Assembly (NCBI GenBank): GCA_019509785.1
Contig: JAEKLQ010000064.1
Coordinates: 1-35,414, forward strand
Length of the DNA: 35,414 nt
Reading direction: 5' to 3'
Source: Fibrobacterota bacterium
GTDB taxonomy: Bacteria > Fibrobacterota > Fibrobacteria > UBA11236
Shown here: piece by piece, positions 1 through 35,414 of the stretch
Position numbering within the stretch: the stretch's first letter is position 1
Layout: each line of letters begins with the position of its first letter
Made by a program: the position numbers and the translations under genes
The notes under the pieces: generated by a model
Database searches by the model: none
Seen by the model: only the letters and a program-made list of their open reading frames with translations
Told to the model about the DNA's origin: nothing

Positions 1-60
1 AACACATGATGATTTGTATACCCTTTTTTATTTTTTTTTCAGTCCATTCCCAAACGATAA

Positions 61-384
61 ACGTACGCGGGAAAATCTCGGACCATGAGCGACCCGAATT
101 GCAAATGGATTAATGATGCGAGCCAGCAACTGGGATCGAAATTCATCGGCTTGCAGCGCGGCCAGGATAACGGGTGCAGCGTGCCCTCCGACATCCCCAC
201 GACCACGGTGGGAAGCAAAACGCATTTGTGTTATGACTTCAGCGGTTGCAAGCAAGGATATCCGGTCAAGGTATGCACCTTCGACGGACCCCATGAAGCC
301 AGCGTCGGCGACGGGGGGACCGGGAACGCGGGCAAGAACAGCTGGATCCCGCCGGAATCATGGAAGTTCTTTACGCAGTTCTGA
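61..384 (+). pseudogene. C-terminal fragment of a secreted esterase (PHB depolymerase / feruloyl esterase, LpqC type)
   Basis: The reading frame is open from just after an in-frame TAA at 58-60 to the stop at 382-384. It resembles only the last third of a secreted alpha/beta-hydrolase esterase. An MSDPNC segment fits the region around the catalytic Asp, a GC-x(n)-CYDFSGC-x-QGYPVKVC segment carries the paired cysteines typical of the C-terminus, FDGPH holds the likely catalytic His, and the protein ends in WKFFTQF. The nucleophile Ser, the signal peptide and the whole N-terminal core are missing. The ATG at 85 has no Shine-Dalgarno sequence and would start inside the fold. Bases 1-60 are AT-rich with long T runs, unlike the coding DNA that follows. 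I read it as the remnant of a truncated gene. A rearrangement or assembly junction near position 60 is the alternative. The family call is from sequence style. Confidence 0.55.
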
Positions 385-445
385 TGCTTCGGGAAGCGGT
401 CCCGGTGGCGCGGGTAGCGAGGGACCCGGCTTGCCGCGCCCACGG

Positions 446-2140
446 TCAGCGCAGCTGCCACCGGACTAATTTCCGGGTTACTTGCCTCCCGCCCGCATCC
501 AATCTTAGGATAGAGGTCCCGTGCCCTACTGCCGCGGGAAGGGGGGCCGTATAGACGCCCGCGGGCATGAAACCGTCGGCGAGAACGGCGATAACGTTCC
601 CGCGGAGATCCACGACATCCACTTTTACCGCAACGCCGTGGGCGATGGAATACGTTATGGTCCGGTTCTTACAGAGCAAGATTACGCCCGAAGCGGCCAT
701 CGACGGCGAAGGCTTTACGATGGGCACCGCAACGCCGGAATCGTTGAGCACCATGAAATCGAACAAGGTGTATCCGGTTCCCGTCCCGCCAAGCTGCGTA
801 CCGTACATCCGAACATAGCGCGCGGTAGTGGTCGAGAAGGTTTCGTCGGTGATCGAACGGGCCCCGGCTTTGGTCGTGCTGAACACGTCCGTCCACGCCG
901 TATTGTCGGTCGACACCTGGATCTTAAACGATTTCGCGTAGGTCGAATCCCATTTGAGGATCACGCGATTAACCGGCATGGCGGAGCCGAGATCGACCGT
1001 GATCCATTGCGGATCGCCGGCCCCGCTCACCCATTTCGTATCCATGTAATCCTGCCAGGTCGCCGGGCTGGTTACGTTGCCGGGAACGTTGGTCCCGCTC
1101 GACGATGATGCGGTCGCGGTCTTGTTGAGCGCCAGGTTGCGCTTAACGTCGATGGCCCGCCATACGCCGCGATCCGGATCGACTTCCCAGTCCTGGTAAT
1201 AATTGACGACCACCGAATCCTTCGGGGTGAACGCGATGGGCAACCAAGCGTAATCCCCGTTCCTGGCCGGATGCGGCCGCTTCCAGCGGTCACCGGCATA
1301 CATTTGCACGGTATCCTCCGTGCCTTTGAAGCGGTACACGAAATCGCATTGCGTGTCCCATGAATTCTTGTTCGCGTCGCCGGGAGCGATGATCGGCACC
1401 AGGTTCGTCGTCCAAGGGCCCTCGATGGCCGGGGCCGTGAAGTACTGCGTTTCGGAGGGATCGATTCCAACCATCTTGGAGCTCATGTAGTAGTACTTCC
1501 CGTGGCGCTTCATCATCATCTCGGCTTCGCGATCGCTATTGGACCACGTCTGCATCTTTTTCTGCAGATTGATGTAATCCGGCGTCATCAATGCGAAACT
1601 CTGGGTCGTTTTCCCGTTATCCCAGATTTCCCACAGATAGTAGGCTTTCCCGTCATCGTCCTTGAACACCGACATGTCGCCGGTGTTGGCGCCGTATACG
1701 GTGCTGTCGAACTGCTTGGTGAAGGGACCGGTGGGGCTGTCGCTGGTCGCGATCGCCCGGTTGCACCATTCCGTCCCGGGGGTCTCCCATTTCACGACCA
1801 TGACGTATTTCTTCGTCGAGTCGTTATACAGGACGTCCATCCGGTTGGATCCCCGGGAAGCGGTGAGCATGTTGCCGTGGTTGGTCCAATGCAGCAAGTC
1901 GGTGGACGAGTAGCAGGTTTGGTTGGTCATGGCCTGATCGCAACCATACCAGTAATAGGTATTGCCGAATTTGTTCAGGCATCCGCTCCGGGTCCGGATC
2001 GGATTCCCATCGAGGTCGTACTGGAAGAAATCGTTATGCACGGTCAGCCACTTCGCCTGCGGAGCCAAGGTGGTGAATGCGAGGGCCAATACCGCCCACC
2101 GCCACCCATGATGCCTAACCCCGCTCGCAGATTTACCCAT
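446..2140 (-). CDS. Secreted GH43-like galactanase with F5/8 type C (CBM32-like) domain and C-terminal sorting domain
   Basis: Predicted secreted glycosidase of 564 residues. Residues about 11-29 form a signal peptide (AVLALAFTTLAPQA). Residues about 32-330 form a five-bladed propeller of the GH43 type, closest in style to the exo-beta-1,3-galactanase branch (subfamily 24): NTYYWYGCD at 60-68, TGDMSVFKDDDGKAYYLW at 153-170, and REAEMMMKRHGKYYY at 204-218, where E205 is the probable acid/base. Residues about 335-465 form an F5/8 type C (CBM32-like) domain (LNKTATASS, WVSGAGDPQWITVDLG, RYVRMYGTQ). The last 80 residues resemble an FCB sorting domain (VDLRGNVIAVL, MPAGVY). The start ATG has GAAAGG about 8 nt upstream. 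The likely role is release of galactose from arabinogalactan side chains at the cell surface. Substrate is inferred from the subfamily only. Confidence 0.85.
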   Translation of the reverse strand: MGKSASGVRHHGWRWAVLALAFTTLAPQAKWLTVHNDFFQYDLDGNPIRTRSGCLNKFGNTYYWYGCDQAMTNQTCYSSTDLLHWTNHGNMLTASRGSNRMDVLYNDSTKKYVMVVKWETPGTEWCNRAIATSDSPTGPFTKQFDSTVYGANTGDMSVFKDDDGKAYYLWEIWDNGKTTQSFALMTPDYINLQKKMQTWSNSDREAEMMMKRHGKYYYMSSKMVGIDPSETQYFTAPAIEGPWTTNLVPIIAPGDANKNSWDTQCDFVYRFKGTEDTVQMYAGDRWKRPHPARNGDYAWLPIAFTPKDSVVVNYYQDWEVDPDRGVWRAIDVKRNLALNKTATASSSSGTNVPGNVTSPATWQDYMDTKWVSGAGDPQWITVDLGSAMPVNRVILKWDSTYAKSFKIQVSTDNTAWTDVFSTTKAGARSITDETFSTTTARYVRMYGTQLGGTGTGYTLFDFMVLNDSGVAVPIVKPSPSMAASGVILLCKNRTITYSIAHGVAVKVDVVDLRGNVIAVLADGFMPAGVYTAPLPAAVGHGTSILRLDAGGRQVTRKLVRWQLR

Positions 2141-2481
2141 ACGTAACCTTTCGTTAGGCTTTCGCGGTCCGGGATCGCTGAAGCTCGGTAGAGCCTAGGT
2201 TCCTTGAAGCATTTCAGCCCACCGGGCCGCGCGCTACCACTAACCTAACCCTACTCGCGCCATAAATTCCGGGGAGTTTGCCTTTTCCCGGGATGATCCG
2301 GCCGTTAACGCTGGGGGGACGGGATTCGGCCGTCCAGAATCGCCGACTTTTCTTTTCAAGGGCGGCTCCCGCCCGTTCTGAGGGTCGCCGCCGGCAAGGA
2401 CGAGCGGGCTCGATGGTCGCGGGGAATACAACCGGAGCGGAATACCTGACTACTCGACTAATACGAGCGGGTGGTCCTGAA
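2141..2481. other. Intergenic region with a GC-rich stem-loop
   Basis: No convincing gene. A small open frame on the minus strand is composed of Pro/Gly/Ser/Arg-rich residues and has no Shine-Dalgarno support. A perfect stem-loop lies at 2360-2374 (GGGCGG, loop CTC, CCGCCC). It could terminate transcription from the gene that ends at 2482, but no T tract follows on either strand. The remainder presumably holds the promoter of the GH43 gene. No clear -35/-10 pair was recognised. Confidence 0.4.
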
Positions 2482-2958
2482 TTATTGCAGGTTGACCACG
2501 ATGGAGTTGAGGTAGGAGTAGCTACCTGAATAGGGGGCCGGGATATGGCAAGTCACCCAAATCACATCGCTCGCGACCTGGGTGTTGGTGTACCGACTGG
2601 CGTACAGACGAGCGCTACCATAGTTGGAAATGCTCGCTACCGCGCCGCTGTAGTAATTCCCGTCATCGTTGGTCATGTTCAGGGTGCAAGACATTCCGTC
2701 GTTAGGATTCCGGCGGTAGGCGGCAAACCCGATATACCCATAGGTATAGTACCCCTCCGGGGTCTGCACGGGACATACGACATCAACGCCATAAGGGCCG
2801 GGATTGTAGAGGCCGTACCGGGTCGGAATCCCTTGGCCGCCTTGCGCCGTATGGCAAGAGTTGCCTGAGATTTCGAGATAGACCGAGGCTGCCGAAGCGG
2901 ATTCGGCTGCGCCCAAGGCGAGAGCCAGGGCCAAGAAATTCATTGCCTTTTTCATCAT
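2482..2958 (-). CDS. Small secreted protein of unknown function, four cysteines
   Basis: Function not recognised. The 158-residue product starts MMKKAMNFLALALALG, a clear signal peptide ending near SASA-A, and a mature domain of about 135 residues follows. The mature part has four cysteines in SCHT, VVCPV, MSCTL and VTCHI contexts, enough for two disulfides, and is rich in Tyr, Ser, Asn and Val, suggesting an all-beta fold. Similar small secreted proteins with a VxCPV motif occur in myxobacteria and other soil bacteria without a known role. I chose the ATG at 2958 rather than the ATG at 2994 because GGGAG sits 5 nt upstream and the signal peptide then starts correctly. It stands alone. A 10-bp direct-repeat array lies about 100 bp upstream and suggests specific regulation. 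Confidence 0.7.
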   Translation of the reverse strand: MMKKAMNFLALALALGAAESASAASVYLEISGNSCHTAQGGQGIPTRYGLYNPGPYGVDVVCPVQTPEGYYTYGYIGFAAYRRNPNDGMSCTLNMTNDDGNYYSGAVASISNYGSARLYASRYTNTQVASDVIWVTCHIPAPYSGSYSYLNSIVVNLQ

Positions 2959-3060
2959 TGTTCTCCCGTTCGAATGGGAAACGATCCCACTCAAATCCTT
3001 TGATGCTATGGCGCGGTCAAAAGTATCAGAGAGGCGCGCCCGAAGCCCCGCTGAATGGTT

Positions 3061-3100
3061 TCAGTAAGTGTCAGTAAGGGTCAGAAAGAGTCAGCGAATC
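3061..3100 (-). repeat. 10-bp direct repeat array upstream of the small secreted protein
   Basis: Four consecutive 10-bp units start TCAG on the plus strand: TCAGTAAGTG, TCAGTAAGGG, TCAGAAAGAG, TCAGCGAATC. Read toward the gene at 2958 they give CTGAC-x-CTT units exactly one helical turn apart. A TTGACC on the minus strand at 3020-3015 could serve as a -35 element, although the matching -10 is poor. The spacing fits a cooperative activator-binding array. The array also lies just past the end of the sigma-factor gene, so a role there cannot be excluded. Confidence 0.5.
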
Positions 3101-3121
3101 GCCGGCACGCGGGAACGGGAA

Positions 3122-4372
3122 CTAGCCGTCTTCCCGCATTCGCGCCGCTTGCAACAGCAGGTAATCGCGTTCGGGCACGCAGGTCGCGCGCTCCGCGGCC
3201 ATGCGGTAGGCGTCGCAGGCGGCCTGCTTGTCGCCGGCCCGCTCGAGCAAATGCGCCCGCGCGGCCTGGAGCCGATGCTGCCCCGCCAACCGGGTATCGC
3301 CGGCCATCCCGTCGATCAGCGCCAGGCCGGCGGAGGGCCCGTGCACCATGGCCGTCGCCACCGCATGATTCAGCTTCGCCATGGGATTGTCCGAGGTTCG
3401 CAACAACCATCCGTACAATTCCAGGATCTGCGGCCAATCCGTCGCGTCCATGTCCTCCGCTTCGTCATGCAGGGCGGCGATGGCCGCCTGGATCGCGTAC
3501 GCGCCTGCGGGTCCGCGGGAAAACGCGGTGGTGATCAATGCGGTGCCTTCTGCTATCCGGGCGCGATCCCACAGGGCGCGGTCCTGCTTATCCAGGGGAA
3601 TGAGTTCTCCGCCCGCACCGGTGCGCGCCGCGCGCCGCGCGTCGGTCAAAAGCAACAATGCCAGGAGGCCCTCCGTTTCGGCATCCCCGGGAACCGCCTG
3701 CCGAAGCATGCGGGCGATGCGGATGGCCTCCGCGGAAAGATCGACGCGGACCAGCGCCTCTCCCGAACTGGCCGTATATCCTTCGTTGAAGATCAGGTAT
3801 AGGACATGTTGGACGGACGCCAGCCGGCGCGCCGCTTCCTCCGGGGAGGGAGGGTCGAAGGCCGATCCGGCCTCTTTGATCGCTTGTTTGGCCCGGCTGA
3901 TGCGCTGGGCCATGGTGGCTTCCGGAACCAGGAAGGCCTTGGCGATCTCGGCCGTGGTCAAGCCGCCCACGGCCCGCAAGGTGAGGGCGATGGCCGATGC
4001 CGGGGTCAAGGCGGGATGGCAGCATAGGAACAACAAGTCCAGGGTATCGTCAGCTTCAGGAGCGCCGGCGTCGATGGCCGCCCATTGCTCGTCGGGGGGA
4101 ACCATGCTCACGACCAGCTCTTCGCGGCGGCGCCGCGCGCCTTCCGATCGGAAATGATCCGCGAGCCGGCGCGAGGCCACGCGGATCAACCAGCCCATGG
4201 GCGAATCCGGGATGCCTTCCTTGGGCCATTGATCAACGGCCGCCACCAAGGCTTCTTGAACCGAATCCTCGGCCGCGGCGAAATCGCCCCAACGGCGGTG
4301 GACGGCGCCCAGCGCCCTCGGCGCGAGATCGCGCAAGAGCGCCAGGGCGGGTCCGTCCAACGACTCGGTCAT
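3122..4372 (-). CDS. ECF sigma factor of the ECF42 type with C-terminal extension
   Basis: RNA polymerase sigma factor of 416 residues, roughly twice the usual ECF length. Region 2 lies at about residues 15-85 (RRWGDFAAAEDSVQEALVAA, GWLIRVASRRLADHFRSE). Region 4 lies at about 115-175 (LFLCCHPALTP, GGLTTAEIAKAFLVPEATMAQRISRAKQAI). The remaining ~240 residues form the helical, TPR-like extension (DUF6596) with the family sequence LYLIFNEGY followed by LLALLLLTDARR. This architecture defines ECF42, which lacks an anti-sigma factor and is normally co-transcribed with DGPF/YCII proteins. Here the DGPF-like gene lies immediately upstream, with 4 nt between its stop and this ATG. The sigma factor probably transcribes its own operon. 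The inducing signal is unknown. Confidence 0.9.
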   Translation of the reverse strand: MTESLDGPALALLRDLAPRALGAVHRRWGDFAAAEDSVQEALVAAVDQWPKEGIPDSPMGWLIRVASRRLADHFRSEGARRRREELVVSMVPPDEQWAAIDAGAPEADDTLDLLFLCCHPALTPASAIALTLRAVGGLTTAEIAKAFLVPEATMAQRISRAKQAIKEAGSAFDPPSPEEAARRLASVQHVLYLIFNEGYTASSGEALVRVDLSAEAIRIARMLRQAVPGDAETEGLLALLLLTDARRAARTGAGGELIPLDKQDRALWDRARIAEGTALITTAFSRGPAGAYAIQAAIAALHDEAEDMDATDWPQILELYGWLLRTSDNPMAKLNHAVATAMVHGPSAGLALIDGMAGDTRLAGQHRLQAARAHLLERAGDKQAACDAYRMAAERATCVPERDYLLLQAARMREDG

Positions 4373-4376
4373 GGGA

Positions 4377-4775
4377 TCAGGGCGTCCACTCCTTCGGGGC
4401 CGCGCTCATGACTTCGCGGACCTCGATCCCCATCCGCAACGGTTTCCCTCCCGGGCCCGGAGCCGCGGAGGCCTCGGCCGCGATGGCATAGGCCCGCGCC
4501 GCGTTCTCCACGTCCACTATCCAATATCCGGCCAGGAATTCCTTGGTCTCGGGAAAAATACCGTCGGTCACGGGGCGGCCATCTTCTCCGGCTTTCACCA
4601 ATTTGGCCTGGTCGGGCCCGGCCAAGCCTTCTGCGCCCGCCAATTCGCCCATATCCTTCAGCTTCTTGGCGAAACCCTTCATGAATCCGATATGGGCGTG
4701 GATATCCTTTTGCGGCCATTGCGCGATCTGGTAGGGTCCTCCGCTGGGGGTATGCATCATGAGGATGAACTTCAT
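4377..4775 (-). CDS. YCII-related (DGPF-family) protein, ECF42 partner
   Basis: A 133-residue protein of the YCII/DGPF family, which form small ferredoxin-like dimers. It begins MKFILMMHTP and carries the family signature in the middle as DGIFPETKEFLAGYWIVDV, so the usual DGPF tetrad is DGIF here. The C-terminal half is the typical second beta-alpha-beta unit with VENAARAYAIAAEAS and a closing IEVREVM. The ATG at 4775 has AAGGA about 8 nt upstream. An upstream in-frame ATG at 4850 would add a 25-residue, poorly conserved tail. The gene leads the two-gene ECF42 operon. DGPF proteins are known as the typical genomic partners of ECF42 factors, but their biochemical function is not established. 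Confidence 0.85.
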   Translation of the reverse strand: MKFILMMHTPSGGPYQIAQWPQKDIHAHIGFMKGFAKKLKDMGELAGAEGLAGPDQAKLVKAGEDGRPVTDGIFPETKEFLAGYWIVDVENAARAYAIAAEASAAPGPGGKPLRMGIEVREVMSAAPKEWTP

Positions 4776-4794
4776 TTTCGTTTCCTTGTTTGGC

Positions 4795-4814
4795 GAGGCG
4801 CAATATGGCGCCTC
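4795..4814. promoter_or_regulatory. Inverted repeat in the leader of the ECF42/DGPF operon
   Basis: A perfect 7-bp inverted repeat, GAGGCGC-AATATG-GCGCCTC, lies 20-39 nt upstream of the DGPF-family start at 4775. It could be an operator or a leader hairpin in the mRNA. Only the symmetry and position support this. Confidence 0.4.
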
Positions 4815-5088
4815 ACCCTGAAGTCGGAGCCGTGGCCGGCTTTTCGACATGGGCCGGGAATATTCCGAAAGCCAAATTTAATTAGCCCCGGGTGTAGAGA
4901 CTCTCTGGGCGGCTCCGACTTCATGATGACGGCGGGGGAAAACCCGCCGCATCTTCGAAAGGACCCCGAAATGGCAAAGTTATCGAATCCCGCATGGAAA
5001 AACGCAAGAGCCCCTGGCCTATCCTGACGGCGATTCCCTCTACGTGGCTGGGCGGGAAATTGGTTATGACAAAGGGATTTGCCGAACG
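4815..5088. other. Intergenic region with a strong hairpin, no convincing gene
   Basis: This stretch should contain the promoter of the ECF42 operon and the 3' region of the DUF6174 gene. A hairpin with perfect 7-bp arms (CGGCGGG, loop GGAAAA, CCCGCCG) lies at 4930-4949. It has no T tract on either side. Two very short plus-strand frames (4971-5027 and 4994-5092) follow an AAAGGA-like sequence but match nothing I recognise. Confidence 0.35.
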
Positions 5089-6153
5089 TTAAGGCTTACG
5101 GATTCGCATAGCCGGAATCCCCACGGTTTTCCGCGGCTTCCCATCCAAACCATAATACCGTCCCCTCGCCGGATAGGATCCTGAAGGAAGCGCAGGTTGC
5201 GCTGCGGAGGACTCCCGCGGGCGGCCAGGGCCGGACCCGATCGAAGTCGTGGCATCGTACAGGCCTTGGAACCAGGCGTACGCCCGGAGGCCGCCCGCTC
5301 CGCCGGATTCGTCACGGGAGAGGTTGAAGCGGAGGAGCGCGTTAAAAAGTTTACCCGATCCGATCACGGCCCCGGTCTTCCTCAAGCATGCGCAAGTGCC
5401 GACGAGGAATTCATCGAAGACGGCCGAATCCCCGGGCGGCAAGAGGATTCCGCCCAAGGCGGCGAGGGTATCGGGCCGCGACATCCCGGTGAAGGAATAA
5501 TATTCCCCTCTCCCCCCGTTGGCGGAAGACTTCCGATGGATCTGCAACGAGACGGTTCCCAGCGCGAAGGTATCCGTAGGGGAAAAGGAAACCTCGACGC
5601 TGTTGAGATACAAGGCCGAGTCGCCGGTATTCGCGAGGGCGAGGACCTTTTTCCCGGCAGGGATCTCGGCCATGGATGATTCGTATACGGTATCCGGGCT
5701 CACGGTCAAACCGGGAATCATCACCTTGAACTGATCGATGGCTATGGAATGCTCGTCGTCGGCGACGCTCAGTTTCGGGTCCACGTAAATCCAGTCGGGA
5801 TACCCGAATTCACGGTTATAGGTGACGGTCAGCTTGTAGGGGTTCTCCTCCCGCGTTCGCTTGATGAACCTGAAAAGGCTGTCCATCCCGAACATTCGCA
5901 AGTCCGAAGGAGTCGATATGCCGTCCCCGATGAGCTTGTCGGCGGCAATCACCGTGCCGGCCTTCGCTTCGACCTGCCATCTTGCGAGGGGACAATAGCA
6001 TCCCGGCGTGTACCGGTATTGGTAATGCGACGGTCGCATCGCGTTCCACTTCGCCAGGTTATCGGAGTAGTCGTCGGCTACCGCCCGGACGATGGGAATG
6101 GATAAGAGAAGCCAAGCCCAAATCGGATGCGACGAAAGCGGGAACATGCGCAT
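5089..6153 (-). CDS. Secreted DUF6174-domain protein with possible sorting tail
   Basis: Secreted protein of about 354 residues. After a signal peptide (HPIWAWLLLSIPIVRAVA) comes a DUF6174-like domain: a Trp-rich helix (LAKWNAM), HYQYRYTPGCYCP with the paired cysteines of that family, WQVEAKAGTVIAA, and TREENPYKLTVTYNREFGYPDWIYVDP. A beta-rich middle region (about 160-290) is not recognised and includes a second cysteine pair (GTCACLR). The end (RYYGLDGKPRKTVGIPAMRIRK) looks like a shortened sorting tail. I chose the ATG at 6153 because GGAG lies 9 nt upstream. The ATG at 6168 has no Shine-Dalgarno sequence and the one at 6147 is also possible. Function is unknown and it appears to be monocistronic. 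Confidence 0.7.
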   Translation of the reverse strand: MRMFPLSSHPIWAWLLLSIPIVRAVADDYSDNLAKWNAMRPSHYQYRYTPGCYCPLARWQVEAKAGTVIAADKLIGDGISTPSDLRMFGMDSLFRFIKRTREENPYKLTVTYNREFGYPDWIYVDPKLSVADDEHSIAIDQFKVMIPGLTVSPDTVYESSMAEIPAGKKVLALANTGDSALYLNSVEVSFSPTDTFALGTVSLQIHRKSSANGGRGEYYSFTGMSRPDTLAALGGILLPPGDSAVFDEFLVGTCACLRKTGAVIGSGKLFNALLRFNLSRDESGGAGGLRAYAWFQGLYDATTSIGSGPGRPRESSAAQPALPSGSYPARGRYYGLDGKPRKTVGIPAMRIRKP

Positions 6154-6304
6154 GGTCCGGATCTCCATGAATCGGGTGCGGAAAAGAAGACAGCAATTTC
6201 CAGGCCCGTATGATCATTCAAGAACGGGATGCGGATTCCTTAATATCAAAGGAATCGGGTCCGGGGATGGCGGCGAAAGGGCCGGAACGCCAGCCCCCAA
6301 CCGG

Positions 6305-8362
6305 TCAATCCTTGCCAGGCATCGCTTCGATGCGGGCCCGGTAGGATCCGGGAGCAAGACGCGCGGGTATCCGTCCTCGGGATTGCCCCACGTCCAGCCG
6401 ATAACGGCCGACTTCCCGGCCACCGAGGTCGAAGATAACCAGATCGACCGCCGACGCGAGCGGGACCCTGGTCGACCAGAACGACGTGCCGCCCGCCAAG
6501 GACAGGCGCACGTCAGGTTCGGAAAGGGCGGGAGCGACGAAGCGGATCGGGGAAGAACCTTTCGCGACAAGGATCACGTTATCTATATGCAAGGTTGACG
6601 CCACGTCCCCGACGTTGAATTGGATCATGCCCGTGGCCCCCGCGGTTACGGTCGTCAGGGCGGTCAGCTCCACCTGGTAATTGGCCTTGGCCGCGGTCAC
6701 GCTGACGTTATTCCCGCTCTGCCAAACCCAATCGCTTGTGGTCAGGCCCACCTGGAGGTCGCGGGGCGAATTGGCCCAGGCGTCGAAGGAAACCACGTAG
6801 GTTGCGCCGGCTTGCAATGGGAAGCCGCCCTGCATCAATTGGACGAACCAGTTCTGCCTACCGGCGGCCGGGATGGTGATATCAGCCTGGCCCGCGGCGT
6901 AGGAGATGGTTCCGGAAGCGCCGCTATCGGTATGTACGTTGAATGTCCAATTCGCGTCCGATGTGAAATCGCCGTTCTTAAGCATGTTGGCTCCCGCCGC
7001 GGGGCGGAAGTTGGCGAGGATGGCGCGATCTTTCATGGCCTTCACCTTGATCGGGTTCACCGTCGCCGCCGCGACCGTGTCCCCGCCCCAGCCTGCGAAT
7101 TCATAGCCGGCGTCGGCCGTGGCGGTGATCGTAACCGTGGCGCCGGTATCCACGCGTCCCACCGGCGTCGCCGCCACCTTGCCGCCCGCCGTGGCCGAGG
7201 CCACCACGGAAAGCTTGCCATCCGAAACGCCGTCGAATTTGACGTCGGCGACGTGGGCACGGGCGAACTTGGCCAAGGAAGGCGAAGCGGTCGCGAAACC
7301 TTTCAGCCAGGTATCGCCGGCATCGGGCTGGTATTGCCAGAACATGCCTCCCGCATAGCCGTTCTTGTAAAGGTTTTCCAGCAAGGTATCGACCGATTCG
7401 GCATCCTGCATTTTACTTGTGGATGCCGTACTCGGGCTCCAGCTGGAAGAGGCGAACTCCCCCACCACCAATGGCTTATCGACGCCCCAGGCGGCCGCGC
7501 CCTTGTGGAAAGGGCTGTTGCCCGTGCCGTTCCAGCCGTAGTAATGGACCATATAGAAGTCGAGGACGCCGTCGGCATCGCCGCCCGCGGCCTTGAGGGC
7601 ATCATCCGTATACCATCCCAGATAGGAAGCCTGGACCGTCCCGGTGGAAACGAGCACGCCCGGAATGGCGCGGTGGATGGCCCCGGCGATGCGGTTGGTG
7701 AATTTCTGGACGTCGGCCTTGGCGATGCGCTGGCTGGTCCAGCCTATGCTTTCCACCATGCCCTCGGGCTCGTTGGCCACTTCCCAGCAAAGCAGATTGG
7801 GATCCTTGCCGATGGCCGTAACCAGGGGTACCACGGCATTATCGATGTAAGCCTTCAAGCCGGCATCCGTGGCCAGCAATTTCTTGTTGTTGTCGAGGTT
7901 GACTCCCGACTGGCCGCTTTGCAGGAAATTGTGGGTCAGCAAGGTAGGTACGATCATCATCTTGTTCGTCTTGGCGATGGCGAGCATCTGCTGGACGTTG
8001 GCGATGGTTTTGGAACCCAGACCGCTCACCAAGCCATCGGCCCCGAACACCGGATCCTTCGATCCGTTGGTCGAAAGCCATACCCGCATGGTATTGCCCC
8101 CGGAATCGGCCACCGCTTTCATGGCGGCCTGGAAGGCCGTGGCGTTCAGAGGCGCATCCCCCACGTCCCCGGCGAAATTGATCCATGCGAGGTTGAATCC
8201 CGCTACGAAAATCTTCTCGCCGGACGGCAGGGTGACGCGGTCCGAAAACGGCATGGCCTGGACCGAGGGGGCGAGTCCAAGAAAAAACGCTACGGAGATC
8301 ACGGACAGGGCGCAAATGCTTTTACGCAACCGGATCGGATCGGTGGATCTATGGGCCTGCAT
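6305..8362 (-). CDS. Secreted GH5 glycoside hydrolase with InlB-like repeat, carbohydrate-binding and sorting domains
   Basis: Secreted hydrolase of 685 residues. A signal peptide (ALSVISVAFFLGLAPSVQA) precedes a GH5 TIM barrel at about residues 38-370: GFNLAWINF, NTMRVWLS, WEVANEPEG with acid/base E198, MVHYYGWNG, and PLVVGEF with nucleophile E302. A divergent InlB B-type repeat follows at about 380-455 (GATVTITATADAGYEFAGWGGD). A CBM4/9- or CBM11-like beta-sandwich lies at about 458-600 (LKNGDFTSDANWTF, WFVQLMQGG, LHIDNVILV). The final 65 residues are a sorting domain (DLVIFDLGGREVG, LAPGSYRARIE). The ATG at 8362 has AGGAG 5 nt upstream. The ATG at 8395 is weaker. The likely substrate is a beta-mannan or beta-glucan, since the GH5 subfamily could not be fixed by eye. 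It would work outside the cell. Confidence 0.88.
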   Translation of the reverse strand: MQAHRSTDPIRLRKSICALSVISVAFFLGLAPSVQAMPFSDRVTLPSGEKIFVAGFNLAWINFAGDVGDAPLNATAFQAAMKAVADSGGNTMRVWLSTNGSKDPVFGADGLVSGLGSKTIANVQQMLAIAKTNKMMIVPTLLTHNFLQSGQSGVNLDNNKKLLATDAGLKAYIDNAVVPLVTAIGKDPNLLCWEVANEPEGMVESIGWTSQRIAKADVQKFTNRIAGAIHRAIPGVLVSTGTVQASYLGWYTDDALKAAGGDADGVLDFYMVHYYGWNGTGNSPFHKGAAAWGVDKPLVVGEFASSSWSPSTASTSKMQDAESVDTLLENLYKNGYAGGMFWQYQPDAGDTWLKGFATASPSLAKFARAHVADVKFDGVSDGKLSVVASATAGGKVAATPVGRVDTGATVTITATADAGYEFAGWGGDTVAAATVNPIKVKAMKDRAILANFRPAAGANMLKNGDFTSDANWTFNVHTDSGASGTISYAAGQADITIPAAGRQNWFVQLMQGGFPLQAGATYVVSFDAWANSPRDLQVGLTTSDWVWQSGNNVSVTAAKANYQVELTALTTVTAGATGMIQFNVGDVASTLHIDNVILVAKGSSPIRFVAPALSEPDVRLSLAGGTSFWSTRVPLASAVDLVIFDLGGREVGRYRLDVGQSRGRIPARLAPGSYRARIEAMPGKD

Positions 8363-8541
8363 GGAATCTCCTGGAACTGTCCGGGGGGTGGGCATTGCCT
8401 CATTTCAGAGGGAAAAACCGGGTTAGGGGTTCAAAAGGGAAGCGGGAATATCGCATTTATCGGTCAAAACCCGCTCTCGCCGTATTGACGGGCGGGCAAT
8501 GCCGATTTCAGTTCCTACGCCGCAATAACCGAAAATCCCCC

Positions 8542-8570
8542 TTGCGGCGGATGCATGCGATCTGTATATT
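8542..8570 (+). promoter_or_regulatory. Sigma-70-like promoter of the SufR-like operon
   Basis: TTGCGG at 8542-8547 and TATATT at 8565-8570 are separated by 17 nt, which places transcription start near 8577 and the first start codon at 8609. The -10 is a 5/6 match to consensus and the -35 only 3/6. The predicted start falls inside the inverted repeat at 8574-8589. Confidence 0.5.
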
Positions 8571-8573
8571 TAT

Positions 8574-8589
8574 CCAACTTAAATGTTGG
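8574..8589. promoter_or_regulatory. Inverted repeat CCAAC-N6-GTTGG, candidate SufR-type operator
   Basis: CCAAC-TTAAAT-GTTGG is perfect over 5 bp per arm. It extends to 8-bp arms with one mismatch (TATCCAAC / GTTGGGTA, 8571-8592). It contains CAAC-N6-GTTG, which I recall as the operator consensus described for cyanobacterial SufR. It overlaps the predicted transcription start of the operon that encodes a SufR-like regulator, so autorepression is the natural reading. Confidence 0.6.
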
Positions 8590-8608
8590 GTATTAACCCG
8601 GAGGTACT

Positions 8609-8950
8609 ATGCTTCGCATCGCCGTTTTCGTTTTCGCCGTCGCCGCCCTAGGGGGATTGGTCCTGGCCGTTCGCCATTTCAAAGGACAGGACCGCCCGTG
8701 GCCCCTGGCCATCCTGCACGGCCTCTTGGGAGCCGCGGGCCTGATCCTGCTGCTCTTGCCGGTATTGACGGGCGGGGTTCCCGCCCTCGCGAAGACGGCC
8801 CTCGCGCTCTTCGTGGCCGCTGCCCTGGGCGGGTTCACCCTCTTCGCCTTCCACCTTCAGAAGAAGCCCCTGCCCTCCTTGGTGGTCATCATCCACGCGG
8901 GCGTGGCCGTAATCGCCTTCATTCTCCTGGCGACGGCGGTCTTCACCTAA
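8609..8950 (+). CDS. Small four-helix membrane protein, unknown function
   Basis: A 113-residue integral membrane protein with four predicted helices at about residues 2-21, 33-53, 58-83 and 88-112. Short basic or polar loops lie between them (RHFKGQDRPWP, HLQKKPLP). The sequence reads like an internal duplication of a two-helix hairpin: AALGGLVLAVRHFK-x(n)-LAILHGLLGAAG is echoed by AALGGFTLFAFHLQK-x(n)-VVIIHAGVAVIA. Each half therefore has a His after the first helix and one at the start of the second (RH/LH and FH/IH), and these could bind haem or metal. GGAGG lies 5 nt before the ATG. It is first in the operon, directly after the CAAC-N6-GTTG element. No family recognised. Confidence 0.75.
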   Translation: MLRIAVFVFAVAALGGLVLAVRHFKGQDRPWPLAILHGLLGAAGLILLLLPVLTGGVPALAKTALALFVAAALGGFTLFAFHLQKKPLPSLVVIIHAGVAVIAFILLATAVFT

Positions 8951-8979
8951 CCGCGCCGCGGTTCGCGTGGATCCGGATC

Positions 8980-9480
8980 ATGAACTCGCCAATCGCATAT
9001 AAGAACGGATCCTTACGAGCCTTCGGCCATCCCATGCACGTCCTGCTCGTGCATTTCCCCTTGGGATTGTGGCCGCTCGTCTTCCCGCTGGAAGTGGCGG
9101 GATGCTTCGGCTGGACCCTGGCATGGCGCCTGGCCTTCTGGATCAACGCCTTCGGGGTCCTGGCCGCTTTGCCTACGGCGGCCACGGGCCTGATCGATCT
9201 GGTGGGGCTGAAGCGGGGTCCCGCGGCGGAACGGACGGCGAATTTGCATATGCTGGCCATGCTCAGCGCCGCGGCGCTGTTCGGCGGCGAGCTTTGTTTC
9301 CATTCTCCCGGCGCGGCGATTCCCCTCCCCAGGGCATTTGTTAATTTGGGATTGACCCTGCTTGGAAGCGCCGTTCTCTCCTGGGGAGGATGGTTGGGGG
9401 GCGAGCTGATCCTCCGCCATGGGGCGGGGCGCAGCGACGAAGGGCCGAGTGGACGCGAAGAAACCGAAATTCGAGGATGA
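8980..9480 (+). CDS. DUF2231-family membrane protein
   Basis: A 166-residue membrane protein matching the DUF2231 pattern: GHPMHVLLVHFPLGLW at about 16-31, four hydrophobic helices, TGLIDL after helix 2, NLHMLAML in helix 3, and WGGWLGGELILRHG at the end of helix 4. The conserved histidines (H17, H20, H25, H90) sit at membrane boundaries, where haem or metal ligands would be expected. The biochemical role of DUF2231 is not established. The ATG at 8980 lies 29 nt after the previous stop. The region before it is only weakly Shine-Dalgarno-like, but upstream in-frame sequence is the shadow of the first gene. The gene is co-directional with both neighbours, and its 3' end overlaps the regulator frame. 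Confidence 0.75.
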   Translation: MNSPIAYKNGSLRAFGHPMHVLLVHFPLGLWPLVFPLEVAGCFGWTLAWRLAFWINAFGVLAALPTAATGLIDLVGLKRGPAAERTANLHMLAMLSAAALFGGELCFHSPGAAIPLPRAFVNLGLTLLGSAVLSWGGWLGGELILRHGAGRSDEGPSGREETEIRG

Positions 9481-10153
9481 CATCCGGATGCGCATCCTGC
9501 GTTTCATGAAAGCGCGAGGCGCGTGCACCATCGGCGAGGCAGCCAAACGCTTGCGGATCACCCACGAAGGCGTGCGCAAACAAATGGCGGTCCTGGAAGC
9601 GAACGGTTCGGTGGCCCGGGAGCCCGGTCAAGGCACGGGAAAACGCGGCCGTCCCGTGGAATCGTATCGCGTCACCCCCACCGGGGATCGTCTCTTTCCC
9701 AAATCCTATGATCGCCTGGCCGCGGACTTGATCACCGGGGTCGCGGCGGCCGGAGGGCCGGTCTTGATCCAAAAGCTGCTGGCGTCCCTGGCCGACATGC
9801 AAGTCGCGGCCTGGGAACCGGTGCTGGCGGGACTTTCCCCGGAAGCCCGCTTGGACCGCCTTAAAGGCCTTTACCTGAAGGACGATCCCTTCATGTCGGT
9901 GGAAAAACGCGACGGGGATCTCATCCTAATCGAACGGAACTGCCCCTTCTTGAACGTGGCGCTTGAGCACCCGGCGCTGTGCAGCTTGAGCGTATCGACA
10001 TTGGAGCGATTGCTGGGGCATCCCGTGATACGCGAAGAGAAATTCCAGTCCGGCCACGGTCGGTGCATGTTCCGCGTCCGGCTGGGAAAGAAATTGCCGG
10101 ACCGGCAATTCCATATGGAAGCCGAGAAGGAAGCGGAGAACCGGGCGGCCTGA
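9419..10153 (+). CDS. SufR-like Fe-S transcriptional regulator (COG2345, ArsR/DeoR-like winged helix)
   Basis: A 244-residue regulator. A winged-helix domain occupies about residues 20-90 (MRILRFMKARGACTIGEAAKRL, HEGVRKQMAVLEANGSVARE, KRGRPVESYRVT). The C-terminal half has cysteines C175 (ERNCPFLNVA), C188 (ALCSLS) and C216 (HGRCMFRV), spaced C-x12-C-x27-C. As I recall, this arrangement holds the Fe-S cluster in SufR proteins. The protein would therefore sense iron, oxygen or redox state and bind the CAAC-N6-GTTG repeat in front of its operon. The start is uncertain. The ATG at 9419 overlaps the DUF2231 gene by 62 nt and lacks a Shine-Dalgarno sequence. A GTG at 9448 and an ATG at 9488, 7 nt after the upstream stop, are alternatives. 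No suf genes are visible nearby. Confidence 0.8.
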   Translation: MGRGAATKGRVDAKKPKFEDDIRMRILRFMKARGACTIGEAAKRLRITHEGVRKQMAVLEANGSVAREPGQGTGKRGRPVESYRVTPTGDRLFPKSYDRLAADLITGVAAAGGPVLIQKLLASLADMQVAAWEPVLAGLSPEARLDRLKGLYLKDDPFMSVEKRDGDLILIERNCPFLNVALEHPALCSLSVSTLERLLGHPVIREEKFQSGHGRCMFRVRLGKKLPDRQFHMEAEKEAENRAA

Positions 10154-10160
10154 GCCGCCC
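10143..10160 (+). terminator. Stem-loop at the end of the SufR-like operon
   Basis: GGGCGGC-CTGA-GCCGCCC forms a perfect 7-bp stem with the stop codon in its loop. A second GC-rich palindromic run (CCGGGCCC-GG-GGCCCGG) lies at about 10178-10193 between the convergent genes. No T tract is present, so intrinsic termination is uncertain. Confidence 0.45.
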
Positions 10161-10224
10161 CCTCGCCGGTTCAGCTCCGGGCCCGGGGCCCGGATCCTCC
10201 GCCCGGTAACTCCGACGCTACCCC

Positions 10225-11283
10225 TTACCTGGATTCCGGCAGGACGATCACCTTCAACGCCCCGGACTTGGGATCGTTCTGGGTCCTCACCGCTTCCGGG
10301 AACTCGCGCAAGGGAAAGCGATGCGTGATGAGGGCCCTGCCGTCGATGCGGCCGTCGGTCAACATCTGCAAGGCTTCCTCGTAATCGCGCCGCACCGAGC
10401 TGTTGGCCCCGTGCAAGTGCAATTCCTTGTAGTGGATCACGTTCAAGTCGATGGGGGCGACGGGATCCGATTTCGGCAGCCCGGCGAACAGCGACATATG
10501 GCCGCCGCGGGCCATCCAGGGCATGGACATGGGGATCAAATCCTTTTCCGAGGCGGAGAGGACGACCGCATCCAAACCGCGGCCGCCGGTCTGCTGGGAA
10601 ATCCATTTCGCCGCGTCGGTCTTGGAATAATCGATAAGATCGTCGAAGGGAAGCCCCAGCTTCTTGATCACGTCCAGCTTGGCGCTGGAGCGGTTGAAGA
10701 TGGTGACGCGCTTGGCGCCGCGGGCCTTGGCGATAAGTCCGTTCAGCACGCCGATGACGCCCGCGCCCACGATGCCCACGTGATTCATCCCTTCCAGGGG
10801 GATGTAACGCAGTCCGTTGATTCCGCAGGAAAGCGGTTCGAGCAAGGTGCCGATCTCGGCGGGCATGCTGGCGGGGATCGGGATGAGGCAGCCTTGGGCC
10901 ACCGAGTTGGCGGGCATCTTAAGGTATTCGGCGAAGCCGCCGTTATAGGCGTAGCCGATGGCGGTGAAGCCTTTTTCGCACAAGTTTTCCTGGTGAACCT
11001 TGCACATCGGGCATTCGCCGCAGCCGATCACGGTCTGGACGGCGTAGCGCGTGCCTTTTTGCAGTTCGGCCGGGACGCCTTTGCCCGCCGCCATGATGAC
11101 ACCGGCGATCTCATGGCCGATGATGGGCACCGACACCGGCTTCTCGCCGGTCAACACGCGCTTGTCGGTGCCGCAGAGGGCGCAGGCCTCCACGCGCAGC
11201 ACCACCTCGCCCGGGCCGGGCTCCGGCGAGGGGATTTCTTCCATGGTCAGGTTTCCGGGCGATTTCAACAGGGCAGCCAGCAT
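10225..11283 (-). CDS. Zinc-dependent medium-chain alcohol/polyol dehydrogenase
   Basis: NAD(P)-dependent medium-chain dehydrogenase of 352 residues, the length usual for the sorbitol/threonine dehydrogenase group. The catalytic zinc ligands are C37 (ALCGTD) and H57-E58 (GHE). The structural zinc site is complete with C88, C91, C94 and C102 (CGECPMCKVHQENLC). The Rossmann glycines are in GIVGAGVIGVLNG at about 169-181. The C-terminus (ALKVIVLPE) is typical. The start ATG is preceded by AAGGAG at 9-10 nt. It is the last gene of the four-gene operon, 24 nt after the PHP gene, and would oxidise or reduce a polyol or sugar intermediate. The substrate cannot be read from sequence. Confidence 0.87.
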   Translation of the reverse strand: MLAALLKSPGNLTMEEIPSPEPGPGEVVLRVEACALCGTDKRVLTGEKPVSVPIIGHEIAGVIMAAGKGVPAELQKGTRYAVQTVIGCGECPMCKVHQENLCEKGFTAIGYAYNGGFAEYLKMPANSVAQGCLIPIPASMPAEIGTLLEPLSCGINGLRYIPLEGMNHVGIVGAGVIGVLNGLIAKARGAKRVTIFNRSSAKLDVIKKLGLPFDDLIDYSKTDAAKWISQQTGGRGLDAVVLSASEKDLIPMSMPWMARGGHMSLFAGLPKSDPVAPIDLNVIHYKELHLHGANSSVRRDYEEALQMLTDGRIDGRALITHRFPLREFPEAVRTQNDPKSGALKVIVLPESR

Positions 11284-11307
11284 GGCGTGGGATCTCCTTT
11301 AAGGGTT

Positions 11308-12777
11308 TCAGCCGGTGGTACCGAGGCCGGTCCAGCGTCCCGCTTGCGCCGAAGCGCGCAGGATATCATGGGCCGTCTTGGTTCCGGCATCCCGCAACCG
11401 GCGGGAAATTTCGGCGTCCAGCGGGGGCAGGGCCCCCACGGACGAGAAGAATAGATTCATGGCGCGGTAATCGCGATGGAAAGCGTCCTCGGCGGCGTCC
11501 CCGGCGTAGGGGAAGTCGGCGAAGCGCGCGAGCAAAGCGTGGCCGATGAGGATGCGCGCGCCTTCCAGGAAGAGCGGCTTATAAGGCGCCAGTTCGGCGC
11601 CTTCCAAATCGTCCACGAAGGGGAGCCCGGCCTTATTGCCTTCGGTCCCGATATGCAGGGGCATCTGGCGTTCGACCGCCAACGCCACCACGCGCCCGAG
11701 GTTCTCGAGCTTGCGCTTCTTGTCGTCCGGATTCTTCAGGTTCCAATTGCGATCGGGAATGAGGTTGAGCGCGCGCGCGCCCAAGCTGCGATTGCATTCC
11801 AAAAGCTCCACGGCGCGCTTTTCGCCTTCCGAGGTCCCGTCCAGCCAGGAGTCCATGGGCACGCCGCCGCAGGCTTTCACCCAGGCGTATACTTCGCCCG
11901 TGGGGGGGAAGGTGCTCGGGCCGGGCTGCTCGTATCCGAGTCCGCCCTTCTTCATCAACTTGCCGCGGACCTTTTCCTCCATGGCGGCGGGCGTGGCGAA
12001 CAGGGCGGCCACCGCGGCCTTTTCCATCCCGAACACCTTGGCCCAATATTCCGCGCAGCGGTCGGCCACGGGGAATGCCGCCTGGGCGCGCTCCACGTAG
12101 GCCGTGACCAGATGCCGTTCGCTGATATAGCCGGCCGGCGTCTTGGTCCGTTTCACGAGATCGAAGTCGACCGCGATCTCCGGAACCTTCGCGTTGATGC
12201 GCGCGACCAGGTCGCGCGCGCGCTGCTCCGAGGTCTTGCGCAAGCCTTCCAGGTAGGCCGCTTCCGGCGAGCCGGCCTTGGGCCGATTCATCATGCCCGA
12301 ACCGGCCATGTAATGCACCCCCGGCTCCCCGGGCGAGTCGATGTCCACGTTGCCGAAAGGTTCCATGAAGGTACGGATCTCGATGCCGGCCGTGGCCCGC
12401 AGGCTTAGGCGTTCCGAGGCCTGGAGGAATTCCTCCACCCCGTTGATATCGTCGAAGTCGATGATGCCGGCGGCCCAGAGGCCGGCTTTATGGGCCTCCC
12501 AGGCGAAACGCGAGGGCGACCAATTGTCGGCGTTATAGGAATGGAAAGTGTGCATGTGCACGTTGACCAGGGGCCGCTCGGCGGTCACCGGGATGCGCAA
12601 GGCGATCAACTTGCCCAAGGCCTCGCTACGCGCCGCGGCGTCGAAGCTGCTCAACTGGGCTTCCAGATCCTTCACCTGCGCCTCGAACACGCGCCGGGTG
12701 CGGCTGGGTTGGCCTTCCAAAATCTCGGTTCCGGATGTAGCATCCGCGTTCCGGGGTGCCGTTCCACGTTCATTCAC
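11308..12777 (-). CDS. PHP-domain metal-dependent hydrolase
   Basis: A 489-residue protein with a PHP-type metal site. NVHMHTFHSYN (H74, H76, H79) is the first metal motif. AGIIDFDD and AGIEIRTF give the expected strand ends, and MPLHIGTEGNK and ILIGHALLARF near residues 370-420 supply later His ligands. A long insertion in the middle (MMNRPKAGSPEAAYLEGLRKTSEQ and onward) is not recognised. PHP domains hydrolyse phosphoesters such as histidinol phosphate, but this long subgroup has no assigned substrate that I know. I chose the GTG at 12777 because GGGAGGAAAG lies 8 nt upstream and the codon overlaps the SDR end in GTGAATGA. The ATG at 12813 has no ribosome-binding site. Its position in a sugar operon suggests a sugar phosphate or lactone-type substrate (inference). 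Confidence 0.8.
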   Translation of the reverse strand: MNERGTAPRNADATSGTEILEGQPSRTRRVFEAQVKDLEAQLSSFDAAARSEALGKLIALRIPVTAERPLVNVHMHTFHSYNADNWSPSRFAWEAHKAGLWAAGIIDFDDINGVEEFLQASERLSLRATAGIEIRTFMEPFGNVDIDSPGEPGVHYMAGSGMMNRPKAGSPEAAYLEGLRKTSEQRARDLVARINAKVPEIAVDFDLVKRTKTPAGYISERHLVTAYVERAQAAFPVADRCAEYWAKVFGMEKAAVAALFATPAAMEEKVRGKLMKKGGLGYEQPGPSTFPPTGEVYAWVKACGGVPMDSWLDGTSEGEKRAVELLECNRSLGARALNLIPDRNWNLKNPDDKKRKLENLGRVVALAVERQMPLHIGTEGNKAGLPFVDDLEGAELAPYKPLFLEGARILIGHALLARFADFPYAGDAAEDAFHRDYRAMNLFFSSVGALPPLDAEISRRLRDAGTKTAHDILRASAQAGRWTGLGTTG

Positions 12778-13624
12778 GCGACTTTCCTCCCGATATGTTG
12801 ATGACGGTTCCATGGATGTAGCCCGCCCGCTCCGACGCCAGGAAGGCGGCCAGATCGGCTACTTCCGAAAGCTTGCCGTCCCGGCCGAGCGGGATGGCCT
12901 TGTTGACGTATCCCTTGCGCAAATCCTCCACGGTTATCCCGCGGGTATAGGCCAAGGCCGACTCGTAAGCCGGGGTCCGCAGGCCCGTAACTTCCAGGAT
13001 ACCCGGGGCGATGCCCACCACGCGGATGCCGCGCTTGCCGAGCTCCTTGGCCCAGGAACGCGTGAGGCCGTACACGGCGGCCTTGGTCGCCGAGTATCCG
13101 CTTTGGCCTTCCGAGCCTTCCATCCCTGATTCCGAGGACATGTTGACGATGACGCCCGAGCCCCCGCGCAGCATGGCGCGGGCAGCGGCCTGTCCGCATA
13201 GGAACAGGCCCTTGAGGTTCACGTTCACCATCTTGTCCCAAACGGCTTCGGTCAATTCTTCCTTGCCGGCGGGATCGACGAGCAAACGCGGGATGTTGAT
13301 GCCTGCGTTGTTGACGAGGACGTCCACGCGCCCCCATTCTTCCAGGGTGGCCGCGAACAAAGCGGCCGTATCGTCGGCCTTGGTCACGTCGGCCTTGCGG
13401 AAGCGGGCTTCCACCCCGAACGTCGAACGCAGGGCGGCCGCGGCGGCTTCCCCGCTGGCCGGATCGAGATCGGCGACCACCACCTTGGCGCCATGGGCCG
13501 CCAGGGCTTCGCAACAGGCGCGCCCGATTCCGGAAGCCCCACCGGTGACCACGGCGACCTTGCCCTGAAGCCCAAGCCAGGTGCCTGCCTTGGGGAACGA
13601 GGTCTGCGCGGAGGCTCCGCTCAT
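12770..13624 (-). CDS. SDR oxidoreductase resembling sorbitol-6-phosphate 2-dehydrogenase
   Basis: Short-chain dehydrogenase of 284 residues. The nucleotide site is TGGASGIG at 27-34, with ADLD at the end of strand 2 suggesting NAD preference. NNAG is at 105-108 and the catalytic Tyr-Lys is Y177-K181 (SGYSATK). Long stretches match the Gram-positive-type sorbitol-6-phosphate dehydrogenases: GINIPRLLVD, NMSSESGMEGSEGQS, SWAKELGKRGIRVVGIAPG, ALAYTRGITVEDLRKGY and IPLGRDGKLSEVADL. That enzyme converts sorbitol 6-phosphate to fructose 6-phosphate, but no PTS or polyol kinase is nearby, so a related polyol or sugar-acid substrate is possible. The start ATG overlaps the aldolase stop by 4 nt (ATGA), indicating translational coupling. 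Confidence 0.85.
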   Translation of the reverse strand: MSGASAQTSFPKAGTWLGLQGKVAVVTGGASGIGRACCEALAAHGAKVVVADLDPASGEAAAAALRSTFGVEARFRKADVTKADDTAALFAATLEEWGRVDVLVNNAGINIPRLLVDPAGKEELTEAVWDKMVNVNLKGLFLCGQAAARAMLRGGSGVIVNMSSESGMEGSEGQSGYSATKAAVYGLTRSWAKELGKRGIRVVGIAPGILEVTGLRTPAYESALAYTRGITVEDLRKGYVNKAIPLGRDGKLSEVADLAAFLASERAGYIHGTVINISGGKSRE

Positions 13625-14385
13625 CGGGCCGCCGCCTTTTCAGCTCCGGCCGCAGCGGGCGTACCGGCCAATTCCGGGTAGTACAGATCGACCAGGGACT
13701 TGTTCACGCCGGGGGCGCCGAACATGGGCAGCCCGCGCCGGGACATGATGTTGTCCAGGTTGCGCAGATCCGGAACGCTGATGTCCTTCATCTTCCCGAG
13801 GGGAGCGGCGGCGGTTAGGGTAATCGAGGTCATTTCCAGGAGCTCGGTGGTCATCATGACCCAGTTGATGTCCCAGGGGCTCATGATCACGAGTCCGTGG
13901 TTCTCCATCAGGAAGGCGTTGTACTTGTCCATGAAGGGATTGAAATTGTCGGCCAGGCGCTGGGTAAGGGGCTCTCCGTAGGGCACCACCGGTACCGGCC
14001 CGACCTCGGTCGTGGTCTCGGGGAACATCGGGCGCATCAGCAGGTTCTCTTGCTGGGTGATGGCGAAGGCATTGGTGTAAGGCGGATGGCAATGCAGGAC
14101 CGAAACGATGTCGGGACGGCGCTTGAAGAAATTGATGTACATGGGCGTCTCGCCGGTAGGCCGATTGGTGCCTTCGAGCTTGTTCCCCTTGAGATCCAGG
14201 AAGCAAAGGTTCTCGAGCTGGATATCCCCCTTGTTCATCTGGGTGGGGGTGATGATCATCAGATCCTTGTCCAGCTTCCAGGCGGCATTGCCGCCATGGC
14301 CGGTCACGTACATGAGCTTGGACAGTTTGTGGCAGACCTTGAGGAAGGTCTCGGCTTCTTTCCGATATTTTTCGAGCAGGCTCAT
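13621..14385 (-). CDS. Class II aldolase/adducin-family protein (fuculose-phosphate-aldolase-like)
   Basis: A 254-residue zinc aldolase of the class II/adducin family. The zinc ligands are visible as H98 and H100 (LHCHPPY) and H163 (ENHGLVIM). E79 in GETPMY aligns with the catalytic Glu of L-fuculose-1-phosphate aldolase, and GHGGNAAWK at 29-37 is the phosphate-binding region. It would cleave a ketose phosphate to dihydroxyacetone phosphate and an aldehyde. The exact sugar is not evident. The ATG at 14385 has AAAGGA about 8 nt upstream. The upstream in-frame ATG at 14586 would add 67 non-homologous residues that run through the regulatory element at 14473-14493. It is first of the four-gene operon and likely controlled by the AraC regulator through that element. 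Confidence 0.85.
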   Translation of the reverse strand: MSLLEKYRKEAETFLKVCHKLSKLMYVTGHGGNAAWKLDKDLMIITPTQMNKGDIQLENLCFLDLKGNKLEGTNRPTGETPMYINFFKRRPDIVSVLHCHPPYTNAFAITQQENLLMRPMFPETTTEVGPVPVVPYGEPLTQRLADNFNPFMDKYNAFLMENHGLVIMSPWDINWVMMTTELLEMTSITLTAAAPLGKMKDISVPDLRNLDNIMSRRGLPMFGAPGVNKSLVDLYYPELAGTPAAAGAEKAAAR

Positions 14386-14698
14386 CGGGCGTATCCTTTT
14401 GCGAAGCCGGGAAATCCGGCGATGGATAAAGAATACCCGAAAGGGCCGCCCCGGAGAGCCGCCTCTCCTGCTGAAAACATGAATTATTCTGCTATAAGCT
14501 AGGTATTCTTCCCTTAAAGCCCCCAATGTCGCTTCAGGCAACCGCTTTTGGGCTCTACAAGCTGGTAGGCCCATGGTCAGGGCCAATTGACGGGAAATCG
14601 AAGGTCAATTCGACTCTCGCGAAGATTCCAAGGGTTTGGGGCTGAGCTAGGTTTCTCTAGGAAACCGGCGAGGTTCTGCTGTTAGGTTCCGGAGGATC
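14386..14698. other. Promoter region of the aldolase operon
   Basis: No gene is seen. The region carries the 21-bp element at 14473-14493. On the minus strand a TATTCT lies at 14435-14430, which could be a -10 about 45 nt before the aldolase start. No clear -35 precedes it, as expected for an activator-dependent promoter. The part near 14699 is the 3' flank of the Asp-box protein gene, and no terminator was recognised there. Confidence 0.4.
14473..14493. promoter_or_regulatory. Element shared with the AraC promoter, candidate AraC-family binding site (copy 1)
   Basis: GAAAACATG, A, ATTA, T, TCTGCT on the plus strand. It matches the copy at 16955-16975 at 19 of 21 positions, differing only at positions 10 (A versus T) and 15 (T versus A). 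The similarity continues at 4 of the next 6 bases. It lies 88-108 nt upstream of the aldolase start, a suitable distance for an activator. Confidence 0.6.
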
Positions 14699-16801
14699 TC
14701 AGGGGGTCAACGCGATTTTGACGGTTCGCTGCTGGCCTCCGGTCCGGAGCCGCAGGATATACCCTCCGGAGGAAATACCTGACCCGCTCAATAACGCCTC
14801 CGCCGGACCCTGATCCAGGACCTTATCCACCAAGTTCCCGACTTGGCGGCCCGAAAAGTCGTACATGTCCAACCGGACCCGGTTTTTGGCCGGAACGTTA
14901 AAGGCGACGGCAGGACCCCGTCCCGTGCGGATGACCCGCATCTCGATCAAGCTCCGCGCGGCCATGCCGCTACCGGACACGTTTATGGTTCCGGGAACCA
15001 ATTCGCTCAACGGCCTTTTCCATACGCTGGCGTCCGTACCCGCATAGAGGTCCTCTCCGAACACCGCAAGCGAATTGATGAAGGTCGATACCGACATGCC
15101 TTCGTTGGCAAGCGCCCAGTTCTTGCCTTCGTCGATGGAGACGAATACGCCGCTGTCATTGCCCGCGAAAAGGGCCTGGCCAACCGTTGCCAGGCTCTTG
15201 AAGCGCGTCCTATCCGGATTCATGCGGGTCCAGGAATCCCCTTCATCCTGCGAACGGAAAACGCCTCGGGTCCCTACCGCGTAAATCCAACCCGCGCCTT
15301 CGGCCAGGAAGCGCACTTCGCCTTCCAGCCCATGGTTTACGGTATCCCAATGAGCGCCGCCATCCCGCGAGCGGATTACGCCGGCGCTGTCGCCGAGGAA
15401 AACGGCGCCGCTCGTGACCAGGAATTTCGCGTCGTCAATGGAGTTCCGCCGCGGCAAAGGCTGAACGCAGCGCCATTCCGAGGCGATGTCGAAAAAGCGG
15501 TAGACGCATCCATTGGACGCGAGCAATAGGGATCCGTTTTTTACCGCAATGGCGTTGATGGACGTTACCCCTGCGCCGCTGAGGGGCGGCTCGCTCCAAG
15601 TCGTCCCGCCATCACGGGTAATGCGCACCGAGCCGGACGAATCGGCCACTACGATCGTTTCACCATCGAAAGCGATCGCATTGATACTCCCGAATCCGAG
15701 AGCGGTACCCTGGGCCTGGATCCACCCATTCGCGTTCCCATCCAACCGGAATAAGCCGCCCCCGCCCCTTGCTCCAGCCCAAAGGCTTGTCCCGTTCGCC
15801 GCCAGGATGGCCACGTCCTGGCTAGGCAAGGAAGTCTGTTCGAAATCCGCCCCAAGCTTGAATGAGCGATAGACGCCCATGGCATTCGTTCCCGCGAAAA
15901 GGGTGTCCCCCACCGTAGCGAGACTGGTGAGCGAGTTCGGGCTTCCTCCGAAGAGTCCGATCCAGGCCCAACTCTCGCCGCTATCGCTGGAGAACATGAG
16001 CAGGGACGAGTTATCCCCCTCGGCTCTCGCGTACAGGCGCCCATTATCCTCCGAGTTCAGGGAAAAGAGCGATGGCGAGTGGAACCGTTGCCAAGTGGCC
16101 CCGAGGTCGGAACTACGGTAGGTGCTATCACGATGAAAACCGATCAGGTACCTGCCCAAAGGTTGGACCGGGAACGAAACGCCGGGAGGGAGTCCACTGG
16201 GGAGTTTTTCCCAACTGGAGCCGCTGTCGAGAGAGCGATAATAGCCCGTTTCGTTGACCACGATTAGAGAGGCGCTTTGCCCGAATACCTGGTTGGACTG
16301 GTAGTCATTCGGCCAGGGTAGATCTGCGATCCGCTTCCAGGTAACGCCGGAATCCGGGGAGCGATAGATACCGTCGCGGCTCGTCACTACCCAGTAGCGT
16401 CCCAGCCATGCGGACTCCCGGATCCCCTGCCAAGCCATGGAATCGGCTCTGGCCACTCCTTCTAGCCGGGATTTCCAGGTGGTCCCGTGATCGGATGATT
16501 CCAGGATCTGCAAGGACGGAAGGTTTTTCCGATAAGCGGCTTCATACAGCTTGGTACCGACCTCCCGGAAATAAATCGCGTTGATTTCGGGTTGGATGAA
16601 GGTCCAGGAGCCTCCCCGATCCGCTGAGCGCCATACGCCCTGCGGGGACGACGCGAGCACGTAGGCGTCGGAAACGAACACGGGATCAATCTTACCGCCG
16701 CCGGTGGGCCCGATGGGTTTCCAATCCGCTCCGGCCTCGCAGGCGGATAGAATCCCGAATAGTCCCAAAACGCGGACACCGAACGCTTTCGTTACCGTCA
16801 T
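14699..16801 (-). CDS. Ten-repeat Asp-box (BNR/sortilin-like) surface protein with sorting domain
   Basis: Secreted 700-residue beta-propeller protein. Ten Asp-box motifs of the form S-x-D-x-G-x-x-W are visible: SADRGGSW, SSDHGTTW, SPDSGVTW, SLDSGSSW, SSDLGATW, SSDSGESW, TRDGGTTW, SRDGGAHW, SQDEGDSW and SIDEGKNW. They are spread from about residue 40 to 590. Such repeats occur in sialidases, sortilins and Ycf48-like proteins and are structural, so they do not show enzyme activity. The last 85 residues form a sorting domain (VRLDMYDFSGRQVGNLV, GISSGGYILRLRTGGQQRTVKI). The N-terminus ends in LSAC at residues 18-21, a lipobox match, so it may be a lipoprotein. GGAGG lies 4 nt before the ATG. It sits divergent to AraC, with no evident link to the aldolase operon. 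Confidence 0.8.
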   Translation of the reverse strand: MTVTKAFGVRVLGLFGILSACEAGADWKPIGPTGGGKIDPVFVSDAYVLASSPQGVWRSADRGGSWTFIQPEINAIYFREVGTKLYEAAYRKNLPSLQILESSDHGTTWKSRLEGVARADSMAWQGIRESAWLGRYWVVTSRDGIYRSPDSGVTWKRIADLPWPNDYQSNQVFGQSASLIVVNETGYYRSLDSGSSWEKLPSGLPPGVSFPVQPLGRYLIGFHRDSTYRSSDLGATWQRFHSPSLFSLNSEDNGRLYARAEGDNSSLLMFSSDSGESWAWIGLFGGSPNSLTSLATVGDTLFAGTNAMGVYRSFKLGADFEQTSLPSQDVAILAANGTSLWAGARGGGGLFRLDGNANGWIQAQGTALGFGSINAIAFDGETIVVADSSGSVRITRDGGTTWSEPPLSGAGVTSINAIAVKNGSLLLASNGCVYRFFDIASEWRCVQPLPRRNSIDDAKFLVTSGAVFLGDSAGVIRSRDGGAHWDTVNHGLEGEVRFLAEGAGWIYAVGTRGVFRSQDEGDSWTRMNPDRTRFKSLATVGQALFAGNDSGVFVSIDEGKNWALANEGMSVSTFINSLAVFGEDLYAGTDASVWKRPLSELVPGTINVSGSGMAARSLIEMRVIRTGRGPAVAFNVPAKNRVRLDMYDFSGRQVGNLVDKVLDQGPAEALLSGSGISSGGYILRLRTGGQQRTVKIALTP

Positions 16802-16940
16802 GCTGCCTCCGAAACCGCGAGATGGAACCGCTTGACCAATTTAACCCGAGGGATGATTCCGCGCGGAGATATTCGCGGAAAGACTACCCCCTAAGTGGGT
16901 CGCGATAATTCCCGGAATTGCCCTGATTTCCCCGGTCCGA

Positions 16941-16970
16941 TTGCAAACCCGCGGGAAAACATGTATTAAT
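16941..16970 (+). promoter_or_regulatory. Candidate promoter of the AraC gene, giving a leaderless transcript
   Basis: TTGCAA at 16941-16946 and TATTAA(T) at 16964-16970 are 17 nt apart. Transcription would start at about 16977, essentially at the ATG (16978). No Shine-Dalgarno sequence precedes this ATG, consistent with leaderless translation. Each hexamer matches consensus at 4 of 6 positions. Confidence 0.4.
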
Positions 16971-16975
16971 CTGCT
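16955..16975. promoter_or_regulatory. Element shared with the aldolase promoter, candidate AraC-family binding site (copy 2)
   Basis: GAAAACATG, T, ATTA, A, TCTGCT. It overlaps the spacer and -10 of the candidate araC-family promoter and ends 2 nt before the start codon, a position suited to autorepression. Confidence 0.6.
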
Positions 16976-16977
16976 CT

Positions 16978-17802
16978 ATGCGCTCGCCCCATTCCCGCTT
17001 CGGGCCGGAACTCGTCGCCGGCACCAGCCACTATGCCCCGGAAGCCCACGGACCTACGATTCGCGGCCAGGGGCTGGATAATTGGGTGCTCAATTTGACC
17101 TTGAAAGGGGCCGGCCGGGTGAACTCGGGCAAGGACGCGTTCCAAGCCGAAACCGGCGATGTTCTGCTATTTCCTCCGCGGGTCAAACACGATTACTCGC
17201 ACGCCCCTTCCGCCGGCGGATGGACCCATGCCTGGATTTACTTCAATCCGGGCGGGCGACTTACTTCCTTGGTCAGATGGCCCGTAAGGGGCGGAGGCGT
17301 GCTCGGCTTCCGGTTGGCCGACCCTGCCGCCCGCAAAGCCGTGCGGATGGCCATGGAGCGCTGCCTGGAGTTGTACCGTTCGCCCCATCCCAATCGCCTC
17401 GCCTTCTGCGCCAACGCCCTGGAGGAGGCCCTCCTCTGGTGCGATACCCAGAACCCCTTCAAGAGCGGGAGCGGCAGCGATGAACGCATCGATCAGGCGG
17501 TCGCCATCCTGGTGCGGGGCTTCACCGAACCGCATACCGCGGCATCCCTGGCGCGGGCCTGCCACCTTTCCGTCTCCCGCTTCGCCCACTTGTTCCGTTC
17601 CGTTACGGGGACGTCACCGCTACGTTACCTCGAAAACCTGCGCGTATGGAAGGCGCAGGAGCTGCTCATCGGCACCAGCCGCCCCATCAAGGAAATCAGC
17701 CGCGAGGTGGGGTTTTCCGATCCGCTCTATTTCTCCAAGGTGTTCCGCAGGCATTTGGGGTCTGGCCCGCGCGACTACCGCCGGCAATCGCATCGACCCT
17801 GA
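16978..17802 (+). CDS. AraC-family transcriptional regulator with N-terminal cupin ligand domain
   Basis: A 274-residue regulator of the arabinose-type AraC subfamily. The N-terminal cupin (about 10-150) has the sugar-binding arm pattern NWVLNLTLKGAGRV, ETGDVLLFPPRVKHDYSHA and WTHAWIYF. The C-terminal 100 residues hold two helix-turn-helix units: TAASLARACHLSVSRFAHLFRSVTGTSPLRYLENLRVWKA and IKEISREVGFSDPLYFSKVFRRHLGSGPRDYR. It would bind a sugar or sugar phosphate in the cytoplasm and control transcription. The 21-bp element 2 nt upstream of its own start recurs before the aldolase operon, which points to that operon as its target together with autoregulation. The effector is unknown. An internal later start is unlikely because the cupin begins close to the ATG. 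Confidence 0.88.
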   Translation: MRSPHSRFGPELVAGTSHYAPEAHGPTIRGQGLDNWVLNLTLKGAGRVNSGKDAFQAETGDVLLFPPRVKHDYSHAPSAGGWTHAWIYFNPGGRLTSLVRWPVRGGGVLGFRLADPAARKAVRMAMERCLELYRSPHPNRLAFCANALEEALLWCDTQNPFKSGSGSDERIDQAVAILVRGFTEPHTAASLARACHLSVSRFAHLFRSVTGTSPLRYLENLRVWKAQELLIGTSRPIKEISREVGFSDPLYFSKVFRRHLGSGPRDYRRQSHRP

Positions 17803-17929
17803 AGCGTCGCGGAACGGATCCGCCGGCGCATTTACGGCTGAAGCCCCACGGAATAGGCCCTTGACTCGGACGTCGGCGGGAATTTTTTTATCCCCCATGC
17901 AGCGGCCTCCCCCGTCCCCGCGAGTATCC

Positions 17930-19507
17930 ATGCGAACCTCCTATGCCTTCCTTGCCGGAATTCTCGTATTGCCCGCATTACTGGCGTCCTGTTACGCGGT
18001 GCGTCCGACGCGGGGCGGCGGCGAAACCCGGTCTGGCGCCCAGTTGCGGGCCTACTCCGCCGAAGACATCGCCCTGCCCGCGGGATATCGCATCGAAGCC
18101 GTCGCCACGGGTCTCACCTACCCGACCGCGGTCGTTTTCGATGATACCGGGGCGCTGTACGTGGTGGAAAGCGGCTACGCCTATGGCGAAACCTACCAAG
18201 CCTCGCGGCTATTGAAGATACTGGGGCCCAATCTCTTCGCTTCGGTGGCGACCTCGCCCGATAGCAATGGACCCTGGACGGGAGCCGTATTCGTTCCCGG
18301 GGAATCGGGCAAAGGCCACGGCTCCTTTTACATCGCGGAAGGCGGGCATAAGAAGGGCGGGCGCATCCTGCGCGTGGGCGGCGACGGCAGTATCCAGCCC
18401 TTGGTCGAGAATCTGCCCAGCTTCGGAGATCATCATACCAACGGCCCGGCCTTGGGCCCCGACGGGATGATCTATTTCAGCCAGGGGACGGCCACCAATT
18501 CCGGGGTGGTGGGCGAGGACAATGCCGAATTCGGTTGGCTGAAGGATCATCCGGAATTCCACGATACGCCCTGCCAGGACCTCACCTTGTCCGGCGTCAA
18601 TTATCGATCGAAGGATGCGCGCGGAGGCGGCGGAGAGGTGGAGACCGGCGCCTTCAGCGCTTATGGCACTAAAACCCCGGAGGGGCAGATCATTCCCGGA
18701 CAAATCCCTTGCAATGGCGCCATCCTGCGCATCCCCAAGGTGGTGAGCCATGAGAATAAAGGGCCAAACGATGCCGCCGTCGGGAAGCTGGAACTGGTGG
18801 CCTGGGGCTTCCGCAACCCTTTCGCCTTGGGCTTCGCTCCGGATGGGCGCCTGTTCGCCATCGACAACGGCTATGATGAGCGCGGGTCACGGCCCATCTG
18901 GGGGGCCGGGGAGCTGGTTTGGGAAGTACACCAAGGAAGATGGTATGGTTGGCCGGACTATTCCGGGGACAAGTCCGTGGACCATTCCGAATTCACGCCG
19001 CCACACGGGGAAAGGCCGCGACGGTTGTTGAAGAAGCCGCCGGGCCCGTGGCTCGCCACCCAGGCCGCCGCCGGCGGAACCGCTCCGGAAGCGACTCCCG
19101 ATTTGCCCCCCGTCCCCGCCGCGGTCCTGCCCGTGCATGCCTCCGCTGACGGGATGGATTTCTCGACCTCGGAAGGCTTCGGCTACAAGGGCCAGGCCTT
19201 CGTGGCGGAATTCGGGGACATGGCTCCCCAAGCGGGGAAGGTACTGGAGCCGGTGGGATTCAAGATCGCGCGTGTGGACCTCTCCCGCGGAGTCGCGGAG
19301 GACTTCGCAGTCAATCGCAAGGGAGCCGGGCCGGCCTCGCGCTTAGGTTCACATGGGCTGGAGCGTCCGGTGTCGGTACGGTTCTCCCCCGACGGCAGCT
19401 CGCTCTACCTTGCCGACTTCGGCCAGCTGACCATGGACGACAAAGGTTCCCATGCGCGCCAGCGGACGGGGGCGATTTGGCGCATCTGGAAAGAAGGCGG
19501 GAAATGA
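17930..19507 (+). CDS. Glucose/L-sorbosone dehydrogenase-family lipoprotein
   Basis: A lipoprotein of 525 residues. LPALLASC near residues 15-22 is a lipobox after a hydrophobic segment (MRTSYAFLAGILV). The rest is a six-bladed propeller of the PQQ-dependent sugar dehydrogenase family: LPAGYRIEAVATGLTYPTAVVFD, HHTNGPALGPDGMIYFSQGT, WGFRNPFALGFAPDGRLFAIDNGYDERGSR, WYGWPDY, and RPVSVRFSPDGSSLYLADFG. Members oxidise aldoses in the periplasm. It is followed without a gap by a cytochrome c gene (ATGA overlap), the expected electron acceptor. The ATG at 17930 gives a normal lipoprotein signal, and the ATG at 17897 is an alternative. Upstream in-frame sequence is a shadow of the AraC gene. An inserted Gly/Ala/Pro-rich loop (about 375-400) is unusual. 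Cofactor and substrate are inferred from the family. Confidence 0.82.
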   Translation: MRTSYAFLAGILVLPALLASCYAVRPTRGGGETRSGAQLRAYSAEDIALPAGYRIEAVATGLTYPTAVVFDDTGALYVVESGYAYGETYQASRLLKILGPNLFASVATSPDSNGPWTGAVFVPGESGKGHGSFYIAEGGHKKGGRILRVGGDGSIQPLVENLPSFGDHHTNGPALGPDGMIYFSQGTATNSGVVGEDNAEFGWLKDHPEFHDTPCQDLTLSGVNYRSKDARGGGGEVETGAFSAYGTKTPEGQIIPGQIPCNGAILRIPKVVSHENKGPNDAAVGKLELVAWGFRNPFALGFAPDGRLFAIDNGYDERGSRPIWGAGELVWEVHQGRWYGWPDYSGDKSVDHSEFTPPHGERPRRLLKKPPGPWLATQAAAGGTAPEATPDLPPVPAAVLPVHASADGMDFSTSEGFGYKGQAFVAEFGDMAPQAGKVLEPVGFKIARVDLSRGVAEDFAVNRKGAGPASRLGSHGLERPVSVRFSPDGSSLYLADFGQLTMDDKGSHARQRTGAIWRIWKEGGK

Positions 19508-19860
19508 ACCCGCGTCTGCGCCGATTGGCCATCGCGATGGCGTTCGCGCCCTTGTTCTTGGCTTGGCTGGCGGGATGCTCGGGCCGACGCAGCGAGCCGC
19601 TCCGCGGGGCCGTGGACGTTTCCGATCCCAAGGTAGCGCACGGCCAGCAGGTATACATGAACCGCTGCGATAAATGCCATCCGGGCGGCGATGCGGGCCT
19701 GGGGCCGTCCCTGAACAACAAGCCCCTACCCGGTTTCATGGTGGCTTTCCAGGCGCGCCATGGCATGGGCGCCATGCCCGCTTTCACCGACGAGGAATTG
19801 CCGCGCGCCGAGTTGGACGCGGTCGTCGCTTACCTTAAGGCCCTACGCCGGAACGGGTGA
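19504..19860 (+). CDS. Monohaem cytochrome c lipoprotein
   Basis: A 118-residue small cytochrome c. LAWLAGC is the lipobox, and the haem motif CDKCH follows at about residues 55-59. MGAMPAF at about 87-93 supplies the axial Met, and the C-terminal helix (AELDAVVAYLKALR) is typical of class I cytochromes. The start ATG overlaps the TGA of the dehydrogenase gene, so the two are translationally coupled. The protein is probably anchored to a membrane facing the periplasm and takes electrons from the partner dehydrogenase. The ATG at 19477 would overlap the upstream gene and add a tail with no role. Its 3' end overlaps the convergent fluoride-channel gene by 26 nt. Confidence 0.88.
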   Translation: MNPRLRRLAIAMAFAPLFLAWLAGCSGRRSEPLRGAVDVSDPKVAHGQQVYMNRCDKCHPGGDAGLGPSLNNKPLPGFMVAFQARHGMGAMPAFTDEELPRAELDAVVAYLKALRRNG

Positions 19861-20233
19861 CGGCCTTGGCCAAGGCGAATCCCCCGAAGGCGAGGGCGAC
19901 TCCCAAGACATTGCTGGCCAGGAGATACATGGCGGCCAGCCTTCCTTCGCCGGACCGGAAGAGATAGAGGTTCTCGAGGCTGAAGGACGAGAAGGTCGTG
20001 AATCCGCCCAGGATGCCGACCATCAGGAATAACCTCAAGTTGGCCGGGCCGGCCGCGGGCGAAGCGGGGCCGAAGCAACCTCCCAGGAATCCGATCACGG
20101 CCGAGCCGATCAGGTTCACCGCCAAGGTTCCCGCCGGGAAGAGGCCGGGAAACGCCCCTTGGACGCGTCCTTGCAGCCAAAACCGCAAGACCGAGCCCAA
20201 TCCCCCGCCGATGGCGATCCAAAGCCAATGCAT
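19835..20233 (-). CDS. crcB: Fluoride channel FluC (CrcB)
   Basis: Fluoride-selective channel of 132 residues, the normal length for this family, exporting fluoride across the inner membrane as a dual-topology dimer. The family motifs are complete: IGGGLGSVLRFWL at 8-20, GTLAVNLIGSAVIGFL with the pore Asn N40, and GGFTTFSSFSLE at 76-87, which contains the central sodium site and the Phe/Ser fluoride track. There are four hydrophobic helices. The ATG at 20233 is preceded by GGGAGG at 6 nt. Much longer upstream frames are shadows. No fluoride riboswitch is evident in the 100 bp before it. It is divergent from DsbD and functionally unrelated to its neighbours. Confidence 0.93.
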   Translation of the reverse strand: MHWLWIAIGGGLGSVLRFWLQGRVQGAFPGLFPAGTLAVNLIGSAVIGFLGGCFGPASPAAGPANLRLFLMVGILGGFTTFSSFSLENLYLFRSGEGRLAAMYLLASNVLGVALAFGGFALAKAVTRSGVGP

Positions 20234-20334
20234 GGTTTCCCTCCCGATTGCGAAATATAGCCCTCGGTTTGTAGCATCCGGCCCCTTTTCGGGACAGAAA
20301 GGTAAGGCAATCCTTGGGTATATTAGGAGGGCCG

Positions 20335-22707
20335 ATGAAAAGGAGTCTCCCTGTGCCGTTCCTGATCCGCGTCTTCTGCTTGTTGGCCTTGGCCTTCTCC
20401 GCCGCCGCTCCGCGCGCCGAAGAAGCCAAGCATGTCCGCGCCGAGTTGCTGGCGGCCTCCGATGCGGTTCCCGATCAGACCCTCCAGGCCGGCCTCCATC
20501 TGAAACTGGATCCGCATTGGCACGTCTATTGGAAATATCCCGGGGACGCGGGGCTACCGGTCTCCATCGCATGGACCCTGCCCCCCGGCTGGTCGGCGGA
20601 TTCGATCCAGTGGCCCTATCCCGAACGCATTTCCTTGCCGCCCTTGATGAATTACGGATACGGGGACGAAGTGCTGTTGCCGATCCGCATCCACGTTCCC
20701 AAGAACGCCTCGGGATCGGCGGAGCTGAAGGCCAAGGCCAAATGGGTGGTTTGCCAAGAAATTTGCCTGCCCGGCGGCGCGGAATTGACCCTTAATGTCT
20801 CCACGACTTCTTCCGCCGCCTTGACCCACTCCCAGGCGGAGCTGTTCGGGAAAGCGTTAGCCGCCGTTCCCGCCCCTTCGGCTTGGACCTTCTCGGCGCA
20901 AGCTTCCGGCGACAAAGTCGTTCTCATCGCGAAAGGTCCCGCGGGCGCGGACCTGGCTTCCCTTTCGTTCTTCCCCGATCAGGGAGACCAGATCGATAAC
21001 CCCTCTCCGCAAAGCTTTTATCCCGTCGCGGGCGGATTCGCGGTGGAAACCAAGCTGGCCCCTCCCGCGGAAGAAGGCGGCAAGGGACCGGACAGCCTGA
21101 CGGGCGTGGCCGTGGCCGATCCAGGCTTCGGAAAAGCCAAAGCAACGGAATTCCGCGTGGCCATCCGGCGCGGAGCCGCCCTTCCCAAGGCCCTCGCCGC
21201 CCCTATCGTCGTCTCGGCCAAGGCTCCCCCCCCGGGTAACCCAGGAGTTACCTCGGGAGCGATAGAATCCATCTCCCTGCCGTCCTCGGCGGCATCCCAT
21301 TCGATGGCGGGGTCTCCCGCCGCCGGAGCCGCGATTTCGGCAGCGATTTCGACGCCGGGAAGCGCCCCTGTAGGCGGCGCAGCGACCGGGACGATGGCAG
21401 GAGCGGATTCCGCGGCGGCGCCCGCCGGATTCGGCCGACTGCTCCTGGCGCTAATGGGCGCCTTCGTGGGCGGGCTAATCCTCAATCTGATGCCCTGCGT
21501 ACTACCGGTCCTCTCACTCAAGATTTTCGATTTCGTGAAACGCGCTGGGGAATCCCGATGGAAGGTCTTTTCCCACGGGCTGGTGTTTACCGCCGGCGTG
21601 CTGGCTTCCTTCTGGGCCTTGGCGGGATTGTTGTTGATCCTACGCAGCACAGGTGCGGGATTGGGCTGGGGCTTCCAATTGCAATCGCCCGTCTTCCTCA
21701 TGGTCCTATGCGTGCTCTTCACCTTCTTCGCCTTGAGCCTGTTCGGCGTCTTCGAGATCGGCGCCACCTTCACGCGGCTGGGCTCGGCCCAAGGGCACGA
21801 CGGATGGTGGGGGTCCTTTCTGGCGGGCGTGACCGCCACCGTGGTGGCCACACCCTGCACCGCGCCCTACATGGGCTCGGCCCTGGGTTTCGCCTTCACG
21901 CAGCCGGCCTATTTCGCCATGCTGGTGTTCACCGCCATCGGGCTGGGCATGGCTTCGCCCTATCTCATCCTCTCCGGCTTTCCCCGCCTGATGAAATTCC
22001 TGCCTAAGCCCGGCGCCTGGATGGAAACCTTGAAGCAATTCATGGGCTTCCCGCTATTGGGCACGGCCATATGGCTGGCTTGGGTGCTGGGCCAGCAGGC
22101 GGGGGTGGATGCGCTCATCGCCCTGCTCTTCGTGCTCTTGCTCAGCGGGCTTTCCGCCTGGATCCTCGGCAAATGGACCCCCATCTACCATGGCATGCGC
22201 ACGCGCATCCTCGGTATGCTGGCGGCGGCCGTGGTTTTCGTGCCCGCCTTCGCCTACGTGGCGGCCCATTTGGATGAGTATCGCGACTCCAAGCCGCGGA
22301 CGGTTTCGGCCGTGGGCGGCGGACCCGCCATGCTGGATCATGGCATCGCCTGGGAACCGTTCTCCGAGTCCCGGCTTTCCGAACTCATCTCCCAAGGCAA
22401 GCCTACCCTCGTGGATTTCACCGCGGATTGGTGCCTGTCTTGCAAGGTGAACGAGAGGGTGGCGCTCACGAAACCGGAAGTGTCGGGCAAGATCAAGGAG
22501 TTGGGGCTCACCGCGCTCAAGGCCGATTGGACCCTGCGCGACGAATCCATCTCCCGGGCCCTGGCCAAGTACGGCCGCAACAGCATCCCGCTCTATGTCC
22601 TCTATACCGGGCGGGGGGACGAGCACATCCTCCTCCCGGAAGTCATCACTCCCGCCGTGGTCCTGGACGCGTTGGGAAAGGTGAACGGGCCCGTCACCGC
22701 CCTTTAG
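20335..22707 (+). CDS. dsbD: Thiol:disulfide interchange protein DsbD
   Basis: A 790-residue transmembrane reductant carrier that moves electrons from cytoplasmic thioredoxin to periplasmic partners. It has a signal peptide (FLIRVFCLLALAFSAAAPRA). The N-terminal beta domain at 33-160 carries the redox pair C140/C144 (VVCQEICLPG). The membrane domain of eight helices at about 366-645 has the two conserved cysteines C388 (NLMPCVLPV) and C508 (VVATPCTAPYMG). The C-terminal thioredoxin domain at about 670-790 has the CLSC active site (DWCLSCK, 699-704). A low-complexity Ala/Gly/Ser/Pro linker of about 65 residues (300-365) joins domains 1 and 2. It is longer than E. coli DsbD (565 residues), closer to ScsB-like forms. 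AGGAGG lies just before the ATG. It could support cytochrome c maturation and disulfide isomerisation. Confidence 0.92.
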   Translation: MKRSLPVPFLIRVFCLLALAFSAAAPRAEEAKHVRAELLAASDAVPDQTLQAGLHLKLDPHWHVYWKYPGDAGLPVSIAWTLPPGWSADSIQWPYPERISLPPLMNYGYGDEVLLPIRIHVPKNASGSAELKAKAKWVVCQEICLPGGAELTLNVSTTSSAALTHSQAELFGKALAAVPAPSAWTFSAQASGDKVVLIAKGPAGADLASLSFFPDQGDQIDNPSPQSFYPVAGGFAVETKLAPPAEEGGKGPDSLTGVAVADPGFGKAKATEFRVAIRRGAALPKALAAPIVVSAKAPPPGNPGVTSGAIESISLPSSAASHSMAGSPAAGAAISAAISTPGSAPVGGAATGTMAGADSAAAPAGFGRLLLALMGAFVGGLILNLMPCVLPVLSLKIFDFVKRAGESRWKVFSHGLVFTAGVLASFWALAGLLLILRSTGAGLGWGFQLQSPVFLMVLCVLFTFFALSLFGVFEIGATFTRLGSAQGHDGWWGSFLAGVTATVVATPCTAPYMGSALGFAFTQPAYFAMLVFTAIGLGMASPYLILSGFPRLMKFLPKPGAWMETLKQFMGFPLLGTAIWLAWVLGQQAGVDALIALLFVLLLSGLSAWILGKWTPIYHGMRTRILGMLAAAVVFVPAFAYVAAHLDEYRDSKPRTVSAVGGGPAMLDHGIAWEPFSESRLSELISQGKPTLVDFTADWCLSCKVNERVALTKPEVSGKIKELGLTALKADWTLRDESISRALAKYGRNSIPLYVLYTGRGDEHILLPEVITPAVVLDALGKVNGPVTAL

Positions 22708-22794
22708 CCCTCCCGGGTGACGATTTTTGTCCCTCCCGTCAACCTATTCTTTCATCGTCGGCCGCAATCCCCGAACCGGCCGCGAGGAGGAAAG

Positions 22795-23271
22795 TTGGAA
22801 AAGCAGATGGCGGAATGGACTTCGGTGGCCCGCGTCGGCGGCCTGGCCAAGAGGCGCACAATCAAGGTCGTGGAGACCGTACTGCTGGTCGACGGGAACG
22901 AAGAATCCCGGTCCAGCCTCAAGTTCCTGCTGGAGCTGCATGGCTACCGCGTGGCGGAAGCCCATCACGGCATCGAAGGCCTGCAAGTCCTTTGCGAATG
23001 GGGCTGCGACATCCAGATGGCGCTGTGCGCGCCCGAGCTGCCGGATATGACGGGAGGGGAATGGATGGGCCAGATGCGATTCCTGGGTCCGGAAATCCCT
23101 TCCCTGCTTTTGACCGAGCGCGATGTTTTGGAGGCCACGGAATGGCCGGTGGGACCGGCTTATGCGGGCATACCCGCGACGCCGCCGGGGCCCGCGCGTT
23201 TGCTGGGCCGCATCCGGGAAGCCATGGACGAATATTTCTTCGCTTGCTGCCTGCGGGCTTCGGCGGCGTGA
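22795..23271 (+). CDS. Degenerate receiver-domain protein without phosphoacceptor Asp
   Basis: About 158 residues that follow the response-regulator receiver fold: VLLVDGNEESRSSLKFLLELHGYRVAEAHHGIEGLQVL, then IQMALCAPELPDMTGGEW, then IPSLLLTE. Aligned with the usual LLDLxLPDMDG, the phosphoacceptor Asp is Ala and a Cys precedes it (ALCAPELPDM). The acidic pair after strand 1 is DG rather than DD, and the conserved Lys near strand 5 is not seen (GIPATPP). It cannot be phosphorylated in the usual way and may work by protein contact. I chose the TTG at 22795 because GAGGAGG lies 4 nt before it. The GTG at 22717 has no ribosome-binding site. It lies between DsbD and the secretion operon and ends one base from the convergent prepilin gene. 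Confidence 0.7.
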   Translation: MEKQMAEWTSVARVGGLAKRRTIKVVETVLLVDGNEESRSSLKFLLELHGYRVAEAHHGIEGLQVLCEWGCDIQMALCAPELPDMTGGEWMGQMRFLGPEIPSLLLTERDVLEATEWPVGPAYAGIPATPPGPARLLGRIREAMDEYFFACCLRASAA

Positions 23272-23272
23272 T

Positions 23273-23830
23273 TTAACGCAGCCAAGAGCCGGATACGGAG
23301 TCGACTTGCCCACGAACTCTAACACGTAGGCCATATTCGATCAGGGCCGGCTGGGCGGCATCTTTCCACGCCTGAAGCCCGGCCCCGGTCGAATCCGGTT
23401 CCAGGCAATCGAAACGAGCCTCGGTGAGGGCCGGCAGACGGGCATGCAGCCGATCGCCAAGATCGAATTGACCGCTGTCGGTCTGGAGTGCCAGTTTGCC
23501 CGCGGCGCATGTCAGGATTTCGCCTTTCAATCCGGCTTCGACTTCCGCCTTGAGGCGGTAGCATAAAGCGATTTTTTCCGACTCCGCCGATCGCCGCACG
23601 AATTGGGCATGGCCGGAAAGGAAAATACGGCTGGCCATGGCCACCACGAATGCGGAGACCACTAGGGCCGAAAGCAGTTCGATCAGGGTCACGCCAGTCT
23701 CCGAGCCTATCACGCTAATCTCCCGCCCTATCACGCCAGTCTCCAACCCAGTCACGCTCGTCTCCGGCCCTGTCACAATGGATTCGCGGCCTGACTCCGG
23801 TAGCCCGAGGTTGCAAAGTCCCTTGCTCAC
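23273..23830 (-). CDS. Prepilin-like minor pseudopilin with a repeat-expanded leader
   Basis: Minor pseudopilin of up to 185 residues, last gene of the secretion operon. The prepilin motif is G-VTLIELLSALVVSAFVVAMAS, with Glu at +5 of the mature protein followed by a hydrophobic helix. The C-terminal part is a small globular head with two or three cysteines. Starting at the GTG at 23830, which overlaps the upstream stop (GTGA) and has GGAGG 4 nt before it, the leader before the cleavage Gly is 46 residues rather than the usual 5-10. Four seven-residue repeats (type V-T/I-G-x-E-T/I-G/S) make up most of it. A GTG at 23713, with GGGAG 6 nt upstream, would give a normal 7-residue leader. It may be GspJ- or PilW-like. 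Confidence 0.75.
   Translation of the reverse strand: MSKGLCNLGLPESGRESIVTGPETSVTGLETGVIGREISVIGSETGVTLIELLSALVVSAFVVAMASRIFLSGHAQFVRRSAESEKIALCYRLKAEVEAGLKGEILTCAAGKLALQTDSGQFDLGDRLHARLPALTEARFDCLEPDSTGAGLQAWKDAAQPALIEYGLRVRVRGQVDSVSGSWLR
23689..23772. repeat. 21-bp tandem repeat, four units, within the prepilin leader
   Basis: Four adjacent 21-bp units (23689-23709, 23710-23730, 23731-23751, 23752-23772) each start TCACG(C) on the plus strand. On the coding strand each reads GGAG-N6-GTG in the same frame, that is, a Shine-Dalgarno sequence correctly spaced from a start codon. The unit nearest the pilin motif supplies the cleavage-site region itself. Confidence 0.85.
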
Positions 23831-24180
23831 GGGGCCTCCGCGAAATAGCCGGCCTTGAGCTCCGCCAGGGGACGGCCTTGCCGGTCCAACGCCTGCCCCA
23901 AGATACGCGTCTCATCCGCATTCCGTTCGATGTGCAGGACCAATTTCAGGTAGAAGGGGGAGGACGTTTCGCGGATGGCGTCATGATCCCAGCGCAACAG
24001 GACCGCCCGGTTGAGTTCGGATTCGAGGGCCTGGGTCGCGCGGAATTTGTCCCAGGCCGCCTGGCTGGCGCGGGAATGGTAAAGCCAGAAGGACGCGGGA
24101 AGCAGGATGGTTGCCGCCAACGTCATGGCGATCAGGGTTTCCATCAAGGTGAATCCGCGCGCGGCCGGATACTTCGTCAT
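23827..24180 (-). CDS. Type IV prepilin-like minor pseudopilin (GspI/PilV-like)
   Basis: A 117-residue prepilin. The leader MTKYPAARG is followed by FTLMETLIAMTLAATILLPASFWLY, the classic cleavage and N-methylation site with Glu at +5 and a hydrophobic stalk helix. The head is short (about 80 residues) and includes TQALESELNRAVLLRWD, reminiscent of GspI/PilV-type proteins. Its ATG overlaps the stop of the GspK/PilX-like gene (ATGA), and its own stop overlaps the next GTG. It would be processed by a prepilin peptidase (not in this window) and join the tip of a pseudopilus. Exact subtype is not fixed. Confidence 0.82.
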   Translation of the reverse strand: MTKYPAARGFTLMETLIAMTLAATILLPASFWLYHSRASQAAWDKFRATQALESELNRAVLLRWDHDAIRETSSPFYLKLVLHIERNADETRILGQALDRQGRPLAELKAGYFAEAP

Positions 24181-25526
24181 AGCGACCCCAACGCGAAAAC
24201 GGCGGGCTCCAAACCGGGGAAAAGCAGGGGCGCCGGGATGCGCGCCCGGGATTGGGAGATTCGGCTATCCTTCAGGTGTCCCATCCAGATTGTTCCCGCA
24301 TAATTGAGCCTGAGATTCTGGCAAAGCAGACTCCCCACCAAATCGCCTTCCATGCGGGCATAACAGGGCGTGAAAAGGAATCCGGACAGGCGGACGCCTT
24401 TGGCGACTACCAGCCTCTCCTGCTGATCGTAAGGCGGGTGCTCGCGGCAGGCGGAAACGAACAGTCCCTGCCCTGCGGCCTTTTCGATAAGCATGGCTCC
24501 GGCCATGGCCGAATCCGGCCGGCCGCGATTCGACATGCGGCCCCGCGCATAGAAGAAGGGCCAACCCAAAAGCGGCCGATCCGTCGACAAGACGATGCTA
24601 TCGCCGGCCAGGAATTGGCCGCCCCGGATCGTCCCGCCCGTAATGCGTAAGTTACCCTGGGCGAACGCGATGACCCTGAGGAGTTCGGCGCCCGCGCGGA
24701 CCTCGATGGATTTCGCGGCCAGCTTGCAATCCTTCAAGCGCGCCCCGGACCCGATGGTCAGCTTGCCCGCGGTTATGCGCGCGCGCGCCATCGCGGTGTC
24801 GACGAGGATGGCGGAATCCCCCAGGCGGACATCGGCGACCTTTCCGCTATCGTAGTCGCCGTCGGAAGTGAAATCCCCGGAAGCCAGCATCCGGGATTGG
24901 GCCTCCATCCACTTGTCCGCGCGGGCGAAATCCATTCCCGCCCGCTTCCAGGCGTCGGCGATACTGTCCCAGGTGGGGCCCACGTGGCCCGGCCCGCCCG
25001 TCCAACGCACGTGGTAATCGGTCGCCTTGCGCACGTCGCCTCGCCAGAGCAGAACAGGACCCGTAACCTGCGCGCTACCCGCCAAAACCATGTTGCCTTC
25101 GTGGTTGAGCAGCCCCAAGGCAGGCATCCGGGCCAGATCCAGAGTTTGGCCGAGGAGCGCCTCCTTGGCGGAGGTGCGACCGGGCGAAGGCGTGGGCGAG
25201 ACCCCGATCGCGACGGCCCGGCCGAACATCCCGTGGCTGCGGACCGAGAGGCGGAAATCGCGGCCTGCATTGTCCAATCGGTATTCCAGCCCCTCGGTGG
25301 CGTATCCCAGATCCTGACCGGGACCGGGAGGCCCGATGCGCGACCGGGCGTAGTCCAGGCCGGCCGCGGCCAATAAGCGGGCTTGCGCCTCTCCGCGGCT
25401 ACGCGCCGCCAGGGCATTGTCCGCGCGGATCAGCCGCCAGACCGTTCCCACCAGTATCGACATGATGGCCAGAAGGGAAAGCACGTACGCCAAGGCCGCG
25501 CCCCGTTGGGAGCCGCGGCCACGCAT
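24177..25526 (-). CDS. GspK/PilX-like pseudopilus tip protein with beta-helix-like middle
   Basis: A 449-residue protein. The N-terminus QRGAALAYVLSLLAIMSILVGTV, followed by an amphipathic helix (RGEAQARLLAAAGLDYARSRI), is the pattern of GspK/PilX proteins, which lack Glu at +5 and cap the pseudopilus. The centre (about 230-330) repeats short strands such as ARITAGKLTIGSGARLKDCKL, KSIEVRAGAELLRVIAFAQGNLRITGGTI and GGQFLAGDSIVLS. That looks like a right-handed beta-helix and differs from the standard GspK head. Two or three C-terminal cysteines are present. The start ATG overlaps the previous stop by 1 nt. I infer a tip or surface-contact role, but substrate binding is open. Confidence 0.65.
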   Translation of the reverse strand: MRGRGSQRGAALAYVLSLLAIMSILVGTVWRLIRADNALAARSRGEAQARLLAAAGLDYARSRIGPPGPGQDLGYATEGLEYRLDNAGRDFRLSVRSHGMFGRAVAIGVSPTPSPGRTSAKEALLGQTLDLARMPALGLLNHEGNMVLAGSAQVTGPVLLWRGDVRKATDYHVRWTGGPGHVGPTWDSIADAWKRAGMDFARADKWMEAQSRMLASGDFTSDGDYDSGKVADVRLGDSAILVDTAMARARITAGKLTIGSGARLKDCKLAAKSIEVRAGAELLRVIAFAQGNLRITGGTIRGGQFLAGDSIVLSTDRPLLGWPFFYARGRMSNRGRPDSAMAGAMLIEKAAGQGLFVSACREHPPYDQQERLVVAKGVRLSGFLFTPCYARMEGDLVGSLLCQNLRLNYAGTIWMGHLKDSRISQSRARIPAPLLFPGLEPAVFALGSL

Positions 25527-25981
25527 CAGTACTCCAGGGTGAAGGCGTGGCCTTGCCTACGGACCGTAACGCGATTCTTCTCGATCTTGATGACGGTGAG
25601 ATCCCAGGCGGTGCCGCCTTGTTTGACCAATTCGGTCTGTCCATCCTGCTTAAGGATGGCCACCGGCTCATCGCCCCAAAGGATTCCGCCCAGGACCGCC
25701 TTGGGAGGATCGATGACCTTGGGGGGAGCCTTAACGCTTGCCGACTTCGGTACGACGGGCGCCGGTTTCTGCGCATACAGATAGGATTGGAACGGATCGC
25801 GGAAAGAAGTATCCAGAGGCGGACGGGGACGGGCCAATAAGGCCATGGCTACCGAGGCGCCCGCGGCCGTTTTGGGATTGGACTCTTCCCCGCCCCCCAC
25901 CAGGATCATCACCACCCGAAAGACCACATAGCCCCAGACCCCGATGGCGGCCACGAGCAAGGATACGAAGGTCTTTTTCAC
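25526..25981 (-). CDS. PilP/GspC-like inner-membrane protein
   Basis: A 151-residue protein with an N-terminal membrane anchor (FVSLLVAAIGVWGYVVFRVVMILV), a Pro/Lys-rich periplasmic linker (about 50-95) and a small beta domain: KAVLGGILWGDEPVAILKQDGQTELVKQGGTAWDLTVIKIEKNRVTVRRQGHAFTLEY. This is the HR-domain pattern shared by GspC and PilP, which link the inner-membrane platform to the secretin. Start and stop overlap both neighbours by 1-4 nt, and its position after PilO-like and PilMN-like genes supports the call. Confidence 0.75.
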   Translation of the reverse strand: MKKTFVSLLVAAIGVWGYVVFRVVMILVGGGEESNPKTAAGASVAMALLARPRPPLDTSFRDPFQSYLYAQKPAPVVPKSASVKAPPKVIDPPKAVLGGILWGDEPVAILKQDGQTELVKQGGTAWDLTVIKIEKNRVTVRRQGHAFTLEY

Positions 25982-26595
25982 CGAGACTCCCGCAGGGAGG
26001 AGTCGGGCGCGGAGGGGGCGGCGGCTTGGGTAACGCCCGTGCTACCCGTTGAGGATGCTCCCGCGCTCCCGAGGGCGAAGGCGCTAATGCCCAGTTTAGC
26101 CTTGATACGCGCCTTGTTGATGGCTTCGGTATGGATGGAGAGCCCGCGGACCTGTATGGCGACGCCCCCGGTTTCGAGATCGCGAAGGTAGCGGACCAAT
26201 TCCTTGAATCCTCCAGCGACCTCCATTTCGTACGGGAGTTCCCGATAGCCCGGGAAAGGAACCTCATCCAGGGCGGTGATGCCCGCGATGGACAGGGAGC
26301 AGGCTTTGGCGCTTTCCACCAGCCGGTTCAGGACTTGGGCGCCCGGGTTGCCGTTGGGCAAGGCGGATCGGAGTTGATGAAGATCCTTTTGGATCCCCAC
26401 ATAGGCCGCGGATAGGCTGTCCGCTTGGCCGGCGCCCGCTTGCAAGGCCTTGTAGGCGCGATAGCGGCCGGTCTGGGCGAAAATTTCCGCGACGGCCAAT
26501 CCCCCGCCCACCGATAGGATGGCCACGCCCAGGATGATTCCCGCGAACATCCCCGTGAAGGCCAACCTCGCCCGCCAGGCCCGTAGCCCGTTCAT
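25978..26595 (-). CDS. PilO-like (GspM-like) assembly protein
   Basis: A 205-residue bitopic membrane protein. One helix (FTGMFAGIILGVAILSVGGGLAVAEIF, about 13-39) is followed by a coiled-coil-prone region (YKALQAGAGQADSLSAAYVGIQKDLHQLR). A ferredoxin-like domain comes next: NRLVESAKACSLSIAGITAL, YRELPYEMEVAGGFKELVRYLRDLETGGVAIQVRGLSIHTE. These features match PilO. The C-terminal 40 residues are Ser/Ala/Gly-rich and probably disordered. It sits in the usual PilM-N-O-P order and overlaps both neighbours. Sequence identity in this family is low, so the call rests on architecture and gene order. Confidence 0.75.
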   Translation of the reverse strand: MNGLRAWRARLAFTGMFAGIILGVAILSVGGGLAVAEIFAQTGRYRAYKALQAGAGQADSLSAAYVGIQKDLHQLRSALPNGNPGAQVLNRLVESAKACSLSIAGITALDEVPFPGYRELPYEMEVAGGFKELVRYLRDLETGGVAIQVRGLSIHTEAINKARIKAKLGISAFALGSAGASSTGSTGVTQAAAPSAPDSSLRESR

Positions 26596-28046
26596 GGCGC
26601 GCTCCCCAATTGGAAGCGCACCAGATCGCGCCGATTGGCGGCGATCCCGGTCTTCTGCTCCACGACTTCGCCTTTGATCTTTTCGGTGGCCTTGAGCTTC
26701 AGCGGGACCGGGACCGGGACCGGGGCAGGTCCGGGCACGCCTTTTTCCACCGCGCCGCCCTTTTCAAGAGCGGAGAGGAATTCCGGCACGCGGCCTTCGG
26801 AAGTCGCGAAGCCTTCCAAGCGATACTGGCAGCGGGACCCGGTCTTGCACTCGGCTTCCCAGCTTTCCAACCAGGTCTCGGAAGGGAGCCTGCCCGCGAT
26901 GCGCTGGAGGTCCGCATACACCGAAGTGCGCCGGGACAGCAGCCCATGCAACCCGCCCAATTCGGCCTCAACGACCGCCTTGCGGCGTTGGAATTCGTCC
27001 CACTTCCGCAACTCGCCGGACCAGGAACGGGCCTTGGCTTCCACGGTCCAACGCAGCCCCAAGGCGGCCGCGCCCAGGAGGGCGACCACCAAGGCCAGAA
27101 CCGCCAGGGACGGAATGCCGTAACGCGCCAGTTCCCCCGCCCGGCGCATCCAGGCCCGTTGCGCCACCGCGGCGGCGGGCCCGGTTCCCGAGAACGTCTC
27201 GCGCAGATCCGCTTCCTCGCGGCCGGACCAAGCGGCCGCGGCGGCCACCCGTAACTCCGGCGCTACTTCGGATAGGGGACCCCATTCCGGCGTTGACAGG
27301 GGGATCCCGAGGCCGCCCAAGGCGGCTCCGATTTCGCCCCCCGGCCCGTCGCGCCAAATCCGCAGGCCTTCCAAGGGACCCGCGCCGAAGCGTCCGCCGA
27401 AATGGTAAACCAAGGCTTTCCGCATCTCGCGGGCGAATGCGGCGGCATCGCGCACCGCGTCCTCCCATCCCGAAAAAACCTTGGCATAGGCGAGCAGTGC
27501 ATCGGCGCGGAAGAAGAGGACGTGGATGCTATCCGACTCGCCCATTAGGGCCGCCCAGCAACCGGTGGCCGCTCCCAGGTCCAGGACTGGAAGCATTGCC
27601 AAGGGCGAGGGAACCAGGTCCCATAGGGCGGCGAGGGGATGGGGCAATCCCTTCAGGAATCCTTGTACGGCATCCTCGCGGGCCAGCGCCAGGCAGGCCC
27701 GTTCGCCGACGGGGAGGATATGGCTTTCATAGGCCTCGGCGGACAAGCCTTGCGGACGCGCCCTTTCCAGGGCCCGGGCCGCCTCGTCCGAACCTTCCTC
27801 GGAGGCGGGCATGGGTTCCAGCTTGAAGGGAAGATGGGAAAAAGCCGCATGCAATCCGGTGTAGGCCAGTCCATGGGCCTTCGCGAAGGCCTCCGCTTCG
27901 GGATATGGCCCGGAAAACGAGTGGACCACGGCGGCCTTGCCCTCGCGCTCGGCGATCGCGCACAGGCGCGCGCCTTGGGCCGTGAATTCGGCCCCCCAAT
28001 GGACGGCGGGCCGGAAGCGCGCCTCCCACCTCGCTCCGGGACCCAT
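26592..28046 (-). CDS. PilM-PilN-type fusion (GspL-like) assembly protein
   Basis: About 484 residues combining two roles. The N-terminal ~300 residues resemble a degenerate PilM/GspL cytoplasmic actin-like domain (VHWGAEFTAQGARLCAIAEREGKAAVVH, LDLGAATGCWAALMG). A membrane helix lies at about 310-331 (IPSLAVLALVVALLGAAALGL). The C-terminal part is PilN-like: a coiled coil (SWSGELRKWDEFQRRKAVVEAEL) and LQRIAGRLPSETWLESWEAE. Separate pilM and pilN genes are usual in type IV pilus operons, while GspL combines them. The ATG at 28046 has GGAG 8 nt upstream. The GTG at 28055 overlaps the secretin stop but has no usable ribosome-binding site. A short PVPVPVP run (about 440) comes from a GGGACC tandem repeat. 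Confidence 0.72.
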   Translation of the reverse strand: MGPGARWEARFRPAVHWGAEFTAQGARLCAIAEREGKAAVVHSFSGPYPEAEAFAKAHGLAYTGLHAAFSHLPFKLEPMPASEEGSDEAARALERARPQGLSAEAYESHILPVGERACLALAREDAVQGFLKGLPHPLAALWDLVPSPLAMLPVLDLGAATGCWAALMGESDSIHVLFFRADALLAYAKVFSGWEDAVRDAAAFAREMRKALVYHFGGRFGAGPLEGLRIWRDGPGGEIGAALGGLGIPLSTPEWGPLSEVAPELRVAAAAAWSGREEADLRETFSGTGPAAAVAQRAWMRRAGELARYGIPSLAVLALVVALLGAAALGLRWTVEAKARSWSGELRKWDEFQRRKAVVEAELGGLHGLLSRRTSVYADLQRIAGRLPSETWLESWEAECKTGSRCQYRLEGFATSEGRVPEFLSALEKGGAVEKGVPGPAPVPVPVPLKLKATEKIKGEVVEQKTGIAANRRDLVRFQLGSAP

Positions 28047-28051
28047 AGCCT

Positions 28052-30295
28052 TCACTCCAGATCCGATTGCTTCTTCAGGTAGCTATCGGGGGACACGGCG
28101 GCATCCTTCCCATAGAAAACATGAGGCGTGACAAATATCATAAGCTGACTGCGGGATTTGGTATCCGAGACGTTCTTGAAAAGCCAGCCGATGACGGGAA
28201 TGGATCCCAGGAAGGGGAATTGGCGGGTGTTGCGATTCACCGATTCTTTCACGAGTCCGCCCAACACGATGGTTTCACCATCCCTCAAGCGCACTTTGGA
28301 CTTGAGCACGCGATGGTCCAAGGTCGGCGGGGTATGCGAATCGAACGAGCCTACCGGCTCAGTGAAGTCGGGTACGATATCGCAAGTGATTTCGCCCTGG
28401 CCGGTGACGAAAGGGGTCACGGTAAGGGTGACATTGGCCTCTATTTTCACGAAATTCTCGGTGGTTTTCGCCGACACCCCGGCCACCTGGGTATAGTCCG
28501 TCTCGCTCTTGAGCAGGAAATATTGGGTCTGCCCCACCGTGATGGTGGCTTCCGATCCGTTCAAGGTGGCGATCTGCGGACGCGAGCGGATCTTAAGGGC
28601 CTTCTCCTGCTCCAAGGCCTGGATCTGGGCCACGAAATTCTTGGGAAGGGACACGATGTCCCGCACGCCCGGTATGGCGTCCACGATGGTCTGGCTGCGT
28701 TGCTTGTTGAACACCTGATCGACGTTCGGATAGATGTGCTCGCTGCTGGGGACGTTCCGATAGTCCCCCATGAACAGATCGACTCCGTACTGGCGGATGC
28801 GATCCATGTCCACGTCCACCACCAACGCCTCGATGAGGATCTGCGGCACCGGCAAATCGATCTGGCTGATGTACTGGGAAAGGCCGTCGATGATCTCGTA
28901 GGTGCCCATCACCATGATGGCGTTCTGGCTCTTGACCACTTTTAACTGGGCATCCTTCGATAGCGAGGCGGGAATCAAGTCCATCACGTCGTCAACCTTC
29001 AGATGCTTGAGCACGATGAGCTTGGAATTGTTCAGCACCTGCATGGTCTGGGGCCCGATGAAGTAGATGTTGTTGTGCATCCAAAAGGTGAAATCGGTGC
29101 CGCGAAACAGGATCTGGAAAGCTTGTTCAATCGGCACGTCGGAGATGTGCATGGTTACCGTGCCCTTCAGATCGCCGTACACCACCGTGCTGATGCCCGA
29201 TTGCGCGCTGATGGATGCGATGATTTCCGAGACCGGGGCTGCGACCACCTCCATGCTTACCAGCTTATCCTTCACCGAAACCCGCATACGTCCCGGCGAA
29301 CCCCCGGCCGCCCCGTCCTTCCCCGTCGAATTCCAGGATTCGCGGTAGAAAGTGTAAATGCCGTCCTTCTCGCGCATCGCGAGCCCGTTGGTTTCGGCCA
29401 GCAAAGCCAGGCCCTTGCGCAGTTCCATGTCCTTGAAGAAGGCGCTCAAGTCGCCCGTGGCGGACGGCTCTTGAACGATGTTCTTGCCGGTGGCTTCCAC
29501 CAGGCGACGCACCACCAGATCGGCGGGAATCTTCTGGAGATCGACGGCAAGCTTACCGCCCTCGTAGGTGACGGAGAAGCGCGGGGACGGGGGCAGAACG
29601 GCTTTGGGCGGCGGACGCTTTTCCACCTTCACCGCGCCATGCACCACGGACAGCACGTAGCCGTTCTCTTCGGCGATGAGGCGCAAGGCATCCTTCAACT
29701 TGATCTTGCTGAAGTTAACCGTAATGGGCCCGGTAACGTCCGAGGCCATCAGGATATTGATTCCGAATTGGAGGCCCAAGCCTTGCAGCACGTCCCGGAT
29801 TTCCGTATTGCGGACGTTGAGCGATTTGACCATGGCGGTATCGGAAATGGGCAGTTCGACGCTGGGCGCGGGAGGTTCGGGGGCGACCGGAGCACCAGCA
29901 AGAGCGGGTGGAAATTGCGGCGCGAAAGAGGCGGAAGGGCCGGAACCTGCCGAAGTGGAGGCGGCCCCTGGCGTGGCCGTGGAAGCGGGGTTGGCGGATG
30001 TAGGATCGGCCGAAGCCGCAGGCTGACCGGATTGGGTCGCGGAGGAAGAACTAGGCGCGGTGGATGATGGCACGGCAGTCGCCGGCGCGGCTTGGGAAGA
30101 GGCCGAGGCTTGCGACGCGCGCGCCTTCAGGCGTTCCTGACGCAAGGAGTCACGGACGAAAGCCCGGCGGGCCGCGGGGGACATTCCACCGGCGGAGGTT
30201 CCCTTGCCTGCGGACGAGGCCCCCGGAGGCTGTGCCACTGCCGATAGGACCGCCAGGGCCAAAGCGGATAAGCAAAATCGAACCACAGCCTTCAT
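28052..30295 (-). CDS. Outer-membrane secretin (PilQ/GspD family)
   Basis: A 747-residue secretin that forms the outer-membrane gate. It has a signal peptide (VVRFCLSALALAVLSAVAQ). A Ser/Ala/Thr/Pro-rich low-complexity linker (about 55-150) follows. STN/N0-like domains lie at about 155-225 (SLNVRNTEIRDVLQGLGLQFGINILM), about 235-320, and about 345-425 (APVSEIIASISAQSGISTVVYG). A secretin-N region at about 430-485 includes VLKHLKVDDVMDLIPASL. The secretin core is at about 535-735: RSRPQIATLNGSEATITVG, VRLRDGETIVLGGLVKES, and FPFLGSIPVIGWLFKN. The three STN-like domains are more than usual. The ATG overlaps the ATPase stop (ATGA). No pilotin was recognised, although the lipoprotein heading the operon is one candidate. 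Confidence 0.93.
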   Translation of the reverse strand: MKAVVRFCLSALALAVLSAVAQPPGASSAGKGTSAGGMSPAARRAFVRDSLRQERLKARASQASASSQAAPATAVPSSTAPSSSSATQSGQPAASADPTSANPASTATPGAASTSAGSGPSASFAPQFPPALAGAPVAPEPPAPSVELPISDTAMVKSLNVRNTEIRDVLQGLGLQFGINILMASDVTGPITVNFSKIKLKDALRLIAEENGYVLSVVHGAVKVEKRPPPKAVLPPSPRFSVTYEGGKLAVDLQKIPADLVVRRLVEATGKNIVQEPSATGDLSAFFKDMELRKGLALLAETNGLAMREKDGIYTFYRESWNSTGKDGAAGGSPGRMRVSVKDKLVSMEVVAAPVSEIIASISAQSGISTVVYGDLKGTVTMHISDVPIEQAFQILFRGTDFTFWMHNNIYFIGPQTMQVLNNSKLIVLKHLKVDDVMDLIPASLSKDAQLKVVKSQNAIMVMGTYEIIDGLSQYISQIDLPVPQILIEALVVDVDMDRIRQYGVDLFMGDYRNVPSSEHIYPNVDQVFNKQRSQTIVDAIPGVRDIVSLPKNFVAQIQALEQEKALKIRSRPQIATLNGSEATITVGQTQYFLLKSETDYTQVAGVSAKTTENFVKIEANVTLTVTPFVTGQGEITCDIVPDFTEPVGSFDSHTPPTLDHRVLKSKVRLRDGETIVLGGLVKESVNRNTRQFPFLGSIPVIGWLFKNVSDTKSRSQLMIFVTPHVFYGKDAAVSPDSYLKKQSDLE

Positions 30296-31914
30296 GCGGT
30301 CTCCCGCAACACTTCTTCCAAGGTCGTAAGCCCGGATTCGATCTTGGCCATCCCATCCTCGCGCAATCCCATCATGCCTTCCTTTACCGCCAGCTCACGG
30401 ATGGCGGCGGTCTCCTTTTTCGCGGTGATCATTCCCCGTATTCCCTCGGTTACCGGCATGATTTCATAGACGCCCAAGCGGCCCGTATAGCCCGAGCGAT
30501 TGCAGATATGGCATTTCGCCCCGGAACAATTGGGACAGACGCGGCGGACCAGGCGCTGGGCGCCGATCAAGGTGAGGGCCGAAGCCAGTAGGAACGGTTC
30601 GATGCCCATATCCAAGAGGCGAGCGACCGCGCCTGGCGCATCGTTGGTATGCAAGGTCGAAAGCACCAGATGCCCGGTCAAGGCCGCGCGTACGGCGATT
30701 TCGGCAGTTTCCTTGTCACGGATCTCGCCCACCATGATGATGTTCGGATCCTGCCGCAGAATCGTCCGCAGGGCATTGGCGAAGGTGTACTCCACTTCCT
30801 TCTTCACCGCCGTCTGCGTGATGCCGTCGAGCTTGTACTCGATGGGATCTTCCACCGTCACGATATTGGTCTCCGGGGACTTGATGCGGTTGAGGCAACT
30901 ATAAAGAGTGGTGGTTTTCCCCGCGCCCGTGGGCCCGGTCATCAGGATCATGCCGTACGGCTGGGTGAGGGCTTTTTCCAGATGCTCCAGGGCCTTCGGT
31001 TCCATTCCCAAACGGTTCAGGTCCAGCGCCACTGCCCCCTTGTCCAGGATACGCAGCACCACCTTCTCGCCATGCTCGGTCGGCAAGGTCGAAACGCGCA
31101 CGTCGATCCCATGCCCTGACCCTTCCATGCGGATGCGACCATCCTGGGGCCGCCGCCTCTCGGCGATGTCCATGTTGGCCATGATCTTAAGGCGGGAAAC
31201 CACCTCGGCCTTGGATCGCGCGTTGATGGTCCGATGCACGCGCAACACGCCGTCCTGGCGCAGGCGCACCTTCATCTCCCGTTCGAAGGGCTCGAAATGG
31301 ATGTCCGAGGAACCCGCATGGATGGCTTCGGAAATGATTTCGTTGACCAGGCGCACGACGGGATTATCCGAGTCGCCGGCCTTGGCGCTCAGCCGCACGG
31401 GACCGCGGGGCCGCGATGACTCGCCCGGTTGGCCCGGCTGCCCGGCCGGCGAAGCGCCTCCGGCGCCTGCCTTCCCGTTGGCCGCACTGAAGTCGACATA
31501 ACCGCCCGCGCCCCCGCCGCCCTGGTAATGCTTGGCGATCATCTTTTCGATGGCATCCCGATCCGCGGCGACCGGCAGGATGACGGCGCCCGAAAGCACA
31601 TGCAAATCGAGGAGCACGTCGAGATCGGTGGGATCGATCAGGGCCACCTTCAACTTTTCGCCGACCCAGGCCAAGGGCATGGCCGCGTAGGTGCGTACGG
31701 ATTCGGAGGGTAACGCGCGTAAGACGTCCCCCGAAGGGACGTAGGCCAGGATGTCTTCGCCGGTTATGTTGAGCTCGTCCCGCAGCAGGTCCGTGACGGA
31801 GGACTCATCGCGGTTGAAGGCGCGCGCGAGACCCTGGGCCAGGCTGTCGCCGCTGACGCGCAGGTCGGACAAGGCGGCTTGGATGCCGGCTTCGATGGCG
31901 GGGGCGGCGTTCAT
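30292..31914 (-). CDS. Type II secretion / type IV pilus assembly ATPase (GspE/PilB)
   Basis: Hexameric ATPase of 540 residues. The N-terminal MshEN/GspE-N domain (about 1-130) is joined by a Gly-rich linker (131-175). The catalytic domain has SSDIHFEPFE, Walker A GPTGAGKTTT at 327-336, the Asp box VTVEDPIEY at 352-360, Walker B IIMVGEIRD at 392-400, and the His box LSTLHTND at 418-425. The zinc motif is compact: C460, C463, C468 and C471 (CPNC-x4-CHIC), with only four residues between the pairs, whereas GspE/PilB proteins usually have a longer loop. It powers pseudopilus or pilus assembly from the cytoplasm. Its ATG overlaps the stop of the upstream lipoprotein gene. The platform protein GspF/PilC is not in this window. 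Confidence 0.94.
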   Translation of the reverse strand: MNAAPAIEAGIQAALSDLRVSGDSLAQGLARAFNRDESSVTDLLRDELNITGEDILAYVPSGDVLRALPSESVRTYAAMPLAWVGEKLKVALIDPTDLDVLLDLHVLSGAVILPVAADRDAIEKMIAKHYQGGGGAGGYVDFSAANGKAGAGGASPAGQPGQPGESSRPRGPVRLSAKAGDSDNPVVRLVNEIISEAIHAGSSDIHFEPFEREMKVRLRQDGVLRVHRTINARSKAEVVSRLKIMANMDIAERRRPQDGRIRMEGSGHGIDVRVSTLPTEHGEKVVLRILDKGAVALDLNRLGMEPKALEHLEKALTQPYGMILMTGPTGAGKTTTLYSCLNRIKSPETNIVTVEDPIEYKLDGITQTAVKKEVEYTFANALRTILRQDPNIIMVGEIRDKETAEIAVRAALTGHLVLSTLHTNDAPGAVARLLDMGIEPFLLASALTLIGAQRLVRRVCPNCSGAKCHICNRSGYTGRLGVYEIMPVTEGIRGMITAKKETAAIRELAVKEGMMGLREDGMAKIESGLTTLEEVLRETA

Positions 31915-34004
31915 TGCACCACGAATCCGATCTTGCGGTTGCGATGCCAGATAGGCTTGCCGCCTATCAGTATTCCGTCCAAGTCCACCCGGATAACCGG
32001 GAAACCATTAACCGTGGAAGGCAGAGTGTATCGAACGACGCCCTTCTTACCGTCGTCCCAGCGCATCCATTTCGCGACGGTCGTATCGATATTGTCGTTA
32101 TAATAAACCTTGGGAATGGGCGGAGAAGAGCCCCAATCCAGGACCGAGCCCGGGTCCGTCGGCGATCTTCGGAAAGTAACGAAAACCGAATCGGTATCGT
32201 TCGGGTGCACCTTCAGAACCGGACTTCCCTTCTCGAAGGTGGAATAGATGCTTGGTCCCATCCCCTGTTGCAGGGACGACAAACTGGTGTCCGTGAAGGT
32301 CTTCCCCTGATGCTTCGGGATGACCCGGAATTGGATCTGGCCGTTCGTCTTGAACGGCAAAGGACGCTTGTTCAGGTTCGGTTCGAGGGTGGTGGAATAA
32401 TGGTCGGAGAAGACCAGGGTGGCCGAGTCGGCGAAGCCGGGATAGGCTCCCCATAGGGTCCAATTGTCCGCCGTGATCCCTCCATCCTGATAATAAACGA
32501 GCAAGCTATCGGCCTTGACTCCCGAATTGGCGTCCCATCCCCAGCGTAAGCGCGCATACTGATTGCTGGAATCCGGAAACGGGCAAGAATTGGAATCGGC
32601 CTGATTGAAGAGGAAGTAGCCGCCGGAATTGAAATACGCGAAGGCGATGTTCTTGGGAAGCCTCACGGCCGTATTCGTTCCAACGCTATCAGGAATGGTG
32701 AATTCGCCCGTGATGACCCGTTGGGTATCGCCCTGGGCCAGGAAGTATTGCCCAGCCCCGTTCCGCAACGACAATTGATATCCGTAGGTTTTCCCCCGGA
32801 TCCATTTCCCGTCCTTCAACCATAGGCGCACTTGGGTATGCTCGGCGTTCCAAAGCGTATCCGTCAGCAAATTCGATTCATTGATCAGGCTCACCGCAAT
32901 GCGCTCCACCGCATCCACTTTTTGATTGAAGAAGAAGACTAACGAATCGTTCGGCCGCACCGAGTCCCCCGGAGCCTTGATCAGGTACGGCAAGGAAGAA
33001 TCGCTGGAGATGGTCAAGGTAATGGAGGGAAGCGGCCCATCGTTCAGGACCTCATCCTTGAGGATGGTTACGGTTTTCACCGGCTCGGTGGAAGATCGAT
33101 CCTTGAAGTAGAGGATCTTCCCATCGAGGGCGGGAACACTGTCCAATTCGAACCGGCCCAAATGCGCGGGATCGCTCGAAGTAAAGGAAACGAAGCTATC
33201 GGGCACGGCAAGCGAATCTTTCAAATGGAATTCGACGCGGGCCCCGAGCAAAGGTTGCTTGCCTGAACCGGTGGCGGTGAAAACCTGGCCGGAAATGGAA
33301 TTGGCGCCCAACGGCATTAAGGTGGCCACCAAGGTGAGAGCGTGGCCCGTGTCGGTCGCGGCCACGGCAGCCTCGAACCATCGCCCGAGGTAGCCAGCCT
33401 GTTGTACGAGAACGAGAGTCTTCCCCACCTTCAAGGCGCGCAAGCCGATAGACCCGTTGCCGGCGGTATCCGCTACGATACGGCGATCGCCCGTGCTGTC
33501 TTCATAAGTGGCCGTGGCTCGATTTAATTTGTTCAGGTCCGGATCGCGCGGCAAGACGTTTAATTGAATCCGGTCCGCCTCCGTTTCCCCGATTTTACGC
33601 ATGCGCACCCTGAGCAATCGGGCGATGGGACGATGGAAGACCGAGTCGGGCTTAGCGTTGACGGTGTCGATGGTATCCCGTGAAACGTACCCCGGGCGGC
33701 TGAGCTCGAACAAGGTCCGGGAACTGGCTACGGTAGCGATTTGGGCCCGGCCCTCTACGGCGGAGGTGAAATAGCTGGAGGTATCACCGGTGATGGTGGT
33801 GACCCTGATACGGACCGACTCGAGGGGCTGCGAGGATACGCTGTCAGCGGCTATAACGACGTAGTCGACGGTAGGTTGGTCCTGGGAAGAATTCAGCGCC
33901 TGATCGCAAGAAAGCAGGGCGGCCGAAAGAAGGGCGAGTAGGGCGAGAGCCAAAAGCGAATGAAAGGACGAGCGCGTGGGAACCATGGATTTGAAAGATA
34001 GCAT
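31911..34004 (-). CDS. Large lipoprotein with carboxypeptidase-regulatory/Ig-like domains heading the secretion operon
   Basis: A lipoprotein of about 697 residues with no recognised enzyme domain. The N-terminus SLLALALLALLSAALLSC carries an LLSC lipobox. Next come short beta domains resembling carboxypeptidase-regulatory or PEGA repeats (PLESVRIRVTTITGDTSSYFTS, then SISGQVFTATGSGKQPLLGARVEFHL). A big Ig-like region follows (LPYLIKAPGDSVRPNDSLVFFFNQKVD, VRLWLKDGKWIRGKTYGY). The C-terminal third is unrecognised and rich in Trp, Asp and Ser. The start is uncertain, since the ATGs at 34004 and 33986 and a TTG at 34043 all lack a Shine-Dalgarno sequence. The stop overlaps the ATPase ATG, so it is part of the operon. 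It may be a secreted surface substrate or a machine component (inference). Confidence 0.65.
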   Translation of the reverse strand: MLSFKSMVPTRSSFHSLLALALLALLSAALLSCDQALNSSQDQPTVDYVVIAADSVSSQPLESVRIRVTTITGDTSSYFTSAVEGRAQIATVASSRTLFELSRPGYVSRDTIDTVNAKPDSVFHRPIARLLRVRMRKIGETEADRIQLNVLPRDPDLNKLNRATATYEDSTGDRRIVADTAGNGSIGLRALKVGKTLVLVQQAGYLGRWFEAAVAATDTGHALTLVATLMPLGANSISGQVFTATGSGKQPLLGARVEFHLKDSLAVPDSFVSFTSSDPAHLGRFELDSVPALDGKILYFKDRSSTEPVKTVTILKDEVLNDGPLPSITLTISSDSSLPYLIKAPGDSVRPNDSLVFFFNQKVDAVERIAVSLINESNLLTDTLWNAEHTQVRLWLKDGKWIRGKTYGYQLSLRNGAGQYFLAQGDTQRVITGEFTIPDSVGTNTAVRLPKNIAFAYFNSGGYFLFNQADSNSCPFPDSSNQYARLRWGWDANSGVKADSLLVYYQDGGITADNWTLWGAYPGFADSATLVFSDHYSTTLEPNLNKRPLPFKTNGQIQFRVIPKHQGKTFTDTSLSSLQQGMGPSIYSTFEKGSPVLKVHPNDTDSVFVTFRRSPTDPGSVLDWGSSPPIPKVYYNDNIDTTVAKWMRWDDGKKGVVRYTLPSTVNGFPVIRVDLDGILIGGKPIWHRNRKIGFVVQ

Positions 34005-34178
34005 GGGGACCGGAAGTTCGGGCCGGCTTTGGGCCCGAATCAACCGGATTAATGGGAAGGTTTAGAGGGGCTAACGCCGGGAATCACCATGCGGCGTGGT
34101 GCGATCAGGTTCTCGAACCGGAAATTTTCAAAAGGCGATAACCCGACCCCACGGATCGATCGCCGCCTTGGCCACACA

Positions 34179-35414
34179 TTATCGGTCCGAATGAGCAGCT
34201 ACCTGTTCAAGACGATCCAAGCGCCGCTCCAGGGCCTGATTCCGTTTGCGTTCTTCGATTGAATACAGGGTAAGCTCTTCTACCTTCTTAAGCAGAACCA
34301 CGTTCATCTCAGCCAGATTCATTCCCGTCTTCGCCAGGTCCTTCGCGCTCGGCACTTCAGGCAAATGCTTATGAACGTCTACGAATTTTTCCACATCGTC
34401 CAAGGACGCCAGACGATAATCCTTTTCGAAAACGTAATCCGGAGTGACGCTCCAGGATTTGGTAACGACCGAGGCAACGGTGATGCTGCCTGTCGCCTTG
34501 ATGTTGCCATCGATATCCAAACGCTCACCGGGATTCGGATTATTGATGCCCACATTCCCCGAACCGGAGATCGACATGGCCTGCTGAGCACCGGAAACGC
34601 GGAAATCGAGCGGGAAGCCGTTCCCGGCGCCCATCCAGACGCGGGTCGGGTTGGTAGAGCCGTCTCCCCGGTAACCGAATCCGATTACGGGGTCAGTTCC
34701 ATTGCCGATCCCGTTCCTTTCGTAATTGACCCAGGAGTGCTCGCCCGACGCGACACCATCGTCATTCCGCAAGTGGAACGCGCAAACAGGGGAGGAATTT
34801 CCTAGAGCCAGCCTTCCGGCGGCATCGATCCGCATCCGCTCACCTACGGCCATGCCCGTCCCGGCCGAATTAAGGACTCCTCCGGTAGCAAAGATGATTG
34901 CGCCATTAGAGCCGCCTGCTCCGTTCGGGCCGCTGTTTAAAATGATATTCCCGCCATTCTTCGTCGAAGCGCCTCCTTGCGCGGATAAGACGATGGGAAG
35001 ACCGTCCGTTGCCGAGGATTGCCCTCCACGTACGTCTAGCGTTCCTTGCGGATTGGGATTGTTGATGCCGACATTCCCCGTACCGGAAATCGTCATGGCC
35101 TGAGTGGCATTGGTAACGCGGAAATCGAGAGGGAAGCCGTTCCCGGCGCCCATCCAGACGCGGGAAGGATTCGTTCCATCCGACCGATAGCCGATGCCGA
35201 ATGACGGATCCGAGGAGTATAAATTACTCCCGTTACGTTCCAAGGAAATCCAAGAATGTTCACCCGACGCTAACCCTTCGTCCCTCCGGATATGCACTGC
35301 CGATAGGGGCGTGGGAAGCCCTAACGCAAGTCTACCGAGCGGATCCAACCGCATCCTTTCGCCTGTCGCGAGCGTCCCGTTCGGGCCGATGGTCCCGCCG
35401 ACTCCGAAAAGGAT
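34179..35414 (-). CDS. Tail-fibre-like surface protein, 5' end beyond the window
   Basis: The frame is open through the window edge at 35414, so the N-terminus is missing and at least 411 residues are present. Two copies of a unit of about 103 residues are seen: GERMRLDPLGRLALG/GERMRIDAAGRLALG, ASGEHSW, RVWMGAGNGFPLDFRV, and GNVGINNPNP. The C-terminal 100 residues match a domain common in Bacteroidota and Fibrobacterota: DYVFEKDYRLASLDDVEKFVDVHKHLPEVPSAKD, MNLAEMNVVLLKKVEELTLYSIEE, then a short coiled coil. This end replaces the S74 chaperone of phage fibres, and I see no self-cleavage site. It is probably a trimeric beta-structured adhesin or surface protein, and no phage genes are nearby. 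It ends 174 bp before the lipoprotein start, so it could be upstream in the same transcript. Confidence 0.75.
   Translation of the reverse strand: MLFGVGGTIGPNGTLATGERMRLDPLGRLALGLPTPLSAVHIRRDEGLASGEHSWISLERNGSNLYSSDPSFGIGYRSDGTNPSRVWMGAGNGFPLDFRVTNATQAMTISGTGNVGINNPNPQGTLDVRGGQSSATDGLPIVLSAQGGASTKNGGNIILNSGPNGAGGSNGAIIFATGGVLNSAGTGMAVGERMRIDAAGRLALGNSSPVCAFHLRNDDGVASGEHSWVNYERNGIGNGTDPVIGFGYRGDGSTNPTRVWMGAGNGFPLDFRVSGAQQAMSISGSGNVGINNPNPGERLDIDGNIKATGSITVASVVTKSWSVTPDYVFEKDYRLASLDDVEKFVDVHKHLPEVPSAKDLAKTGMNLAEMNVVLLKKVEELTLYSIEERKRNQALERRLDRLEQVAAHSDR
34527..34835 (-). repeat. Internal repeat unit, copy 2
   Basis: Coding repeat of about 103 residues in the tail-fibre-like protein, from MRIDAAGRLALG to GNVGINNPNP. 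Its core at 34599-34645 is identical at 46 of 47 bases to 35118-35164, showing a recent duplication or gene conversion. Confidence 0.85.
35049..35354 (-). repeat. Internal repeat unit, copy 1
   Basis: The first visible copy of the unit, from MRLDPLGRLALG to GNVGINNPNP. The sequence just upstream (GTLATGER) resembles the start of a further unit, so more copies may lie outside the window. Confidence 0.8.

Follow-up and report, generated by a model that had tools for sequence, protein, structure and literature searches.

The operon described here belongs to a regulon that is found across phyla and is uncharacterised, although its sensor is of a known type. Three genes on the forward strand (positions 8609-10153 of the window, i.e. 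the whole 35,414-nt stretch of Fibrobacterota DNA that was analysed) encode a small membrane protein (P1), a DUF2231 protein and a SufR-like regulator. All features are listed in Table 1. We propose that the regulator is an Fe-S repressor which autoregulates its own operon, and that the operon products belong to a membrane/cytochrome redox module; the probability of this reading is put at about 0.7. Most of what is known of this family of Fe-S repressors concerns suf operons and, in Corynebacterium, nitrate respiration. If the proposal is correct, this sensor type would be linked, in distantly related bacteria, to a single membrane module that is uncharacterised, and DUF2231 (PF09990), a family for which we know of no function, would gain a first testable pathway, together with a predicted regulon and a specific DNA site.

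Table 1. Coordinates of the operon features in the window and of related loci
Feature	Location	Strand	Details
P1	8609-8950	+	113 aa, four-helix membrane protein, internally duplicated; AlphaFold pLDDT 96.5
DUF2231 membrane protein	8980-9480	+	166 aa from ATG 8980; PF09990 E 5.5e-19; AlphaFold pLDDT 83
SufR/COG2345-like winged-helix regulator	9419-10153	+	244 aa; best NCBIfam model TIGR02702 SufR, 41.1 bits
Candidate promoter	8542..8570	+	TTGCGG (8542-8547), 17 bp, TATATT (8565-8570); read from sequence
Operator (predicted)	8571..8592	.	TATCCAAC-N6-GTTGGGTA inverted repeat, core CCAAC-N6-GTTGG
Predicted Fe-S ligand cysteines C175, C188, C216	9941..10066	+	codons 9941-9943, 9980-9982, 10064-10066
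Diheme cytochrome c gene	L065 1538-2914 (G000:C24)		MauG/DHOR-like kind, sub-threshold Pfam matches
Actinobacterial DUF2231/P1-like loci	L126 3072-5598; L127 3061-4962		beside divergent regulator, C-x13-C-x29-C
Bacillota regulator-folE loci	L020, L021, L027, L031-L032, L034-L036, L038-L040, L042-L043, L045, L047, L050, L053

Operon layout and the regulator

The original prediction had described an operon free of suf genes, with a small histidine-bearing protein and a DUF2231 protein, and each of these elements was found in its place. The DUF2231 protein passed the PF09990 gathering cut-off over its full length (69 bits versus 26.4). The start of the regulator gene overlaps the end of the DUF2231 gene, with GTG 9449 as a possible later start. 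The divergent neighbour (6305-8395, reverse strand) encodes a GH5-like cellulase that has a carbohydrate-binding domain; this gene has the intergenic region in common with the operon and is probably unrelated to it.

The regulator cysteines C175, C188 and C216 are spaced C-x12-C-x27-C, as the original prediction had stated by comparison with SufR. This spacing is identical to that of M. tuberculosis SufR (Rv1460; C203/C216/C244), in which all three cysteines are required for function (PMC6034842). It had also been envisaged that the cysteines might not be conserved among close homologues. All three were present in 44/44 aligned relatives, the conservation of C175 being partly due to selection, as the pattern used to search for relatives included C175 and neither C188 nor C216. 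The SufR proteins of Synechocystis, Streptomyces avermitilis and M. tuberculosis have the same winged helix and C-terminal cysteine domain; the cyanobacterial protein has the motif C-X12-C-X13-C-X14-C and the operator CAAC-N6-GTTG (PMC8593673), whereas the window regulator lacks the extra cysteine. Pfam recognised a generic MarR/HTH_20 domain only, and the score against TIGR02702 fell far short of the SufR equivalog cut-off (41.1 versus 178.8 bits; relatives, 50-99 bits). No linkage to suf genes was found. Judged from its sequence, the regulator is SufR-like by anatomy and not a SufR equivalog: the assignment to the SufR type held for the three-cysteine spacing and the operator, but not for SufR proper. 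The suf genes were also considered as hidden targets and were rejected, as sufBD of the same genome (G000:C71) carry no CAA-N8-TTG operator.

The cysteines could instead bind zinc or be structural, the regulator sensing a small molecule in the manner of ArsR/MarR/DeoR-type proteins. A fourth cysteine is missing, Pfam recognises the winged helix alone, and acidobacterial and myxococcal relatives have aldehyde dehydrogenase, enoyl-CoA hydratase and shikimate-kinase-like genes nearby, all of which would suit such a sensor. However, M. tuberculosis SufR and the Corynebacterium repressor ArnR both bind Fe-S clusters with three ligand cysteines only, and the shared M. tuberculosis spacing and the conservation of the three cysteines make this explanation quite improbable.

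A second SufR-like gene with an HCPI..C..C motif is found in the genome of the window (L059; G000:C63, about 69100-69640), where it adjoins an SDR gene, as in genomes G001-G005. In G000 its reading frame seems to be disrupted, the part that is intact being without the N-terminal DNA-binding region.

The inverted repeat and related promoters

The CAAC-N6-GTTG motif was located at positions 8575-8588, within an inverted repeat in which 7/8 arm pairs match. Immediately 5' of the repeat is a -10-like box (TATATT), with a weak TTGCGG 17 bp further upstream. The position of the TATATT box places the expected transcription start at about 8576-8578, inside the repeat, and the near-perfect 8-bp-arm repeat over the predicted start was thus confirmed. 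A standard promoter scan gave no sigma-70 site above threshold, the TTGCGG/TATATT candidate scoring below it. In L015, L025, L030, L092 and L093, too, the repeat comes straight after a -10-like box. Streptomyces SufR binds a CAAC-N6-GTTG repeat over its own -10 box and start (PMC11995493); the same operator, with the regulator controlling its own operon through a repeat that spans the start, is predicted here, and the repeat of the window is best read as a SufR-type operator over the operon's own promoter.

The frequency of the motif is not evidence. The 14-bp motif was expected 0.31 times per shuffled window (28/100 shuffled windows contained one), and the genome-wide count of exact sites equalled that of the reversed control, without enrichment. 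The significance of the operator comes from its conservation in orthologous and related promoters and not from its rarity. CCAAC-N6-GTTGG and the three-gene order are kept in both genomes of the same genus that hold the operon (G002 and G004), with the sites just upstream of P1 and with six-base centres that differ from that of the window; protein identities to the operon in G004 and G002 are 65-67%, 45-49% and 49-52%. The repeat had been open to the objection that it might be absent from orthologous operons; the palindrome was found in both orthologous promoters.

Across phyla, an inverted repeat with the core CAA-N8-TTG was present in 14/14 promoters of the P1/DUF2231/regulator type. Thirteen of these were scored directly, with per-promoter P values of 0 to 0.007 (dinucleotide shuffles); CAA-N8-TTG at any position was expected in 0.6-6% of shuffled promoters. 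In the fourteenth (L030), CAA-N8-TTG lies immediately 5' of the corrected start. Two promoters from Gammaproteobacteria carry the palindrome TACAAG-N6-CTTGTA, the L023 promoter carries CAAG-N6-CTTG, and the Bacillota promoters carry TTAATCAA...TTGATTAA-like repeats. The CAA-N8-TTG core was fixed by the search, and its own invariance in the base-pair comparison is therefore no evidence. The fourth base pair, next to CAA/TTG, varies between lineages on both sides (C-G, G-C, A-T or T-A), as expected of the site of a dimer. A test of upstream regions for CAAC-N6-GTTG had been suggested: the motif was present inside the genus (G002, G004) and not in other phyla, where CAA-N8-TTG was found instead. 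The exact sequence is thus retained within the genus only, and CAA-N8-TTG is the general rule.

That the palindrome arose by chance, beside a gene order without function, would agree with its background frequency in the genome. The presence of the palindrome in orthologous and in all related promoters, with compensating changes, and the retention of the gene trio over several phyla leave this explanation with very little likelihood. For the Fe-S repressor, the following regulatory logic is probable: the holo-dimer, carrying a [4Fe-4S] cluster, would occupy the inverted repeat that spans the start site and block transcription, and loss or modification of the cluster (by O2, peroxide, NO or iron shortage) would free the promoter.

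Linkage across phyla and further candidate targets

In the regulator scan, P1 and DUF2231 genes adjoined the regulator in FCPU426, one further bacterium, Gammaproteobacteria and Bacillota, in co-directional order in some loci and divergent order in others. DUF2231 neighbours all P1 homologues scoring above 95 bits (14/14). Nine of these homologues were found via the regulator; L092, the other half of L048 in an operon apparently split across contigs (genome G189), was also reached via the regulator, and L093-L096 were found independently, by P1, with an adjacent regulator in two and none in two. P1-like matches from Gammaproteobacteria below 85 bits had no DUF2231 gene nearby and were left out of the count. 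The suggested co-occurrence of COG2345 regulators with DUF2231 is thus recurrent across phyla, and it extends to P1. A literature search on COG4244 and COG2345 returned nothing useful.

P1 was absent from the 299 other Bacilli genomes sampled and is restricted to one genus in its home phylum, so that its distribution is patchy and it is not a core gene. A plasmid search with one gammaproteobacterial P1 query found no P1; the DUF2231 query did reach a P1 homologue in Roseibium. In the regulator tree, the P1-linked members are scattered (7 label changes), on long branches with weak deep support; such a tree gives no grounds for asserting either one origin or repeated transfer.

A second candidate target was found among the exact CCAAC-N6-GTTGG sites of the genome that contains the window (G000). 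Of the four sites, one is that of the operon, two fall within long reading frames and one is in promoter position (G000:C24:141336), 22 nt before the ATG of a gene (G000:C24:141373) whose 458-aa product contains two CxxCH motifs and begins like a lipoprotein. A homologue of this diheme cytochrome c in SAR324 (49% identity, E 7e-153) is encoded directly downstream of a SufR-like regulator, and the gap between the two genes contains a near-palindromic CAAG-N6-CTTT (TTAAACAAG-N6-CTTTTTTAA). The promoter-positioned site and the SAR324 adjacency are two independent lines that link the regulator to the diheme cytochrome, whose gene the repressor probably also controls. Homologues of the cytochrome occur in genomes of SAR324 and Myxococcota in which the regulator is present too. 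Neither G002 nor G004 has the cytochrome, which is therefore not an obligate partner.

In Bacillota, other members of the regulator family precede folE (GTP cyclohydrolase I), usually with CAA-N8-TTG before the regulator; this is a second conserved linkage of the sensor family. P1, DUF2231, regulator and folE genes occur all together in one Paenibacillaceae locus, and a Roseibium plasmid carries P1-DUF2231-folE. As a member of the regulon in Fibrobacteria, folE was rejected, as no folE match was found in the Fibrobacteria genomes; the folE loci read from the other module-bearing genomes showed no convincing site 5' of folE. On a Streptomyces plasmid, DUF2231, P1-like and folE genes are found beside a divergent regulator, and Rhodococcus has the same arrangement without folE. 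Both regulators match the regulator profile weakly (E 4e-9 and 5e-6).

The cysteine spacing of these actinobacterial regulators is exactly that of ArnR, the NO-sensing, O2-insensitive [4Fe-4S] repressor that is released by NO (PMC12343034). The original prediction had not included the diheme cytochrome site, the link to FolE or the ArnR parallel. By analogy, the window regulator would resemble ArnR as a three-cysteine [4Fe-4S] repressor of a respiratory/NO regulon other than suf; the known ArnR targets are narKGHJI and hmp, not DUF2231. The signal could accordingly be NO, with an ArnR-like regulator and a module for defence against NO or nitrosative stress. The spacing shared by ArnR and the homologous actinobacterial modules favours this, as does the Roseibium module, which is located near an Rrf2-family regulator gene, a hemerythrin-domain gene and a cbb3 oxidase. 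We consider it unlikely for the operon of the window, where the regulator has the x12/x27 spacing of SufR and not the x13/x29 of ArnR, and no NO reductase or hmp gene was found in the neighbourhoods of the Fibrobacteria operons.

The membrane proteins and their possible role

P1 consists of a duplicated two-helix unit, as had been suggested: alignment of one half against the other with hhalign gave a probability of 97.9% (E 5.9e-13), which was reached by 0/2000 shuffles. His37 (codon 8717-8719) and His96 (codon 8894-8896) are invariant and take equivalent positions in the two halves, and H82 is nearly invariant. In the DUF2231 protein, four histidines (codons 9028, 9037, 9052 and 9247) are invariant in the alignment. 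P1 resembles cytochrome b561 and small b-heme membrane proteins as a four-helix membrane bundle with paired histidines, but its match to cytochrome b561 (PF03188) is below the Pfam cut-off (16 bits versus 23, E 0.015), and structural matching gave nothing significant. The sub-threshold match was repeated in homologues. Among the small-protein folds nearest to P1 is 4D2, a designed diheme bundle, with weak similarity (probability 0.98, TM about 0.7, E 0.46), and in a Foldseek search of the PDB neither P1 nor DUF2231 had a match reaching E 0.001. With no significant fold match, the case for heme binding depends on the two to four conserved histidines. On plasmids, DUF2231 often has respiratory neighbours, among them genes for oxidase, oxidase assembly, CopD and sorbosone dehydrogenase. 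For P1 and DUF2231, a role in heme or metal redox chemistry is the best reading of these data, and a redox function is plausible at somewhat less than even odds.

The products would then most likely form a membrane redox module, possibly with b-heme, in which P1 and DUF2231 pass electrons from quinol to the periplasmic diheme cytochrome. A wider version of this scheme is tentative and rather doubtful: P1 and DUF2231 might represent a new class of minimal b-heme oxidoreductase in the membrane, carried from phylum to phylum together with Fe-S repressors of the SufR/ArnR type as sensors and tied in some lineages to a second GTP cyclohydrolase I, the quinol electrons delivered to the diheme cytochrome c sustaining respiration or detoxification when Fe-S proteins fail.

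Under the same Fe-S repressor, the membrane pair might instead handle metal or heme (copper or heme delivery, or insertion of the terminal oxidase cofactor) and take no part in electron flow. The Paracoccus DUF2231 gene adjoins CopD-family and cytochrome c oxidase assembly genes beside ctaD, that of Mesorhizobium is two genes from oxidase subunit genes, and a conserved HPxH...H motif is found at a helix end of DUF2231. However, the P1 loci in the stretches read lack oxidase and copper genes (Roseibium excepted), and the site before the diheme cytochrome gene points to redox chemistry, so that metal or heme handling is a less than probable role and is judged unlikely overall.

The relatives of the regulator in Myxococcota and Acidobacteriota (L022, L051, L026, L028, L029, L033 and L037) are without the CAA-N8-TTG repeat. 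Their neighbours are an aldehyde dehydrogenase, an enoyl-CoA hydratase or an HTH-shikimate-kinase-like gene, and these regulators may control genes for aromatic compounds.
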